A stretch of 64,000 nt of DNA, from positions 1-64,000 of the forward strand of contig NZ_WFKJ01000002.1 in assembly GCF_009208075.1 (NCBI RefSeq). The letters are read 5' to 3'. The notes beneath the pieces were generated by a model. It made no database searches. It worked only from the letters and a program-made list of their open reading frames with translations, and was not told the DNA's origin. Shown piece by piece: positions 1 through 64,000 of this stretch. Position 1 is the stretch's first letter; each line of letters opens with the position of its first letter. A program made the position numbers and the translations under genes. Origin of the DNA: Poseidonibacter ostreae (GTDB lineage Bacteria; Campylobacterota; Campylobacteria; Campylobacterales; Arcobacteraceae).

Positions 1-19
1 CCTACTTTGTCAAGAGGTA

Positions 20-107
20 AAGCTTAGAAGAAGCTTAAATTTTTAAAGTTCTTGTCTTTTCGGAGTTTTACTATGTTTTTCTTGGGTTTTAGATTGTTTC
101 TTATCTA
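20..107. other. short non-coding window edge
   Basis: No coding frame is supported here. Two AAGCTT hexamers a few bases apart could form a weak hairpin followed by T-rich sequence, downstream of the minus-strand flavoprotein gene. This is too weak to call a terminator. Confidence 0.2.
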
Positions 108-1346
108 TTATAGTAAATGCCCAGCTAAATTACCACTTGAAAAAGACCATTGAAGATTAAAACCACCGCAAGGTCCATCTAAATCCATCACTTCTCCACA
201 AAAATATAAACCATCAACTATTTTGCTCTTCATTGTTGTTGGATCTATTTCCTTCAAAGTAACCCCACCTCTAGTAATCATTGCTTTTTTAAAACCAACA
301 GAATCTATTACTGTTAAAGGAGTATTTGTAAGTATTTTTATTAGATTATTTCTTACTTCACCATTTTGTTCTTTGAACTTTTTATTTATATCAGCATTTA
401 CTATTTGACATAATTCTTTTGCAACTGATTTTGGTACAAGTATTGAGGCATTATCTAATACATTTGAATCAGGATTTGAACTTGCGTGTTTTTTTATAAT
501 TTGTAAAACCTCATCTTCATTTTTTCCTTTTACCATGTTTATAAGTAAAGGTACTTCATCATACTTTTCTAATAAAGGTGTAATCTCTCTTGAAAAATCT
601 AGAATAACTGGTCCTCTTAATCCTTTAGATGTAAAGATTAAATCTCCTACAGCTTTTAATTTCTTTGCTTTTTTTAAATCTATTTTTACAATAGCTTTAG
701 CAATCGTATCAGCAGTACAATTTGCAACCCATGTTTCTTTTGTGTAAACAGGAAGCATTGCTGGATAAAGGTCTGTAATTTTATGACCTAGTTCTTTAGC
801 AAATTCATAACCATCACCATGTGCTCCTAGAACTGGGAATCCTAGTCCTCCAGTTGCTACTATTACATTTGGTGAATTAAAGACTTTATCCTGAGTTTGA
901 ACTCCAGAGATTCTATCTTTAGTAATCAAAAGTTTTTGTACTGACTGATTACACTCAATATCTACACCTAAAGAGTTTAACTCTTTTTCTAAAGCTTTGA
1001 TTATTGTTGAAGAGTTATGAGTAACTGGAAAAATTCTAAAGCCATCTTTTGTATCAGTTTGAACTCCAATATTTAAAAAGAATTCTCTTAAGCTATCTCT
1101 ATTTAACATATTAATAGCTGTTGTCATAAATCTACCATTTTTACCAAAAGAGTTCATAAACTCTTCACTACTTAAAGTATTAGTAAGATTACACTTTCCT
1201 CCACCTGTTGCTTTTAATTTTGCACCAAGAGCTGGTAGTTTTTCTAAAAGAAGGACATTTTTACCTTGTTTTCTTGCAGTTATTGAAGCAATCATTCCAG
1301 CACCACCTGAACCAATTACTATTACATCATAATTATTTGTTTTCAT
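108..1346 (-). CDS. HI0933/YhiN-family FAD flavoprotein (NAD(P)/FAD-dependent oxidoreductase)
   Basis: A 412-residue flavoprotein. The N-terminus has a dinucleotide-binding fold (GSGGAGMIAS, residues about 12-21) and then the family signature ATGGGKCNLTN near residue 47. A second glycine-rich FAD-contacting stretch (VATGGLGFPVLG) lies mid-protein, and the C-terminus ends with the GPCGGFNLQ block typical of the family. It has no signal peptide or membrane segment, so it should be cytosolic. The physiological substrate of this family is not established. Length is normal and the start is an ATG. It is transcribed away from the plus-strand exonuclease-like gene that follows, with 58 bp between the divergent starts. 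Confidence 0.9.
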   Translation of the reverse strand: MKTNNYDVIVIGSGGAGMIASITARKQGKNVLLLEKLPALGAKLKATGGGKCNLTNTLSSEEFMNSFGKNGRFMTTAINMLNRDSLREFFLNIGVQTDTKDGFRIFPVTHNSSTIIKALEKELNSLGVDIECNQSVQKLLITKDRISGVQTQDKVFNSPNVIVATGGLGFPVLGAHGDGYEFAKELGHKITDLYPAMLPVYTKETWVANCTADTIAKAIVKIDLKKAKKLKAVGDLIFTSKGLRGPVILDFSREITPLLEKYDEVPLLINMVKGKNEDEVLQIIKKHASSNPDSNVLDNASILVPKSVAKELCQIVNADINKKFKEQNGEVRNNLIKILTNTPLTVIDSVGFKKAMITRGGVTLKEIDPTTMKSKIVDGLYFCGEVMDLDGPCGGFNLQWSFSSGNLAGHLL

Positions 1347-1404
1347 TGGCTAATAATAACTAAAGATTATTAAATATAATCTATTATTTAGATATACTTC
1401 CTAT

Positions 1405-2406
1405 ATGAAAATAAGACTTGGTACATTTAACCTCTTTCAATTTGTAGAGCCTCCTTACTCTTGGTATACTAAAAAAGAAAAATTCAATAATCTTCAATGG
1501 ATAGAAAAAACTCAATGGATTAAAAATCAAATTACTTTAATGAATTGTGATGTGATTGGATTTCAAGAAGTTTTTTCAAGAAATTCATTGAAAGATATTC
1601 TTTCTGAACTAGGGTTTAACTATTTTGAAACTGTAGATATTGCAAAAACAAGTAAAGAGAACTCAACTATTTATACAAGTACAACAGTTGCTATTGCTTC
1701 AAAGTTTCCTATTTCACAGCTACAAGAAGTTAAAGCACATATTCCTAGTATTAAAAAACATAATTTTGAAGGTTTTTTCAAGTTTTCTAGAATTCCTATA
1801 AAAGCTACAATTATTCTTCCTAATGAACAAGAAATACTTATTTACGTATGCCATTTAAAATCAAATAGATTAAATGAGTTTGAATATACATTTAAACAAG
1901 AAGATTCAATTGAGCATAAAAAAAGTTTAATTAGTAAAGCTTTAAAAGATAAATATTCTAGTTCATTAAAACAAAGACTTTGTGAAGCATCTTCACTATT
2001 TTTTGATATAAAAAAAGAAAAAGATAAGCCAATCATTTTGATGTGCGATTTAAATGATAAAGAGTTTTCTATAACTATTGATGCTTTGAGTAATGATAAA
2101 TATCATGATGAAAAAAGAAAAGAGAGTTTAATTTTACATGATGCATATAATCAACATGAAAGAATTATATATAATCCACATCCTGAACAAAAAGAGGTGA
2201 AAAGAACTCCTACTAGTTTTTTTGCAGGTAAAGGAAATGTTCTTGATTATATATTTATCTCAAAACAGTTTAATAAGAAAAATAAAAATTCTATTGCTAA
2301 AGTTACTAAGTATGATATTTGTGATAAACACTTACAAGAAAACCCTGATGGCTCACTATTAAAAAGTGATCATGCTCAAGTTGTTTGTGAATTAGAGTTT
2401 AAATGA
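1405..2406 (+). CDS. endonuclease/exonuclease/phosphatase (EEP) family protein
   Basis: A 333-residue protein of the EEP superfamily (DNase I, ExoIII, phosphatase fold). Visible landmarks in order are LGTFNLF at the N-terminus (metal-binding Asn), FQEV near residue 53 (metal-binding Glu), CHLKSN near residue 150, LMCDLND (catalytic Asp/Asn) near residue 213, and the C-terminal SDHAQVV His motif. The catalytic set looks complete. No signal peptide is evident. Whether the substrate is DNA, RNA or a phosphoester cannot be decided from sequence. It is monocistronic, divergent from the flavoprotein gene and convergent with mfd. Confidence 0.85.
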   Translation: MKIRLGTFNLFQFVEPPYSWYTKKEKFNNLQWIEKTQWIKNQITLMNCDVIGFQEVFSRNSLKDILSELGFNYFETVDIAKTSKENSTIYTSTTVAIASKFPISQLQEVKAHIPSIKKHNFEGFFKFSRIPIKATIILPNEQEILIYVCHLKSNRLNEFEYTFKQEDSIEHKKSLISKALKDKYSSSLKQRLCEASSLFFDIKKEKDKPIILMCDLNDKEFSITIDALSNDKYHDEKRKESLILHDAYNQHERIIYNPHPEQKEVKRTPTSFFAGKGNVLDYIFISKQFNKKNKNSIAKVTKYDICDKHLQENPDGSLLKSDHAQVVCELEFK

Positions 2407-2455
2407 AAATATTCTATTAACAAATTGTTTACAATCTCTTTACAAACTATTAACA

Positions 2456-2515
2456 CTAAAACTCTATAATTGATTTAACATTTGAATTAAGCCGCGAACT
2501 TAAAATAGATGTCAT
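2456..2515 (-). CDS. candidate 19-codon small ORF downstream of mfd
   Basis: On the minus strand an AAGGAG ribosome-binding site sits 3 bp before an ATG that opens 19 sense codons ending in TAG. It lies beyond the hairpin that follows mfd. No family is recognised and the ORF is too short to judge by codon use. The strong, well-placed ribosome-binding site is the only positive evidence. The same bases read on the plus strand give an alternative small-RNA interpretation. Confidence 0.3.
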   Translation of the reverse strand: MTSILSSRLNSNVKSIIEF

Positions 2516-2570
2516 TTTCTCCTTAATATAAAAGTAAGACAAAGTTCTCCTAATTTGTCCTACTTTTTTT
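2477..2570 (+). ncRNA. candidate small RNA between convergent genes
   Basis: A TATAAT hexamer at 2465-2470 is followed by about 90 nt that end in a near-perfect 12-bp hairpin (2532-2543 with 2554-2565) and a T-run, the layout of a short independent transcript. Two copies of TTCTCCT (2517 and 2545, the second in the hairpin loop) are complementary to a Shine-Dalgarno sequence, as in several regulatory sRNAs. Competing explanations are a plain bidirectional terminator for the two convergent genes, or the minus-strand small ORF whose ribosome-binding site is the complement of the first TTCTCCT. Confidence 0.25.
2532..2570. terminator. hairpin terminator between EEP gene and mfd
   Basis: The inverted repeat AAGTAAGACAAA / TTTGTCCTACTT has one mismatch, a 10-nt loop and T7 on the plus strand. 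The flanking A/T-rich sequence could make it work in both directions. It lies between the convergent 3' ends. Confidence 0.6.
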
Positions 2571-2573
2571 CTT

Positions 2574-5561
2574 CTATTTTCTTAAATATTTTAAAGTTGT
2601 AATAATAATATCGTCATCATCTTTACTTGGACTTTTAATAGTCTCTTTTGTATCATCACTTTTTGTAAATGTAATATTCATTTCGTATGAACTAATTGTC
2701 TGAATACCTTTTTGTAAACTCAATATCTTTATCATAATTAATTCTAAGAATTGTTTTGTAGGTAAATCTGGCTTTCCAAATCTATCTTCCATCTCTTCTT
2801 CAATTTTATAAACTTCATCTTTTTGTGTAGTTTTTGAAAGTCTTCTATAAAGCTCTAATCTTACTCTATCTTCAACTATATAATCATCAGAGATAAATGC
2901 CGAAATTGCTAATTTAATATCAACATTTTTCTTCTCTTCTTTTGCATCACCACTTAGAGTTGCTAGTGTGTCTTCTAACATTTTTAAATATAAGCCATAT
3001 CCAATTTGTTTGATATGACCACTTTGAGCTTCACCTATAATATTTCCACCACCTCTAATTTCTAAATCTTGATGAGCTAGAGCTGTTCCACTTCCTAAAT
3101 AAGAGTTTGATTCTAAGGCTACTAATCTTTTAATTGCATCTGATGTAATTTTCTTTTTATCTTCAACTACGTAATAACAGAAGCCCTCTTTATTACTTCT
3201 TCCTACTCTTCCTCTTAATTGGTGTAAATCTGCAATACCAAATCTATCTGCACCATCAATTATAATTGAGTTTGCATTTGGAAGATGAAGACCTGATTCT
3301 ACTATTGAAGTTGCTAATAAAATATCAAATTTCTTTTCTTCAAAGGCATCAAGTATTTTTTCAGCATCAGCTGGCTTAATTTTTGAGTGAATGATTTCAA
3401 CTTTGATATTTGGAACAATCTCTTCAATATCTGCTTTTTTTGCTTCAATTGATGCAATATTATTATGAACATAGAAAAGCTGACCTCCTCTTCTTTTTTC
3501 TCTTAAGACAATTTCTTTGATTAGTTTATCACTATACTCTTTTACATAAGTTCTAACACCTAATCTTTCACTTGGAGGTGTTAAAAGAGAACTCATACCT
3601 TTTAATTTTGATAATGCTAGATTTAAAGTTCTTGGAATTGGTGTTGCACTCATTGAGAAAATATGCACATCTTCTCGTAAGTTTTTTAATTTCTCTTTTT
3701 GTTTTACACCAAATTTATGCTCTTCATCTACAATAACTAAAGCTAAGTCTTTTGCTGTAATATTAAGTAAAGAGTGTGTTCCTATTACAAATTGGATTTC
3801 TCCTGAGTTTAGACCTTTTTTAATCTCACTTTTTTCTTTAGCAGTTGATTTCCCATCAAGTTTTGCCATAGAAAAACCATACTCTTCAAATCTTTTTTGC
3901 ATTCCATGAAAATGTTGAGTTGCAAGCAGTGTTGTAGGACATACAAAAATAGCTTGGTTTCCATTTAAAACAGTTGCTAAAATTGCATTCATAGCAACTT
4001 CAGTTTTTCCAAATCCAACATCACCTGAAAGTAATCTATCCATTACTCTACCTGAGCTTAAATCTTTAAATATTTCAGATACAGATCGTGCTTGGTCTTT
4101 TGTATAATCAAAACCTGAGCTTTTTCTAAAGTCACTTAAAACTTTTTTATCTACATCTATTTTAATACCATTTACTAATTCTCTTGCAGCTGCTAGTTTT
4201 ATAATATCATTTGCAATTGCAAATAATCTATCTTTAACTTTCTCTTTTAACTTAGCAAATGAACCTTTTCCTAGTTTATCAATAACAGCATAGGAACTTC
4301 CATCAGCTACATATCTATCAACTAAATCAATATTTTCAACAGGAATTAAAAGCTTATCTTCTCCAGCATATTGAACAATTACAAAATCACGCTTCGCACC
4401 CATTACAGTTACAGGTTCTATTCCTTTGTACTGTCCAATACCATGTTTTTCATGAACTACAAAATCATTTACTTGTAATTCATCAATTACAAGTTTTATT
4501 TTCTTTTTTCGTCTTTTTTTAATCTCTTTATTTAAAGAAATTATTACCTCATCATCACTTACAAGATTTATAATATAAGGTTCAAAAACATAATTAATCT
4601 TTGAATCACTTAACTCTAAATCAAAAGCTTTTACCTTAGCTTCTGTACTTGAAATTATTGTGATTTTTTTGCTTTTATGAAAAGTGATAAACTCTTTTAC
4701 ATTTGCTGGTGCTATTTCTTTATGAGTTGTACTTTTATATATTTGTGGAGTTAGTAAAAACTTATCTTTATTAATTCTTTTTTCTTCAAAAACATAAACT
4801 TCTTCTAATTCGTCTAAAGACTCTTGTGTTATAAAACAATTCATACTTGAAGGTAAATATTCACCTAAATCATTTAAGTACCAAAAACCTAAAGAGTGAA
4901 TATCTTTTATAAACGCATCACTTGAAACTGTTTGAATTTCATTTGTTATGTTTTCATAAGTTTCTTCATCTAAAGCTAAAAAAGCAGGTGTTATATCTAT
5001 AGTTTCAATCTCTTCTTTAAAAGATTTTTGATCTTCAATATCAAACTTTCTAATACTTTCAACTTCATCATCAAAAAGTGAGATTCTATATCCCACTTCA
5101 CTTCCTAAAGGACAAATATCAATAATATCCCCTCTAATAGAAGCTTCTGCTTCACTTGTAACAATATCTACAAAATAGTATCCCCAATTATAAAGTTTTG
5201 ATTTAAACTCTTCTATATTTATAGTATCTGCAAAGTTTATTGTATATGAATCAAAACATTTTGCTTTTGGAAGTGGAAAAGATATTGTTCTAATTGGTGA
5301 TATTAATATTTTATTCTGTTTTTTATATGAATAAAACTCATTTAATACTTTCGTAATTTCTTGTAGTTCACCTGAAAAAGATAATAAATCATCACCAAAG
5401 TTTGCTCTAAAGTCTGATAAAACAAAAGGGGTAAAGCCTAAAAAAGAGACAATATCACTAGCTATTTGTGCTTGTTTATCATCATTTACTATTAAAAGTT
5501 CACACTTCTTTAGTTGTTTATCATCTTTTAAATTCTTAAGGAATTCATATATATTGTTCAC
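2574..5561 (-). CDS. mfd: transcription-repair coupling factor Mfd
   Basis: A 995-residue ATP-dependent DNA translocase that removes stalled RNA polymerase and recruits UvrA. The N-terminal third is the UvrB-homology module. The RNA-polymerase-interacting CarD-like domain is marked by VHEKHGIGQYKG near residue 370. The superfamily 2 motor follows with motif I GDVGFGKTEVA, motif II DEEH, motif III SATPIPRTL and motif VI HQLRGRVGR, then the TRCF C-terminal domain. It is shorter than E. coli Mfd (about 1,150 residues), as is usual in Campylobacterota. The start is GTG, overlapping by 1 nt the TAG of the preceding gene, so the two are translationally coupled. Confidence 0.97.
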   Translation of the reverse strand: MNNIYEFLKNLKDDKQLKKCELLIVNDDKQAQIASDIVSFLGFTPFVLSDFRANFGDDLLSFSGELQEITKVLNEFYSYKKQNKILISPIRTISFPLPKAKCFDSYTINFADTINIEEFKSKLYNWGYYFVDIVTSEAEASIRGDIIDICPLGSEVGYRISLFDDEVESIRKFDIEDQKSFKEEIETIDITPAFLALDEETYENITNEIQTVSSDAFIKDIHSLGFWYLNDLGEYLPSSMNCFITQESLDELEEVYVFEEKRINKDKFLLTPQIYKSTTHKEIAPANVKEFITFHKSKKITIISSTEAKVKAFDLELSDSKINYVFEPYIINLVSDDEVIISLNKEIKKRRKKKIKLVIDELQVNDFVVHEKHGIGQYKGIEPVTVMGAKRDFVIVQYAGEDKLLIPVENIDLVDRYVADGSSYAVIDKLGKGSFAKLKEKVKDRLFAIANDIIKLAAARELVNGIKIDVDKKVLSDFRKSSGFDYTKDQARSVSEIFKDLSSGRVMDRLLSGDVGFGKTEVAMNAILATVLNGNQAIFVCPTTLLATQHFHGMQKRFEEYGFSMAKLDGKSTAKEKSEIKKGLNSGEIQFVIGTHSLLNITAKDLALVIVDEEHKFGVKQKEKLKNLREDVHIFSMSATPIPRTLNLALSKLKGMSSLLTPPSERLGVRTYVKEYSDKLIKEIVLREKRRGGQLFYVHNNIASIEAKKADIEEIVPNIKVEIIHSKIKPADAEKILDAFEEKKFDILLATSIVESGLHLPNANSIIIDGADRFGIADLHQLRGRVGRSNKEGFCYYVVEDKKKITSDAIKRLVALESNSYLGSGTALAHQDLEIRGGGNIIGEAQSGHIKQIGYGLYLKMLEDTLATLSGDAKEEKKNVDIKLAISAFISDDYIVEDRVRLELYRRLSKTTQKDEVYKIEEEMEDRFGKPDLPTKQFLELIMIKILSLQKGIQTISSYEMNITFTKSDDTKETIKSPSKDDDDIIITTLKYLRK

Positions 5562-5869
5562 TATTTGCTTTCTTCTTTTGATAACTCAAAATCATTTGTA
5601 TCATGATCATAATAATATGCAGGATAAGGTGTTTCATTTAAAAGAAAAATTAAATTTGCATCTTTGAAACTATTTTTTTGAAGTCCTTTTCTAAATACTT
5701 CTAAAATATATGCTTTTGTTGAAAATGTAGTTGTTGAACTTTGTGCTGTGTAAACGAATGCTTCTTCTTCAACTATATTAAAACCCTCTTTTTTTAAATG
5801 TTTTTCAAATTTTTCTTTATCTTCTAAGCTTGAAACATCTAATAATACTAATACTTCTAATTTTTCCAT
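5561..5869 (-). CDS. small conserved-looking protein upstream of mfd
   Basis: A 102-residue soluble, acidic protein. It is not recognised with certainty. The alternating beta/alpha pattern (EVLVLLDVS, then a charged helix, then FVYTAQSSTTTFSTKAYILEVFRK in pieces) looks like a small ferredoxin-like or swapped-hairpin fold, but I do not assign a function. Its stop overlaps the mfd GTG start by one base, which indicates co-translation with mfd. Confidence 0.7.
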   Translation of the reverse strand: MEKLEVLVLLDVSSLEDKEKFEKHLKKEGFNIVEEEAFVYTAQSSTTTFSTKAYILEVFRKGLQKNSFKDANLIFLLNETPYPAYYYDHDTNDFELSKEESK

Positions 5870-5948
5870 ACTTTTTGTTTTCCTATATATTTATTACATT
5901 AAAAAAATGTATTGTAGTTAAATATGGTTTAATTACTAAATTACTTTA

Positions 5949-6962
5949 TTAAGATGAAATATTTTTATATAATGGAATTTTAATAAGAAATTCAGCTTTA
6001 TTATCAATATTTTTAACTTTAATACTACCTTTCATATTTTGTTCTATAATAATCTTTGCCATATATAAGCCAATTCCAGTACCCTTACCCTCTTCTTTTG
6101 TTGTAAAGTAAGGATCAAAGATTTTATTTATGATATTTGAAGGTATTCCACCTGCATTATCTTTAATCATTACAAAACCGTAATCACCGTCAAAACCAGT
6201 AAGTATTTCAACTGTAGATTTTTCTATATTTTTATTAGTAAAAGCATCTTTTGCATTATTTAAAATATTTAATAAAGTTTGTGAAAATTCATTAACAAAT
6301 CCATAAACCTCAATTTTCTTACTACTATTATTTATAATTTCTATATTACTATGTTTATAACTTGCTTCTACTAAAGATAAGGCATTATTTACTGAAGTAC
6401 TTAAATCAAATACTTCAATCTCTTTATTAGATTTAAAAAAGTTTCTAAAATCATCAATTGTTTTTGACATATTTTGATTAAGTAGATTTATTTTTTCAAT
6501 AGAACTATCCATAAATTCATCATTTAATTCACCAGCTTTATATGAAAAATATATATTTTGAGAAACTAAGCCTAAGGCATTTAGTGGTTGTCTCCATTGA
6601 TGAGCAATATTTCCTATCATTTCACCTAATGATGCTAATTTTGACTGCTCTATTAAAAGTTGTTCTTTTTTGTGTCTTTGCGAGATTTGATTTTCTATTT
6701 CTTCTTTTAGTTTTTGATTTATATTTTCTAATTGTTTATTGATTCTACTAGCTTCAGAAACTCTTCTAAAAGTAAAGAATATTGATAAGATTCCAATAAT
6801 AACAATAAGTAAAAGAAGTTCATCAAGTTCATAATCTTCATGTGTTTCTAAATAATTTAATATATATTCAAAAGCATCAACTTCACTAAGAAGAAGCCAA
6901 GAGATTATAGATATAAAAACTAAAATTAAAAACTCTTTTTTTATATTTAACTTATCAATCAT
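5949..6962 (-). CDS. membrane-bound sensor histidine kinase (orphan)
   Basis: The protein has two N-terminal membrane segments (roughly residues 10-28 and 48-64), a short coiled coil, and a histidine-kinase core. The H-box is IAHQWRQPLNALG, the N-box LNILNNAKDAF, and the G-boxes are DNAGGIP and GTGIGLYMAK. The IAHQWRQP form is very common in Campylobacterota. There is almost no periplasmic loop, so it probably senses through its membrane or cytoplasmic parts. I moved the start from an upstream TTG (6968) to the ATG at 6962, because the AAAGG ribosome-binding site is 6 bp from the ATG but touches the TTG. No response regulator is adjacent. Confidence 0.88.
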   Translation of the reverse strand: MIDKLNIKKEFLILVFISIISWLLLSEVDAFEYILNYLETHEDYELDELLLLIVIIGILSIFFTFRRVSEASRINKQLENINQKLKEEIENQISQRHKKEQLLIEQSKLASLGEMIGNIAHQWRQPLNALGLVSQNIYFSYKAGELNDEFMDSSIEKINLLNQNMSKTIDDFRNFFKSNKEIEVFDLSTSVNNALSLVEASYKHSNIEIINNSSKKIEVYGFVNEFSQTLLNILNNAKDAFTNKNIEKSTVEILTGFDGDYGFVMIKDNAGGIPSNIINKIFDPYFTTKEEGKGTGIGLYMAKIIIEQNMKGSIKVKNIDNKAEFLIKIPLYKNISS

Positions 6963-6988
6963 AAACAACCTTTATATAAATAAGAGTT

Positions 6989-7693
6989 TTATAAGAATGT
7001 ACTTATAAATCCAATTAGTCCACCAAATACAGCGCCCCAAACTACTAACCATCCTAAATGTTCTTTGATTATATTTTGAACCATTTGTTTAACCATTAAA
7101 GGTGTTAGTTCATCTAATCTTTTATTTACTATTTGACTTAATTTATTATAAATATCTTCTGATAAATCATCTGATTTTACTGCTTCTTCTAATACTTCTT
7201 GAAAAGCTTGTGTTTTTGTAATATCAATTATTGAAGTTTGAAGTTTATTTGTAAAAGGTTCTTTTAAAGGCTCTAGTGCAGCCTCTCCGCCGAACATTCC
7301 TAACATCCCACCAAATGAAGATTCCATTACTGATTCTTTTAAAGAGTTATAAGCTGGTGTAAAATCTGTTTTATTTAATATTTTTTCAAAATCTACTGTG
7401 TTTTTTGCACTTTTCATCTCTTCTTGAAAAAACCTAGTTAAATTCTCTTTTGTAAAGAATTGATTCATAAGTAAATTATGAATTGAAGATTTAAACTTTG
7501 TAAAGTTTTTTTCAATCACTCCCGAACCATAAAGGTATGGCACTTTTTCAAAAAGCATATGAATAGCTAAAGTATTTGTAATTGCTCCACTTAAAGCAAA
7601 AAGACCTATCATAAAAATAGTATCGTATCCATTTGAGTAACCATAAGCCATTATTAAAACTGTGAGTATATTTGTTATATCTGATTTATTCAT
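6989..7693 (-). CDS. DUF445-family membrane protein
   Basis: A 234-residue protein with hydrophobic N-terminal segments (about residues 5-45) and a C-terminal anchor (WLVVWGAVFGGLIGFIS). Between them is a helical, soluble stretch. The pattern after the first segments (AITNTLAIHMLFEK..PYLYGSGVI, then a long amphipathic region) matches DUF445/YheB-type proteins, whose role is unknown. It lies 20 bp upstream of the histidine kinase on the same strand and may be co-transcribed with it. Confidence 0.75.
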   Translation of the reverse strand: MNKSDITNILTVLIMAYGYSNGYDTIFMIGLFALSGAITNTLAIHMLFEKVPYLYGSGVIEKNFTKFKSSIHNLLMNQFFTKENLTRFFQEEMKSAKNTVDFEKILNKTDFTPAYNSLKESVMESSFGGMLGMFGGEAALEPLKEPFTNKLQTSIIDITKTQAFQEVLEEAVKSDDLSEDIYNKLSQIVNKRLDELTPLMVKQMVQNIIKEHLGWLVVWGAVFGGLIGFISTFL

Positions 7694-7798
7694 CTATCAA
7701 ATCCCTTTTAAATTATAAAAGAATTTTAACATAAAGAATATTCATTTTTGTTTCCTTTTTGTAATCAAAGCTTATTACAATATGATTAAGGAGAATAT

Positions 7799-9517
7799 AT
7801 GATAGATGTTCAAAAAGAGATAGAAAAAAAATTTCCAAATATAAATAAAAAACAAAGCTTTTTAAAAAAATCCCTATTTAAAATTGCAAAAAAAATTGTT
7901 CATGAAGATTCAATCAATAAATTTTTAAATCAAAACTCACATCTAAAAGGTTTTGAATTTGTTGATTCTGTTTTAGATTATTTTGATTTTGATTATACAG
8001 TTTCAAGTACTGATTTAGAAAATATTCCAAGTTCTGGGAAAGTTGTGATTATTGCAAATCATCCACTTGGAGGATTAGATGCACTTTGTTTATTAAGATT
8101 AATATCACAAGTAAGATCTGATGTAAAAATTGTAGCAAATGATTTTTTAGTTAGTTTTGAAGCTTTAAACAATCTTTTAATTCCAATAGATAATTATAAA
8201 ATCAGACAATCAAAAAAAGATATAAAAAAAATATATGAAGCTTTAAATAATGAAGAAGCTGTAATAATTTTTCCAGCAGGAGAAGTTAGTCGTGCAACTT
8301 CTAAAGGAATTAAAGATCCTTCATGGAATAAAGGTTTTTTAAACTTTGCCCAAAATTCTAATTCCCCAATTTTACCTATATTCTTAGATGCAAAAAATTC
8401 AAAAACATTTTATACAATTTCAGTTATTAATAAAACATTCTCAACACTACTTCTATCAAATGAAATGTTTAAAAAGAAATCAAAAAGAATCAATATCAAA
8501 ATAGGTAAAATTATTCCAAATGAAAACATTACACCTAAAGGTTTAGATAAAAAACATCTATTAACTTTATATAAAAAACATTTATATGCACTAAAGAAGA
8601 GAAAAAAAAGCTATTTTCAAACACAAAGTGCGATTGCTCATCCACAGAAAAGACAAGAATTAAGTAAAGAATTAAAATCATCACAATTAATTGGTCAAAC
8701 AAATGATGGGAAAAAGATATATTTATATGATTATAGAGACGATTCTATTGTTTTAAAAGAATTAGGAAGATTAAGAGAATTATCTTTTAGAAAAGTTGGT
8801 GAGGGATTAAATAAAAAACGAGATACTGATAAATATGATATATATTATCAACATATTATTCTTTGGGACGAAAATGATTTAGAAATTGTAGGTTCTTATA
8901 GAATAGGGAATTCAGATTTTATTTTTAAAAATATTGGAGTAAAAGGCTTTTATTCAAATACTTTATTTAAATATAAAGAAGAAATGACTCCTTATTTAAA
9001 AAACTCTATTGAATTAGGGCGTAGTTTTGTACAACCAAAATATTGGGGGACAAGAGCTTTAGATTATCTTTGGTATGGAATTGGTGCATATTTAAAACAG
9101 AATCCAAATATTAAATATATGTTTGGTCCTGTTTCTATGAGTGCATCTTTTCCAGCAATTGCTAAGGATTTAATGATATTTTATTACTCTCATTATTTTA
9201 AAGAAAATAAAGATTTAGTAATAGCGAAGCTTCCATACCAATACTCAAATAGCCAAAATGAGATAAAAGAACAGTTTTTATTAAATGATAGAAAAAAGGA
9301 TTTTAAGTATTTGAAATCAACTCTATTAAGTATGGGACTTGCTGTACCTACACTTTACAAACAATATAGTGAAATTACAGAAGAAAATGGTGTTAAGTTT
9401 TTAGGCTTTAATGTAGATAAGGAGTTTTCTGATTGTATTGACGGTTTTATTTTAGTTAATGTTGATAAAATAAAAGATACTCCAAGAAAAAGATATATAG
9501 ATTCACATAGAGATTAA
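7799..9517 (+). CDS. bifunctional acyltransferase, OlsF-like (PlsC-type plus GNAT-type domains)
   Basis: A 572-residue fusion. The N-terminal half has PlsC/lysophospholipid acyltransferase motifs: NHPLGGLDAL near residue 86 (here an NHP variant of the NHxxxxD box) and FPAGEVSR near residue 158. The C-terminal half (from about residue 310, ELGRLRELSFRKVGEG) is the hemolysin/OlsB-like N-acyltransferase fold. This order matches OlsF, which makes ornithine lipids in two acylation steps without phosphate. The amino-acid head group is inferred, not seen. It has an AAGGAG ribosome-binding site, is monocistronic, and diverges from the DUF445 gene. Confidence 0.8.
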   Translation: MIDVQKEIEKKFPNINKKQSFLKKSLFKIAKKIVHEDSINKFLNQNSHLKGFEFVDSVLDYFDFDYTVSSTDLENIPSSGKVVIIANHPLGGLDALCLLRLISQVRSDVKIVANDFLVSFEALNNLLIPIDNYKIRQSKKDIKKIYEALNNEEAVIIFPAGEVSRATSKGIKDPSWNKGFLNFAQNSNSPILPIFLDAKNSKTFYTISVINKTFSTLLLSNEMFKKKSKRINIKIGKIIPNENITPKGLDKKHLLTLYKKHLYALKKRKKSYFQTQSAIAHPQKRQELSKELKSSQLIGQTNDGKKIYLYDYRDDSIVLKELGRLRELSFRKVGEGLNKKRDTDKYDIYYQHIILWDENDLEIVGSYRIGNSDFIFKNIGVKGFYSNTLFKYKEEMTPYLKNSIELGRSFVQPKYWGTRALDYLWYGIGAYLKQNPNIKYMFGPVSMSASFPAIAKDLMIFYYSHYFKENKDLVIAKLPYQYSNSQNEIKEQFLLNDRKKDFKYLKSTLLSMGLAVPTLYKQYSEITEENGVKFLGFNVDKEFSDCIDGFILVNVDKIKDTPRKRYIDSHRD

Positions 9518-9526
9518 ATCTCTATG
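9506..9526. terminator. hairpin at the end of the acyltransferase gene
   Basis: A perfect 9-bp inverted repeat (CATAGAGAT / ATCTCTATG) with a 3-nt loop overlaps the stop codon and lies between convergent genes. It lacks a strong T-run, so it may be a processing hairpin or a weak bidirectional terminator. Confidence 0.4.
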
Positions 9527-9528
9527 CA

Positions 9529-11142
9529 TTAATTTAATCTACAATACATAACCTCATCAACAACTGCTTTTGATAATTGTTTTGTTTCTACAATAATATG
9601 TTCTAAGTGAAGACTTTCTAAAATCTCTTTTTCTCCATCTGTTGTAACTGTTACAATAGTTTTAGTATTATGTGTTAAAGAATCTACTGCTTCACAAATT
9701 AAATGTAAAGCATCAGGATTATTAACAGCTACAATAACAGCTGAAGAACTTATAATATTAACTGAGTTTAGAATATGTCTTTGAGCTGCATTTCCAAATA
9801 CTATGGGTTCGTTTCGTTCTTGCCCTATTTGATAAAACTTAACATTATGTTCAATAATAATATATTTTTGTCCCATTGCTTTTAACTCTTCAACAATAGC
9901 CTGCCCAAAACGTCCATACCCTAAAACTACAACATGATTTGCAGTATCTTTTTCAACATTATAAGTATTAACTACTTCTAAAGGATCTTCACTAATTAAT
10001 AATCCTGCTGCTTTTGATAAATTTTTAAGAATTATAGGAGTTAAAATCATTGATATAACAATAGTTACAATTAAAATTTGAGAGTATGTTTTATCAACTA
10101 AATCCTGACTTCTAGCTAACTCTAAAATGGCAAGGGAAAATTCACCAATTTGAATTAATGAAAATGCTGTTTTAAAAGCAACTCTTCTAGTATCTTCAAG
10201 TTTTACAAGTGTGTATATAATTACATATTTTAACCCCATTAAAAGAGGTAATAAAACTAAAATTACTAAAATATACTCTGAAATTACAGCAAAGTTAATT
10301 TGCATACCAACTGTTACAAAGAATACACCTAATAATATATTTCTAAAAGGAATTAAATCTGCTTCAACTTGATGTTTAAACTTTGTTTCTGCAATCATCA
10401 TACCTGCGATAAAAGCACCTAAAGAGTAAGAGAACCCAAAATAGTATGCTAAATATGAAGATCCAATAGCAAGAAGTAAAACAGATGCTACAAAAAGTTC
10501 ATCAGATTTTGTTTGTGATACATGAGTTAAAAATGGCTCTAATAAATATTTACCAGAAACAAAAAGTAATCCTAATAAAATCACAGCAGCTACTACTGTT
10601 TCTAAAATCATATAACCAACACTATTCCCTTCATTCATTGTAAAAAATGAAATCATAAGCAAAATAGGAATTACAGCAATATCTTGCATTATTAAAATAC
10701 CTAAAACTCTTTTTCCATATGGTTTTTTTATCTCTTTTGTTTCATTAAATGTTTTTAATACAATAGCTGTTGAGGATAAAGAAAGTGCCGCACCAATTAC
10801 CATTGAAGATCTAACATCTATTCCTATTACATAATGACAAATAAGAAAAACAAAAAGTGTTGTTATTATAATTTGCAAGGAACCTGTAAAAAACACTTCT
10901 TTCTTCATCTTTTTTAAGTGTTCAATAGAAAATTCTAATCCTATTGTGAACATTAAAAAAACTACACCAAACTCTGCTATTTCTTTTAATTCATGATTAT
11001 TAACAGCTGCATGTAAATTAAAAGCATATGCAATTATTGTTCCTGTAAATATATATCCAATAATTGTTGGTAATTGGAATCTTTTTAATATTAAATTTAT
11101 TATAAGTGCAATAAATATAGTAGCTACTATTATTCCTAACAT
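9529..11142 (-). CDS. Kef-type cation:proton antiporter (CPA2) with TrkA-N domain
   Basis: A 537-residue protein. The N-terminal 380 or so residues carry about a dozen membrane segments of the sodium/proton exchanger fold (for example IIGYIFTGTIIAY and FGVVFLMFTIGLEF, typical of KefB/KefC and RosB relatives). The C-terminal part is a cytosolic NAD-binding TrkA-N/RCK domain starting at VVVLGYGRFGQAIVEEL near residue 400. It likely exchanges K+ or Na+ for H+ across the inner membrane under nucleotide control. The specific ion cannot be read from sequence. It lies 14 bp downstream of the helicase gene on the same strand. Confidence 0.88.
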   Translation of the reverse strand: MLGIIVATIFIALIINLILKRFQLPTIIGYIFTGTIIAYAFNLHAAVNNHELKEIAEFGVVFLMFTIGLEFSIEHLKKMKKEVFFTGSLQIIITTLFVFLICHYVIGIDVRSSMVIGAALSLSSTAIVLKTFNETKEIKKPYGKRVLGILIMQDIAVIPILLMISFFTMNEGNSVGYMILETVVAAVILLGLLFVSGKYLLEPFLTHVSQTKSDELFVASVLLLAIGSSYLAYYFGFSYSLGAFIAGMMIAETKFKHQVEADLIPFRNILLGVFFVTVGMQINFAVISEYILVILVLLPLLMGLKYVIIYTLVKLEDTRRVAFKTAFSLIQIGEFSLAILELARSQDLVDKTYSQILIVTIVISMILTPIILKNLSKAAGLLISEDPLEVVNTYNVEKDTANHVVVLGYGRFGQAIVEELKAMGQKYIIIEHNVKFYQIGQERNEPIVFGNAAQRHILNSVNIISSSAVIVAVNNPDALHLICEAVDSLTHNTKTIVTVTTDGEKEILESLHLEHIIVETKQLSKAVVDEVMYCRLN

Positions 11143-11156
11143 TTTAAAACTCCTTT

Positions 11157-13277
11157 TTATTTATAGTGCATTTGCTTATATCCCTCAGCTCTTTTTTTAA
11201 AAGCTGAATTAAGCATTGCATTGTTTGTATCTAGAAAATCTATTGCTAAACACTCTTGATTTCCTCTTCCTATTCGACCTAAATACTGAACTAATCTACC
11301 ATAATAAGAGATGGGAGTTGCAAAGAAAATAGTATTTAAATGTGGGAAATCAATTCCCTCACCAAAATATGAAGTAGTTGCAATTATTAAAGATTTTTCT
11401 CTTACTAAATTCATATTTTCTACTTGTTCTTTTTTATTTTGACTTCCATGAATACTTACATAATCAATATTCTCTAAATTGAGTAAATGTTCAAGTATAT
11501 TTATATGCTCTATTCTATCAGTTAAAAGTAAAATCTTTCTATTAATATTGTTTTTTATTTCATTAATTATTAATTTATTTCTTTTTTCATCAAGACATAG
11601 TTCATTTATGATAGTTGCATAGTTATCAGCTTCACTTATGAAATCCGTTCTAATTATTTTTAATTTATTATAATGTGTTTTTTTCTTCTTATACTCATAA
11701 GCGATATCTCCTAATTGTTGATATAAAATAGGCTGTAAACCATCTTTTCTATTAGGTGTTGCACTTAAACCTAAAATATATTTACCTCTAAAGTTTTTTA
11801 CAATTTGCTCAAAAGTAATTGCTGGGATATGATGACATTCATCTATTATTACAAAAGAGTAATTATGTATGTATTCAGGTGCATTTTTCAAGCTTTGCAT
11901 TGTTGCTACATCTATATATCCATTTAGTTTATTTTTGCTTTTTCCTAAATAACCTATATCTTTTTTATCATATTCAAAATAATCAACAAATCTTTCAATC
12001 CATTGGTTTAAAAGCATGTTTTTATTAACAATTATTAAGGTCTTACACTCTCTTTTTTCAAACATCTTTGCACCAATTAATGTTTTTCCAAAACCAGGAG
12101 GTGCAACACAAATACAAAAATCATTTTTCATTATTTGATTTATTGCATCATTTTGCTCAGGTCTTAGTTTAAATTTCACTTTTTTTGTTTCACAAGAGTT
12201 AAAATATCTTTTATCATCAATAACAAATGTGACTGCATTAGAATTAAAAAAATCACAAACTATATTTTTTAAACCTCTAGGAAGCATTAAATGAGTTTCA
12301 TCTTCTTCAAAACTTTGAATAATTCTTGGAATATTATATAAAGGCTTACGAAGTCCTAATAAAATTTTTATTTGTGGATTTTCAAAAGAAGCAAAAGACT
12401 TTAATTTATTAATTAAAGATTTAGATAATAAAGCAAGAGGAATATATAAAAAATCATATAAAACTATTTCAAGTTTCTCTAAAGGAAACTCTATATTTCC
12501 AAAATCTTTTTCACTATTAACACTCTTGCTTATTTGAGCATTATTATAAACAATTTGTTTTGATATTTTTTGAACACTATTTAAAAGCATCCATTGATCT
12601 TCATAAATTTTACTTGTATTTGTATCAATAAAAACTGTTTTATTTTTCTTTCTACTTTTTAAATGAAGTGGTAATTCAATACTTAATCCTAAATTTCCCT
12701 TATTAGCAAATTCATTATTAGGGTACATTTTAGCACTTATATTGGCTTTTTTTAAAAGAAACTTTCCAAAATTATAAACAATTTTTGTTTCTAAACTCTC
12801 TTCTAAAAAAATCCACACAATTAGCGAGTTATACGAGTTTAATTCATAATAAGCTTTAATATTTAAACTATTAAGTGCTATTTGAAGTTTAAACTTATCT
12901 TCATCTAGAATCTCAAAAGCTAAGAATTTTGACATATTATTTGAATCAATACAAAAAGTTCCAAGATGTACTAAACCTCTTAAATGACTCTCAATCTCTT
13001 TATTTGTTAAAGGAATATAATCTTCACCTTGAAAAGTTCTTGTAACTGGATAAAAATCTTGTTTATTTCCATCTTTACTTATCCATTTTTTTGCATATAT
13101 ATCTAATCGTGCTATAAATAAAGACTTGAAAATATTAATCTTTTCATCTTTCGTAAATGTAGTTTGAAGAGTTTTTTCTTTTTCTATACTTATTTGTTCT
13201 TCTAAACTCTTAATCTCATTTTCTATGTTTTCTTTTTCTAAGTAAAGATTTTTAAGTTTATTTTCAAGATTTGTCAT
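11157..13277 (-). CDS. TOTE-type primase-like domain fused to SF2 (DEAD/DEAH-like) helicase
   Basis: A 706-residue protein. After an N-terminal coiled coil (residues 1-40), residues about 45-260 align by eye with the archaeo-eukaryotic primase domain of TOTE conflict proteins (SLFIARLDIYAKKW, YIPLT, VWIFLEE, then ELPLHLKSR and EDQW). From about residue 375 there is a complete SF2 helicase: APPGFGKT (motif I), DECHH (II), SATP (III) and QYLGRIGRG (VI). The primase active site looks degenerate: the usual Asp-x-Asp is replaced by AFEIL, and the Gly/His metal motif before VWIF is absent. Only the helicase is likely active. It overlaps the bactofilin stop by 14 bp among cell-wall genes, so I doubt a defence role. 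Confidence 0.8.
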   Translation of the reverse strand: MTNLENKLKNLYLEKENIENEIKSLEEQISIEKEKTLQTTFTKDEKINIFKSLFIARLDIYAKKWISKDGNKQDFYPVTRTFQGEDYIPLTNKEIESHLRGLVHLGTFCIDSNNMSKFLAFEILDEDKFKLQIALNSLNIKAYYELNSYNSLIVWIFLEESLETKIVYNFGKFLLKKANISAKMYPNNEFANKGNLGLSIELPLHLKSRKKNKTVFIDTNTSKIYEDQWMLLNSVQKISKQIVYNNAQISKSVNSEKDFGNIEFPLEKLEIVLYDFLYIPLALLSKSLINKLKSFASFENPQIKILLGLRKPLYNIPRIIQSFEEDETHLMLPRGLKNIVCDFFNSNAVTFVIDDKRYFNSCETKKVKFKLRPEQNDAINQIMKNDFCICVAPPGFGKTLIGAKMFEKRECKTLIIVNKNMLLNQWIERFVDYFEYDKKDIGYLGKSKNKLNGYIDVATMQSLKNAPEYIHNYSFVIIDECHHIPAITFEQIVKNFRGKYILGLSATPNRKDGLQPILYQQLGDIAYEYKKKKTHYNKLKIIRTDFISEADNYATIINELCLDEKRNKLIINEIKNNINRKILLLTDRIEHINILEHLLNLENIDYVSIHGSQNKKEQVENMNLVREKSLIIATTSYFGEGIDFPHLNTIFFATPISYYGRLVQYLGRIGRGNQECLAIDFLDTNNAMLNSAFKKRAEGYKQMHYK

Positions 13278-13701
13278 GAGCTATTGCAGAAGGTGTCACT
13301 ATAATATTACTAATTTTTTGTTCAATTTCATTATATCTACTTTTTAAATCAGAATTCTTTCTAATTCCTCTTCCTTCAAATTTTCCATTTGTTTCTATGA
13401 TTAATTCATTATATTTCATATCACCAATAACTTTTCCATGCTCTAAAATTTGAACAATATTACAATCAATTTTCCCATCAAATAAGCCATTTACTATTAA
13501 ATTATTTGCTTTAATATCACCAATTACTTCTCCAGTTTGACCAATAGCAATTACATCTGCTTCTAAAATAACACCCTCAAATTTTCCATCTATATGAACT
13601 GTACCTTTTGTACTAATTCCACCAATAATACATGTTCCTTGAGCAATTACTGTAGCGCCGTTTGGTGTTGATCCTTTATCAGACTTATTAAAGACTCCCA
13701 T
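13264..13701 (-). CDS. bactofilin (polymer-forming cytoskeletal protein, CcmA-like)
   Basis: A 145-residue bactofilin. The core (residues about 20-115) is built from short repeating beta strands with a glycine/hydrophobic rhythm (GTVHIDGKFEG, GEVIGDIKANNLIVNG, GKIDCNIVQI), which form the right-handed beta-helix that polymerises without nucleotide. It overlaps the 3' end of the M23 peptidase gene by 55 bp, with its own AGGAAAG ribosome-binding site. In Helicobacter pylori the bactofilin CcmA is likewise next to M23 peptidases (Csd1/Csd2) and sets cell curvature. The same role is likely here. Confidence 0.92.
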   Translation of the reverse strand: MGVFNKSDKGSTPNGATVIAQGTCIIGGISTKGTVHIDGKFEGVILEADVIAIGQTGEVIGDIKANNLIVNGLFDGKIDCNIVQILEHGKVIGDMKYNELIIETNGKFEGRGIRKNSDLKSRYNEIEQKISNIIVTPSAIAHDKS

Positions 13702-14549
13702 TCAACTTTCCTTTCATTTTTAAAAATACTATCATATGTATCTAAATTCCATTTTATAAAATTTTTTGGATTTAGAAGTGTACTTGCATATCTTATTTCA
13801 TAATGTAAATGCGGGCCAGAACTTCTTCCTGAAGTCCCAACTGAACCAATTATTTGTCCTTTTTTTACAATATCACCTAATTTCACATATGTTTTATTCA
13901 TATGAGCAAAGGTAGTTTTAAATCCATAATTATGACTTAATCTTATAACTCTACCATAATCTCCTATATTTTTTGGTTGAACATGTTCAACTATTCCATC
14001 AGCAGTTGCTATAATAGGTGTCTTCTTTGGAGCGGCTAAATCTATACCTCTATGAAACTGTTTTCTTTTTGTTATAGGATTAATTCTATATCCAAAGTGT
14101 GAAGAGACTCTACTTTTTTTAAGTGGTTTACCATTTGGAATTACCATTAAAGTGTATTTTTTCTTATTTATATTAATAGCTGCAAGTGTTTTTTTAGTAA
14201 TTTCACTTTTTGTAGCATTTTTTCCAACACCAATAATAGTATGAATTTCATCTAACTTTTGATTTAACTCATCTATATCTTTTACTTTACTTTTTATTTG
14301 TATTGAATAGAGTTTATTTTGAGCTAAGAGTTTCTCTTCTTTTTCATTGAGTATTTTAAATTCAATCTCTTTATTTTTCTTAACACTTTGTATTTCTTTA
14401 TCTAAATAAGATATAAGCCAAAAACTTCCACCAATTATACATAACACTATTAAAATAAGAGAAAATAAAACTTTTTTTATAAACTGATGAACATTATAGG
14501 ACTTTGTGCCTTTTATGTCAGAAACTGTAATTATTAATCTATTTTTCAT
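13647..14549 (-). CDS. M23-family peptidoglycan endopeptidase (Csd1-like)
   Basis: The protein has one N-terminal membrane anchor (residues about 25-48), a periplasmic coiled coil (about 55-100) and a C-terminal LytM/M23 domain with intact zinc ligands: HFGYR and HRGIDLAAP, then HMNK, and GPHLHYEIRY at the end. It should cut peptide cross-links in the wall. The annotated frame can begin at a TTG at 14558, but the ATG at 14549 with GGGA just upstream is more credible. It overlaps folC upstream and the bactofilin gene downstream, which suggests a shape-determining pair. Confidence 0.92.
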   Translation of the reverse strand: MKNRLIITVSDIKGTKSYNVHQFIKKVLFSLILIVLCIIGGSFWLISYLDKEIQSVKKNKEIEFKILNEKEEKLLAQNKLYSIQIKSKVKDIDELNQKLDEIHTIIGVGKNATKSEITKKTLAAININKKKYTLMVIPNGKPLKKSRVSSHFGYRINPITKRKQFHRGIDLAAPKKTPIIATADGIVEHVQPKNIGDYGRVIRLSHNYGFKTTFAHMNKTYVKLGDIVKKGQIIGSVGTSGRSSGPHLHYEIRYASTLLNPKNFIKWNLDTYDSIFKNERKVEWESLISLIKDQHQTALQ

Positions 14550-15708
14550 TAATCCCAATCAAATATAAAAATTTTTCAACAACTAAAAATGAACCAAAGA
14601 CTAAATACTCTTCATTATCATTAATTTCAATCATATCTTCATTCATTATATTTAATTTATCTATAATTTTTAATAAATTATTTTTAGAAACAATTCTTTT
14701 ATCATTTATATCTATAATTATTATTTTATTTATTATAGGTTTAAGAATTTTTAATACCTCTTCATAATCTTTATCTTCATAAGAGTTATAAATTAAAGTG
14801 ATTTTTTTATTTGCAAATTCTTCTTTTAAAACTCTAGCTGCAAGAGGATTGTGTCCTACATCAATCGTAATATTCTTTGCTATTTTTTGACACCTTCCAA
14901 AGAGTTCTACATCATCAAATAAAGCTAAGTCTATATCAATTTTTAGTTCTTTTAAACAAGCTATAACTAAATGTAAATTTCTTTTTAAATAACTTGCGAA
15001 TTTATTATTTAATTCATATTTATTAAAATCTTGAACTTTTTCTATTATTATTTTTCTATTTCTCTCTTTTAAAATCTGCTCTTTTACTTTTAATGCTGTT
15101 TTATAAACACTCTTATGTATTTGATAACCTACTATCATTTTATTATCAACTGAACGCATTTTAGTTTGGGCTATTTCTTCGACACTATTTCCTAAAAAAC
15201 TCATGTGGTCTAAATCAATAGTTGTAATTAAAGATAGATTATTCTCTACAACATTTGTAGCATCAAATTCTCCACCAAGACCAGCTTCTAAAACTAAATA
15301 ATCACAATCTTTTGATAAATATAGTGATAATAATGTTGCATATTCAAAGTATGTTAACTTTTCTAATAATTCTATAGGATAAAGTTCTTGTAAAAACTTA
15401 TGAGCATCTTCTAAATAATCATTTGATACATCACTTCCATTAATCCAAATACGTTCATTAAACTTGATAATATGAGGAGAACTGTAATGTAAGACTTTAT
15501 AATTACTTCTATTTAAATAGTGAGCTAGAAATCTTCCTGTACTTCCTTTACCATTAGTTCCAACAAGATGAATTACAAAAGGGAGTGTGATTTTTTTTGA
15601 TAGTAAATCCCAAGAAGATTTTACTATTGTAAAATCAATCTTGTCATAATAAAGAGTTTTAAACTCTAAAAACTGTGCTAAAGTAGCTTTTTTTAAATCA
15701 ACTTGCAT
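14539..15708 (-). CDS. folC: bifunctional folylpolyglutamate synthase / dihydrofolate synthase
   Basis: A 389-residue Mur-ligase-like enzyme that adds glutamate to dihydropteroate or folates using ATP. The ATP-binding P-loop is HLVGTNGKGSTGRFLA near residue 47. The EAGLGGEFDATN signature and ITTIDLDHMSFLG magnesium/substrate segment follow. The C-terminal glutamate ligase domain is shorter than in E. coli FolC (422 residues), which is common in this phylum. It begins 3 bp after the lptE stop and overlaps the start of the M23 gene. Confidence 0.92.
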   Translation of the reverse strand: MQVDLKKATLAQFLEFKTLYYDKIDFTIVKSSWDLLSKKITLPFVIHLVGTNGKGSTGRFLAHYLNRSNYKVLHYSSPHIIKFNERIWINGSDVSNDYLEDAHKFLQELYPIELLEKLTYFEYATLLSLYLSKDCDYLVLEAGLGGEFDATNVVENNLSLITTIDLDHMSFLGNSVEEIAQTKMRSVDNKMIVGYQIHKSVYKTALKVKEQILKERNRKIIIEKVQDFNKYELNNKFASYLKRNLHLVIACLKELKIDIDLALFDDVELFGRCQKIAKNITIDVGHNPLAARVLKEEFANKKITLIYNSYEDKDYEEVLKILKPIINKIIIIDINDKRIVSKNNLLKIIDKLNIMNEDMIEINDNEEYLVFGSFLVVEKFLYLIGINEK

Positions 15709-15711
15709 TGA

Positions 15712-16251
15712 TTATTTTTTAAAAGATGCTACTGCAATTTTTGATAATACTTCATCTAAAGCATCATCTGAAGCACTTTTTATTGCATCAAAACGTTTTG
15801 TATCAGTAATTGTAGTACTACTTCCTAAGGAAAAGTCATTCTCACCACTAACTGTAAAGTTTCTTGTTATTTTTTCTTCTTTGTTATTATAGTTTACACC
15901 AATATTTACTTTTGCTCTATATAAATTATTGTATCCATCTGCATCATATTGTAAAGTAGTCATACTTACAGATGTGATCTTAATATTCATAATAGTATCA
16001 GCAAGTGCTTCATCATATACAAGTTTTGAATTAAGTTTTTGCACCAATAATTGATTCATTGCATCTTTAATTAAAACTGCATTTCTTGGATCTTTCAAAT
16101 CAATAAATAGCTTTACAAAAACCTTTCCTGAAAGTTCTTTTTTTGCATATGAAACACTTGGTTTATATCCACATCCGCTAAGAGTAAAAAAACAAAGACT
16201 TAAAGTGAAAAGTACAAATAGTACTTTTCTTACATTATTTATACTTTTCAT
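15712..16251 (-). CDS. lptE: LptE-like outer-membrane LPS-assembly lipoprotein
   Basis: A 179-residue lipoprotein with a signal sequence and lipobox LSGC (Cys about residue 27). The mature part resembles LptE/RlpB-type proteins (VFVKLFIDLKDPRNAVLIKD.., INIKITSVSM-like strands), which plug LptD in the outer membrane. LptE is poorly conserved, so the call leans on the position directly downstream of leuS (7 bp apart), an arrangement also seen in E. coli, and on size and lipobox. Confidence 0.75.
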   Translation of the reverse strand: MKSINNVRKVLFVLFTLSLCFFTLSGCGYKPSVSYAKKELSGKVFVKLFIDLKDPRNAVLIKDAMNQLLVQKLNSKLVYDEALADTIMNIKITSVSMTTLQYDADGYNNLYRAKVNIGVNYNNKEEKITRNFTVSGENDFSLGSSTTITDTKRFDAIKSASDDALDEVLSKIAVASFKK

Positions 16252-16258
16252 ACTTTAA

Positions 16259-18724
16259 TTATCCTTTTATTACTAGATTTACTAATTTATTTGGAACAAC
16301 AATCTCTTTAATAATCTCTTTATTTTCAATCCACTTTAAAGAACTTTCTTTTGCAATTGTTAAAATATCTTCTTTTGAAGCATTTGGTTCAACTTCAATT
16401 TCACATCTTTTCTTACCATTAATTGTAACAGCTAAAACAAGTGAATCCATTTCAAACACTTCAGGCTTTACTTCAAGTTTATCATTAAAGTTCTCTTGCT
16501 TGAATAATGCATTTGATATTTCCCATGAAGCATGAGGAATAATAGGCTCTAAAATATTTGATAATATATAATAACCCTCTGCCCAAACATCTTCATTTTC
16601 TTGTGCTGATAAAGCATTTAATGCTTCCATTGAAGCTGCAATTAAAGTATTGAAAGTATATGTTTTATTGAATACTTCATTTGACTTTTGTAAAGCTTCA
16701 TAAACTTTTTTTCTTGCATTTTTTTCATCTTTAGATAAAGATTTGTGATCAATACTTTTAAAGTTCTGAACTGCTGAACTTGTAACATTAGAAGCTCTTT
16801 CAAAAAACTTTTTAATAAATCTAAAAGCTCCATCAACTGCTGAATCATTCCACTCTAATTCTTTTGTAGGAGGTGCAGCGAACATCATAAATAATCTTGC
16901 TGTATCTGCTCCATATTTTTCAATAATTAAATCAGGATCAACAACATTTCCTTTTGATTTTGACATTTTAGAGCCATCTTTTAAAACCATTCCTTGAGTA
17001 AGTAGTTTTTTAAAAGGCTCTTTAGAGTTTGTATATCCTAAAGAGTTTAGTGCTTTTGTAAAAAACCTTGCATATAAAAGGTGTAAAATTGCATGTTCTA
17101 TTCCACCAATATATTGATCAACATCCATCCAATAATCACTATCGGCTTTAGATATTCCCTCATCATTCCATTTTTTAGGATTTGTTGCATATCTTAAAAA
17201 ATACCAAGAAGATTGAACAAATGTATCTAAAGTATCAGTTTCTCTTAAAGCAGGTTTTCCACATTTTGGACAAGCACAATGTTTCCATGTAGGATGAGTA
17301 TCTAAAGGATTTCCCTCTCCTGTAATTTCAACATCTTCAGGTAATGCAATTGGTAAGTTTTCTGTTTTTTCAGGAACTAAACCACAAGAGTCACAATGTA
17401 CAAAAGGAATAGGCGCTCCCCAATATCTTTGTCTTGAAATACCCCAGTCTCTTAGTTTAAAGTTAACTTTTTTAATACCTAAAGAGTTTTGTTCAAAATG
17501 ATAAATAATCGCTTTTTTAGCTTTAGTATTTTTTAATCCAGTAAAACTTTCTGAATTAATAAGTTCACCCTCACCTGTAAAGGCTTCAGTTTGTTTCTCA
17601 ATTAATCCATCCTTTCCTACAATTACTTGTGTAATTGGTAAATCATACTGTTTTGCAAATTCAAAATCTCTTTGGTCATGAGCTGGTACTGCCATAACGG
17701 CACCTCCACCATAAGATGCTAAAACGAAGTTTGCAACCCATACTGGAATAGTTTCTCCTGTTAAAGGATGCATAACATCAATTTCTAAAGAGATACCCTC
17801 TTTATCTTGAGTTGCTCTGTCTCTTTCACTAACTTTTTGCATATCTTTAATAGCATCTAGTTTCTTTTGTGGTAAAAGTTTATGCTCTAAAATATACTTT
17901 ACAATTGGATGTTCAGGTGCTAAAGCAGAATAAGAGATTCCATAAACAGTATCTGGTCTAGTTGTAAATACTAAATATTTTGAAAAAGATCTATTTAATT
18001 TATTTTTTGAATCTTTTGATAATTCAAATTTAAACTCTAAGCCTTCGCTTCTTCCAATCCAGTTTTCTTGCATTGTTAAAACTTGTGATGGCCAAGTATC
18101 TTTTAGTCCATCTAAATCATCTAAAAGTTCTTGTGCGTATTGAGTAATACCAATATAATATCCTGGCATCTCTTTTTGTTCAACAGGAGTATCACATCTC
18201 CAACAACATCCCTCTTCTACTTGTTCATTTGCTAAAACTGTATGACAAGGCTCACACCAATTTACTGTTGTTGACTTTCTATATAATAACTTCTCTTCAT
18301 ACATTTTAATGATAAACTCTTGTTCCCATTTTGTGTATAATTCATCTGAAGTTGCGAATTCTCTAGTTTCAGAAAAAGATAAACCTAAACTTCTTAATTC
18401 ATCTCTCATATAATCTATATTTTCGTAAGTCCATTTTTTTGGATGTGATTTATGTTTTATAGCTGCATTTTCAGCAGGCATTCCAAAACTATCCCATCCT
18501 ATTGGATGTAAAACATTAAAATCTGATTTTCTAAAATGTCTAGCAAAAGCATCACCTAGACAATAATTTCTAACATGTCCCATATGAATTCTACCACTTG
18601 GGTATGGGAACATACTTAGAATATATTTTTTTTCTTTATCTTGATTATCACTTGGCTCAAAAGATTTATTTTCTGTCCAAAATTTTTGCCATTTATCTTC
18701 AATTGCTTTTGCATTGTATTCCAT
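16259..18724 (-). CDS. leuS: leucyl-tRNA synthetase
   Basis: An 821-residue class I synthetase. The HIGH-type motif is [15 protein letters not shown] near residue 45. The editing domain includes the [10 protein letters not shown] signature and a zinc-like Cys cluster ([13 protein letters not shown] and CCWRC). The KMSKS motif is [12 protein letters not shown] near residue 600, and an anticodon-binding domain follows. Its ATG overlaps the stop of the preceding small membrane protein gene (TAATG), so translation is coupled. Confidence 0.97.
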
Positions 18725-19068
18725 TAAAACTCTTCCTTATCTTGACTTTTCGCACTTTCAATTAATGCTAGGGCAATTGAGAAAACATTTGCCACAACTG
18801 CACCAATAGCTAAAGAAATTGCTAAAGATATATCATTCATAAAAGTTAATACCATAAAAGCAGGAATTAGATGTAAATCAGCTACTAAAGAACTTGCTAA
18901 TAATTCTGCTGCAAGTAAATTTTTAACACCAAGTTTTAATATTGTTGATATAACATTTACACCAGCTGCAATAAATAATGCAATCTCATTTTGCTCATAC
19001 AGAAATCCTGCAGTAGTTGTTAATGACATTAGTGAAAAAAATATGTAAGTTACTTTACCCCAATCCAT
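18724..19068 (-). CDS. small integral membrane protein (probably DUF6394 family)
   Basis: A 114-residue protein with three or four hydrophobic helices ([54 protein letters not shown]) and a short charged tail. It resembles a Campylobacterota-restricted family I remember as DUF6394. The function is unknown. It is the first gene of a likely operon with leuS, lptE, folC, M23 and bactofilin. Confidence 0.7.
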
Positions 19069-19176
19069 TTGAATCCTTTTATAATTTTACTTTTAAATTT
19101 AAAAGAGATAATAGCTAAATTTTGATAATAAATTGCTTTTATTATCTTTAAGATGGGGTTTTAAAAAGTTTGTGTT

Positions 19177-19665
19177 TTACTCTTTTTGTTTTTGTTTTTT
19201 AATTGAAATTAACATTTTAATTACTAGATAAGTGATGATTAATTTTAAAAATAGTTGAATAAGTAAATAAAAACCAAAGCCATTTTCAAATAAATTACCA
19301 GGATTTAAATTATGTATTAATAAATTAAAAGTAATATCATGAGTAATAAGCAAATATATACAAACAGAACCATATAAAGCAAGAGTAATAAACTGTTTTC
19401 TATACATAAAAACAATACTATAAACACTATACCAAATAAAAAGTACAAATAAAGAGGCAATAAATATTTCTTTTGTTAAACCATCTTCCATATGAAAAAT
19501 ATATTGTTCTGAAGTATCTAAGTACTCATACTCTAAGACAGTTGAAGTGAATTCTAGAATAAATATCCATATTAGTGCTAATATTCTATCTTTACCATTG
19601 TTTGATGTGATTTTATCAAATTTATATAAAACGTTTTTAGACTTAGTCAAAATATCTGTTTTCAT
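19177..19665 (-). CDS. hypothetical four-helix membrane protein
   Basis: A 162-residue protein with four predicted membrane segments (ILALIWIFILEFTSTVL, ASLFVLFIWYSVYSIVF, FITLALYGSVCIYLLI, FYLLIQLFLKLIITYLV) and a Lys-rich C-terminus. No family is recognised. It has an ATG start, stands alone between secF and the leuS operon, and gives no functional clue through its neighbours. Confidence 0.6.
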   Translation of the reverse strand: MKTDILTKSKNVLYKFDKITSNNGKDRILALIWIFILEFTSTVLEYEYLDTSEQYIFHMEDGLTKEIFIASLFVLFIWYSVYSIVFMYRKQFITLALYGSVCIYLLITHDITFNLLIHNLNPGNLFENGFGFYLLIQLFLKLIITYLVIKMLISIKKQKQKE

Positions 19666-19733
19666 ATTATATTTCTTTTCAAGTATATAAATTTTATTTA
19701 AAAGAAGAGAAAGACTCTTCTTTTATTTTCTAA

Positions 19734-20702
19734 CTACATTGTACCTTGTTCGTACATTGCTCTAATTTTATCTTTTTCTTTTTGTCTTTTCAATTTATCT
19801 GCTTCTTTAGATCTAAAATCAGCAATTGAAAATTTCAGTTGTACTAAAAATGATGCAGCTACAAAAATAGATGAATATGTACCTACAATAACACCTACAA
19901 GCATTGTAAATGCAAATCCATTAATAATCTCACCACCAAATAAATAAAGTGTTACAACAACAAAGAATGTAGTTAATGAAGTAAGCGTAGTTCTTGATAA
20001 AGTTCTACTAACTGACTCATTTACTACTTTTTCTAATATAGATTCTTTAGAAGTTTGAACACCTTCTCTAACTCTATCAAATACAATAATTGTATCATTT
20101 AAAGAGTATCCTAAAATTGTAAGAATTGCTGCTAAAATATCAAGATTAACTTCAACATTAAACAAACTAATTGCACCTAATGCAATAATAATATCGTGAG
20201 CTAAAGCAAGAATTGAAGCAACAGCAAATCGCCATTCAAATCTAAATGATACATAAGCTAAAATCACAATTAAAGATAAAGCTAATGCCATTATACCTTT
20301 TTCTCGTAATTCTCCACCAACTTTTGGTCCAACTATATCAACTCTTCTTATTTCAAACTCACCAGTAGTTTTTAATAAAACATGCATTTCATCACCAATA
20401 TCATTTGCAATATCAGAAGATGAACCTGTAATTCTTATTACAACCTCTTGGGGGCTTCCAAACTCTGTAATTGATGCCTTTGCATAATTTGTCTTTTTTA
20501 AAGTATCTCTAATATCATCTATAGGAGCTTTTTGTTCATATTTAACTTGAACAATAGTACCGCCTGCAAAATCAATACCAAAGTTTACCCCTTTAGTTAA
20601 TAATAAAACAATTGAAGCAATAACTAATAAAGAAGATAAGCCTAAGAAAGGCAATCTTTTTCCCATAAAATTATAAACTTTACCTGATTTAAAAATTTCC
20701 AT
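19734..20702 (-). CDS. secF: protein translocase subunit SecF
   Basis: A 322-residue RND-type membrane protein that works with SecD to use the proton gradient in late steps of Sec export. It begins with a first membrane helix, then GVNFGIDFAGGTIVQV (the SecF signature) and a periplasmic P4-like domain. A five-helix block follows (ALALSLIVILAYVSFRFEW, TILGYSLNDTIIVFDRVRE). Its ATG overlaps the last base of secD. Confidence 0.96.
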   Translation of the reverse strand: MEIFKSGKVYNFMGKRLPFLGLSSLLVIASIVLLLTKGVNFGIDFAGGTIVQVKYEQKAPIDDIRDTLKKTNYAKASITEFGSPQEVVIRITGSSSDIANDIGDEMHVLLKTTGEFEIRRVDIVGPKVGGELREKGIMALALSLIVILAYVSFRFEWRFAVASILALAHDIIIALGAISLFNVEVNLDILAAILTILGYSLNDTIIVFDRVREGVQTSKESILEKVVNESVSRTLSRTTLTSLTTFFVVVTLYLFGGEIINGFAFTMLVGVIVGTYSSIFVAASFLVQLKFSIADFRSKEADKLKRQKEKDKIRAMYEQGTM

Positions 20703-22267
20703 TAGCTAACTCCAAACCATTTTTTTAAGTCTTTATCTTTTGATATTTTTCCAAGTAATGCTTCGTAAATACCATGAGTACCTAAAATTGCTGTTAACAT
20801 TGATGCTAAAATACCAATTGAGATAGTAATTGCAAAACCTTTAATAGCTCCTGTTCCATAAGCATAAAGAATAACTGCAACTAATAAAGTTGTAATATTT
20901 GCATCTAAAATTGCTCTCATAGCATTTGCATATCCATCTTCAATTGACTTTTGAACAGATACACCAGCTTTTAATAACTCTCTAATTCTTTCACTAATAA
21001 TAACATTAGCATCAACAGCCATACCAACTGTTAATACAATTCCTGCCATACCAGGTAAAGTAAGTGTTGCTCCAAACATTGCCATAACTGAAATAATTAT
21101 GAAAATATTTGTAACTAGTGCAATATTTGCAATTACACCTGCACGTCTATAATAAACTATCATAAATACAAATACTATTAGAAAACCAGAAATTAAAGCA
21201 ATTGTTGAAGCTTTAATAGAATCAGCACCTAAAGATGGTCCAACTGATCTTTTTTCTAATAAATTTACACTTGCTGGAAGAGCTCCTGATCTTAAAGCAA
21301 TAGCAACATTTCCAGCTTCAGAAGTTGTAAAACCACCAGAAATTTGACCAGAACCGCCACCAATTCTTTCTCTAATATTTGGAGCAGAATAAACTTTTCC
21401 ATCTAAAACAACTGCTAATCTTTTTCCTACACTTTTACCTGTAAAATCTCCAAAAATTCTAGCACCTGTAGAGTTTAATGTAAAGTTAATAATAGGCTGA
21501 TTTCCTTGATCAAATGCAACTTGAGCATCTACAACTTGAGAACCATTTAAAATAGGAATTTCTTTTACAAGATATTTTCTATTTGGATCTCTAGTATCTT
21601 CTAAGATTATATCACCATATTCAGCAGCTTGTGCTCTTGATAAAGTATATACTTGATCAGCTCTTTCTTCATCAACAGCCATTAATTCTAGATTAGCAGG
21701 CTTTGAAATAAGCTCACGTGCAGCCTTTTCTTCAGCTTGAGTTTTAATTCCTGGAAGTTCAACAACAATAGCAGTCTCACCTTGTCTTACAACACTAGGT
21801 TCTGCAAGTCCAAATTGGTCAAGCCTATTTCTAATAGTTTCAACAGCTTGAGAAACAGCTAAGTCTTTTGTTTTTTCAATATCTTCATTACTTAATATTA
21901 AAGTATAAGATAAATCATTTTTTGAAATATCTAAACCTTTTATTTGTTTTAACATTTCATCCATTTTAGGAATTTCATCTTTATCTAAAACAGTAAAGAT
22001 AACGCTATCTCCATCAATAGATAATCCATCAATAAGTAAGTCTTCATCATCTGCATAATATTTTACAGCTGTTGCAATTGTTTTGATTTTAGATGTAACT
22101 GCTTCGTGTGTATTTACACCAAGCCTCATGTGAAGCCCACCTTGTAAATCAAGTCCTAGAGATATTTTTTTTCCACTGTCAGTTTGCATAAGTGATGGAA
22201 TTGCAAAAACAACACCAAATATTATACTTAGAGCAAATATAACAAGTCTATAATTAAAGATTTTCAA
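20702..22267 (-). CDS. secD: protein translocase subunit SecD
   Basis: A 521-residue SecD with the LGLDLQGGLHMRLG signature near residue 37, a large periplasmic P1 domain, and the C-terminal six-helix module (TVGMAVDANVIISERIRE). The start is a TTG supported by AAGGA 7 bp upstream. It forms an operon with yajC upstream and secF downstream. A hairpin lies in the yajC-secD gap. Confidence 0.96.
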   Translation of the reverse strand: MKIFNYRLVIFALSIIFGVVFAIPSLMQTDSGKKISLGLDLQGGLHMRLGVNTHEAVTSKIKTIATAVKYYADDEDLLIDGLSIDGDSVIFTVLDKDEIPKMDEMLKQIKGLDISKNDLSYTLILSNEDIEKTKDLAVSQAVETIRNRLDQFGLAEPSVVRQGETAIVVELPGIKTQAEEKAARELISKPANLELMAVDEERADQVYTLSRAQAAEYGDIILEDTRDPNRKYLVKEIPILNGSQVVDAQVAFDQGNQPIINFTLNSTGARIFGDFTGKSVGKRLAVVLDGKVYSAPNIRERIGGGSGQISGGFTTSEAGNVAIALRSGALPASVNLLEKRSVGPSLGADSIKASTIALISGFLIVFVFMIVYYRRAGVIANIALVTNIFIIISVMAMFGATLTLPGMAGIVLTVGMAVDANVIISERIRELLKAGVSVQKSIEDGYANAMRAILDANITTLLVAVILYAYGTGAIKGFAITISIGILASMLTAILGTHGIYEALLGKISKDKDLKKWFGVS

Positions 22268-22304
22268 TCTTGGTCCTTAGTAAGGGTTTTGTATTAGGAA
22301 GTAT

Positions 22305-22331
22305 AAAACATGTAAATTTATTACATGTTTT
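22305..22331 (-). terminator. hairpin between yajC and secD (possible attenuator)
   Basis: A perfect 11-bp inverted repeat AAAACATGTAA / TTACATGTTTT with a 5-nt loop, followed on the minus strand by a short T-rich tail. Its place inside the yajC-secDF operon suggests partial termination or RNA processing rather than an operon end. Confidence 0.45.
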
Positions 22332-22343
22332 AAATAATGAAAT

Positions 22344-22619
22344 TTAGTCTTCTAAAAGTTTTGAAACGAACTCTTTTACAAGTTTCATTTCTGAACCATC
22401 ACTGTTCTTAACAGTAAGACTATCTTCAGTTACATTAGAAACTTCTACGATTAAGCCTCCATTTGTTACAATTTTATCACCTTTCTTTAAATTAGTAACC
22501 ATTTCTTTATGAGCTTTCGCTTGTTTTTGTTGTGGTCTAATAATTAAGAAGTAAAATATTGCAAATAATGCAACAAGAGGTAACAATGAGCTTAATAAAT
22601 CAGTACTTGAACTATCCAT
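22344..22619 (-). CDS. yajC: preprotein translocase accessory subunit YajC
   Basis: A 91-residue single-span protein. The N-terminal helix is LLPLVALFAIFYFLIIRPQQ, with the IIRPQQKQ signature, followed by a small cytosolic domain (LKKGDKIVTNGGLIVEV). It associates with SecDF. It diverges from lnt with only 28 bp between starts. Confidence 0.95.
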   Translation of the reverse strand: MDSSSTDLLSSLLPLVALFAIFYFLIIRPQQKQAKAHKEMVTNLKKGDKIVTNGGLIVEVSNVTEDSLTVKNSDGSEMKLVKEFVSKLLED

Positions 22620-22647
22620 TAAATTTCCTTTTTATAAGTAGTTTATT

Positions 22648-23880
22648 TTGTTTTTAGTAAAACGCGATAATTTTAACAAAAATTTCATAATAAAGGGCTT
22701 GATTACAGCTATTTTATTAAGTGCTTTTATATACTTAAGCTATTTTGACATTGAATATCGATTTATAAATACTATATTAGGACTTTTAGGCCTTTATTTT
22801 TTACTTACAATTCCAAGAAAAGCTGTATTTATAGCAGGTTTTGCTACAGGTATTTTATGGTGTTATTGGATGGCTATTAGTTTAAAATATTATGATTTAA
22901 TATTTTTAACACCTGTTTTATTAATAGCTATTGGATTTGCTTATGGATTTATTTTTTTACTTTTTACACTATATGATAAAATTTATTTTAGAATAATAGC
23001 AATTTTTGCATTCACTTTTATAGCGCCATTTGGCTTTAATTGGATGAAATTTGAGCTACTTTTTATTGACTCATATTTAGGTACTTCAAAAGAAGATTTT
23101 GCATTAATTTTAGTATCTTTATTTATGATGGCAAAACTAAAAAGAATGAAAATTCTTTCAATTCTTCCACTTCTTTTTGCTTTTTCTTCTCAAAGTGGAA
23201 TATATATAGATAATCCAGATGCAAAAATATCAATGCCTCAATTAAATATTAAACAAAATCTTAAATGGGAAAAAGATTACCAAGCTACGGTATTTAAGAA
23301 AAATTTTGAATATATAGATAATGCCATTTATAATAAAAAAGATTTAGTTATTCTACCTGAAACTGCATTTCCAACTATCTTAAATAAGAGTGAAGAATTA
23401 CTTGCAATTTTAAAAAACAAATCTTATAAAATAGATATTATTACAGGTTCTTTATACTTAGAAAACGAGCAGTTTTATAATGCAACTTATTATATTTCAA
23501 ATGGAGATATTCAAATTGCTAAGAAGTTAGTACTAGTTCCATTTGGAGAAGAAATACCACTTCCTAAGTTCTTTGTTGATTTAATAAATGATATTCTTTA
23601 TGATGGTGCACAAGATTATTCTAAGGCAAAAAAACCAACAGATTTTGTAATAAATAATCAAAAATTTAGAAATGCAATTTGTTATGAAGCAACAACAGAT
23701 AAAATTTTTGAGAACTTAAACGATGTAAAATATATGATTGCTACATCAAATAATGCATGGTTTACACCATCAATTGAGCCAACTTTACAAAAATTACTTC
23801 TAAGATATTATTCAAAAAAATATAATGTGACAATATTTCATGTAGTAAATGGAAGTAATAACTTTATATTTAGACCTTAA
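22648..23880 (+). CDS. lnt: apolipoprotein N-acyltransferase
   Basis: A 410-residue inner-membrane enzyme that adds the third acyl chain to lipoproteins. Six or so N-terminal membrane helices are followed by a nitrilase-like domain with the catalytic triad visible: Glu in VILPETAFP (about 230), Lys in IQIAKKLVLVPFGEE (about 290), Cys in FRNAICYEA (about 345). It is about 100 residues shorter than E. coli Lnt. The start shown is a TTG with no clear ribosome-binding site and no better upstream ATG. The true start could be slightly downstream. Confidence 0.9.
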   Translation: MFLVKRDNFNKNFIIKGLITAILLSAFIYLSYFDIEYRFINTILGLLGLYFLLTIPRKAVFIAGFATGILWCYWMAISLKYYDLIFLTPVLLIAIGFAYGFIFLLFTLYDKIYFRIIAIFAFTFIAPFGFNWMKFELLFIDSYLGTSKEDFALILVSLFMMAKLKRMKILSILPLLFAFSSQSGIYIDNPDAKISMPQLNIKQNLKWEKDYQATVFKKNFEYIDNAIYNKKDLVILPETAFPTILNKSEELLAILKNKSYKIDIITGSLYLENEQFYNATYYISNGDIQIAKKLVLVPFGEEIPLPKFFVDLINDILYDGAQDYSKAKKPTDFVINNQKFRNAICYEATTDKIFENLNDVKYMIATSNNAWFTPSIEPTLQKLLLRYYSKKYNVTIFHVVNGSNNFIFRP

Positions 23881-23891
23881 GTTCTAAATCT

Positions 23892-23919
23892 AGAATTAAA
23901 GATATTTTTCTTTAATTCT
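23892..23919. terminator. hairpin between lnt and the CCA/poly(A) polymerase gene
   Basis: A perfect 11-bp stem AGAATTAAAGA / TCTTTAATTCT with a 6-nt loop lies at the junction of convergent genes and overlaps the minus-strand stop codon. There is little T-run on either side. Confidence 0.4.
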
Positions 23920-25296
23920 TTGAAGAATCTCTTCTTTATTCAAGTTTTCATCTATTTGTAAATCAAGTGCAAAATTTAATATTATCTTAAACTCTTTACT
24001 TGGTTTCATTCCTAAAAGTATTAAATCTCTTCCTTGAATAAGTGACTTAAGGGCAGCTGATGAGATATTTAATTCTCTGGCTTTTTCTAAAAGCCAAGAA
24101 ACTGCATTATCACAGATATCTTTATTTGGAATTGTTCTACCTTTACAATCTGCTAGACAAACTAGACATAAATCTTCAATATTACATTTTAAAGATAATC
24201 TTTTTACTGCTTTTAAAGAAGATTCATCTTTAAATAGTTGAAAAGGTGCTAAGTGATTTTTAACTAAAGGTATCACTATCTGTATAAATCTACTCTCATT
24301 TGTAAGTTTTGATAAAAAAGAAACTGTTGGTTCAATCCCTAAACTTTCATGCTTATATGCTGTAATTTTTCCATTTATAAGTTCTGTACAATATGGCTTT
24401 CCTAAGTCATGACATAAAATTGCATAAAAAAGATATAAAATTCTATATTCATCTTCTATTCTTTCTTTTTTTATAATCTTTGCCATTTCATCTAAAGTCA
24501 TTAAAGTATGAACCCAAACATCGCCCTCAGGGTGATACTCTTTTTCTTGCTCACAGTTTACTAATGCTTTTAATTCTGGAAAATAGTTTAAAACTTCTAA
24601 CTCTTTTAAAAGTTCAAAGCCAATTGAAGGTTTTAATGATTTTAAAAATAGTTTTTTAAACTCTTCATAAACTCTCTCTTTTGCTAAGTGTGATAAATCA
24701 TCATTTAAAACCATTTGTCTGCAAAGTTCTTTTGTTTTATTATCAATATTAAACTCAAATCTTGAAGCAAATTGTATTGCTCTATAAACTCTTAAAGGGT
24801 CTTCTATGAAAGTGCTATCATTTATATGTCTAATTTTTTTATTCTTTAAGTCATCTATTCCATTATAAGGATCTAGATAGCTCTCTTTAACAAAATCATA
24901 CCCTATTGAGTTAATAGTAAAATCACGTCTTAAAGCAGCTTGCTTAAAGCTTAGATTTGCATTTGTAGTAACTTCAAAATCTTGATGACTTAATCCAATT
25001 TTCTTTTCAGTTCGGGCTAAGGCAAAATCAAAATCATAAGACTCAACTTTTAAAGTAAGAACTCCAAAAGATTTTCCTACAAGTTTTACAGGTCCATATT
25101 TTTCTAAGTGTTTTAAAATAGAGTCTAAAGAGTTTATTCCAAAGATTTCAACATCATAATCTTTACATGGAATTTGAAGTAATGCATCACGTACACATCC
25201 ACCTACTAAAATAGGAGTAGCTCCTATTTCTTGTAGATTTTGAAGAATCTCTTCTAATATTAAAGGGATATTAGGCTTGATTGTGGTGATGAACAT
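23896..25296 (-). CDS. CCA tRNA nucleotidyltransferase / poly(A) polymerase family with HD domain
   Basis: A class II nucleotidyltransferase. The N-terminal head has LVGGCVRDALL and the catalytic KDYDVEIFG motif. RRDFTINSIGYD and the neck DPLRVYRAIQFASRF follow. A C-terminal HD phosphohydrolase region is present (HPEGDVWVHTLM, ILCHDLGKP). It probably matures tRNA 3' ends. The long frame starts at a TTG (25335), but the ATG at 25296 is preferred and still overlaps the MscS gene by 26 bp. CCA-adding and poly(A) activities cannot be told apart by eye. Confidence 0.88.
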   Translation of the reverse strand: MFITTIKPNIPLILEEILQNLQEIGATPILVGGCVRDALLQIPCKDYDVEIFGINSLDSILKHLEKYGPVKLVGKSFGVLTLKVESYDFDFALARTEKKIGLSHQDFEVTTNANLSFKQAALRRDFTINSIGYDFVKESYLDPYNGIDDLKNKKIRHINDSTFIEDPLRVYRAIQFASRFEFNIDNKTKELCRQMVLNDDLSHLAKERVYEEFKKLFLKSLKPSIGFELLKELEVLNYFPELKALVNCEQEKEYHPEGDVWVHTLMTLDEMAKIIKKERIEDEYRILYLFYAILCHDLGKPYCTELINGKITAYKHESLGIEPTVSFLSKLTNESRFIQIVIPLVKNHLAPFQLFKDESSLKAVKRLSLKCNIEDLCLVCLADCKGRTIPNKDICDNAVSWLLEKARELNISSAALKSLIQGRDLILLGMKPSKEFKIILNFALDLQIDENLNKEEILQRIKEKYL

Positions 25297-26098
25297 CTTG
25301 TTGTGGATAAGGAATAGAAATACCCTCTTGATCAAATCTTGTTTTAACTTCTTCTGTTAAAGCAAATTTTACAGCCCAATAATCAGGAGTATTAACCCAA
25401 GCACGAACAACAAAGTTTACAGAAGAATCTGCTAATTCAGAAACTGCAACTGTTAAACCTTTTTCTTGAAGGATTTTTTCATTTGATTCTAAAATATTTG
25501 TTAAAACATTTTTTGCTTTTTTAATATCATCATCATAACCAATTCCAACAACTAAATCTACTCTTCTAGTAGGGTTTGCATTTACATTTACAATTGTTCC
25601 TGCAATAATTGAGCCATTTGGTACAATCATTCTTTGATTATCTCCAGTTGTTAAAATTGAAGAGAAAATTGATATTTCATTTACAGTTCCTGAAACTCCT
25701 GCAACTGTAACAAAATCTCCAACTTTAAAAGGCTTAAACATAATTAACATAACACCTGAAGCAAAGTTACCAAGTGAATCTTTTAAAGCTAAACCAATAG
25801 CTAAACCAGCAGCTCCTAAGATTGCAAAGAATGACGTAGTTTCAACACCTAATTTTGATAATGCAGTTAAAATAACTACCATCATTAAAATATAATAAAC
25901 TATATTTTCAATAAACTTTACAAGTGTTACATCAATACCTTTTATTCTTTTTAAAATTGATACTACTATATTTGTAATTTTTCTAGCTAACCATTTACCT
26001 ATAATAAATACAACAATAGCAATACCTAAGTTTACAACATAAGGTATAATCATTTCTATTATACTTTGTATTTTTTCTTCGTTAAAATATTCATTCAT
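25271..26098 (-). CDS. small-conductance mechanosensitive channel MscS family
   Basis: A 275-residue channel. It has three membrane segments (YVVNLGIAIVVFIIGKWLA, IVYYILMMVVILTALSKLG and the pore helix FFAILGAAGLAIGLALKDSLGN in pieces), then the cytosolic beta and alpha/beta vestibule (FKVGDFVTVAGVSGTV, IPYPQQDVH at the end). It releases solutes on hypo-osmotic shock. Length matches E. coli MscS (286). It sits 21 bp downstream of proS and overlaps the next gene. Confidence 0.92.
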   Translation of the reverse strand: MNEYFNEEKIQSIIEMIIPYVVNLGIAIVVFIIGKWLARKITNIVVSILKRIKGIDVTLVKFIENIVYYILMMVVILTALSKLGVETTSFFAILGAAGLAIGLALKDSLGNFASGVMLIMFKPFKVGDFVTVAGVSGTVNEISIFSSILTTGDNQRMIVPNGSIIAGTIVNVNANPTRRVDLVVGIGYDDDIKKAKNVLTNILESNEKILQEKGLTVAVSELADSSVNFVVRAWVNTPDYWAVKFALTEEVKTRFDQEGISIPYPQQDVHHHNQA

Positions 26099-26119
26099 TT
26101 AATTTTTTATCTCACTTTT

Positions 26120-27841
26120 TTATATTAGTTCTTTTAATTTAGTAGCAACTTCATCAATTGCTATTTCAATTTTAGAACCGGTATCTCTTCTATCTACAAT
26201 CTCAACTAAACCATCTTGTAATTTTTTTCCAACAACAACAGCATATGGGAATCCAATTAATTCAAAATCACCCATTTTAAAACCAAATCTCTCTTTAGTT
26301 CTATCATCTATAATTGTTGAAATTCCATTTGATTTTAACTCTTCGTAAATTTTTAAACCTGCATTTAATTCATCTTCTTTTTTTGCATTTGAAACAATAA
26401 CATCTACCATAAAAGGAGCAGTTTCTTTCGTCCAAATACAACCTTTTTCATCATGATTTTGTTCAATAACAGCAGCTACTAATCTAGATACTCCAATTCC
26501 ATAACATCCCATAATAAAAGGTTGTGCTTTACCATTTTCATCTAAAAATTTTGCATCCATAGCTTCAGAGTATTTTGTTCCTAATTGGAAAATATGACCT
26601 GCTTCAATTCCTTTTGTATATTCAAGTTTTCCACCACAACAAGTACAAGAATCTCCTTCTTGAACAGTAATTAAATCTTTATAAACAGCATCTTTTACTA
26701 AAGATAAATCTGTATTAACAAAGTGATAATGCTCTTCATTAGCTCCACAAGCTAATCCAATTTCATTTTCTAATTCACTATCAATTACAAATATTGTACC
26801 TTGTGGTAAATTAAATGGTCCACAATATCCTGGAGTTAATCCAGCATCTTTTAATTCATCTTCTGTAATATCTACTAAATCTAAAGCATCAACTGCATTA
26901 CAAGCTTTAGTTTCTTCTAGCTCATCATCACCTCTTACAAAGAAGATAACAGGTTTTGAATCCTCATCATAAATCGCTTTTTTCATAACAGCTTTTATAT
27001 TTTGAGCTTTTGAAACACTTAGGAAATTAGAAACTTCTTCAATAGTTTTTAAATCTTCAGTTAGTACTTTTTCCATTGAAGCTGGTGTATTTGTATTTTC
27101 AAACCAGGCATCAAAATGTCTTTTCTTTCTAACAGCTGCTTCAATATTTGCACCATATTCACAATCAGGACATACAACAATTGTATCTTCACCTGAATTT
27201 GCTAAAACATGAAACTCTTTTGAACCACTTCCACCAATAGCACCAGAATCAGCTTCAACAACTCTAAACTCTAGACCTAATCTTTGATAAACTCTTTTAT
27301 AAGTTTCTTCCATTAAATTAAATTCTCTAACTAAATCTTCTTGCGATGAATGAAAAGAGTAAGCATCTTTCATTAAGAACTCTCTACCTCTCATTAAACC
27401 AAATCTTGGACGTGCTTCATCTCTAAATTTTAAATTAATATGATAAAGATTTACTGGTAAATTTTTATATGATGTAATACGATTTTTAACCATATTTACA
27501 ACTGATTCTTCATTTGTTGGAGATAATACATACTCCGCATTTTTTCTATCTTTAAATCTTAATAGCTCATTACCCATAGTTGATGATCTTCCAGATTCAT
27601 CCCAAAAAGATTGTGGAGTTACAAAAGAGCATAACATTTCATTTGCTCCAGCGTTATCCATTTCTTCTTTTACAATAGCTCTAATTTTATCTAATACAAT
27701 TTTTCCTAAAGGCATAAAATCATAAAGACCAGCTCCACTTTGAGAAATAAATCCACCTCTTACTAAAAATTGGTGAGATGGTAAAGTCGCATCACTTGGA
27801 GTTTCTTTAGTAGTTGGCATAAACATATTAGTAAATTTCAT
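26120..27841 (-). CDS. proS: prolyl-tRNA synthetase (bacterial type)
   Basis: A 573-residue class II synthetase. Motif 1 lies in the [18 protein letters not shown] region. Motif 2 is [21 protein letters not shown]. An inserted YbaK-like editing domain spans about residues 225-385. Motif 3 is [13 protein letters not shown], and the anticodon-binding domain closes the protein. It heads the proS-MscS-CCA segment and follows hemA by 16 bp. The order proS, hemA, prenyl synthase, DUF2018 matches Helicobacter. Confidence 0.97.
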
Positions 27842-27857
27842 TAATTATTTTCCTATT

Positions 27858-29150
27858 TTATTTTTTTGATAAATGTTCACATTTATATTGTTCACTATCT
27901 TCATCACTATTTGATGTAAACATATTTTGTATTGTTCCTACAACAATATCACATTCCATATTTTTAGAAATACTTTTTAATTTTTTTGAAGGAGCGTGTA
28001 AATATTCAGTTATAACAGTTTGACAAAGTTTTCTAATATTTTCTTCATCTTCTTGTTTTATAAAACCTTTTTTTATCGCATGTTGAACTTTTTTCTCTAT
28101 AACATCGTCTGCTTTTGTATAAAGTGTTTTTACAACTGGTTCAATATCTAATGATTTTAACCAATCATAAAATTCTAAGGACATTTTACTTACGATTGAA
28201 TATGCAGTTTTTGCTTGCTCTGCTCGTAAACTCATATTTTCATTTACAATATCTTGCAAGTCATCTACTGAATAAATATTTAATCCAGATTTATCAATAT
28301 CATCAATATCTCTTGGAACTGCAATATCAAACCAATATCTATTAAAGTTTGCATCTGGAGTATTATCAGATGTAATAATTGGATAAGGTGCTGATGTTGC
28401 AGTTATCATTACAGGAATTTGTCCTAATAATGAAGTTAAATTTTCATATGGTGCAACATCTACATTTTGTTCAAAAGTATTAGCTAGGTTTTGTGCTTTT
28501 TTAATATCTCTACTTGTTAAAATAACATCAAAACCTGAAGATAATAAGTGTTTAATAGTTAACTCACTCATCTCTCCAGCTCCAATTACTAAAGCTTTTA
28601 CACCACAAGTATCTTTTATAATATCTTTAGCTTTTGCAACTGCTGTTGAAGCAACTGAAACAGAACCAGTTCCTAAAGATGTTGCATTTCTTACTGTCGC
28701 TGCACATTTAAAAGCAAAATGCATTAACCTTGTAATTTTTTGAGAACAGTGTCCTTTTGATTGAGAAAATCTAAAAGCATCTTTTAATTGACCTACAATT
28801 TGAGTCTCCCCAATTACTAGGGAATCAAGAGCAGAAGCAACAGAAAAGATATGATGAACGGCACTGTCATTATCATAAATATCAGCTCTTTTATATAAAA
28901 GAGCATAATCAACACCAGAATACTTGGCTAGTTCTTCTAAAATAAGTTTAGCTCCACTTTTAATATTAATAGATCTTGTTATTATTTCAACTCTATTACA
29001 AGTAGATAATAAAACTGCTTCTTTTGTAACATTATTTGACAATATTGATCTTATAAATCTATCTTTATCTTCATCAGACCCAAAAGCTAATTTCTCTCTC
29101 ATTTCAATATCTGTATTTTTATGAGAAAAACTAATTATTAAATAACTCAT
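27858..29150 (-). CDS. hemA: glutamyl-tRNA reductase
   Basis: A 430-residue enzyme that makes glutamate-1-semialdehyde for tetrapyrrole synthesis from glutamyl-tRNA and NADPH. The catalytic Cys is in LLSTCNRVEI near residue 50. GETQIVGQ (specificity loop) and the NADPH fold VIGAGEMSEL are present, with a C-terminal dimerisation helix. The ATG overlaps the prenyl-synthase stop (TAATG). Haem made by this pathway is needed for the cytochromes of the alcohol-oxidation island. Confidence 0.97.
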   Translation of the reverse strand: MSYLIISFSHKNTDIEMREKLAFGSDEDKDRFIRSILSNNVTKEAVLLSTCNRVEIITRSINIKSGAKLILEELAKYSGVDYALLYKRADIYDNDSAVHHIFSVASALDSLVIGETQIVGQLKDAFRFSQSKGHCSQKITRLMHFAFKCAATVRNATSLGTGSVSVASTAVAKAKDIIKDTCGVKALVIGAGEMSELTIKHLLSSGFDVILTSRDIKKAQNLANTFEQNVDVAPYENLTSLLGQIPVMITATSAPYPIITSDNTPDANFNRYWFDIAVPRDIDDIDKSGLNIYSVDDLQDIVNENMSLRAEQAKTAYSIVSKMSLEFYDWLKSLDIEPVVKTLYTKADDVIEKKVQHAIKKGFIKQEDEENIRKLCQTVITEYLHAPSKKLKSISKNMECDIVVGTIQNMFTSNSDEDSEQYKCEHLSKK

Positions 29151-30049
29151 TAAAACTCTCTTTCAATCATAGCTTTCATTATAAATACTAAAGTTTCACT
29201 ATTTTCTTCATCTTTTACAGCTTGTATTGCTTCATTTCCAATATCTTTTGCCATTTTTATAGAATCTTCAAGAGCCTTAGTTTCATTCATTTGCTCTTTT
29301 ATCCAAGCTGACTCTTCAATAGTTAATTCTTTTTTATATAACTCTTCTAATTTTGATTTATTTTTTAATCTTTCATGTAGTAAAAGGTAAGGAATAGTAA
29401 CTTTCCCTTCAACAAAATCTAACATTGCAGGTTTTCCTAAAGTCTTACTATCTTGTGTGATATCTAAAATATCATCTACCATTTGAAAAGCAAGGCCTAG
29501 GTTTTTTCCATATAAAGCGTATTTCTCTTCATCTAAACCTGCTAATATTGCTGCTGCTTTTGCTGCTGCTTCTATTAGTGATGCAGTTTTTTTATAAATC
29601 ATATCATTGTATTTTTCATACGAAGTATTGAAGCTATTTGTTAAATCTACATCTAACATCTCTCCAATACTAAGAAGTGTTACTGCATTTGAAACTGTAT
29701 AAGCAATTTTTTTATCCATTAAAGTAAGCTGAGTAAAAGCTTTTGAATATAAAATATCTCCAAACATAATTGATGTCTTATTGTCATATAAAGCATTTAC
29801 AGAAGGTTTACCTCTTCTTGTATCTGCTTCATCAATAACATCATCATGTAAAAGTGATGCAGCATGAATCATTTCAACTACAGCACATAATTTTATACTT
29901 TGCTCATTTACACCAGCAATTTTTAAAATAAGTTTAGATCTTAGCATCTTTCCAGTTGCTAATTTTTCTAAAAGTTCTAAACTCTTTTCATCATTACACT
30001 CTTTAACAAACTCTTTTATTTGACTTTTTACAGCTTCTAATTCTTCCAC
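29150..30049 (-). CDS. trans-polyprenyl diphosphate synthase, long-chain type (IspB-like)
   Basis: A 299-residue isoprenyl chain elongase. The first Asp-rich motif is LLHDDVIDEAD (DDxxD form) followed by TRRGKPS. The second is FQMVDDILDITQD. The DDxxD rather than DDxxxxD first motif, and the small Ala five residues before it, favour a long-chain product such as the menaquinone side chain over farnesyl diphosphate. It is coupled to hemA and sits 8 bp after the DUF2018 gene. Confidence 0.88.
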   Translation of the reverse strand: MEELEAVKSQIKEFVKECNDEKSLELLEKLATGKMLRSKLILKIAGVNEQSIKLCAVVEMIHAASLLHDDVIDEADTRRGKPSVNALYDNKTSIMFGDILYSKAFTQLTLMDKKIAYTVSNAVTLLSIGEMLDVDLTNSFNTSYEKYNDMIYKKTASLIEAAAKAAAILAGLDEEKYALYGKNLGLAFQMVDDILDITQDSKTLGKPAMLDFVEGKVTIPYLLLHERLKNKSKLEELYKKELTIEESAWIKEQMNETKALEDSIKMAKDIGNEAIQAVKDEENSETLVFIMKAMIEREF

Positions 30050-30057
30050 TTTCTACC

Positions 30058-30360
30058 TTATGAATCTAATCTACAAATAATCTCACCAGTAAATTCAACA
30101 TAAAGTCCTTTTTTTACTGCGTTAACTTTTTCTATATTATCAAAAGTGTATTGCTTAATAACTTGATTGATATCAAACTCTTCACCTTTTCCTTCAGAAA
30201 GCATCATTTCTAATACTGCTAACTTTTCAATAACTTTATCCCATTCATCTTCTACAACTTCTTCTGATGCAGTTCTACTTACATCAAAGAATTTTGATTT
30301 AGGGCTTCCCATAAATATATCATCTTCATCTTCACTTAACCAATCATTAAAAACTGACAT
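30058..30360 (-). CDS. DUF2018-family small helical protein (HP0242-like)
   Basis: A 100-residue acidic, helical protein. The early DIFMGSPKSKFFDV and later EKLAVLEMMLSE segments match the pattern of H. pylori HP0242 (DUF2018), a homodimer with a knotted fold. The cellular role is unknown. The neighbouring prenyl synthase, hemA and proS genes have the same order as HP0238-HP0242, which supports the call. Confidence 0.75.
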   Translation of the reverse strand: MSVFNDWLSEDEDDIFMGSPKSKFFDVSRTASEEVVEDEWDKVIEKLAVLEMMLSEGKGEEFDINQVIKQYTFDNIEKVNAVKKGLYVEFTGEIICRLDS

Positions 30361-30371
30361 TTAATTTCCTT

Positions 30372-31673
30372 TTATTTCTCTTTATTTTCTAATCTAACTC
30401 TAACCGATTGAGCATGTGCTGTTAAACCTTCTGTATCTGCTAAAAGGGCACAAGCTTCTCCTACTTCATCTATTGCATTTTTTGAAAAGTTAATAATTGA
30501 ACTTTTCTTCATAAAATTCTCTACATTTAATGGGCTATAAAATTTAGCCGTACTTCCAGTTGGAAGTGTATGATTAGGACCTGCAATATAATCACCTATT
30601 GGCTCAGGAGTATTCTCACCTAAGAAAATCGCACCTGCATGTTTAATATATGGTAATAATTCAAAGGCATTAGCTGTCATTACTTCTAAGTGTTCAGGAG
30701 CAATCTCATTCATAAGTTCAAGTGCCTCTTCCATAGAAGATGCAACAATAATAACACCTCTATTTTCAATAGATGTTCTAGCAATTGTTTCACGTGTTAA
30801 TGTTTTAAGATAGTTTTCTACCTCAACACTAGTTTGCTTTGCAATATTAGCATCTGTTGTAATTAAAATTGAAGAAGCCATTTCATCATGCTCTGCTTGA
30901 GATAATAAATCTATTGCTAAATACTTAGGTTTTGCAGTACTATCTGCAAGTATTCCAATTTCAGAAGGGCCTGCAATCATATCAATATTTACTTCACCAA
31001 ATACTAATTTTTTTGCAGTTGCTACAAAGATATTTCCTGGACCTGTTATTACATCAACTTTAGGAATAGTTTCAGTTCCATAAGCCATAGCTGCAATTGC
31101 TGAAGCTCCACCTACTTTATAAGCTTTTTTGATTCCACAAAGGTGACAAGCAGCGAGAACTAATTCATTTATTTCATTATCAGGAGTTGGCGTACATACT
31201 ACGATTTCTTCAACACCTGCAACAATTGCTGGAATTGCATTCATTAAAAGTGAACTAGGATATGCAGCTTTTCCACCTGGAATATATAAACCTGCTTTAT
31301 CAACTGCGCTTACTTTTTGTCCTAAAATTGTTCCATTTTTTTCAAAATCAATCCATGATTTTGGAAGTTGTTTTTCATGATAATTTTTAATTCTGTCATA
31401 TGCTGTATGCAAAGAAGCTCTTAATTTTTCATCTATATTATTATAAGCATTTTCCATATCAACAGTTGAAATTAAAAGCTCATTATCATCTTTAACTTCC
31501 CACTTATCAAACTTTTCAATATGCTTTTTAACAGCAGTATTTCCATCTTCAATTATTTCATCAATAATATTCATAACTATTGACGAAACACCTTTTATAT
31601 CACTTTTTGCACGTGCTAATATTCCATCAAACTCTTCTTTAAAATTTGAATCTTCTGTATTTATAATTTTCAT
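30372..31673 (-). CDS. hisD: histidinol dehydrogenase
   Basis: A 433-residue zinc enzyme that makes L-histidine from histidinol in two NAD+-dependent steps. The signature region includes DMIAGPSEIGILAD, DLLSQAEHDEMASS (with zinc/catalytic His and Gln) and the C-terminal GPNHTLPTG catalytic His segment. Normal length. It starts 11 bp upstream of DUF2018 and directly abuts aroK upstream. Confidence 0.97.
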   Translation of the reverse strand: MKIINTEDSNFKEEFDGILARAKSDIKGVSSIVMNIIDEIIEDGNTAVKKHIEKFDKWEVKDDNELLISTVDMENAYNNIDEKLRASLHTAYDRIKNYHEKQLPKSWIDFEKNGTILGQKVSAVDKAGLYIPGGKAAYPSSLLMNAIPAIVAGVEEIVVCTPTPDNEINELVLAACHLCGIKKAYKVGGASAIAAMAYGTETIPKVDVITGPGNIFVATAKKLVFGEVNIDMIAGPSEIGILADSTAKPKYLAIDLLSQAEHDEMASSILITTDANIAKQTSVEVENYLKTLTRETIARTSIENRGVIIVASSMEEALELMNEIAPEHLEVMTANAFELLPYIKHAGAIFLGENTPEPIGDYIAGPNHTLPTGSTAKFYSPLNVENFMKKSSIINFSKNAIDEVGEACALLADTEGLTAHAQSVRVRLENKEK

Positions 31674-32183
31674 TTAAATCTGTCCTAATATCTCGTTAAT
31701 AATATCTTCTAAAGGTTTTTTCTCAACATCAATAATGATATTTGCTACATTTTCATAATCACTTACTCTTGAATCATAAAGCTTTATTGCCTCATCTAAA
31801 TTTTGAAGTAAGGGCCTTTTTTTTAACTTCTTATCTGCATTTGGACATTCATTTATTCTGTCTAATATCCCTTGAAAAGATGACTTTAAATAAACTACTT
31901 TTCCAATATTATTTATATTTTCTTGTTTATAAAAACCACCGCCAGTTGAAATAATTGTATTGCATACATTTTCTTCTAACCAAATAGCAGTCTTTTTTTC
32001 TAGATTTCTAAAGTATGGTTCACCTTCATTTTCGAAAATTTTTTTAATTTTTCGGTTTTCCATACTTTCAATCAAATCATCAGTATCTATTGCAAACATT
32101 GAAGATTTCTTTACGAGTCCTCTTGCAATCGTACCTTTACCAACACCCATAAAACCTATTAATATTATATTGTTCTTTTTCAT
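31674..32183 (-). CDS. aroK: shikimate kinase
   Basis: A 169-residue P-loop kinase that phosphorylates shikimate in aromatic amino-acid synthesis. The Walker A is GFMGVGKGTIARGL, in which the usual GKS/T is GKGT. The shikimate-binding DTDDLIE, the FRNLEKK segment and STGGGFY (Walker B-like GGG) follow. The Ala/Gly-rich loop variation is worth noting but family features are otherwise normal. It abuts hisD. Confidence 0.93.
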   Translation of the reverse strand: MKKNNIILIGFMGVGKGTIARGLVKKSSMFAIDTDDLIESMENRKIKKIFENEGEPYFRNLEKKTAIWLEENVCNTIISTGGGFYKQENINNIGKVVYLKSSFQGILDRINECPNADKKLKKRPLLQNLDEAIKLYDSRVSDYENVANIIIDVEKKPLEDIINEILGQI

Positions 32184-32236
32184 AGTTAAAGATTATATCT
32201 AAAGTTAAATAAAAGAGTATAAAAAGGTTTCTTAAC

Positions 32237-34150
32237 TTAAATTTTAAAGTTAAGAATTAATTCAAAAAGTGCACCTTCGTACTCTTTTTTATTAAAAGTA
32301 AACTTGTCATTTCTAACAGTTAATTCACCTTTCATATGTTTTACAATAATTTCCCTTGACATATAAAGACCAATTCCTGTGCCTTGACTTTTATGTTTAG
32401 TCGTAAAGTATGGTTCAAATATTCTATCAATAATACTCTTTTTAATTCCACCTGCATTATCTTTAATTAAAATATGTACATTATCTTTTTTCTTTAGTAC
32501 ATCAACTATAATTAATTTTTCTTCTATTTTTAATTTAAGAAGTTCATCACGGGCATTATTACAAATATTAATAATTACTTGTATAAATTCATTTTCATAT
32601 CCATATATATCTATATTTTCAATATTTTGAATTATCTGTATATTTTTATCTTTAAATTGTACTTCTAAAAGATTAAGTGCTTTATTTATTGTTTTTTCAA
32701 GATTGAACAAAATTATCTTTTTATTTGGGTTAAAAAAGTCACTAAAATCTTCAATTGTTTGAGATAAATATTTAGTAGAAGTATTAATATCATCCATTGA
32801 TTTAAACAGTTCTTTATCCTCTAATAAGCCAAACTCTTTTTTAAATTTTACTCCACTTGAAAGCATAGAAATAGAGCTTAAAGGCTGTCTCCATTGATGT
32901 GCAATATTTTGTAACATTTCACCCATTGCAGCCATTTTTGATTGTTGAGCTAGCATACTATCTTTTTCTCTATTTGCATTTATATATGAAATTACTTCTT
33001 TTTTATATTTTAAAAATTGTTTTTCTAAAACTTTTGAAATATAAAAAGATAAAAGTATAAATATTAATATTACAAAAATACTAATAATCAAAAAGTTAAA
33101 AATATTTTCCTTATTCTCTTTGTTAATATGTAACTCTTTTATTGCAATTTGTTTTTCAAGTTCATCAGTATAAAAGCCTGTTCCAATTGCCCAATTCCAA
33201 CTATCAAAGCCTTTTACAAAAGTTGTTTTCTTAGCAGGTAGTTTAGTTTCTGGTTTTATTGTTCCAATATATGTAATAAAACCAAAACCATTTTTTGCAG
33301 TTTTTATAATCTCTTTTGTAATCATAAAATTATTACTATCTTTTAAAGTTATTCTATTTAAACCTATGTAGGATTTCTTAATGTGAGATAGATAGGTACC
33401 ATTATAATCAACAATAAAAACATAACCATTTTGGGAATACTTTAAATTATGAATGTAGTGAAGAATTTTTTCTTTTAGCTCTTCCTCATAATCTTCAATA
33501 TACTCTCCTGTTCCTACGAATAAATTATAAGGCTTAAACTCTTTTATAATTCCAATTTTCTTTTTTTGGATTTTATTTTCATTTGGTTTATACCAATACC
33601 ATTCATAAAAAGGTTCATTTTCCTTTTTTAGTAATGAAACCATATCTTGCAATATGAAACTACCTTTTGAATCTTTATGATTCCAAAAATCATTACCTTC
33701 CATATTAGGTAAAGGTGGAAGCATAATATTTTTACCTGTTTTTTCATAAATATAGAAGTACCCTCTTCCATTATTGAATCTATAATCTCTTAAAGCATCT
33801 TTTATTCTCTCTAAAATTTGTTCTTTGGATTCACTTCTTTTATATTTTTCATAAATATGAGTCATTGTTTTATGAGCTTCTTGAACTTTTAATTTAATTA
33901 GTTTTTTTAAATGTACTTCACTATTTTTCTTTTCATAAACTATATAATTATGTATTCTGTTAACTTCTGCATTTATTCTATTTTTATTCTCATTTAAAAA
34001 TGTTTTTCTTAATTCAACAATATCATTTTTAAACTGTGTATTTTTATCTAAAAAGATTATGTAAGTTATAATTATTGAAAAGAAAGCCACAATAATTACG
34101 GGAGTGTATTTTATAAATTTTAGTATTTTAGTTTCATTTTGGGTAAGCAT
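32237..34150 (-). CDS. Cache-domain sensor histidine kinase (orphan)
   Basis: A 637-residue kinase. A first membrane helix is at about residues 13-31. A long periplasmic helical and double-Cache-like sensor follows (NGRGYFYIYEKTGKNIMLPP, then NGYVFIVDYNGTYLSH and a third FGFITYIGT segment). A second membrane helix is near 350-370. The kinase core has H-box IAHQWRQPLSSIS, N-box NICNNARDELL, and G-boxes DNAGGIKKS and GTGIGLYMSRE. Cache domains usually bind small extracellular metabolites. No partner regulator is adjacent. Confidence 0.9.
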   Translation of the reverse strand: MLTQNETKILKFIKYTPVIIVAFFSIIITYIIFLDKNTQFKNDIVELRKTFLNENKNRINAEVNRIHNYIVYEKKNSEVHLKKLIKLKVQEAHKTMTHIYEKYKRSESKEQILERIKDALRDYRFNNGRGYFYIYEKTGKNIMLPPLPNMEGNDFWNHKDSKGSFILQDMVSLLKKENEPFYEWYWYKPNENKIQKKKIGIIKEFKPYNLFVGTGEYIEDYEEELKEKILHYIHNLKYSQNGYVFIVDYNGTYLSHIKKSYIGLNRITLKDSNNFMITKEIIKTAKNGFGFITYIGTIKPETKLPAKKTTFVKGFDSWNWAIGTGFYTDELEKQIAIKELHINKENKENIFNFLIISIFVILIFILLSFYISKVLEKQFLKYKKEVISYINANREKDSMLAQQSKMAAMGEMLQNIAHQWRQPLSSISMLSSGVKFKKEFGLLEDKELFKSMDDINTSTKYLSQTIEDFSDFFNPNKKIILFNLEKTINKALNLLEVQFKDKNIQIIQNIENIDIYGYENEFIQVIINICNNARDELLKLKIEEKLIIVDVLKKKDNVHILIKDNAGGIKKSIIDRIFEPYFTTKHKSQGTGIGLYMSREIIVKHMKGELTVRNDKFTFNKKEYEGALFELILNFKI

Positions 34151-34173
34151 TATTTTCCATGTATTTAAATAAT

Positions 34174-35019
34174 TTAATCATATTTATATTTATATCTTTC
34201 TAACATTGATATATTACCTAAAATACCCCCTTGATGTATATATAAAATATCACTTTTTGAATTATTTAAGTGTTTATTTACACATAACCACCCTTTTGAA
34301 TCATATAATAAGTCAAATTCTATATTTGTTTGTTCTTTTAGCTCTTTATGCACTTCATAAAACTCTTTATAAAGCTTTCCAAAATGATATTTTTTATCTA
34401 AATTTAAAATAGTTGGATGATTTTCTTCTTCAAGTTCTAAAAACTGTTTTTGTAAATACTGCTCATCTCCTACACAAGCACAAGTTAATACTTCAAAGGG
34501 TAAATATTTTTGTAAATAAAGGGCAGTTGTCCCAGTTCCTGAGGGTAAAAATACTTTTAAATCTTTTAGATTAGTCTCTTTTGCCCATGTTATTATCTCA
34601 TTGGCTAATATTTTTATACCAAAGGATGCTTCTTCTAAAGCTCCACCCTCAGGTATAAAAATACTATTTTTATCTATATTTTTTGGAACTTCTTTTACTA
34701 TTATATTCATACCATTTTTTAAAGCTTCTTTATAATTTCCAATTGGATTAGTTTTTAAATACTCAGCAATATGATCAACATAATAATCAAAATCCAAATT
34801 TCTAATTTTGCAAAGAACTGATAATGAGTACATAGCATTAGATTGTGAAGAACCATGAGAGATTATTTTTGTAACATTATTAAAATCATTTTTTAAAAAA
34901 TAGTAAAATTTTCTTGCTTTATTTCCAGAAAAGTCTTTATGCAATAAATCATCTCTTTTAACAAAGATTTTTTTATTATTAAATTTAACTTCTTCTACTT
35001 TAGAGTTTGTATATTTCAT
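34174..35019 (-). CDS. PLP-dependent D-cysteine desulfhydrase / ACC deaminase family protein
   Basis: A fold-type II PLP enzyme of about 281 residues. FVKRDDLLHKDFSGNKARKF near residues 26-45 contains the Lys that would hold PLP. SHGSSQSNAMYSL and the phosphate-binding PSGTGTTALYL follow. The family acts on D-cysteine or 1-aminocyclopropane-1-carboxylate, and the substrate here is unknown. A TTG 27 bp upstream (35046) gives a longer frame. The ATG at 35019 is chosen because the TTG lies nearly at the predicted transcript start. Confidence 0.8.
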   Translation of the reverse strand: MKYTNSKVEEVKFNNKKIFVKRDDLLHKDFSGNKARKFYYFLKNDFNNVTKIISHGSSQSNAMYSLSVLCKIRNLDFDYYVDHIAEYLKTNPIGNYKEALKNGMNIIVKEVPKNIDKNSIFIPEGGALEEASFGIKILANEIITWAKETNLKDLKVFLPSGTGTTALYLQKYLPFEVLTCACVGDEQYLQKQFLELEEENHPTILNLDKKYHFGKLYKEFYEVHKELKEQTNIEFDLLYDSKGWLCVNKHLNNSKSDILYIHQGGILGNISMLERYKYKYD

Positions 35020-35082
35020 GGAAGAAATTGTACCATCTATTAACAAAACTTAAGTACAATTATAAAAAAATTTGAGGTATAT

Positions 35083-35562
35083 ATGACACTAATGGACTAT
35101 ATTGATAAAGGTGGGATAATTGTATATATTCTAATTGTTTTAAATACAATTGGGTTTGCTATTATTTTTTGGAAGTTCTTTACTCTTCCTAGACAAAACG
35201 CAATGATTCAAAGAATTAAAAATAAAACTGATTTAAACTCCAAATCAACTATTATTTCACAAATAGAGTATGAAGTGAAAAAACTAGAATCAGGATTAAC
35301 ATATATAAAAAACATTGCAACCGTTGCACCTTTATTAGGATTACTTGGAACTGTAATTGGTGTATATAAATCTTTTGAAGCAATTACAGCAAATGGATTA
35401 GGAGACCCCACAATTTTTTCTAATGGTATTGCACTTGCTCTTATTACTACAATTGCAGGTCTTATTGTAGCAATTCCTCATCATATAGCTTATAATCACT
35501 TTATTTCAATGCTTGATACAATTGAACTAAAAGCAAAAAAAGAAATAGTTGGCTTATCATAA
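35083..35562 (+). CDS. exbB: ExbB/TolQ/MotA-type proton channel
   Basis: A 159-residue protein with three membrane helices (IVYILIVLNTIGFAIIFWKF; ATVAPLLGLLGTVIGVYKSF; IALALITTIAGLIVAIPHH). The conserved channel segment APLLGLLGTVIG is intact. It powers TonB- or Tol-like energy transfer to the outer membrane. It is followed directly by exbD. No tonB is present in this operon. It diverges from the PLP enzyme gene. Confidence 0.9.
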   Translation: MTLMDYIDKGGIIVYILIVLNTIGFAIIFWKFFTLPRQNAMIQRIKNKTDLNSKSTIISQIEYEVKKLESGLTYIKNIATVAPLLGLLGTVIGVYKSFEAITANGLGDPTIFSNGIALALITTIAGLIVAIPHHIAYNHFISMLDTIELKAKKEIVGLS

Positions 35563-35563
35563 T

Positions 35564-35950
35564 ATGAAAAGAAGAGAAACATTAGGACTAGACTTAACAC
35601 CTATTATTGATGTTGTTTTTATTCTACTTATATTTTTTATTGTAAGTTCCGTATTTAAAAAAGATGAACTTGCACTTATTTTAGATTTACCAAGCTCAAG
35701 TGCAAAACAAATGCAAATAGATAAAAATCAAGTATTTATAGAATTAAGTGCAGAAAAATTAGCTATAAAAGGGATTGAAGTATCTTTTGATTCTTTAGAA
35801 GATAATTTAAAAGCAATTGAAGATAAAAATAAGTCTGTAATAGTTAGAATTGATAAAAAAGTAGAATATCAAAGAGTTGTAAAAGTTTTAGACTTACTTC
35901 AAAAATATAATTTAACTAATTTAGCACTAGTTACAAACGAAGAAAAATAA
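35564..35950 (+). CDS. exbD: ExbD/TolR-type biopolymer transport protein
   Basis: A protein of about 128 residues. It has one membrane helix with the key Asp (LTPIIDVVFILLIFFIV), then a periplasmic domain (VFIELSAEKLAIKG). The frame extends to a TTG at 35549 inside exbB, but the ATG at 35564, one base after the exbB stop, fits the family start (MKRRETLGLDLTPIIDV). It works with ExbB. Confidence 0.92.
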   Translation: MKRRETLGLDLTPIIDVVFILLIFFIVSSVFKKDELALILDLPSSSAKQMQIDKNQVFIELSAEKLAIKGIEVSFDSLEDNLKAIEDKNKSVIVRIDKKVEYQRVVKVLDLLQKYNLTNLALVTNEEK

Positions 35951-35951
35951 A

Positions 35952-35980
35952 AAAGAAATAGAATTAAGTTCTATTTCTTT
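35952..35980. terminator. bidirectional terminator between exbD and DUF779 gene
   Basis: A perfect 12-bp stem AAAGAAATAGAA / TTCTATTTCTTT with a 5-nt loop, A-rich before and T-rich after. It overlaps the DUF779 stop codon and separates convergent genes. Confidence 0.7.
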
Positions 35981-36351
35981 TCTTCTTCTGATAATTGTGC
36001 ATATTCTTCATCTGTAAAAATCCTAGATACTGTAATAAACTGATATCCTAAATCTATCTCTAATGAAAAAGAATTACCAAAGGCACTTTTTTCTTCTTTA
36101 ACATCAACAGTAATATGAGAGTGTCTAAAATACTCAAATTGGTCTTTATCTATAAAGAATTCACATCCACATAATTCACCTAGTTTTATATTTCTACTTG
36201 GAACATAAAAATCACCTTTTGCATAACACATAGGTGCAGTTCCATCACAGCAACCACCACTTTGGTTAAATACTAATTCACCATGTTCTTCTTTTAATTT
36301 CTCTACAACCTTAGCAGCTGCTTCTGTTATTGCTACTCTTTCTATACTCAT
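35971..36351 (-). CDS. DUF779-family protein, aldehyde dehydrogenase partner
   Basis: A 126-residue protein rich in Cys: SGGCCDGTAPMC near residue 31 and LGELCGCEFF near residue 58. DUF779 genes recur next to NAD-dependent aldehyde dehydrogenases, and this one lies just downstream of one. The role is unknown. The Cys cluster could bind metal or protect the dehydrogenase. A strong terminator sits between the two genes, so it should be expressed at a lower level than the dehydrogenase. Confidence 0.85.
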   Translation of the reverse strand: MSIERVAITEAAAKVVEKLKEEHGELVFNQSGGCCDGTAPMCYAKGDFYVPSRNIKLGELCGCEFFIDKDQFEYFRHSHITVDVKEEKSAFGNSFSLEIDLGYQFITVSRIFTDEEYAQLSEEEKK

Positions 36352-36378
36352 AATAAATCCTTTATATTATGTTATAAC

Positions 36379-36414
36379 AAAAAAAATGCATAGAAGAAAA
36401 TCTTCTATGCATTT
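36379..36414 (-). terminator. strong intrinsic terminator after aldehyde dehydrogenase
   Basis: A perfect 14-bp stem AAATGCATAGAAGA / TCTTCTATGCATTT with a 3-nt loop and T8 on the minus strand. It ends the aldehyde dehydrogenase transcript, with some read-through probably feeding DUF779. Confidence 0.85.
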
Positions 36415-36438
36415 ATCATATTCTTTTTAAGCTTAGGT

Positions 36439-37935
36439 CTAGAAGAATCCCATTGCATCTTTTGAGTATGAAGTTAAAATATTTTTTGTATGTCTGTAAG
36501 AGTTTAACATCATCATATGAGTTTCTCTTCCAATTCCTGATTTTTTGTATCCACCAAATGATGCATGAGATGGGTACATGTGGTAACAATTTACCCAAAC
36601 TCTACCAGCTTCAATTCCTCTTGAGAATTTATGTAATTGGTGAGCATCTCTTGACCAGATTCCTGAACCTAATCCGTAAATTGTATCATTAGCAATTTCT
36701 AATGCTTCTTCTTCAGTTTTAAATGTAGTTACTGCAAGTACTGGTCCAAAAATCTCTTCTTGGAAGATTCTCATTTTATTATGACCTTTGAAGATTGTTG
36801 GTTTAATATAGTTTCCATTTGGATATGTTTTATTATCATATGCTTCACCACCAATTAAACACTCAGCACCCTCTTCTTTACCAATTTTGATATAAGAAAG
36901 AATTTTTTCTTTTTGAGAAACAGAACATTGAGCACCCATTTTAGTTGTAGGATCTAGAGGGTTTTCTTGTGTTATTGCTTCAATTCTCTCTAAACATCTT
37001 TTCATAAATGGCTCATAAATTGATTCTTGAATTAATGCTCTTGATGGACAAGTACAAACTTCACCAGAATTAAATGCGAATAATACTAAACCTTCAATCG
37101 CTTTATCAAAGAACTCATCATCAGCATCCATAATTGATTCCATGAAGATGTTTGGAGATTTACCACCAAGCTCTAATGTTGAAGGAATAATATTTTCTGT
37201 TGCATATTGCATAATTAACTGACCAGTTGTTGTTTCACCTGTAAATCCAACTTTTTTAATATCTGGATGAGTTGATAAATGCTTACCAATTTTTCCACCA
37301 GCACCATTAATAATATTAATTAAACCTTTTGGAAGAACATCTTGAATTGTTTCCATTAAAATTAAAATTGACATTGGAGTTGCAGATGCAGGTTTTAATA
37401 CTACTGCATTTCCAGCTGCTAATGCAGGTGCAATTTTCCATGCTGCCATTAATAATGGGAAGTTCCATGGAATAATTTGTGCAACAACACCTAAAGGCTC
37501 ATGAATTTCTTGAGAAATTGTATTTTCATCTAAATCAGAAACATCACCAGACTCTCCTCTAATTACAGAAGCAAAATATCTAAAGTGATCAACAACTAAA
37601 GGTACGTCAGCTGCAAGTGTTTCTCTAACTGCTTTACCATTATCTAAAGTTTCAGCAATTGCTAAATTCTCTAAGTTTGCTTCAATTGCATCAGCAATTT
37701 TATTTAACATTGTAGATCTTTCAATTACTGAAGAGTGCTTAAAAGATTCAAATGCAACAAGACCTGCTGCAACTGCTGCATCAACATCAGCTTCATTAGA
37801 TCTTGGAATTCTTGTTAAAACTTCATTATCAACTGGTGATACATTATCAAAGTATTCTCCACTTAAAGGTGCAACCCATTCTCCACCAATGAAGTTTTCG
37901 AATTGTGATTTATATTGAGGTTTAGTATATGCCAT
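36439..37935 (-). CDS. NAD-dependent aldehyde dehydrogenase, ExaC/AldB type
   Basis: A 498-residue soluble enzyme that oxidises acetaldehyde-like products to acids. The cofactor site includes PWNFPLLMAAWKIAPAL and FTGETTTGQ. The general base Glu is in LELGGKSPNIF. The nucleophilic Cys is near residue 300 in FNSGEVCTCPSRA, the double-Cys form typical of ExaC/AldB acetaldehyde dehydrogenases. Its promoter has four half-sites of the island's GCTATA direct repeat. It completes alcohol oxidation begun in the periplasm by the PQQ enzyme. Confidence 0.93.
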   Translation of the reverse strand: MAYTKPQYKSQFENFIGGEWVAPLSGEYFDNVSPVDNEVLTRIPRSNEADVDAAVAAGLVAFESFKHSSVIERSTMLNKIADAIEANLENLAIAETLDNGKAVRETLAADVPLVVDHFRYFASVIRGESGDVSDLDENTISQEIHEPLGVVAQIIPWNFPLLMAAWKIAPALAAGNAVVLKPASATPMSILILMETIQDVLPKGLINIINGAGGKIGKHLSTHPDIKKVGFTGETTTGQLIMQYATENIIPSTLELGGKSPNIFMESIMDADDEFFDKAIEGLVLFAFNSGEVCTCPSRALIQESIYEPFMKRCLERIEAITQENPLDPTTKMGAQCSVSQKEKILSYIKIGKEEGAECLIGGEAYDNKTYPNGNYIKPTIFKGHNKMRIFQEEIFGPVLAVTTFKTEEEALEIANDTIYGLGSGIWSRDAHQLHKFSRGIEAGRVWVNCYHMYPSHASFGGYKKSGIGRETHMMMLNSYRHTKNILTSYSKDAMGFF

Positions 37936-38009
37936 TTTTTTTCCTTTTATTTGTTTAATTTATGAAAAAACATCTTCTTTAAAAAAGTGATTGTTTTTCG
38001 CTTAGTGAA

Positions 38010-38063
38010 ATTCTACATGAGTTTTATAGCGTGAATTTAGCGTTTGTATAGCCTGAGTATAGC
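38010..38063 (-). promoter_or_regulatory. aldehyde dehydrogenase promoter with four 11-bp-spaced half-sites
   Basis: Read on the plus strand the half-sites are TATAGC at 38025, TTTAGC at 38036, TATAGC at 38047 and TATAGC at 38058, exactly 11 bp apart. Nine bases separate the proximal half-site from a minus-strand TAGAAT (-10) at 38010-38015. The array replaces a -35 box. It is one of six promoters sharing this layout and looks like two tandem dimer sites for an OmpR/PhoB-type activator. Confidence 0.85.
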
Positions 38064-38098
38064 GATGCGTTTTTTTGTTACAATTTCCCTATTTTTCG

Positions 38099-38119
38099 AG
38101 CTTTTTAAGCTTTTTTTTT
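38099..38119 (+). terminator. weak hairpin plus T-run in the histidine kinase leader
   Basis: AGCTT, a T3 loop, AAGCT and then nine T follow a possible upstream -10 element (TACAAT at 38079) and precede the kinase gene. The stem is only 5 bp, so attenuation is a guess. Confidence 0.25.
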
Positions 38120-38143
38120 CTTTAAATTTTTTATTTTATATGC

Positions 38144-38149
38144 TACAAT
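38144..38149 (+). promoter_or_regulatory. -10 element giving a probably leaderless kinase transcript
   Basis: TACAAT ends only 5 bp before the preferred ATG at 38155, so transcription would begin at or next to the start codon. No purine-rich ribosome-binding site is visible before this ATG. Confidence 0.35.
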
Positions 38150-38154
38150 ATTTT

Positions 38155-40071
38155 ATGAAGACATTTAACTATACATATAATAACAAAGCACTTGATACCT
38201 TAATTGATTTTAATTCATTTAAAAATGAAAAAAACATATTAATTCAGATATTTTGTGGAGATAAAAAATCAATCTTAAAAGAGATTGCTACAAATATACT
38301 AGATAACTTGCCTCAAGCTATTTGTATTGGATCATCTACTGATGGAGAAATTAATAATAGTAAAGTAACAACATGTAAAACTGTTATATCTATTTCTACT
38401 TTTGAAAATACAAAATTAAAAACTGCATTTGTTAGAAGGAAAGACTCTTTTAGTAATGGTGTTGATTTAGCAAAAGAGTTGTGTACAGAAGATACAAAAT
38501 TACTTATTACATTTAGTGATGGAAACAAAACAAATGGAGAATCTTTTTTAAAAGGTATTCAATCAGTTAATCATAATGTTATGGTATCTGGTGGAATGGC
38601 AGGAGATAATGCAAACTTTAGACAAACATTTATTTCATCACAAAATCAAATAGTTACAAATGGTGCAGTAGGAGTTGCATTAGATTCAAAAGTATTAAAA
38701 GTATGTAATGCTTTTAATTTTAATTGGTCGCCTATTGGAATAGAGCATACTATTGATAAAGTTGTTGATAATAGAGTTTATCAAATATCTGGAATGAAAC
38801 CTTTGGATTTTTATGAAAAATATTTAGGAGAGTATGTTGCAAAGGCATTGCCTGCAACTGGTATTGAGTTTCCTTTAATTGCACAAAGAAATGGTCTTCC
38901 TGTTGCAAGAGCAGTAATTGCTAAACATAAAGATGGCAGCTTAAGTTTTGCTGGAAATTTATATCAAGGAGATATTGTAAAACTTGGCTTTGGTAATGTT
39001 GAACTTATTATGAATAATCCACTAGAGTCCTTATTTGATACTTGCAATATAAAAGATACTCAATCCTTTTTCATATATTCATGTATGGCAAGACGACGAT
39101 ATATGCCAAGTATGGTTGATATTGAAATCAAACCCTTTTCATCAATAGCTCCAACTTCTGGGTTTTTCACCTATGGTGAGTTTTATCATGACAATGGAAA
39201 TAATGAATTATTAAATCAAACTTTTACAATTGTAGCTTTAAGTGAAATAGAAGATAGTAAAAATGATAAAAAAACATCTTGCGAAATACAAAGTGAAACA
39301 CAGCCTATAAGTGAACATGCAAGAAGTTTACAAGCACTTACACATTTGATTCAACAATCCTCACATGATTATAATAAACAATCAAAAGAGTTAGAAGAAG
39401 GAAAGATTTATGCACAAAATCTAGTAGATTCTCAAAAACAATTTTTAAAACATGCAGTTCATGAAACAAATACTCCTTTATCAATTATTATGGGAAATAT
39501 TGAAATGTATGAAATAGAGCATGGGAAGAATAAGCATTTATCAAATATTGAAGTTGCTATGAAAAATATCTCTAGTATATATGATGACTTATCTTATTTA
39601 ATAAAGAAAAACCAAGTAAATGAAGCAACTCATGAAATAAACTTAGTTGATTTTGTAAGATCTAGAATTGACTTTTTTACACAATCAGCTATAAAATTTA
39701 AATCAGAATTTAACTTTTCAAGTCAAAGAAAAGAGATGCTAATAAATTTTAATGAAATTAAACTTCAAAGAATTGTAGATAATAATCTTACAAACGCAAT
39801 AAAATATTCCTTACCAAATGAAAATATTCAAGTTAGAATGAATGTAATGAATAATGACTGTCATTTAATAATAGAGAGTCGCTCTAAACAAATTTTAGAC
39901 CAACAAAAAATATTTGAAGAGTATTATCGAGAACAAATAAGCGACCAAGAAGGATTTGGACTTGGATTAAACTTAGTAAAACGTATTTGTAGTGAAGAAA
40001 ATGTTGGAATACAATTAGCATCTGGTGAAAATTGGTCATCATTTACATATATATTTAAGGAAATAAAATGA
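38155..40071 (+). CDS. cytosolic FIST-domain sensor histidine kinase
   Basis: About 638 residues with no membrane helix. Residues about 25-370 match FIST_N plus FIST_C sensor domains (ICIGSSTDGEI, VSGGMAGDNA, CMARRRYM, APTSGFFTYGEF). A kinase core follows with H-box HAVHETNTPLSII near residue 435, N-box IVDNNLTNAIKYS and G-box GFGLGLNLVKRIC. FIST domains are thought to bind small intracellular ligands. The open frame extends to 38044, but that would add a hydrophobic stretch and run into the regulatory repeats, so the ATG at 38155 is preferred. It overlaps the regulator gene by ATGA and is the likely control point of the alcohol-oxidation regulon. Confidence 0.88.
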   Translation: MKTFNYTYNNKALDTLIDFNSFKNEKNILIQIFCGDKKSILKEIATNILDNLPQAICIGSSTDGEINNSKVTTCKTVISISTFENTKLKTAFVRRKDSFSNGVDLAKELCTEDTKLLITFSDGNKTNGESFLKGIQSVNHNVMVSGGMAGDNANFRQTFISSQNQIVTNGAVGVALDSKVLKVCNAFNFNWSPIGIEHTIDKVVDNRVYQISGMKPLDFYEKYLGEYVAKALPATGIEFPLIAQRNGLPVARAVIAKHKDGSLSFAGNLYQGDIVKLGFGNVELIMNNPLESLFDTCNIKDTQSFFIYSCMARRRYMPSMVDIEIKPFSSIAPTSGFFTYGEFYHDNGNNELLNQTFTIVALSEIEDSKNDKKTSCEIQSETQPISEHARSLQALTHLIQQSSHDYNKQSKELEEGKIYAQNLVDSQKQFLKHAVHETNTPLSIIMGNIEMYEIEHGKNKHLSNIEVAMKNISSIYDDLSYLIKKNQVNEATHEINLVDFVRSRIDFFTQSAIKFKSEFNFSSQRKEMLINFNEIKLQRIVDNNLTNAIKYSLPNENIQVRMNVMNNDCHLIIESRSKQILDQQKIFEEYYREQISDQEGFGLGLNLVKRICSEENVGIQLASGENWSSFTYIFKEIK

Positions 40072-40727
40072 AAATATTACTATTAGAAGATGATGTAATG
40101 TTAAATGAGATGATAAGTGAATACTTATCATCAACAGGACATGTAGTAAAAAGTACAACTACAGGACAAGAGTGTTTAGAAACTCTAGATAAAGAAAAGT
40201 TTGACTTACTTATTTTAGATATTAATCTACCTGATGTTAATGGCTTTACAATACTTGAAACACTTCATGAACAAAAAAGAATGGTTCCAACTATTTATAT
40301 TTCTGCATTAATTGAAATAGAAGATATTTCAAGAGCCTTTGATATTGGATGCCATGACTATTTAAAAAAACCTTTTCATTTAAAAGAACTTACAATTAGA
40401 ATAAATAAAATATTAAAAACAACAATTGTTCCTCAAAAACATAAAAGATTATCAAAAAACTACTCTTATGATAGTGAAACAATGACACTTTTATTTAATA
40501 ATGAACCTCAAATATTACCAAAGAGGCAAATTCAAATTATTGAATTACTTGCACATAATAGAAGTTTAGTTGTTCAATATGATATGTTTAGAAACTATGT
40601 TTGGAATGATGACTTTATAGATAATGCAACAATAAGAGCTGAAGTAAATAGAGTAAAAAAAGTTTTAAAAGAAGATTTTATTAAAAATATCAGAGGAAGT
40701 GGATATATGGTAGAAAGACCTAATTGA
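40068..40727 (+). CDS. OmpR/PhoB-family response regulator, partner of the FIST kinase
   Basis: A 219-residue regulator. The receiver domain has the acidic pair E7-D8-D9, phospho-acceptor D51 (LLILDINLPD), a Thr/Ser switch region and KKPF. A winged-helix DNA-binding domain follows (about residues 130-217: LPKRQIQIIELLAHN, ATIRAEVNRVKKVL, IRGSGYMVE). Proteins of this class bind direct repeats with 11-bp spacing just upstream of -10 elements, which is the pattern seen at six island promoters. Its ATG overlaps the kinase stop. Confidence 0.93.
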   Translation: MKILLLEDDVMLNEMISEYLSSTGHVVKSTTTGQECLETLDKEKFDLLILDINLPDVNGFTILETLHEQKRMVPTIYISALIEIEDISRAFDIGCHDYLKKPFHLKELTIRINKILKTTIVPQKHKRLSKNYSYDSETMTLLFNNEPQILPKRQIQIIELLAHNRSLVVQYDMFRNYVWNDDFIDNATIRAEVNRVKKVLKEDFIKNIRGSGYMVERPN

Positions 40728-40847
40728 AATTTATTTTAATAAGTTTTTATTATTTAAATAATAAATCCTAAAATACCATAAATACTTTATTTAGGTATCT
40801 AAAAGTCAATTTTAATAAGTTTACCTTATAATTAAATTAATTTTCAT

Positions 40848-40863
40848 TTAATAATCATTATCC
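40848..40863 (+). promoter_or_regulatory. Fur/PerR-like box upstream of cytochrome c peroxidase
   Basis: TTAATAATCATTATCC matches 12 of 14 defined positions of a PerR-type TTATAATnATTATAA box by eye, and also half of a Fur box. It lies about 33 bp before the gene start. In AT-rich DNA such matches can be accidental. Confidence 0.35.
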
Positions 40864-40895
40864 TAAAATTAGGTATTAACTTAAAGGAGATAGTA

Positions 40896-41918
40896 ATGAA
40901 ATTAGTTAAATCACTAAGTATATGTCTATTGGGAGCGAGTTCTTTATTTGCATCATCATTAATTGAAAAAGCTGTGGATAATGGTTTAAAAGCAATTCCT
41001 GCAAATAAAGCAGAATTAATGAAATTAATTGATGATAAAAATGATCCAATTACAAAAGAGAAAGTTGAACTTGGAAAAAAGCTATACTTTGACCCAAGAC
41101 TTTCAAAAAGTGGAATAATCTCATGTAATACTTGTCATAATATTGGACTTGGTGGAGCAGATGGAATTCCAGCTGCTATTGGTCATGGATGGACAGCAAA
41201 TCCTCATCATTTAAATTCACCAACAGTTTATAACTCTGTATTTTTTAAAGCACAATTTTGGGATGGAAGAAGTCCTCACTTAGCAGATCAAGCACAAGGT
41301 CCAATTCAAGCTGGTCCAGAAATGGCTGCACCACCAAAACTAGTTGAGCAGAGAATAAACTCAATCCCTGAATATGTAAATGAATTTCAAAATGCATATG
41401 GAAAAGATGTAAAAGTAGATTTTAAAAAGATTACTGAAACTATTGCAACTTTTGAAAAGATTCTAGTTACTCCAGCACCTTTTGATGACTATTTAAATGG
41501 TAATGAAGATGCATTATCAAAAGAAGAAAAAGCAGGACTTAATACTTTTATAGATAAAGGCTGTGCATCGTGTCATACTGGAATTGCTCTTGGTGGAACT
41601 ATGCAGCCTTTTGAATTAGCTACAAAATATAAATTTGCATCTGTGGGAGATTTTAAAGGTAATGAGCAAGGTATGGTAAAAACTCCAACTTTAAGAAATA
41701 TTACTGAAACTGCTCCATATTTCCATAATGGACAAATCTGGTCTTTAAGTGAAGCTGTAAAAGAGATGGGTTCTGTTCAGTTAGGAATAAATATATCCAA
41801 TAAAGAAGCTGCATCAATTGTGACTTTCTTAAAAGCACTCAAAGGTATAAAACCAGATATTGCATATCCTCAACTTCCAGAATCTACAATTAACACTGCA
41901 AAACCTGAGTTTAACTAA
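40896..41918 (+). CDS. periplasmic di-haem cytochrome c peroxidase
   Basis: A 340-residue protein with a signal peptide (ICLLGASSLFA). Two haem c sites are present, CNTCH near residue 76 and CASCH near residue 223, with the family segments YFDPRLSKSG, FWDGRSPHL and TPTLRNITETAPYFHNG. It reduces hydrogen peroxide with electrons from c-type cytochromes. It sits inside the alcohol-oxidation island but lacks the shared promoter motif. It has an AAAGGAG ribosome-binding site and a strong terminator. Confidence 0.93.
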   Translation: MKLVKSLSICLLGASSLFASSLIEKAVDNGLKAIPANKAELMKLIDDKNDPITKEKVELGKKLYFDPRLSKSGIISCNTCHNIGLGGADGIPAAIGHGWTANPHHLNSPTVYNSVFFKAQFWDGRSPHLADQAQGPIQAGPEMAAPPKLVEQRINSIPEYVNEFQNAYGKDVKVDFKKITETIATFEKILVTPAPFDDYLNGNEDALSKEEKAGLNTFIDKGCASCHTGIALGGTMQPFELATKYKFASVGDFKGNEQGMVKTPTLRNITETAPYFHNGQIWSLSEAVKEMGSVQLGINISNKEAASIVTFLKALKGIKPDIAYPQLPESTINTAKPEFN

Positions 41919-41920
41919 AA

Positions 41921-41947
41921 AAAGAGGCTAAAACCTTAGCCTCTTTT
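41921..41947. terminator. bidirectional terminator after cytochrome c peroxidase
   Basis: A perfect 11-bp stem AAAGAGGCTAA / TTAGCCTCTTT with a 4-nt loop, A-rich upstream and T6 downstream, between convergent genes. Confidence 0.88.
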
Positions 41948-41962
41948 TTAAATATTTTATTT

Positions 41963-42838
41963 TTAAAAGCTTATTGAAACATAAAAACTAATATCAAACT
42001 CATCATCTTCACTTAAATAATTATTCTTTTTGTATTCAGTATATGATGGTTTTGTAGTTGTTTCATACTCACTATTTGGAAGCCATTCATGATAAACCCA
42101 ATGAATAAACTTTAATACATCTCCTTTTTTCCCTTTTAAATCAAATCTTGCATAAACACCTTTTGCAATATAAAAATCTGGTAATCTATCACTTTTAATA
42201 TCTTCGTCTTCATCTGGGACTATACATGCAATATATTGACATTCACTTAAAGGTGTAATAGTTGGATTATCATGAAAAAGTGCAATTTGCTTATATGATT
42301 TTATATCATTACTTAAAACCCATGTATATAACTTTTGCCATGTATTTGTAATATTTACGTTATAGCCTTTATTTCTGATGTAAAAACTCTTTAATGATGA
42401 CATTTTAACAATTGTTGGTCTTAAATTAGAAAAATCTGCTGTAGAATTTCTGGCTATTAATGATTGTTTTAAAATTTCTTGTGAGTACTCTTTATATCCA
42501 CCAGTTCTCCACTGTTTTGGCGTTTGATTAAATCTTTCTTTAAAGATTTTTATAAAAGAAGATTGAGATGAGTATCCACAAATATTTGCTATATTTGAAA
42601 TTGTTGATAATTTATTTGTTAAAAGTAAGTTTGAGGCTTTTTGTAACCTTATTGATTTTATACTCTCATAAATATTTCTGCCAAATGCTTCTTTAAAAAT
42701 ACGGTGCATATGGAATTTACTTACATTTAAATCTATACTTAACTCTTCTATATCAATATCTGTATCAATATGAGTATAAATATAATACATAATATTATTT
42801 GCTATTTTTGTTCTTTTTTTTAGAGTTTCTTTTTTCAT
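41963..42838 (-). CDS. AraC-family regulator with GyrI-like effector domain
   Basis: A 291-residue regulator. The N-terminus has two helix-turn-helix units (ELSIDLNVSKFHMHRIFKEA; IANICGYSSQSSFIKIFKE) followed by the family sequence FNQTPKQWR near residue 105. The rest resembles the GyrI/SOUL-like ligand domain seen in Rob-type regulators (SFYIRNKGYN at its start). It could respond to small hydrophobic compounds. The targets are unknown. It is monocistronic. Confidence 0.85.
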   Translation of the reverse strand: MKKETLKKRTKIANNIMYYIYTHIDTDIDIEELSIDLNVSKFHMHRIFKEAFGRNIYESIKSIRLQKASNLLLTNKLSTISNIANICGYSSQSSFIKIFKERFNQTPKQWRTGGYKEYSQEILKQSLIARNSTADFSNLRPTIVKMSSLKSFYIRNKGYNVNITNTWQKLYTWVLSNDIKSYKQIALFHDNPTITPLSECQYIACIVPDEDEDIKSDRLPDFYIAKGVYARFDLKGKKGDVLKFIHWVYHEWLPNSEYETTTKPSYTEYKKNNYLSEDDEFDISFYVSISF

Positions 42839-42969
42839 AATTAATTATAGCACAAAAGAAGTATAAAAATAGCACTAATAAACAATTTATAAAGCACAAA
42901 GAAAGAAGAACTATTTTCTTAAAAATCCTACAATAAGGAACTTTAAATATTTTAAGGGAGTTTATATAT

Positions 42970-43656
42970 ATGGATCAAGATAAACAATTTAAATTAGCGT
43001 TAAATCAATGTAAAACAATTAACTTAAAAAAAATGAAAATAGATACTTTTTTACTTGTTATACATTTTTTACTAAAAGATTATAAAAAAATAGATCCAAA
43101 TAAAACTACAAATCCTACAACAATATGTGCAAGTAAAGAAGAGATACTATTTATTAATAATAGTGTAGCAAATTTAAAAAGCTATCTTGAAAATAATATT
43201 ATTATTAGTGATACCCTATTTAGTATATTTAAAGAACAAAACAAATCCCTAATTTTTGATAAACTTTCACGAAATCTTGAACCAATGAAAATCTACTATA
43301 AATATCTTATTAATACTTTTTCAAGTAGATTAAAAAATGGTTCAGATTGGATTCCAGAACTTCTAGCTTTTAGTTTAATTTACAATTATAAAAAAGAGCA
43401 TAATAAATCTTTCCTTTCTTATCCAGAGCTCGAAAAACTTCCTATTGAAAAAATTGTAAATATATATAATAAAAACAATTTAGAACTAAAAAAAAGAATT
43501 TCACAAAAAAATGGTACTTCTGTTTGGAAAATAAAAACAAATATTGATGAGATGTATAATGTTTCAGAACTAATGGTTATGAAATATCTAAACTACACTT
43601 ATAAAATAAATCCATCTAGAAAATCAAAAATTAGAGATAAGAGAAAGAAACATTAA
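42970..43656 (+). CDS. hypothetical protein, not recognised
   Basis: A 228-residue, Lys- and Asn-rich, mostly helical protein. No signal peptide, membrane segment or motif that I can name is visible, and the basic tail (RKSKIRDKRKKH) is unusual. It follows an AAGGGAG ribosome-binding site at a good distance, so it is probably expressed. It lies between the AraC gene and pqqE, which proves nothing about its role. Confidence 0.6.
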   Translation: MDQDKQFKLALNQCKTINLKKMKIDTFLLVIHFLLKDYKKIDPNKTTNPTTICASKEEILFINNSVANLKSYLENNIIISDTLFSIFKEQNKSLIFDKLSRNLEPMKIYYKYLINTFSSRLKNGSDWIPELLAFSLIYNYKKEHNKSFLSYPELEKLPIEKIVNIYNKNNLELKKRISQKNGTSVWKIKTNIDEMYNVSELMVMKYLNYTYKINPSRKSKIRDKRKKH

Positions 43657-43678
43657 AATAGTTGTTTCTTTCTTTTTT
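43642..43678 (+). terminator. terminator after the unknown gene
   Basis: An 11-bp stem AGAAAGAAACA / TGTTTCTTTCT with a 10-nt loop and T6 on the plus strand. The 5' arm overlaps the last codons of the gene, and it faces the end of pqqE. Confidence 0.7.
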
Positions 43679-43692
43679 GTTAGTTTATTTAT

Positions 43693-44796
43693 TTAAGTAG
43701 TTAATTCTAAAGAGTTCTTTCTATTTCTATACCATATTTTAGCATCAGTAGTTGCTAAACTCTCTTGAACTTTATCTGTTACTACATGATGAAAATCTGA
43801 TTTTGAACAAACAGGATCTGCTTCATTCATATCTCCTGTTAATGCAAAAGCTTGACATCTACATCCTCCAAAATCTTTCTCTTTTTCATCACATGAGGCA
43901 CATGTTGGATTCATCCAAGAATCACCTCTAAAATAATTAAAAGCATGAGATTCATTCCAAATTTGTTCAATTGAGAAATCTTTTACATTTGGAAACTCTA
44001 ATGGTAATGTATTAGCTGTATTACAAGGAAGTGCTATACCGTCTGGATTAATAGTTAAAAAAGTAGTTCCCCATCCATTCATACAAGCTTTTGGACGGTC
44101 TGCAAAATAATCAGGAACTACAAAAAATACTTTCATAGCTTTTTCTTTACTTCTGTAAAAATCTGTTACTTTTTTTGCTTCATCTAACTGCTCTTGTGTT
44201 GGAAGTAGAGCATTGATATTTTTTAATGCCCATCCATAATATTGAATATTCGCAATTTCTAAATAATTACCACCAAGTTCATCTGCAAACTCAATAATTT
44301 CACCTACTTGGTGAATGTTTTGTCTTGTAATACAAGTATTAATAATAAGTTGAAGACCAGCTTCTTTTACTTCTTTTGCAAAGGCTATTTTTTCATCATA
44401 AGAGTTCTTATTATTTGTAATTAAAGTCATTGTATTTCTATCATGAGATTGAATTCCAAGTTGCACAGTTTTAAGTCCTGCATCTTTAAGTTTTTGTACT
44501 ATTCCTTTTGGAGCTCCAACGCCAGAAGTAATCAAGTTTGTATAAAACTTTTTGTTATTTGCATACTCTACAATTTCAACTAAGTCTTTGTTTAAAAGTG
44601 GTTCACCACCAGAAATCCCAAGTTGTACTGCACCCATATCTCTTGCTTCATCCATTACTCTAAACCAATCAGTTTTACTCATAGCATCTTTTGTATTCGT
44701 AAAATCAAGTTGATTATAACAATATGAACATTCTAAAGGACATTTATGAGTAAGTTCTAAAAGTATCCATAGTGGTGGTTTTATTTCATTAGTCAT
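43693..44796 (-). CDS. pqqE: PqqA peptide cyclase (radical SAM)
   Basis: A 367-residue radical SAM/SPASM enzyme that cross-links Glu and Tyr of PqqA in the first PQQ-forming step. The radical SAM cluster motif is CPLECSYCYNQ near residue 14. SGGEPLL follows, and the C-terminal SPASM Cys set is CMNGWG, LPCNTA, CASCDEKEKDFGGCRC. It overlaps pqqD by 8 bp and closes the pqqABCDE operon. Confidence 0.96.
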   Translation of the reverse strand: MTNEIKPPLWILLELTHKCPLECSYCYNQLDFTNTKDAMSKTDWFRVMDEARDMGAVQLGISGGEPLLNKDLVEIVEYANNKKFYTNLITSGVGAPKGIVQKLKDAGLKTVQLGIQSHDRNTMTLITNNKNSYDEKIAFAKEVKEAGLQLIINTCITRQNIHQVGEIIEFADELGGNYLEIANIQYYGWALKNINALLPTQEQLDEAKKVTDFYRSKEKAMKVFFVVPDYFADRPKACMNGWGTTFLTINPDGIALPCNTANTLPLEFPNVKDFSIEQIWNESHAFNYFRGDSWMNPTCASCDEKEKDFGGCRCQAFALTGDMNEADPVCSKSDFHHVVTDKVQESLATTDAKIWYRNRKNSLELTT

Positions 44797-45058
44797 TGTA
44801 AATCACCCATTTTCTATTCATTGCATCTTCTAAGAATTCTTTAACATCTGTTAATAAACCTACAAGGTTAAACTTCTCTTCTAAAGCATTTGTAATATCT
44901 ATAATAGTATTTTTTCCATCACAAAGATTCATAATTTCACCAGCACTTTGGCTTAATTGAACCATTCCTTCTGGATATAAAAGGACAAAACAGTTTTGTT
45001 TTTCTTCCCATTGTAATTGAAAGTGCGTATTAATCGCAAGTGATTTTTCTAGTTGCAT
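44789..45058 (-). CDS. pqqD: PQQ biosynthesis peptide chaperone PqqD
   Basis: An 89-residue winged-helix-like PqqA-binding protein that presents the peptide to PqqE. The pattern [19 protein letters not shown], then [14 protein letters not shown], then a C-terminal helix matches PqqD. It overlaps pqqC by 29 bp and pqqE by 8 bp, a sign of coupled translation. Confidence 0.92.
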
Positions 45059-45770
45059 TACAATCCTTAATGTTAAAATATGGTGGTCTTTTTAATTCAT
45101 AAGCTAAGTATAAAGCATCACACATTGTCCATAGAATATCTAATTTAAACTGTAATATTTCACAAGCTCGATTTTGTAACTCTACTGTATCAAACTCAAC
45201 TAATGTCATTGAAAGTCCGTGCTGAACATCACGTCTAGCTTCACTTAATCTTTTTTGAAAATATCTTAAACCATTTTGCTCTATCCAAGGATAATTTTTA
45301 GGCCAAGTGTCTAATCTTTGTTGATGAATTTGAGGTGCAAACATTTCTGTTAATGATGACATTGCAGCTTCTTTCCAAGGACTTCTTCTCGCAAAATTTA
45401 TATATGCATCAACTGCAAATCTAACTGCTGGTAATACAAACTTATGAGAAAGTAAATCTTCTTTTTTTAAGCCAACTGCCACTCCTAAATCTAACCAAGC
45501 TTCAATTCCACCACCAACACTATCATGATCTAAAATTCTATCAACCCATTTTCTTCTATCCTCAATAGGTGGATTATTAGACATAATTGCTGCATCTTTA
45601 ATAGGAATTGCACATTGATAATAAAATCTATTTGCTACCCAACCTTGTATCTCTTCTTTAGTACAAGACCCCTCATACATTCTTACATGAAAAGGATGGT
45701 GAATATGGTACATTGAACCCATATCTCTTAGTTTTTTTTCAAAATCTTCTTTACTTAACAGTTCACTCAT
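45030..45770 (-). CDS. pqqC: pyrroloquinoline-quinone synthase PqqC
   Basis: A 246-residue all-helical oxidase that performs the last ring closure and eight-electron oxidation to PQQ. Conserved segments include [32 protein letters not shown] and [17 protein letters not shown]. Its length matches E. coli-type PqqC (about 250). It is 14 bp downstream of pqqB. Confidence 0.96.
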
Positions 45771-45784
45771 TTTTATTCCTTTTC

Positions 45785-46702
45785 TTATATTTCAATACTC
45801 ATACCATCATATGAAACTTCAATTCCATGTGAGATAAGCTCTTTATATTCATCATTTGCTTCATCTAAAATAGGATTTGTATTATTAATATGGATTAATA
45901 TTTTTCTTGGTTTTTCTAATTGGTCAAATATTTTAATTAGGCCATTTTCTCCACTTAATGGAAGGTGTCCCATATCAGTTCCTAGTTTTTGTGAAAACTC
46001 ACCTTTAATCATTTCATCATTTGTCCAAAGAGTTCCTTCAACTAAAAGAACATCAGCTTTTTTCATCTCTTCAAAAACATGGTCTTCTAAAACACCAAGG
46101 CCTGGAAGATAGAATAGTCTTTTTCCTGTATTTTTATTTACTACAGTAATACCAATATTATCACCCTTTCTTGGATTATCTCTATGTTGTGAATATGGTG
46201 GTGCATTTGATATTAATGAATGTGCATAAAACTCATAAGATGGCATTACAGGTATTTCAAATTTTGTAGTACTATTTGGAATTATCTCATTCCATTTTGT
46301 TCCTCCACCATCCCAGTGTTGTAACATCTTAAATAAAGGAAAAGAAGTATTAAGCTCTTCATTTACTTCTTTTGTACAATAAACCTCATGAGGACAACCC
46401 TCTCTTAACATTAAAAGTCCAGTGGTATGATCAATTTGTCCATCATTAAAAACTATTGCTTTTATTTTAGTTTCTCTTTTTTTACTTGGATGTAAAAAAG
46501 GTGAGTTATGTATTTGTTCTAAAATATCAGGTGAAGTATTAAATAATACCCAGTTCTCACCATCTTCACTAACAGTAATTGAAGATTGAGTTCTTCTTTT
46601 AATTGTTTTTTTACCTTCTCGATAACCTCTACAGTTATCACAGTTACAATTAAATTGAGGAAGACCTCCTCCAGCACCTGAGCCTAAAACTTGAATTCTC
46701 AA
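45785..46702 (-). CDS. pqqB: PQQ biosynthesis protein PqqB
   Basis: A 305-residue metallo-beta-lactamase-fold protein proposed to hydroxylate the Glu-Tyr intermediate. It starts with [20 protein letters not shown], the family signature, and continues with [12 protein letters not shown] and GDNIGITV. The start is TTG, with AGGA 7 bp upstream. It is separated from pqqA by a terminator, so it should be expressed less than pqqA. Confidence 0.96.
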
Positions 46703-46757
46703 AATAAATCCTTTTATTTTTCATTAAAATAAGCTCTTTAAAAAAGCTCATTTAAAT

Positions 46758-46789
46758 AAAAAAAGATTAAAGCCTAAGCTTCAATCTTT
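46758..46789 (-). terminator. terminator between pqqA and pqqB
   Basis: A 12-bp stem with one mismatch (AAAGATTAAAGC / GCTTCAATCTTT), a 4-nt loop and T7 on the minus strand lie 17 bp past the pqqA stop. It would leave abundant pqqA mRNA and a minority of read-through into pqqBCDE. Confidence 0.8.
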
Positions 46790-46805
46790 TAAATCTTAAA
46801 TGAAA

Positions 46806-46880
46806 TTATACTGTACAAATGTACATTGTAACTTCAAAGCCAAATCTATTATCTACGTAAGTTGGTTTTTTCCATTCCAT
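46806..46880 (-). CDS. pqqA: PQQ precursor peptide PqqA (24 residues)
   Basis: A tiny gene of 24 codons plus stop, preceded by GGAG 7 bp before the ATG. The peptide starts MEWKKPTYVDNRFGFE and carries the diagnostic core FEVTMY, in which Glu16 and Tyr20 are the residues joined by PqqE to become PQQ. The tail ICTV follows. It lies between the PQQ dehydrogenase (37 bp upstream) and pqqB, so precursor and apo-enzyme share a transcript. Confidence 0.95.
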   Translation of the reverse strand: MEWKKPTYVDNRFGFEVTMYICTV

Positions 46881-46917
46881 AATAATCTCCTTTCATTAAG
46901 ATTTTATTTCTCTTTTC

Positions 46918-48684
46918 TTATCTATGTAATTTAAATACGTGAACTGATCCACCTTGATTTAAATACTTAACAGTTTTTGCAACTTCACCACCCCATAAAG
47001 GAACAGCTCCACCCCAACCTGCAACTACAGCAATATATTGGTCTTTACCTTCTTTCCAAGTAATAGGAGAACCTACGATTCCAGTACCTACATTAAACTT
47101 CCAAAGAATTTCACCAGTTTGATCATCAAATGCTAATAACTTACCTTCAGGAGTACCAGTAAATACTAAACCACCACCAGTAGTTAAAACTCCACCCCAT
47201 AATGGTGCAGGATTTTTATAAGTCCATTTAGTTTCACCAGTTTTTGGATCAATAGCTTTTAAAGCTCCAATATGATCTTTAAATGTTGGTTTAATAGTAA
47301 ATCCAGCACCTAAATAAGCTGCACCTTTTTTATACGCAACAGGTTTATTCCAAATATCCATTCCCCACTCATTTGCAGGAATATAGAATAATCCAGTATC
47401 TTGTGAGAATGCCATTGGATTCCAGTTTTTACCACCTAAGAAAGATGGAGTTGAGTAAACCGTTTTACCTTGTTTATCTGCACTTGGTTTTCCAGGTCTG
47501 TTATCTTCATTAACAATTGGTCTACCATTTTCATCCATACCTTTTGCCCAAGTAATATTTTCAACAAAATTTGTTGATCTAATATATTTACCTGTAACTC
47601 TATCTAATACATAGAAGAAACCATTTTTATCAGCAGTAGCTCCTGCTTTAATCATTTTTCCATTTTTATCTTTGTATTCAAAAGCTACAAATTCAGAAAT
47701 ACCATCATAATCCCAACCATCATTTGGAGTTGTTTGGAAATGCCAAACAATTTTTCCAGTATCTGGGTTAATTGCTACTCTTGAAGCAGAATAAAGGTTA
47801 TCACCTGGTCTATCATGTGAATTCCAAGGAGCTGGATTTCCAGTTGGAACATAAATTAAATCTGCATCTGGGTCATAAGTAACACCATTCCAAGGAGCAG
47901 CTCCACCGTGTTTCCATAAATCACCTGGCCAAGTTGCATTAGTTTGTCCAGTAATTCCATTATCTTTACCATTTAAAGTACCCATATGACCTTCAACCAT
48001 TGGTCTAGTCCATACAATTTCACCAGTTAATGGATTTCTTGCATCTAATTGTCCAACAACACCAAACTCACCACCAGAATTTCCAGTAATTAGTAATCCT
48101 TTTACAATTAAAGGAGCTGCTGTATAAGAGTAACCATCTTTATAATTAGCAATTTTCTTTTTCCACTTAACTTTTCCAGTTTTTCTATCAAGTGCAACTA
48201 ATTTTGCATCTAATGTTCCAAAAATAACTAAATTTTGGTATAATGCAGGACCTCTGTTTATTACATCACAACAAGGTAAAATAGCACCTGGTAATCTTGC
48301 ATCGTACTGCCAGATTTCTTCACCAGTTGCTATATCAATAGCATACATTCTTGAATAAGATGCAGTTACATACATAACACCATCTTTAACTAAAGGTTGA
48401 GCTTCTTGACCTCTTTGTTTTTCACCACCAAATGAAAAATTCCATACTGGAACTAAATCTTTAATAGTCTTCTTATTAATTTGATCTAAAGATGAATATC
48501 TTTGACCTTTTTGACCTAAACCATATGTTACAACATCTTCAACAGTTTTAGCATCATTTGCAATATCAGCATCAGTTACTGGTGCAAAACCAGCATTTGC
48601 AGATAACATTGTTACAGCACTTGCACTTAAAAGTGTAGATAGTGTAACTTTAGCTACATTATTCAGAAATTTATTCTTCCCCAT
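46918..48684 (-). CDS. PQQ-dependent alcohol dehydrogenase, lanthanide type (PedH/ExaF/XoxF-like)
   Basis: A 588-residue periplasmic beta-propeller quinoprotein with a signal peptide (about residues 1-32). Tryptophan-docking repeats are present (for example [14 protein letters not shown]). The vicinal disulfide is C138-C139 ([10 protein letters not shown]). Metal ligands are E206 (GGEFGVVG), N283 (PTGNPAPWN) and catalytic D325. The residue two after it is Asp (D327, in WDYDG) where calcium enzymes have Ser or Ala. That Asp is the hallmark of lanthanide-dependent dehydrogenases. [10 protein letters not shown] and PAPWNSH favour the ethanol (PedH/ExaF) branch, but the clade needs a tree. It has a strong AAGGAG site and the shared island promoter. 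Confidence 0.93.
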
Positions 48685-48732
48685 TCCTCTCTCCTTAAGG
48701 TTATCTTGGCAACTTTTCGTTGTCTAGTTGAA

Positions 48733-48764
48733 AGTATACATGAGAAATATAGCCTGAATATAGG
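48733..48764 (-). promoter_or_regulatory. PQQ dehydrogenase promoter with direct-repeat activator site
   Basis: Half-sites on the plus strand are TATAGC at 48748 and TATAGG at 48759 (11 bp apart). Nine bases then separate them from the minus-strand TATACT (-10) at 48733-48738. This promoter should drive the dehydrogenase, pqqA and, by read-through, pqqBCDE. Confidence 0.85.
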
Positions 48765-48801
48765 CATGAAAAAAAGTGTAGTTTTTTATTAATTTTAAGC
48801 T

Positions 48802-49584
48802 TTATCTTTTTAAGACATTTTTAGTGTTATAGCCTATAAAGGCAAGGCTTAGAGTGATTATAAAGATAGCAATTATAATTAAAAAAGAATTTAATTCAAA
48901 TTTTAAATATAGTGTAAATCTTACAAATTCAACTATATAAGTAAATGGATTTAGTACACAAACTTGATATAAAAAAAGGCTTGAATCTTTTATTTTCCAT
49001 AAAGGGTATAAAGCTGAAGATAAAAAGAACATTGGGAAAATTACAAAGTTCATAACTGAAGCAAAATTTTCAAGCTGTTTTATAACTGAAGAGATAAATA
49101 AAGCAAAAGCATTTAAAATAATTGATGTAAATAAAATTACAGGAATTGCAAGAAAATATCCTAAAGTTGGAATATCAATTCCATAAAAAAAAGCGATTAC
49201 TAAAAATACACTAGCTTGAATTGTAGAAACAATACCTGTTGCAAACATTTTACAAAATAAAAGATATGACCTTGAAATATTTGATGTTAAAAGTATTTTC
49301 ATAGAACCCATTTCTCTATCAAAAATCATTGCTAGTGAACTTTGCATTCCATTAAAAAGTAAAATCATTCCAATAAGCCCTGGAACTATATATGTTTCAT
49401 ACGTTATATATGTTTCATAAGGAGGAATAATTGCTAAACCTAATGCCGATTTAAAACCAACAGAGAAAATAAATAACCATAATAAAGGTCGTACAAGAGC
49501 AGAAAAAAATCTACTTTTCTGTTTTATAAAACGAAGTAATTCTTTATATATGATTCCTAAGGCACAATAATACAGTTTTCTCAT
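48802..49584 (-). CDS. ABC-2 type permease of the PQQ-alcohol-dehydrogenase-associated system (PedC-like)
   Basis: A 260-residue inner-membrane protein with about six helices (LLWLFIFSVGFKSALGLA, YIVPGLIGMILLFNGMQSS, FVIFPMFFLSSALYPLW) of the ABC-2 transporter type. It is adjacent to the ATPase gene (17 bp). In Pseudomonas ped clusters the matching permease belongs to a transporter that, as I recall, is needed for rare-earth-dependent growth. ABC-2 proteins are usually exporters, so the direction and substrate are open. Confidence 0.85.
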   Translation of the reverse strand: MRKLYYCALGIIYKELLRFIKQKSRFFSALVRPLLWLFIFSVGFKSALGLAIIPPYETYITYETYIVPGLIGMILLFNGMQSSLAMIFDREMGSMKILLTSNISRSYLLFCKMFATGIVSTIQASVFLVIAFFYGIDIPTLGYFLAIPVILFTSIILNAFALFISSVIKQLENFASVMNFVIFPMFFLSSALYPLWKIKDSSLFLYQVCVLNPFTYIVEFVRFTLYLKFELNSFLIIIAIFIITLSLAFIGYNTKNVLKR

Positions 49585-49601
49585 TTTACTACTTTCGCTT
49601 T

Positions 49602-50321
49602 TTACTTTGTTAGGTATTCAAAAACTTGAGTTAATGAATCCTTATTATTTTCTTTTACAACATCTTTTACAATTCCAGAAGCAATTATCTCACCTTTTTT
49701 GATAATGGCTACATCATCTTCATCATCAATTTCATCAAATAAATGAGTAATCCATAAAACAGAAATACCTCTTTTTTTTACTATTTGCTTAACATAAGAA
49801 ATGATTGAGTATCTACTTTTCACATCAAGACCTGAAGTTGCTTCATCAAGTAAGATTAGTTTTGGATTATCTATTAATGCACGAAGAATCTCAACTCTTC
49901 TTCTATGCCCTCCATTTAAAGAACGAACTTTTACATCTAGTTTTTCTTCTAACTCTAAAGTTTTTAACTCTTCTTGTATTGAAGACATTGTTTCTTTAAA
50001 TGAAATTCCTTTTAAAGAACCATAAAAGATTAGATTTTGTTTTACTGTTAAATCTAAATCTAGTGTTGGTTCTTGAAAAACAATCCCAATACTTTCTAAT
50101 GCTTTTTTATAGTTTGAAATAGGAAATGAGTTTATAAATATTTCGCCCTCTTGCAATTTAAGTAGTCTTGTAATTAGTGCAAAAAGAGTTGATTTTCCTG
50201 CACCATTTAGTCCTAAAAGAACTAAAAACGATGCGGGTTTTATATTTAGGTTTATATTTTTTAAAACTAAATCTTTATCATATTTATAAGAAACATTTTT
50301 TATTTCAAGCTGATTTTTCAT
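49602..50321 (-). CDS. ABC ATPase of the PQQ-alcohol-dehydrogenase-associated system (PedB-like)
   Basis: A 239-residue ATPase with Walker A GLNGAGKST, Q-loop VFQEPTLDLDLT, signature LNGGHRRRVEILRAL and Walker B LILLDEATSGLD. The LNGGHRRRVE signature is characteristic of the TIGR03864-type ATPases found only beside PQQ alcohol dehydrogenases. It is co-transcribed with the permease and the beta-propeller gene. Confidence 0.92.
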   Translation of the reverse strand: MKNQLEIKNVSYKYDKDLVLKNINLNIKPASFLVLLGLNGAGKSTLFALITRLLKLQEGEIFINSFPISNYKKALESIGIVFQEPTLDLDLTVKQNLIFYGSLKGISFKETMSSIQEELKTLELEEKLDVKVRSLNGGHRRRVEILRALIDNPKLILLDEATSGLDVKSRYSIISYVKQIVKKRGISVLWITHLFDEIDDEDDVAIIKKGEIIASGIVKDVVKENNKDSLTQVFEYLTK

Positions 50322-50326
50322 TTACC

Positions 50327-51286
50327 CTACTTTGTTGGTTTAACTGCAATTCCCCATGGGAATCTTCCTACTTTTATTGTTTTTTCAACTTTTAAAGAAT
50401 CTACATCAATAATTGAAATATCTGAACTAACACCATTTGTAGTATACAGTTTTGTTTCATTATTTGCTAAACCTAATTGCCAAACTCTTTTTCCAACTAA
50501 TAAATATTTAATAACTTCATAAGTTTTAGCATCAACTACTGCTACATGATTAGCAGGCCCAAGGGCTACAAAAGCATATTTACCATCGCTTGTTAGTTTA
50601 ATACCAACTGGCTGAATTTTATCTTTATAAATACCTGGAATTTTAAAAGAAATTTTACCAAGTGATTCTTTTGTTTTTGTATCAAGAACTATTACAGTTC
50701 CACCAATTTCACTTGATGCCCAAACCTTATCTCCAGTTTTTGAAAACTCAATGTGTCTTGGTCTTTCATCAACTAAAGTATTATGAATAATCTCTTTAGT
50801 TTTAGTATCAATCCAATGTAAAAAGTTAGATGTTTCAGATGAATTAATAGCTACAGATCCATCTGGACTTACAGCCATGCCTTCAGGCTCAATTCCAACT
50901 TCAATCTGTTTTATAACAGTTTTATTAACTGTATCTACAACTGTTACAATACCATCATCTTCATTTGATATATAAAGTTCAGTTCCATCTGGATGTAAAG
51001 AGAACTGCTCTGGATCTTCTCCTGAGGGAAGATTATATAAAATCTTCCCAGTTTTTGTATCCATTGCTTGAACAGTATCATCATCACTTGCGCAAATATA
51101 TAATTTTGAATAATCACTAGTAAGTGTAATTCCTCTAGGTCTTTGACCTACTTCATAAGTTTTAACAACTTCATTTGTAACTGAATCAATTACAGAAATA
51201 GTATTATCTTTTTCATTTGATACAAATATTGTATCTGCAAATAGAACTGAACTTAAAATAGTAACTAATCCAAGTTTCTTTAACAT
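50327..51286 (-). CDS. PQQ-associated YVTN beta-propeller protein
   Basis: A 319-residue secreted protein (signal peptide LGLVTILSSVLFA). About seven repeats of the YVTN type follow (KDNTISVIDSVTNEVVKTYE, GIVTVVDTVNKTVIKQ, PWGIAV). This family (TIGR03866-like) accompanies PQQ alcohol dehydrogenase ABC systems. It is periplasmic and could bind ligand for, or scaffold, the transporter. It lies 5 bp from the ATPase gene. Confidence 0.88.
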   Translation of the reverse strand: MLKKLGLVTILSSVLFADTIFVSNEKDNTISVIDSVTNEVVKTYEVGQRPRGITLTSDYSKLYICASDDDTVQAMDTKTGKILYNLPSGEDPEQFSLHPDGTELYISNEDDGIVTVVDTVNKTVIKQIEVGIEPEGMAVSPDGSVAINSSETSNFLHWIDTKTKEIIHNTLVDERPRHIEFSKTGDKVWASSEIGGTVIVLDTKTKESLGKISFKIPGIYKDKIQPVGIKLTSDGKYAFVALGPANHVAVVDAKTYEVIKYLLVGKRVWQLGLANNETKLYTTNGVSSDISIIDVDSLKVEKTIKVGRFPWGIAVKPTK

Positions 51287-51310
51287 TTTTATCTCCCTAT
51301 ATATTTTATA

Positions 51311-51730
51311 TTATTCAACTATAATAATAGCTCTTTCTCTATCACTTTTAGCAGTTGGTAAACCTAAAGTAAAAGTTCCAGGTTTAATTGGAATAAATGT
51401 AAGTTCAATCTCACCTTCATCATCAAATTCAAAACTATCAATTCCTAATGGTCTTACTTCAATATCATTAATAGATACTTGATTTACCCAGATATTTCTA
51501 AAAAACTCAGCTCCAACAATAGGTACTTCTCTTGAACCATCACTTTTTAAAACTAACTTGTAGTATTTACCTGCTTCTAATTTATAAGGTTCCGTAGCTA
51601 ATGGTTCACCTGCACTAATATTAATAGGTGCTAATGTAGTTCTTGAGTGTAATAAACCCTTTAAATTCTTTGCAGATGCAAACTCTGCTGTTATAAATAC
51701 CATCATTAGTAACATTGCAATTTTTTTCAT
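51311..51730 (-). CDS. secreted cupredoxin-like protein without copper ligands
   Basis: A 139-residue protein with a signal peptide ending near ASA (residue 20). The beta-rich pattern (YYKLVLKSDGSREVPI, IELTFIPIKPGTFTLGLP) resembles a cupredoxin fold, but the His/Cys/Met copper ligands are not there. An acidic stretch (DSFEFDDEGEIE) is present. It is first in the operon with the beta-propeller, ATPase and permease and has the shared promoter. A possible metal-binding role is only a guess. Confidence 0.7.
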   Translation of the reverse strand: MKKIAMLLMMVFITAEFASAKNLKGLLHSRTTLAPINISAGEPLATEPYKLEAGKYYKLVLKSDGSREVPIVGAEFFRNIWVNQVSINDIEVRPLGIDSFEFDDEGEIELTFIPIKPGTFTLGLPTAKSDRERAIIIVE

Positions 51731-51759
51731 TTTCTATCCTTTATTTCTTTGATTATGAA

Positions 51760-51791
51760 AGTGTAGTAAATAATTATAGCCTCAGTTTAGC
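51760..51791 (-). promoter_or_regulatory. promoter of the cupredoxin-like/PedABC operon
   Basis: Plus-strand half-sites TATAGC at 51775 and TTTAGC at 51786, a 9-bp gap, and minus-strand TACACT (-10) at 51760-51765. Confidence 0.85.
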
Positions 51792-51804
51792 AATATATAA
51801 ATTT

Positions 51805-51836
51805 GCTAAACTGAAGCTATAAAAGTTATATATACT
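51805..51836 (+). promoter_or_regulatory. promoter of the substrate-binding protein operon
   Basis: GCTAAA at 51805 and GCTATA at 51816, a 9-bp gap, and TATACT (-10) at 51831-51836. It is divergent from the preceding promoter, with the two sites only 14 bp apart. Confidence 0.85.
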
Positions 51837-51860
51837 AAAAGAAAAAAAGAAGGAATGACC

Positions 51861-53009
51861 ATGAGAATAGTACTATTTATTACACTTTTATTTTCATTTA
51901 TAAAAGCAGATATTTTAGAAACAAATATTTTATATTTAGAGCAAAAGATACAAAGGCCTCCAGTTTTATCCAATGTTATTGAAATACCAGAAGACTTAGG
52001 AATACAAGGAGCTAAAATTGCTGTGAAAGATTCAAATAAAACAGCAAGGTTTTTAAATCAGAAATATAATTTAATAGAAAAGATTTCATCTGATAAAAAA
52101 GAGTTATTATCTTCACTAGAAAAATTTATAAATGAGAAAAACTCTTTTGTTTTATTAAAAGTTGAAGATGATTTTTTAAAAGAACTTATTAAAAATCCTT
52201 TATTTAAAAAAGCAGTATTTTTTAATATTGCAAATAAAAATTCAGATTTTAGACAAAGTTTATGTAATAAAAATCTTTTACATACTATTGCTTCAAATGC
52301 AATGTTATATGATGGCTTAATTCAATTTTTAGTAAAAAGAGATTTTAAAGATATCTTTTTAATTTCAGGAACAAAGCAAAAAGATTTACAAATAAAAAAA
52401 GATATTAAAAGAGCAATAAAAAAGTTTAATGCCAATATAATAGAAGAAAAACAATGGGCTTATAATACTGATATTAGAAGAAAAGCTGCTGATGAGTTAC
52501 CAGTCTTTACACAAGCTAAGGATTATGATGTAATTGTTACAGCTGATAATTATGGAGATTTTGGAGAATTTGTTTATTTTAACTCTTGGCTTCCAAGACC
52601 ACTTGCAGGAACGCAAGGACTAACTCCAAAAACTTGGCATAAAGTGATTGAACAATGGGGTGCAGCACAAATGCAAAATAGGTTTGAAAAGTTTGCTTCA
52701 AGATGGATGGAAGATGAAGACTTTGCAGCTTGGATTGCTATTAGGACTATTGTTGCAAGTGTAAGTAAAACAAAAAATAATGATATGAAAACATCTTTAG
52801 ATTATATTTATTCAAAAGATTTTGAATTAGGAGCTTATAAAGGAAGAAAATTAACATATAGAGATTTCAATGGACAAATAAGAATGCCAGTTGCGCTTGT
52901 TCAACCTAATGCTTTAGTTTCAACTTCACCTCAAGATGGTTTCTTACATCCAACTAATGATTTAGATACTTTAGGAATCGCTTCATTTCAAGTAGAGTGT
53001 AAAAAGTAA
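51861..53009 (+). CDS. PQQ-alcohol-dehydrogenase-associated substrate-binding protein (TIGR03863-like)
   Basis: About 382 residues with a signal peptide. It is related to branched-chain-amino-acid-type periplasmic binding proteins, but with the features of the PQQ-linked family (GDFGEFVYFNSWLPRPLAG, EDFAAWIAIRTI, FNGQIRMPVALVQP, SPQDGFLHP). It is expected to deliver or sense ligand for the PedBC-like transporter. Two ATG codons are close together. The second (51861) is 6 bp from AAGGA, while the first (51855) touches it, so the second is preferred. Confidence 0.88.
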   Translation: MRIVLFITLLFSFIKADILETNILYLEQKIQRPPVLSNVIEIPEDLGIQGAKIAVKDSNKTARFLNQKYNLIEKISSDKKELLSSLEKFINEKNSFVLLKVEDDFLKELIKNPLFKKAVFFNIANKNSDFRQSLCNKNLLHTIASNAMLYDGLIQFLVKRDFKDIFLISGTKQKDLQIKKDIKRAIKKFNANIIEEKQWAYNTDIRRKAADELPVFTQAKDYDVIVTADNYGDFGEFVYFNSWLPRPLAGTQGLTPKTWHKVIEQWGAAQMQNRFEKFASRWMEDEDFAAWIAIRTIVASVSKTKNNDMKTSLDYIYSKDFELGAYKGRKLTYRDFNGQIRMPVALVQPNALVSTSPQDGFLHPTNDLDTLGIASFQVECKK

Positions 53010-53480
53010 ATGAGATCTTTTATAGTATTATTCATTTTTTTAATATTTTCATTAAACTTGCAAGCAGAGTATAAAAAAATAGTATATTCTGATTATGTCG
53101 TTTATGAAACTTCAGGCAAATATGAAAATATTATATTTACTCTATTAGATGAAATAAATCAAAATGGTTTTATCTCATCTTATAGAGCAAATATTGGAAA
53201 TGCTGTAAAAAACATCTCATCATTTTATAAAAAAGAACCTATTTTTACTAAGGCTGAAAAAATAGGTTTTTGTAGACAAACACTAACTTTAGAAATGATG
53301 GAAGAAAACCCAAATAATTTAATGTTTTGTCCCTTATCAATAGCTATTTATGAACTTGTAAATAAAAAAGGTACTGTAAAAATAGTTTATAGACTTGCAG
53401 AAATTTCAAATAAAAAAAGTAATGTTTTACAAAAAGTCAATAAAGAAATTTTACAACTTATTGAAAATAGTTTAGAATAA
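53010..53480 (+). CDS. secreted DUF302-like protein
   Basis: A 156-residue protein with a signal peptide ending around QA (residue 19). The pattern IGFCRQTLTLEMMEENPNNL.. followed by MFCPLSIAIYE resembles DUF302, whose usual form ends in LPC..VYE. The function is unknown. It starts on the base after the stop of the binding-protein gene, so the two are coupled. Confidence 0.7.
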   Translation: MRSFIVLFIFLIFSLNLQAEYKKIVYSDYVVYETSGKYENIIFTLLDEINQNGFISSYRANIGNAVKNISSFYKKEPIFTKAEKIGFCRQTLTLEMMEENPNNLMFCPLSIAIYELVNKKGTVKIVYRLAEISNKKSNVLQKVNKEILQLIENSLE

Positions 53481-53484
53481 CTTT

Positions 53485-54207
53485 TTAGATTATACTTCCA
53501 GATAAAATATTAGGATGGTTTTTTAAAATTTTATCTTTTATTTTTTCTATTTCTAAGCTTTCTAGATTTGAAGAATAATCATCTATATTTTTGTAATCTA
53601 AAACTATTTTCATAGGTTTTGAATCTAAAAAGAGTATTCTTTGAGATAAAGATACTGCCTCTTTTAAATCATGTGTTATAAAAACAACAGTTGGTTTATA
53701 TTTTTTATAAAACTTCATAAAATCACTTCTTAGAGCCTGTGCAGTTGGATAATCTAATGAAATAAAAGGTTCATCTAATAATAAAATGTCAGGTTTATTT
53801 ATAAAGGCTCTAACTAATGCAGCTCTTCTTTGCATTCCACCTGATAACTCTTTGGGATATGAATTAATATACTCTTTTAATCCAACCTCAATTAATGATT
53901 GTAAAATTAATTCTTCATCTTTTGTCTTTGAAATAAGCATTATATTTTCAAAAATTGTAAGCCAAGGTATTAATCTTGAATCTTGGAACATTATCCCAAT
54001 ATTAATATCTTCTATATTTTCTTTATTAAAAAATACGGAACCTAAATAATCTTTATCTATATTTGATATTATGTTTAATAGCGTTGTTTTTCCACAACCA
54101 GAGGGTCCAATAATTGATATAAATTCACTTTTCTTTACTTCGAGTTTTAAATTTTCAATAATTTTATTATCATGATATTTCTTTGAACTTATATTTATAT
54201 CTAACAT
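53485..54207 (-). CDS. TauB/SsuB-type ABC transporter ATPase
   Basis: A 240-residue ATPase with Walker A GPSGCGKTTLLNII, Q-loop MFQDSRLIPWLTI, signature LSGGMQRRAALVRAF and Walker B ILLLDEPF. It belongs to the nitrate/sulfonate/taurine importer class. It overlaps nothing but is 1 bp from the permease gene. Confidence 0.9.
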   Translation of the reverse strand: MLDINISSKKYHDNKIIENLKLEVKKSEFISIIGPSGCGKTTLLNIISNIDKDYLGSVFFNKENIEDINIGIMFQDSRLIPWLTIFENIMLISKTKDEELILQSLIEVGLKEYINSYPKELSGGMQRRAALVRAFINKPDILLLDEPFISLDYPTAQALRSDFMKFYKKYKPTVVFITHDLKEAVSLSQRILFLDSKPMKIVLDYKNIDDYSSNLESLEIEKIKDKILKNHPNILSGSII

Positions 54208-54208
54208 T

Positions 54209-54943
54209 TTATCTCCACTGATTTGCTTTTTGCTCTAAGGGTCTTAGAACATATGTCTCAATCAATAAAATTACAATAATAAAAGCAGAAGAATAAGCCA
54301 TAATACTAGAAATATCAAAAAATTGGAAAAACATAGATAACTGAAATCCAATACCTGAACTTCTACCTAATAATTCTACAACTAAAACAATTTTCCAAAT
54401 TAAAGATAATCCTGTTCTTGCACTTGCCATTATATATGGATATATTTGTGGTAAAAATATCTTATTTAAGGTATCTATTTTTGAAACTTTATATATTTGC
54501 GCAATTTGCATATATTTTAATTCTACTGTTCTAGCACCTTCTCGTACTGTTACAATAACTGTTGGAACCTTATTAATAATTACAGCTAAAAGTGCAGCTG
54601 TATCTGTTAATCCAAACCATATATAACATATGATAATCGTAACTAAAGCTGGAATATTTAATCCTATAATAAGTAAGGTATCCAATGCTGTATCTATTTT
54701 TTTATATGAACCCATTAAAATACCAAAGAACACTCCAATAACCATTGCAATAAAAAAAGTAATTGCAACTCTTGCTAATGTAATACCTAAATGATAAAGA
54801 AGTTCACCCTCACTTAAATGAAAAGCTAAACTTTTAAAAACATCTACAGCAGTAGGGAAAGTATCAGAATTTATTAAAAGTGCTAATGTCTGCCATATAA
54901 TAAATATTCCTAATATAGAGATAAATCTTGATTGACTTGGCAT
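54209..54943 (-). CDS. TauC/SsuC-type ABC transporter permease
   Basis: A 244-residue permease with about six helices and the cytoplasmic EAA loop (EGARTVELKYMQIAQIYKVS). It lies between ATPase and binding protein in the same operon. Confidence 0.9.
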   Translation of the reverse strand: MPSQSRFISILGIFIIWQTLALLINSDTFPTAVDVFKSLAFHLSEGELLYHLGITLARVAITFFIAMVIGVFFGILMGSYKKIDTALDTLLIIGLNIPALVTIIICYIWFGLTDTAALLAVIINKVPTVIVTVREGARTVELKYMQIAQIYKVSKIDTLNKIFLPQIYPYIMASARTGLSLIWKIVLVVELLGRSSGIGFQLSMFFQFFDISSIMAYSSAFIIVILLIETYVLRPLEQKANQWR

Positions 54944-54951
54944 TGATTATT

Positions 54952-55920
54952 CTACCATTTGATATCTGGTGTAAAATTCCAGAATGTTTTATTATCTAAA
55001 AAGGTACTATTTCCTACTAGTTTTTTTCCACCCTCTTTATATAAAATATCAAATACTTTTTTAGAATTTTCAATATGAGTTATTGAAAAGTTTTTTACAA
55101 TTCCGTTTATATATCCATCTTTTAAAGATGTAAACATTTCATCATTTTTTACTTTCATTAAGGGTTTAATTCTATCCCATTCTTTTTCTGAAGTACTTAA
55201 TAGTTTTTTCGTTTCATAAGATGCTTGTAAAAAACCATTTATTGCTTTTTTATTTTTATTTGCAAAATCACTATTAAAAGTCCAACCAATAAGAGGGATT
55301 TCACTACTTATATTAAACTCTTCTAGAATTTCTTTTACACCTAATAATCTTTTTAATCCTTTAGATTCTAATTTTGCATTAAAGTGCCAAAAGTTTATTG
55401 AAGCATTAAGTGATTTATCTAGCATCTTTTTATATAAAATAGGAGGGGCTGCAAATACAGGATTTACCATATTTTTTAAATCTTTATTATATTTATTTTT
55501 ATAATAAGCTCTAAATAACAGCCATGTTTTATCAACACTTCCACCTGCTATTCCTAATCTTTTTTGTGATAAGTCTAAAAGTGACTTGATTTTTTCGTCA
55601 TTTACATATAAAGCACCAACAGCTTTAGAATAAGGATAAAAAGAGATATCTTTTCCACTTGCTCTTTGTCTATTTACCCAAACCCAATCATTTACAATAA
55701 TATCAACACTATTTGATTGTAAGGCAATTGAAACTGCATTTTTAGAAGCTAACTTTACAACTTCAACTTCTATTCCATATTTTTCATCAAGTTTATTATG
55801 TTTTAAAACATCTAATTCCCAGTTTACTGTTCCAAATGCTAAAACACCAATTTTTATTTTCTCATTAGCAGCTAGATCTATTATTGCAATAAACATTAAT
55901 ATAAGTATTTTTAATTTCAT
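54952..55920 (-). CDS. TauA/SsuA-type substrate-binding protein of unknown ligand
   Basis: A 322-residue periplasmic protein with a signal peptide (ILMFIAIIDLAANE). It has the NMT1/SsuA fold pattern: KIGVLAFGTVNWELDVL, VDIIVNDWVWVNRQRA, LGIAGGSVDKTWLLFRAY. It is the first gene of a three-gene importer and has the shared island promoter, divergent from pedF. The ligand is unknown. A PQQ- or lanthanide-linked nutrient, or an alcohol-related compound, are possibilities only. Confidence 0.88.
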   Translation of the reverse strand: MKLKILILMFIAIIDLAANEKIKIGVLAFGTVNWELDVLKHNKLDEKYGIEVEVVKLASKNAVSIALQSNSVDIIVNDWVWVNRQRASGKDISFYPYSKAVGALYVNDEKIKSLLDLSQKRLGIAGGSVDKTWLLFRAYYKNKYNKDLKNMVNPVFAAPPILYKKMLDKSLNASINFWHFNAKLESKGLKRLLGVKEILEEFNISSEIPLIGWTFNSDFANKNKKAINGFLQASYETKKLLSTSEKEWDRIKPLMKVKNDEMFTSLKDGYINGIVKNFSITHIENSKKVFDILYKEGGKKLVGNSTFLDNKTFWNFTPDIKW

Positions 55921-55944
55921 AATAACTCCTTGAATATTTTGACA

Positions 55945-55976
55945 ATTGTAATAGAAAATTGTAGCCTGACTATAGC
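55945..55976 (-). promoter_or_regulatory. promoter of the TauABC-type operon
   Basis: Plus-strand half-sites TGTAGC at 55960 and TATAGC at 55971, a 9-bp gap, and minus-strand TACAAT (-10) at 55945-55950. Confidence 0.82.
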
Positions 55977-55997
55977 AAATAAGAATTCTATCTAAGC

Positions 55998-56029
55998 GCT
56001 ATAATCAAGCTATAAAATAAATATATACT
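55998..56029 (+). promoter_or_regulatory. promoter of the pedF operon
   Basis: GCTATA at 55998 and GCTATA at 56009 (perfect repeats, 11 bp apart), a 9-bp gap, and TATACT (-10) at 56024-56029. It should drive pedF, the XoxJ-like gene, the SoxYZ-like gene and the hydrolase gene. Confidence 0.88.
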
Positions 56030-56058
56030 TCCATAATGAAAAGACAAAAAGGATAAAA

Positions 56059-56475
56059 ATGAAAAATTTAAAGAAAATTGCACTTGTAGTGTTAGCAACA
56101 TCTACATTAGCATTTGGTCATGGAGATGTAACTCCTCAAGCAGTTGAAACTAAAGGTTTAGAAAAAGTAGCAGCAGACGTAATTGTTAACCCATTTAGAG
56201 ATAATGAAATTGCAATTGAAATTGGTAAAAGTGCTTATAATACTAACTGTGCAAGATGTCATGGTTTAGGTGCCGTTTCAGGTGGTGTTGCACCTGATTT
56301 AAGAGCACTAGATCCAAAAGATGATGATATTGATGAGTACTTTGTTACAAAAGTAATGGAAGGTGCTGTTAGAAATGGTAATGTTTATATGCCACCATTT
56401 GGAGAAGTTTTATCATCTGAAGCAATTTGGGCAATTAGATCATGGGTAGAGACTTTACCAACAGACGATTTATAG
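56059..56475 (+). CDS. pedF: cytochrome c550 PedF, electron acceptor of the PQQ dehydrogenase
   Basis: A 138-residue periplasmic cytochrome with a signal peptide. The mature N-terminus HGDVTPQAVETKG is a PedF signature. One haem c motif CARCH lies near residue 65, and the axial Met is in VYMPPFGEVLS. It carries electrons from the PQQ enzyme to the respiratory chain. It is the first gene of a four-gene operon whose order equals that of Pseudomonas ped clusters. Confidence 0.93.
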   Translation: MKNLKKIALVVLATSTLAFGHGDVTPQAVETKGLEKVAADVIVNPFRDNEIAIEIGKSAYNTNCARCHGLGAVSGGVAPDLRALDPKDDDIDEYFVTKVMEGAVRNGNVYMPPFGEVLSSEAIWAIRSWVETLPTDDL

Positions 56476-56483
56476 GATAAATC

Positions 56484-57344
56484 ATGTTATACAAAATTAC
56501 ATTTCTAATTTTTATACTAATATCAAACCTAAATGCTAGGTCAATAGAAGAAATCCAAGAATCTGGTGATATTATAATTGCAATTTATGAGAATTTCCCT
56601 CCTTATTCGTATGTAGAAGATGGTATTGCAAAAGGAATTGATATTGATTTAGGAAAAGAGATAGCCAAATCAATGGGTGTTAAACCTACTTGGTATTGGA
56701 CTGGTTCTGATGAAACATTAGATGATGATTTAAGAAATGTAATTTGGAAGGGGCATTTAATCCACAAAACAAAAGCGGATGTAATGCTTCGTATACCATA
56801 TGATTATGAATTTATTAGAGAAAAAGATAAAAGTACAGGTGAGTTAACAAATGAACTTGTAGTAATGAAAGCTCCTTATCATGCTGAAAGTTGGGTAATA
56901 GCTACAAATAAAGAAAAAATTCCTGAGATAAATACTCTTGGTGTTTTTATGTATAATAAAATAGGTGTTGAACTCGATACTCTACCTGATGCACATTTAA
57001 CATCATCATTTATGGGAAAACTTAGATCTAATGTTATTCATTATCCTTCAATTTTGACAGCAATTGATGATTTAAAAAGTGGAAAGATACAAGCAGTTGC
57101 AGGATTAAAATCACAACTAGAATATGGTCTTAATTATAGTAAAAATCAAGACAAGTATTTTATGACTAAGAAAATAGATTATGTAAAATCTAAGTGGGAT
57201 TTAGGAATTGCTGTACGAACTGACTTTAGGCCTTTAGGCTATGAAATTGAAGGCTTTATTGAAGATTATGTACGAAATGGTGTATTAGAAAAAATATTTA
57301 AAAAATATAATGTTACTTATGAGATTCCTCTTGCTTTACAATAA
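56484..57344 (+). CDS. quinoprotein-dehydrogenase-associated periplasmic binding protein (XoxJ/MoxJ-like)
   Basis: A 286-residue protein with a signal peptide and a type 2 periplasmic-binding-protein fold (IIIAIYENFPPYSYV, GIDIDLGKEIAKSMG, TKADVMLRIPYDYEF). XoxJ-type proteins are thought to help mature or activate methanol/ethanol dehydrogenases rather than to feed a transporter. It is located 8 bp after pedF. Confidence 0.87.
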   Translation: MLYKITFLIFILISNLNARSIEEIQESGDIIIAIYENFPPYSYVEDGIAKGIDIDLGKEIAKSMGVKPTWYWTGSDETLDDDLRNVIWKGHLIHKTKADVMLRIPYDYEFIREKDKSTGELTNELVVMKAPYHAESWVIATNKEKIPEINTLGVFMYNKIGVELDTLPDAHLTSSFMGKLRSNVIHYPSILTAIDDLKSGKIQAVAGLKSQLEYGLNYSKNQDKYFMTKKIDYVKSKWDLGIAVRTDFRPLGYEIEGFIEDYVRNGVLEKIFKKYNVTYEIPLALQ

Positions 57345-57374
57345 AAATTAAACTTAAACTTTAAAAGGTAAGCT

Positions 57375-58133
57375 ATGAAAAAAAGTATTAAACATATAGT
57401 AAAAGCAGTTCTTTTACTATTAATAATAAATCAAACAAGCTTCGCTAAAGACCCTCTTAACTCCTCTGTTTGGACAGAAACAATTAAACAAATGATTGGA
57501 GATGACAAATACATCTTTGATGATGAAAATGTAAAAGTTAATGTACCAAAATTTGCAGACAATCCACTTCAAGTTCCTATATTTATAGATGCTACAAAAA
57601 TAGAAAAACCAAAACGACTTTTAGTTTTTGCAGATATTAATGCAATAGTTAAAGTTGCTGATTTTGAATTAGGACATATGAAAGCTATTTTATCTTTAAA
57701 TATTAAAGTGGCCCAAGGAACACCTCTAAGAGCTGCAGTAAAAGATGAAAATGGATTATGGCATATTGGAAGTTCTAATATAAATAGTTTTGGAGGAGGA
57801 TGTTCTGTTGCATCAGAAGCTAGTAAAATGGAGAGCTTTGAAGATTTATTAGGTAAAACAAAAAGTAAAGTTTGGAAAAAAGAGAATAACTACAGAATAA
57901 AATGGTCAATTTTTCACCCAATGGAAACGGGACTTTTTGTAGGAAATCCATCTTTTCATATATCTAAAGTTGATATAAAGCTTGATTCTCAAACTATTGG
58001 AAAAATTGATTTATATGGTTCTGTTAGTGAAAATCCAAGAATTACCCTTGAAACAAATGTAGGGAATGGAGCTTATAAACTTTTTATAAGAGATACTGAT
58101 GGTAATGAATTTGAATTAAAAACAAAAATATAG
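57375..58133 (+). CDS. quinoprotein-dehydrogenase-associated SoxYZ-like carrier
   Basis: A 252-residue secreted protein. The N-terminal half is SoxY-like with a carrier Cys in SFGGGCSVA near residue 142. The C-terminal half is SoxZ-like (IFHPMETGLF, then GSVSENPRI and IRDTDGNEFE). The fused SoxYZ-like carriers are found beside PQQ dehydrogenases without other sox genes. Their cargo is unknown. No soxA, soxB or soxX is present here. Confidence 0.88.
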   Translation: MKKSIKHIVKAVLLLLIINQTSFAKDPLNSSVWTETIKQMIGDDKYIFDDENVKVNVPKFADNPLQVPIFIDATKIEKPKRLLVFADINAIVKVADFELGHMKAILSLNIKVAQGTPLRAAVKDENGLWHIGSSNINSFGGGCSVASEASKMESFEDLLGKTKSKVWKKENNYRIKWSIFHPMETGLFVGNPSFHISKVDIKLDSQTIGKIDLYGSVSENPRITLETNVGNGAYKLFIRDTDGNEFELKTKI

Positions 58134-58142
58134 GAGTAAAAA

Positions 58143-59072
58143 ATGAGACTAGTTAAACAAATATTACTCTTTATTCTTTTTTCACAAATTTTATTTGCAA
58201 ATGAATATAACTATAATCTAAAACCTAAAAAAATTGCAGAAAACACTTATGTACTTATTGGTAAAAAAGAGTTTTTTACAGTACATAATGGTGGTAATAT
58301 CTCTAATACTGCTTTTATTATTACAAAAGAAGGTGTTATAGTTATTGATACAGGCTCTTCTACTAAATATGGGGAGCAAATGATTAAAGCAATAAAAAAG
58401 ATCACTGATAAACCTATTGTAAGTGTTATAAATACACATCATCATCCTGACCATTTTTTAGGTAACTCTGCATTTAAAGATGCTGAAATCTTAGCTACTA
58501 AATATACTAAAAAAGATATTGAAGAAAATGGAGATTTATATATAGATAATCTTATGAATCTTACTTATAAATGGATGCAAGGAACAAAAGTTAAAGCTCC
58601 AAATAAAGAGTTAGTGGAACTAAAAAATAAATATATAAAATTAGGTAAACACAAACTAAAAGTTATTTATCTTGATGGCCATACAAGCTCTGATATTGCT
58701 TTGTATGATGAATATACTAAAACTTTATTTGCTTCTGATTTAATTTTTTATAATAGGATAGCAGCAACTCCTCATGCTAATATAAAAAATTGGATAAGAG
58801 CCTTAGAAGATTTAAGAAAAGTGGATTTCAAAGTTTTAGTTCCAGGACATGGTCCAATAGCTACTGATAAAAAACCTTTTGATCAAGTAAAAAGATATCT
58901 TATTTATTTAGATAAAACTTTAAAAGATTCAGCGGAAGAAGGGCTTAGCGTCTTTGAAATATTACAACTTCCTAAGCCAAAAGAGTTTGCAAATCTTGCT
59001 ATGATTGAAGATGAATTTGAAAGATCTGTTATAAATCTTTATCCAAAATATGAAAATGCTTTAATGGAATAA
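58143..59072 (+). CDS. quinoprotein-relay metallo-beta-lactamase-fold hydrolase
   Basis: A 309-residue protein with a signal peptide. The zinc motif is NTHHHPDHFLGN, followed by DGHTSSD and VPGHGP further on, so the metal site looks complete. It is of the SoxH-related type found with the SoxYZ-like carrier, and perhaps releases its cargo. It is last in the pedF operon. Confidence 0.87.
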   Translation: MRLVKQILLFILFSQILFANEYNYNLKPKKIAENTYVLIGKKEFFTVHNGGNISNTAFIITKEGVIVIDTGSSTKYGEQMIKAIKKITDKPIVSVINTHHHPDHFLGNSAFKDAEILATKYTKKDIEENGDLYIDNLMNLTYKWMQGTKVKAPNKELVELKNKYIKLGKHKLKVIYLDGHTSSDIALYDEYTKTLFASDLIFYNRIAATPHANIKNWIRALEDLRKVDFKVLVPGHGPIATDKKPFDQVKRYLIYLDKTLKDSAEEGLSVFEILQLPKPKEFANLAMIEDEFERSVINLYPKYENALME

Positions 59073-59094
59073 ATAGTAGAAAACTCTACTATTT
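59071..59094. terminator. hairpin between the hydrolase gene and pepA
   Basis: A perfect 10-bp stem AAATAGTAGA / TCTACTATTT with a 4-nt loop at the junction of convergent genes. The T-run is short. Confidence 0.5.
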
Positions 59095-59103
59095 ATTACT
59101 CTA

Positions 59104-60540
59104 CTACTTTTTCAAGTTTTTAATAAAATCTAATGTAATTCTAATTCCAGCACCTGTTCCACCAAATGAATGATATCCCCAAGGTGATTCACTATAAGCA
59201 GCCCCTGCAATATCTAAGTGTAACCATTTTTTCTTATTCTCTTTTTTTACAAAATTATTTAAAAATAGTCCAGCTGTAATAGATCCAGCTGCTCTTGAGC
59301 TTGTTGAGTTTACGATATCAGCAATTCCACTTTTTAATTGTTTTGGAAGATATCTATTAAAAGGTAATATACCTATTAACTCACCAGATGAATCAGCTGC
59401 TTTTTGCATTTTTTGCTTTAACTTATCACTATGTCCCATTGTTCCAATTGTTTCATTTCCAAGGGCAACTATACAAGCACCTGTTAGTGTTGCATAATCA
59501 AAAATGTAATCAATATCTTTAATTTCATCTTGTGCATAACATAAACAATCAGCAAGAACAAGTCGTCCTTCTGCATCTGTATTTCGAACTTCTATTGTAG
59601 TTCCATTCTTTGCAACTAAAACGTCATCTGGTTTATAAGCATCACCACCTATCATATTCTCAACAGCACCTATGATTCCATGAACTTCATATTCGCAAGA
59701 AAGAGCTTTTAAAGTATTCATAATTCCTAAGACTGCACTTCCTCCACCTTTATCACATTTCATAGAAACCATACTACCACCAACTTTTAAGCTTAAACCA
59801 CCACTATCATACGTTAAACCTTTTCCAACTAATACAATCTTACCTTTTGGCTCTTTTGGCTTATATGATAGATGTATAAGTTGTGATTCATGTCTTGAAG
59901 CACGTCCTACATTAAACATTGCATTCATACCATTTTCTACTAAATAATCTTCACCATGAATAATACATTGTAAATTATTTTCACTTGCAATATTTTTAGC
60001 ATCATTTGCCATAGTTGCTGGAAAATAATCTTCAGGTGGAGTATTAACAATACTTCTTACCATATTTACACTAGATGTAATTGCTAAAGCATTTTCTAAA
60101 TCTTTTTCTAAAATCTCTTCTTCATTTTTTGATTTTGTTATAGAAATTGTAATATTAATCTTTTTACTTTTCTTTTTTTCTGATTTATATTTTGTAAAAT
60201 CATAAGCTCCTAAAACTAAACCTTCAACTATTTCACCAATATTTAGTTCTTTATTATTTTGAACTAAATCAAACTTTACACTTTTGATATTTAGTTTTTT
60301 GATATTTCTAATAGCACTTGAAAAACAAAGCTTTAAATCTTCTTTTTTCAATTTTGGGCATGAAACATAAAATATATTTTCATTTGCATCAAAATATGTA
60401 TCAAATGATTTTAAATCAAATGATATTTTTTTTAAAAGCTTTTGTCTATTTTTCTCTAATTTTTTTAAATCTTTTACTACAACTAATTCTATGTCAGAAT
60501 CAATATTTTTTAAATATTTTTTTGATAGTTTAATATTCAT
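59104..60540 (-). CDS. pepA: leucyl aminopeptidase (M17)
   Basis: A 478-residue cytosolic aminopeptidase. The C-terminal catalytic domain has the metal-binding motifs MKCDKGGGSAV and NTDAEGRLVLADCL (the M17 signature), and GKGLTYDSGGLSLK. The N-terminal domain is divergent. Length is normal. Its ATG overlaps the M15 peptidase stop (ATGA). Confidence 0.94.
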   Translation of the reverse strand: MNIKLSKKYLKNIDSDIELVVVKDLKKLEKNRQKLLKKISFDLKSFDTYFDANENIFYVSCPKLKKEDLKLCFSSAIRNIKKLNIKSVKFDLVQNNKELNIGEIVEGLVLGAYDFTKYKSEKKKSKKINITISITKSKNEEEILEKDLENALAITSSVNMVRSIVNTPPEDYFPATMANDAKNIASENNLQCIIHGEDYLVENGMNAMFNVGRASRHESQLIHLSYKPKEPKGKIVLVGKGLTYDSGGLSLKVGGSMVSMKCDKGGGSAVLGIMNTLKALSCEYEVHGIIGAVENMIGGDAYKPDDVLVAKNGTTIEVRNTDAEGRLVLADCLCYAQDEIKDIDYIFDYATLTGACIVALGNETIGTMGHSDKLKQKMQKAADSSGELIGILPFNRYLPKQLKSGIADIVNSTSSRAAGSITAGLFLNNFVKKENKKKWLHLDIAGAAYSESPWGYHSFGGTGAGIRITLDFIKNLKK

Positions 60541-61202
60541 TTATATTCCTTTTTTAATTTTTTTTCAAAGTGTTGATAATCTTTTATAGTAATCCAATCT
60601 CCACCCCATTTCCACCCATGCTTTTCAAAGATTTTAACAACCTTACTATTTTTAAGTAAAACTGCTTTATCTTTTAAACTTTTTATTTCATGTTTTCTAG
60701 TTCTATATTTTAGTGAGTCTTTATGAGAAATATGACCTTTTCTTGAAATATATGGATTCTCTATTGGATTTATATCAATAGCTTTTCCATATGCATGCTT
60801 TGACCACTTATTTTTTTTACCTGTAATAGCTCTACAGTTAAAGGCAGATGTATTATTATCTTCTATTGATACCCAATCATCAGCTTTATAATCACTTACT
60901 AGTTTCATCTTATAAATTGGATATTTTAAAGCATACAATTCATCAAATATTTTTAAAACTTCTTTTGCCACACTTTTATGAACTATTAACTCACCAATTT
61001 TATCTTTACCATCAAAACCTAAGTGCTTTATACTTAAATATCTCAAATCTTTTAATGGTACTGGACAGCCTTTTTTAAAAGAGTTTCCCAAAAGCATTCT
61101 ATTTTCTATTTGTTTATTTATTAAAGATATTTTAAAAGGGTTTGTATTAGCTAGTAAAGTAGTAATTAAAATAGTAGTGAGTATAAAAAGATATTTTATC
61201 AT
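60537..61202 (-). CDS. M15-family D-Ala-D-Ala carboxypeptidase-like protein
   Basis: A 221-residue secreted or anchored protein with an N-terminal hydrophobic signal (LFILTTILITTLLA). The catalytic zinc motifs SKHAYGKAIDINP and a C-terminal HFEKK give the His-Asp-His set of VanY/M15 peptidases. It should trim peptidoglycan. It is coupled to pepA by a 4-bp overlap. Confidence 0.87.
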   Translation of the reverse strand: MIKYLFILTTILITTLLANTNPFKISLINKQIENRMLLGNSFKKGCPVPLKDLRYLSIKHLGFDGKDKIGELIVHKSVAKEVLKIFDELYALKYPIYKMKLVSDYKADDWVSIEDNNTSAFNCRAITGKKNKWSKHAYGKAIDINPIENPYISRKGHISHKDSLKYRTRKHEIKSLKDKAVLLKNSKVVKIFEKHGWKWGGDWITIKDYQHFEKKLKKEYK

Positions 61203-61213
61203 AAGTGTAAACC

Positions 61214-61247
61214 TTTATAAACTAGTAAACCTCTACTAGTTTATAAA
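61214..61247. terminator. long hairpin between fba and the M15 peptidase gene
   Basis: A perfect 14-bp stem TTTATAAACTAGTA / TACTAGTTTATAAA with a 6-nt loop. There is no good T-run on the minus strand, the direction of transcription, so it may be a processing or stability element rather than a terminator. Confidence 0.4.
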
Positions 61248-61277
61248 TTTAATTTTTTGTTTTCTAGTTCTTCGTTT

Positions 61278-62345
61278 TTAGTTTTTGTTGATGGCACATA
61301 AATCAGAAAATGCAATCTCAAGTCTTGCAATCATAGATTCTTGTGAAGCTCTTAACCATTTTCTTGGGTCATAGTAAGATTTGTTTGGCTTATCTGGACA
61401 TTCAGGATTTCCAATTTGACCTTGTAAATAAGCATGATTTTTTTCAACATATGATCTAACACCATCCCAAGTTGCCCATTGAGTATCTGTATCAATATTC
61501 ATTTTTATTACACCATAATCAATTGATTCTCTAATTTCTGAAAGTTCAGAACCTGAACCCCCATGAAATACAAAATCAACAGGCTCTATTTCCGTACCAT
61601 GTTTATCTTGAATAAATTTTTGTGAGTTATCTAAAATTTTAGGACTTAATTGAACATTTCCTGGCTTGTAAACACCATGAACATTTCCAAAAGATGCAGC
61701 AATTGTAAAGTTAGGGCTTACTTTACTTAACTCTTCATAAGCATAAGATACTTCTTCAGGTTGAGTATATAATAAGGCATTATCAACTTCAGAGTTATCA
61801 ACACCATCTTCTTCTCCACCTGTAATTCCAAGCTCAATTTCAATCATCATATCAAGTTCATTCATAGTTTTGAAATAATCTACACAAGTTCCAATATTTT
61901 CTTCTAATGGCTCTTCTGAAAGGTCAAGCATATGAGATGTATATAAAGGTCGACCAGTTTGCTCAAAGTGTTTTTTCCCAGCATCTAATAAACCATCAAT
62001 CCATGGTAATAATTTTCTAGCTGCATGGTCTGTATGTAAAATTACAGGAATACCATAAGCTTTAGCCATAGTATGAACATGATTAGCTCCACTTATTCCA
62101 CCTAAAACCGCCGCATCTGAAGACTTTAAACCTTTTCCTGCGTAGTATCCTGCTCCACCATTTGAGAACTGAATAATAATTGGAGAATTAACTTTTGCTG
62201 CTGCTTCTAAAACTGCATTAACAGAATCTGTACCTACCACATTAACTGCTGGAATTGCAAACTTATTCTTTTTTGCATAAGCAAATAATTTCTTTGCTTC
62301 ACTTCCAGTTAAAACTCCTGCTTTTACTATTTCTAATACACCCAA
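61278..62345 (-). CDS. fba: class II fructose-bisphosphate aldolase
   Basis: A 355-residue zinc aldolase of glycolysis/gluconeogenesis. Conserved features are PAVNVVGTDSVNAVLEAA, the zinc HTDH motif (VILHTDHAARK), ELGITGGEEDGVD, FGNVHGVYKPGNV, and FHGGSGS near the C-terminus. The start is TTG, with AAGGAG 6-7 bp upstream. Confidence 0.96.
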   Translation of the reverse strand: MGVLEIVKAGVLTGSEAKKLFAYAKKNKFAIPAVNVVGTDSVNAVLEAAAKVNSPIIIQFSNGGAGYYAGKGLKSSDAAVLGGISGANHVHTMAKAYGIPVILHTDHAARKLLPWIDGLLDAGKKHFEQTGRPLYTSHMLDLSEEPLEENIGTCVDYFKTMNELDMMIEIELGITGGEEDGVDNSEVDNALLYTQPEEVSYAYEELSKVSPNFTIAASFGNVHGVYKPGNVQLSPKILDNSQKFIQDKHGTEIEPVDFVFHGGSGSELSEIRESIDYGVIKMNIDTDTQWATWDGVRSYVEKNHAYLQGQIGNPECPDKPNKSYYDPRKWLRASQESMIARLEIAFSDLCAINKN

Positions 62346-62363
62346 ACTAGTCTCCTTGAAAAT

Positions 62364-63173
62364 TTATTTAATTACGATTTTTGCTGTTTTTCTTAATTTA
62401 TCAGAAATTTCTTTTACACTTTTATTGTAAGCATTTCCTATTAACATTTGTGAAATATTACCTTTTACTTCATTAAAAGATAATGATTTACCTTTCTTTT
62501 TAGATTCTAAATAAATTACATGATATCCAAATTGTGTTTTTACAGGAGATTTAGAATAAGAACCTGCTTTCATATTCTGTGCAGCTTTTGAGAATTCAGG
62601 AACCATTTGAGTTGCTGGGAATTCACCAAGTTTACCACCATTTTTTCCTGTAGGTCCAATTGATTTAGTTTTTGCTAAAGATTCAAATTTTGCTTGTTTA
62701 TTTGAAGCTTTATTAATTTGTTTAATAATATCTTTTGCTTCAGACTCTTTTTCAAGTAAAATATGACTAGCTTTTAAAGTCATTGGAACTACAAAATTTG
62801 ATTTATTTTCATCATAAAATTTTTTAATCTCAGAATCAGATGGTTTATGTTTTTCAATCTCATTTTTTTGCCATACTTGAAATGCTAAATCTTGTTTCAT
62901 TTTATTTAAAGCATCTTTATAAGATGCATCATTTTCAATTCCATCTTTAATAGCTTGTTTTGCTAAAAGCTTTTTATTTATAATTTGTTCTAATACTTGC
63001 TTTTGAGCATTTTTTGGTAATTTTGAAAAATCTATTCTTGGATCTTGTAGTACTAAAGCAACGTCTGCTTTTGTAATTTTATCTCCATTTACAGAAGCAT
63101 AATAATCAGCTGCATTTAAAGATACAGAAGTAATTGCTAGTGTTGCTACTAAACTTGAAATTATTTTTTTCAT
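62364..63173 (-). CDS. periplasmic PpiC/SurA-type peptidyl-prolyl isomerase (PEB4-like)
   Basis: A 269-residue protein with a signal peptide (SLVATLAITSVSLNA). An N-terminal chaperone helix bundle (residues 30-125) is followed by a parvulin domain (LKASHILLEKE, GGKLGEFPATQMVPEFSKA, TQFGYHVIYLE). It resembles Campylobacter PEB4/Cbf2, which helps fold outer-membrane proteins. It lies 18 bp upstream of fba, as in related genomes. Confidence 0.92.
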   Translation of the reverse strand: MKKIISSLVATLAITSVSLNAADYYASVNGDKITKADVALVLQDPRIDFSKLPKNAQKQVLEQIINKKLLAKQAIKDGIENDASYKDALNKMKQDLAFQVWQKNEIEKHKPSDSEIKKFYDENKSNFVVPMTLKASHILLEKESEAKDIIKQINKASNKQAKFESLAKTKSIGPTGKNGGKLGEFPATQMVPEFSKAAQNMKAGSYSKSPVKTQFGYHVIYLESKKKGKSLSFNEVKGNISQMLIGNAYNKSVKEISDKLRKTAKIVIK

Positions 63174-63323
63174 TTTTTTCCTTAGAAATTTTATTTTTAT
63201 TATTTTATCTATTCTTGGTTAATAGAAGGTTAATTTTGCTATTTTAAAAGGCGAAAATATACATTACTTAAAGAAATTTTAAAATTTAGCTTAAAATAGC
63301 TTTAATTATTCAAATAATTATGC

Positions 63324-63329
63324 TACAAT
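63324..63329 (+). promoter_or_regulatory. -10 element of the cosR-like gene
   Basis: TACAAT within TATGCTACAAT, about 45 bp before the ATG, is followed by a leader ending in AAAGGAT. No clear -35 box is seen. Confidence 0.4.
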
Positions 63330-63373
63330 TCCGACAAAATTTAAACTTAACTTAAATTTAAAGGATAGAATTT

Positions 63374-64000
63374 ATGAGAATATTAATTATAGAAGATGAA
63401 ATAACTTTAAATAGAACACTTCAAGAAGGCTTAGCTGATTTTGGTTACCAAGTTGATGCAGCTGAGAATTATAAAGATGCTGAATACTTTATAGATATTA
63501 GAAACTACGACTTAGTTTTAACTGATTGGATGTTACCAGATGGTGATGGAATTGAATTATGTAAACTAGTTAAAAACAGAAGTTCAAGAACTGCTGTTGT
63601 TATTATTTCAGCAAGAGATGATAAAGAATCAGAAATTGAAGCATTAAAATCTGGTGCTGATGATTATATTAAAAAACCATTTGATTTTGATATTTTACTT
63701 GCAAGAATTGAAGCTAGATTAAGATTTGGTGGAACTAATGTAATTGAAATTGATGATTTAATTATTAATCCTGATGAAGAAAAAATCGAGTATGATGGGA
63801 ATGAAATTGAATTAAAAGGTAAACCTTTTGAAGTTTTAACTCACCTTGCAAGACATAGAGATCAAATCGTTTCAAAAGAGCAATTACTTGACGCAATTTG
63901 GGAAGAGCCAGAATTAGTTACTCCTAATGTTATTGAAGTTGCAATTAATCAAATTAGACAAAAAATGGATAAGCCATTAAATATTTCAACAATTGAAACT
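63374..64000 (+). CDS. cosR: CosR/HsrA-family OmpR-type response regulator (3' end beyond window)
   Basis: The first 209 residues are present. The receiver is followed by a winged-helix domain with GKPFEVLTHLARHRDQIVSK and EPELVTPNVIEVAINQIRQ, almost the same as Campylobacter CosR and Helicobacter HsrA, which are essential orphan regulators of oxidative stress and metabolism. Unlike CosR (Asn) and HsrA (not Asp), position 51 here is Asp (LTDWMLPD), so phosphorylation is possible. The gene runs off the window, with only a few codons missing. Confidence 0.94.
   Translation, partial: MRILIIEDEITLNRTLQEGLADFGYQVDAAENYKDAEYFIDIRNYDLVLTDWMLPDGDGIELCKLVKNRSSRTAVVIISARDDKESEIEALKSGADDYIKKPFDFDILLARIEARLRFGGTNVIEIDDLIINPDEEKIEYDGNEIELKGKPFEVLTHLARHRDQIVSKEQLLDAIWEEPELVTPNVIEVAINQIRQKMDKPLNISTIET

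Follow-up and report, generated by a model that had tools for sequence, protein, structure and literature searches.

A cytosolic FIST-domain sensor histidine kinase and the OmpR/PhoB-type response regulator encoded with it very probably switch on genes for aldehyde and alcohol oxidation in Poseidonibacter ostreae through a short repeated DNA tag, predicted from sequence at six promoters. The genes and tags lie within a 64,000-nucleotide stretch of the genome, the whole of which is referred to here as the window. FIST domains are widespread and, to our knowledge, their ligands are mostly unknown apart from the sensing of NO through haem by NosP. The data presented here tie one FIST kinase family to one job, by way of promoter sites and three unrelated families of aldehyde-oxidising enzymes.

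The kinase-regulator pair and its candidate promoter sites

The kinase gene (38155-40071, plus strand) encodes a single 638-residue protein in which Pfam detected an N-terminal FIST domain, FIST_C, HisKA and HATPase_c. Both FIST (128 bits) and FIST_C (72 bits) scored above their cut-offs, placing the protein in the FIST domain superfamily. The FIST sensor spans approximately residues 1-366, the DHp region contains His436 within the kinase/phosphatase motif HETNT, and the HATPase domain covers residues 534-623. HETNT fits the H-E/D-x-x-T/N phosphatase consensus (PMC12570481), suggesting that the kinase is probably bifunctional. A hydropathy scan of the kinase revealed no membrane segment (top 19-residue value, 1.16). 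Its closest named relative, from P. lekithochrous, is 90% identical. The regulator gene (40068-40727, plus strand) starts in an ATGA overlap with the kinase stop codon and encodes a 219-residue protein with a receiver (Response_reg, 91 bits) and a winged helix (Trans_reg_C, 40.8 bits), both above cut-off and typical of the OmpR/PhoB domain arrangement; alignment of orthologues and paralogues located its recognition-helix region at NATIRAEVNRVKK. A MauG/di-haem cytochrome c peroxidase-like gene (40896-41918) lies right after the regulator gene and is found in only some relatives of the genus.

The pair is divergent to the gene for an ExaC-like NAD aldehyde dehydrogenase (ALDH; 36439-37935, minus strand; Pfam Aldedh), which synteny identified as its constant partner in Arcobacteraceae. 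The ALDH promoter displays an array of four GCTAWA half-sites with an 11-bp period (38025-38063, minus strand), conserved in relatives. Read from 38063 to 38025, the half-sites are GCTATA/GCTATA/GCTAAA/GCTATA, followed after 9 bp by TAGAAT (38010-38015, minus strand), assigned as the -10 element from its sequence and from spacing statistics. Coordinates, Pfam and sequence thus agreed with the sequence-only reading, which had described a pair divergently adjacent to the ALDH gene and its four-half-site array, and the hydropathy scan bore out its statement that the kinase has no membrane segment.

Five other promoters in the window carry a putative regulator site made of two half-sites 11 bp apart, then N9 and a -10 element. 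These are the promoter of the PQQ-dependent alcohol dehydrogenase (PQQ-ADH; 48733-48764, minus strand, CCTATA-N5-GCTATA-N9-TATACT) and those upstream of 51311-51730 and the PedA2-PedB-PedC genes (51760-51791, minus strand), of the PQQ-ADH-associated ABC binding protein (TIGR03863) gene at 51855-53009 (51805-51836, plus strand), of the binding protein gene at 54952-55920 (55945-55976, minus strand, one half-site mismatched as GCTACA), and of pedF (56059-56475) with the PedG, SoxYZ-like and SoxH-like genes (55998-56029, plus strand). All six promoters fit GCTAWA-N5-GCTAWA-N9-TANANT with at most one mismatch in one half-site, and the gap between the last half-site and the -10 was exactly 9 bp in 6/6. 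The earlier claim of 11-bp repeats 9-11 bp before the -10 was therefore correct and can be narrowed to a gap that is always 9 bp. Direct repeats with a period of approximately 10-11 bp upstream of the -10 are the arrangement of OmpR/PhoB regulators, and the window promoters show it with an 11-bp period and N9 to the -10; binding by the window regulator is predicted.

The kinase gene probably has a different promoter. An extended -10 element, TGCTACAAT (38141-38149, plus strand), is proposed on the basis of its conservation in relatives, and TGNTACAAT is kept approximately 5 bp upstream of the kinase ATG in Arcobacteraceae (element region 38141-38157); the kinase mRNA is probably leaderless. 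Because this conserved element directly abuts the ATG, the kinase gene is probably not under the array; there was no sign that the array drives it, and this arrangement was not favoured.

A search of the 2.96-Mb genome with the exact pattern returned 5 matches, 5/5 within the window, and the reversed control returned none, indicating that the sites do not arise by chance. Across 104 genomes of the family, 187 exact matches were found and the reversed control produced isolated matches only. At least one exact match was present in 47/62 genomes with the kinase versus 1/42 without it; put the other way, 47 of the 48 genomes having a match encode the kinase, and 15/62 kinase genomes have no exact full-pattern match. 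The sole site-bearing genome without the kinase, G034, appears to contain a chance match. The -10 stood at gap 9 in 116 of the 214 distinct double half-sites. Few had another gap, save for those displaced by one or two registers of 11 bp and for 15 cases at gap 7; the latter are consistent with a double reading of TATATACT. The first half-site lay 11 bp upstream in 119/167, and the site logo read GCTAWAyTCAGGCTATAAA...TATAAT. A loose pattern with two mismatches and no -10 was useless (1132 matches versus 781 in the control). Long arrays of five or six GCTATA half-sites were also seen in G001 and G002 (L160:3446-3518, L161:7789-7860), outside the cluster and without a -10 at N9.

Aldehyde-oxidising enzymes and the FIST sensor

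The window ALDH scored 818 bits against the ExaC acetaldehyde dehydrogenase equivalog, by far its best family, and did not reach the cut-off of 900; the enzyme is ExaC-like, not ExaC by that cut-off. A DUF779 protein (35971-36351, minus strand; Pfam, synteny) is encoded in the same direction and conserved alongside ALDH. At 71 loci from named genomes, the neighbour of the pair was an ExaC-like ALDH (36 loci), a molybdenum aldehyde oxidoreductase (Mo-AOR; 13) or a tungsten-type AFOR enzyme (4), the last two types occurring in Sulfurospirillum and relatives; no aldehyde enzyme was in view at 18/71 loci (short contigs, paralogue 2, G012/G030 and others). Paired half-sites were detected at 12/13 Mo-AOR and 2/4 AFOR promoters, many with a -10 at N9, and several distant ALDH promoters (ALDH identity 70-75%) had no obvious site. 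Three unrelated enzyme families with only their reaction in common make aldehyde the common theme. With an aldehyde oxidiser as constant neighbour, aldehyde oxidation is the likeliest basic role of the pair.

Alcohol oxidation by PQQ-ADH accompanies the pair in part of the family. The window encodes a PQQ-ADH (46918-48684, minus strand; TIGR03075, 761 bits, cut-off 480) together with cytochrome c550 PedF, a PedA2-type propeller, an ABC binding protein, a SoxYZ-like carrier and a SoxH-like hydrolase; TIGR03075, TIGR04494, TIGR03866, TIGR03863, TIGR04557 and TIGR04558 all scored above cut-off, as in a ped/exa cluster. The small ORF MEWKKPTYVDNRFGFEVTMYICTV (46808-46882, minus strand), between PQQ-ADH and pqqB, resembles pqqA, so that pqqABCE may follow the PQQ-ADH promoter. 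Within the 104 genomes, PQQ-ADH never occurred without the pair (31/31 PQQ-ADH genomes carry it) and was undetected in 31/62 pair-bearing genomes; those of the latter that were inspected kept the DUF779-ALDH genes divergent to the kinase-regulator genes, with the array present. The pair had been proposed as a switch for alcohol oxidation. This stands insofar as the PQQ-ADH cluster promoters carry the site, but the switch is not alcohol-specific, half of the pair genomes being without a detected PQQ-ADH. Targets with a site in single lineages include an NDH-2-like pyridine nucleotide oxidoreductase, a porin-like protein, a FIST chemoreceptor, a polyferredoxin with an ApbE-like gene and an enzyme which we take, by eye, to be phosphate acetyltransferase; the NDH-2-like enzyme and the phosphate acetyltransferase fit alcohol/acetate metabolism.

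The FIST part as modelled by AlphaFold (pLDDT 89) resembled human FBXO22 (Z 20-21, 3.2-3.3 Å over approximately 260 residues) and, more remotely, the Toblerone fold of chorismatase and cyanuric acid hydrolase (Z 11-13). This likeness surfaced by fold comparison only, a PDB sequence search with the FIST part having returned no match. The invariant kinase residues are H436, C310, H198 and H345. Cys310 is the sole invariant cysteine (42/42 sequences) and shares column 92 of the Pfam FIST_C profile with FBXO22 Cys326; the assignment assumes an ungapped alignment from the fragment ends to the Cys, and the FBXO22 segment was checked against PDB chains. We know of no natural role of FBXO22 in aldehyde sensing. 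FBXO22 Cys326 forms covalent adducts with aldehydes, those tested being drug-like (PMC11208438). The Cys-x-x-Arg motif is also found in FIST-MCP proteins, so the cysteine may be structural, a general feature of the fold, and we propose Cys310 as the sensor residue only tentatively.

The constant aldehyde-oxidiser neighbour, usually with the same promoter site, makes an aldehyde the likeliest signal. The earlier guess of an aldehyde signal is thereby strengthened, and an aldehyde could well be what the kinase perceives, a proposal we hold to be evenly balanced. In a more speculative version, which we consider possible rather than probable and which draws on analogy with FBXO22, the FIST domain would be an aldehyde receptor: aldehydes in the cytosol would bind Cys310 as a reversible adduct and thereby activate an OmpR regulon that removes them, with nearby FIST-MCPs relying on this chemistry to steer swimming. 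FIST-domain methyl-accepting chemotaxis proteins are encoded near the pair in Sulfuricurvum and Sulfurospirillum (L256:8601-10628, L184:5383-7356) or have their own site (G107).

With the same pair and sites, the FIST domain might instead be a haem-based sensor of NO (or redox) like NosP, and the operons would then follow respiration or nitrosative state, not aldehyde. The invariant His198 and His345 are possible haem ligands, and in four genomes (G008, G009, G076 and G080; L180:2299-5254, L176:1990-4956) the site precedes the gene for a Fer4_5 polyferredoxin, which we take, by eye, to be NosR-like, accompanied by an ApbE-like gene. NosP proteins, also of the FIST type, sense NO via a haem-binding FIST domain (PMC12570481). 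However, the window kinase scored 55 bits against the NosP equivalog (NCBIfam cut-off 450), the genes constantly next to the pair encode aldehyde oxidisers from three unrelated families, and no NO-related gene was found beside the pair in the window. We consider this alternative rather unlikely, and an aldehyde remains the preferred signal.

Probable assignment of the sites to the window regulator

Half-sites 11 bp apart were present at the ALDH promoters of 46/46 genomes with the pair (all those read) and of 0/13 genomes in which an ALDH orthologue is retained without the pair. In the ALDH tree, these 13 pair-less genomes group as one clade and thus represent a single co-loss event (n=1), which is strong in kind. 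In G012 and G030, ALDH and PQQ-ADH are unlinked to the pair and sites are still found at both, indicating that linkage alone is insufficient as an explanation. The repeats would so be read by the window pair or by some regulator lost together with it. Across genomes, the sites track the pair and vanish with it, which supports the OmpR-type control of the six promoters put forward from the window sequence; the window regulator in all likelihood reads the candidate sites. The ALDH promoters of the pair-less clade (L191-L203) share a different motif, approximately TGTNACTNTAATGCTA, at the same place, perhaps for a replacement regulator.

The sites could also be read, alone or jointly, by a second OmpR-type regulator, the orphan paralogue RR2 (L080:10101-10766, on contig C13 of the window genome, G000). 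RR2 is 65% identical to the window regulator and its recognition helix, NATIRAEVNR(V/L)KK, is near-identical; its own FIST kinase, present in G003, G004, G007-G009 and G011, is missing from the window genome as well as from G001 and G002. Nevertheless, the only genera in which RR2 was found are that of the window and one neighbour, whereas sites and the adjacent pair co-occur over many genera, including Sulfurospirillum, making a contribution of RR2 improbable. It is also quite improbable that the window regulator is a repressor over the -35 region, released upon signal. The last half-site does overlap the -35 position and HETNT is compatible with strong phosphatase activity, but a fixed 9-bp gap with no recognisable -35 matches the needs of PhoB-type class-II activators, and a repressor needs no single gap. 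The AraC/GyrI-like regulator encoded inside the cluster (41963-42838) was rejected as controller and is a most improbable candidate, since no copy of it was detected next to the pair in G009, G017, G020, G022, G027, G033 and G036, where the sites are kept. The related OmpR regulator RR3 is an unlikely reader; G018 and G034, which have RR3 and no pair, contain zero or one exact match.

Proposed mechanism and comparison with known systems

The likely reading of these sequence data, and the one we propose, is that kinase and regulator make up a cytosolic two-component system that governs aldehyde oxidation in Campylobacterota. Its FIST domain would detect a cytosolic aldehyde, or a state accompanying one, and the kinase would pass phosphate to the OmpR-type regulator, as the domains and gene overlap suggest. 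The phosphorylated regulator would bind GCTAWA half-sites, two or four in number and spaced 11 bp apart, the last of which, 9 bp before the -10, would stand in for a -35 so that RNA polymerase is recruited as by PhoB. Its basic target would be the adjoining aldehyde-oxidising enzyme. Poseidonibacter and other lineages with a ped-like PQQ-ADH cluster have the same site at the cluster promoters, so that genes for alcohol oxidation, cytochrome, accessory functions and aldehyde removal may be induced together.

The literature searched yielded no FIST/aldehyde regulator in Campylobacterota and no Poseidonibacter alcohol dehydrogenase, and Campylobacterota gain a predicted regulon for aldehyde and alcohol use of which no earlier description was found there. 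The proposal provides a concrete ligand class, aldehydes, and a precise 32-bp site for tests, and the family shared by the sensor and an aldehyde-binding human protein makes an aldehyde-sensing role testable.

In the pho box, direct half-sites with an 11-bp period lie approximately 10 bp upstream of the -10 and take the place of the -35. The window system resembles PhoB/OmpR systems in this layout and in its receiver and winged helix, but its half-site is GCTATA, not the pho box sequence, and the partner is a soluble FIST kinase. Human FBXO22 has the same fold and a Cys, aldehyde-binding in FBXO22, in the same FIST_C column (PMC11208438); unlike the kinase, it is a ubiquitin-ligase substrate receptor. 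The NosP-NosK/NahK systems likewise place a histidine kinase under FIST control (PMC12570481), whereas the window FIST belongs to another subfamily by score and is fused to its kinase, and the pair is proposed to act through transcription of genes for aldehyde/alcohol oxidation in place of c-di-GMP/RsmA.

The closest parallel in gene content is the ped/exa region of Pseudomonas, where a FIST-type protein and a soluble kinase are also found inside a PQQ-ADH cluster with PedA/B/C/F/G and SoxYZ/SoxH-like genes (PMC12997753). There, the FIST-type PP_2663 or PA1975 (NosP) is co-cistronic with the soluble kinase PedS1 or NahK (ErcS'), beside agmR, and deletion of pedS1 alters pedF promoter activity (PMC12997753). 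Control in Pseudomonas involves NosP/PP_2663 with PedS1/NahK/ErcS', YiaY with PP_2683/ErcS, AgmR/ErbR and PedS2-PedR2; sensing and kinase functions reside on separate proteins, the latter being hybrid kinases, and the outputs are LuxR-type regulators or an HptB relay. The window kinase matched the NahK/ErcS model NF041832 over the kinase core only (37 bits, cut-off 400). The suggestion that the wiring is new relative to Pseudomonas therefore needs qualification, as Pseudomonas also has a FIST protein with a soluble kinase (PMC12997753). What does look new is the OmpR-type output and the direct wiring of operons: in the window, a single protein joins FIST to a simple kinase, the predicted phosphotransfer logic is simple too, and the kinase has an OmpR-type regulator of its own with a candidate site at each operon.
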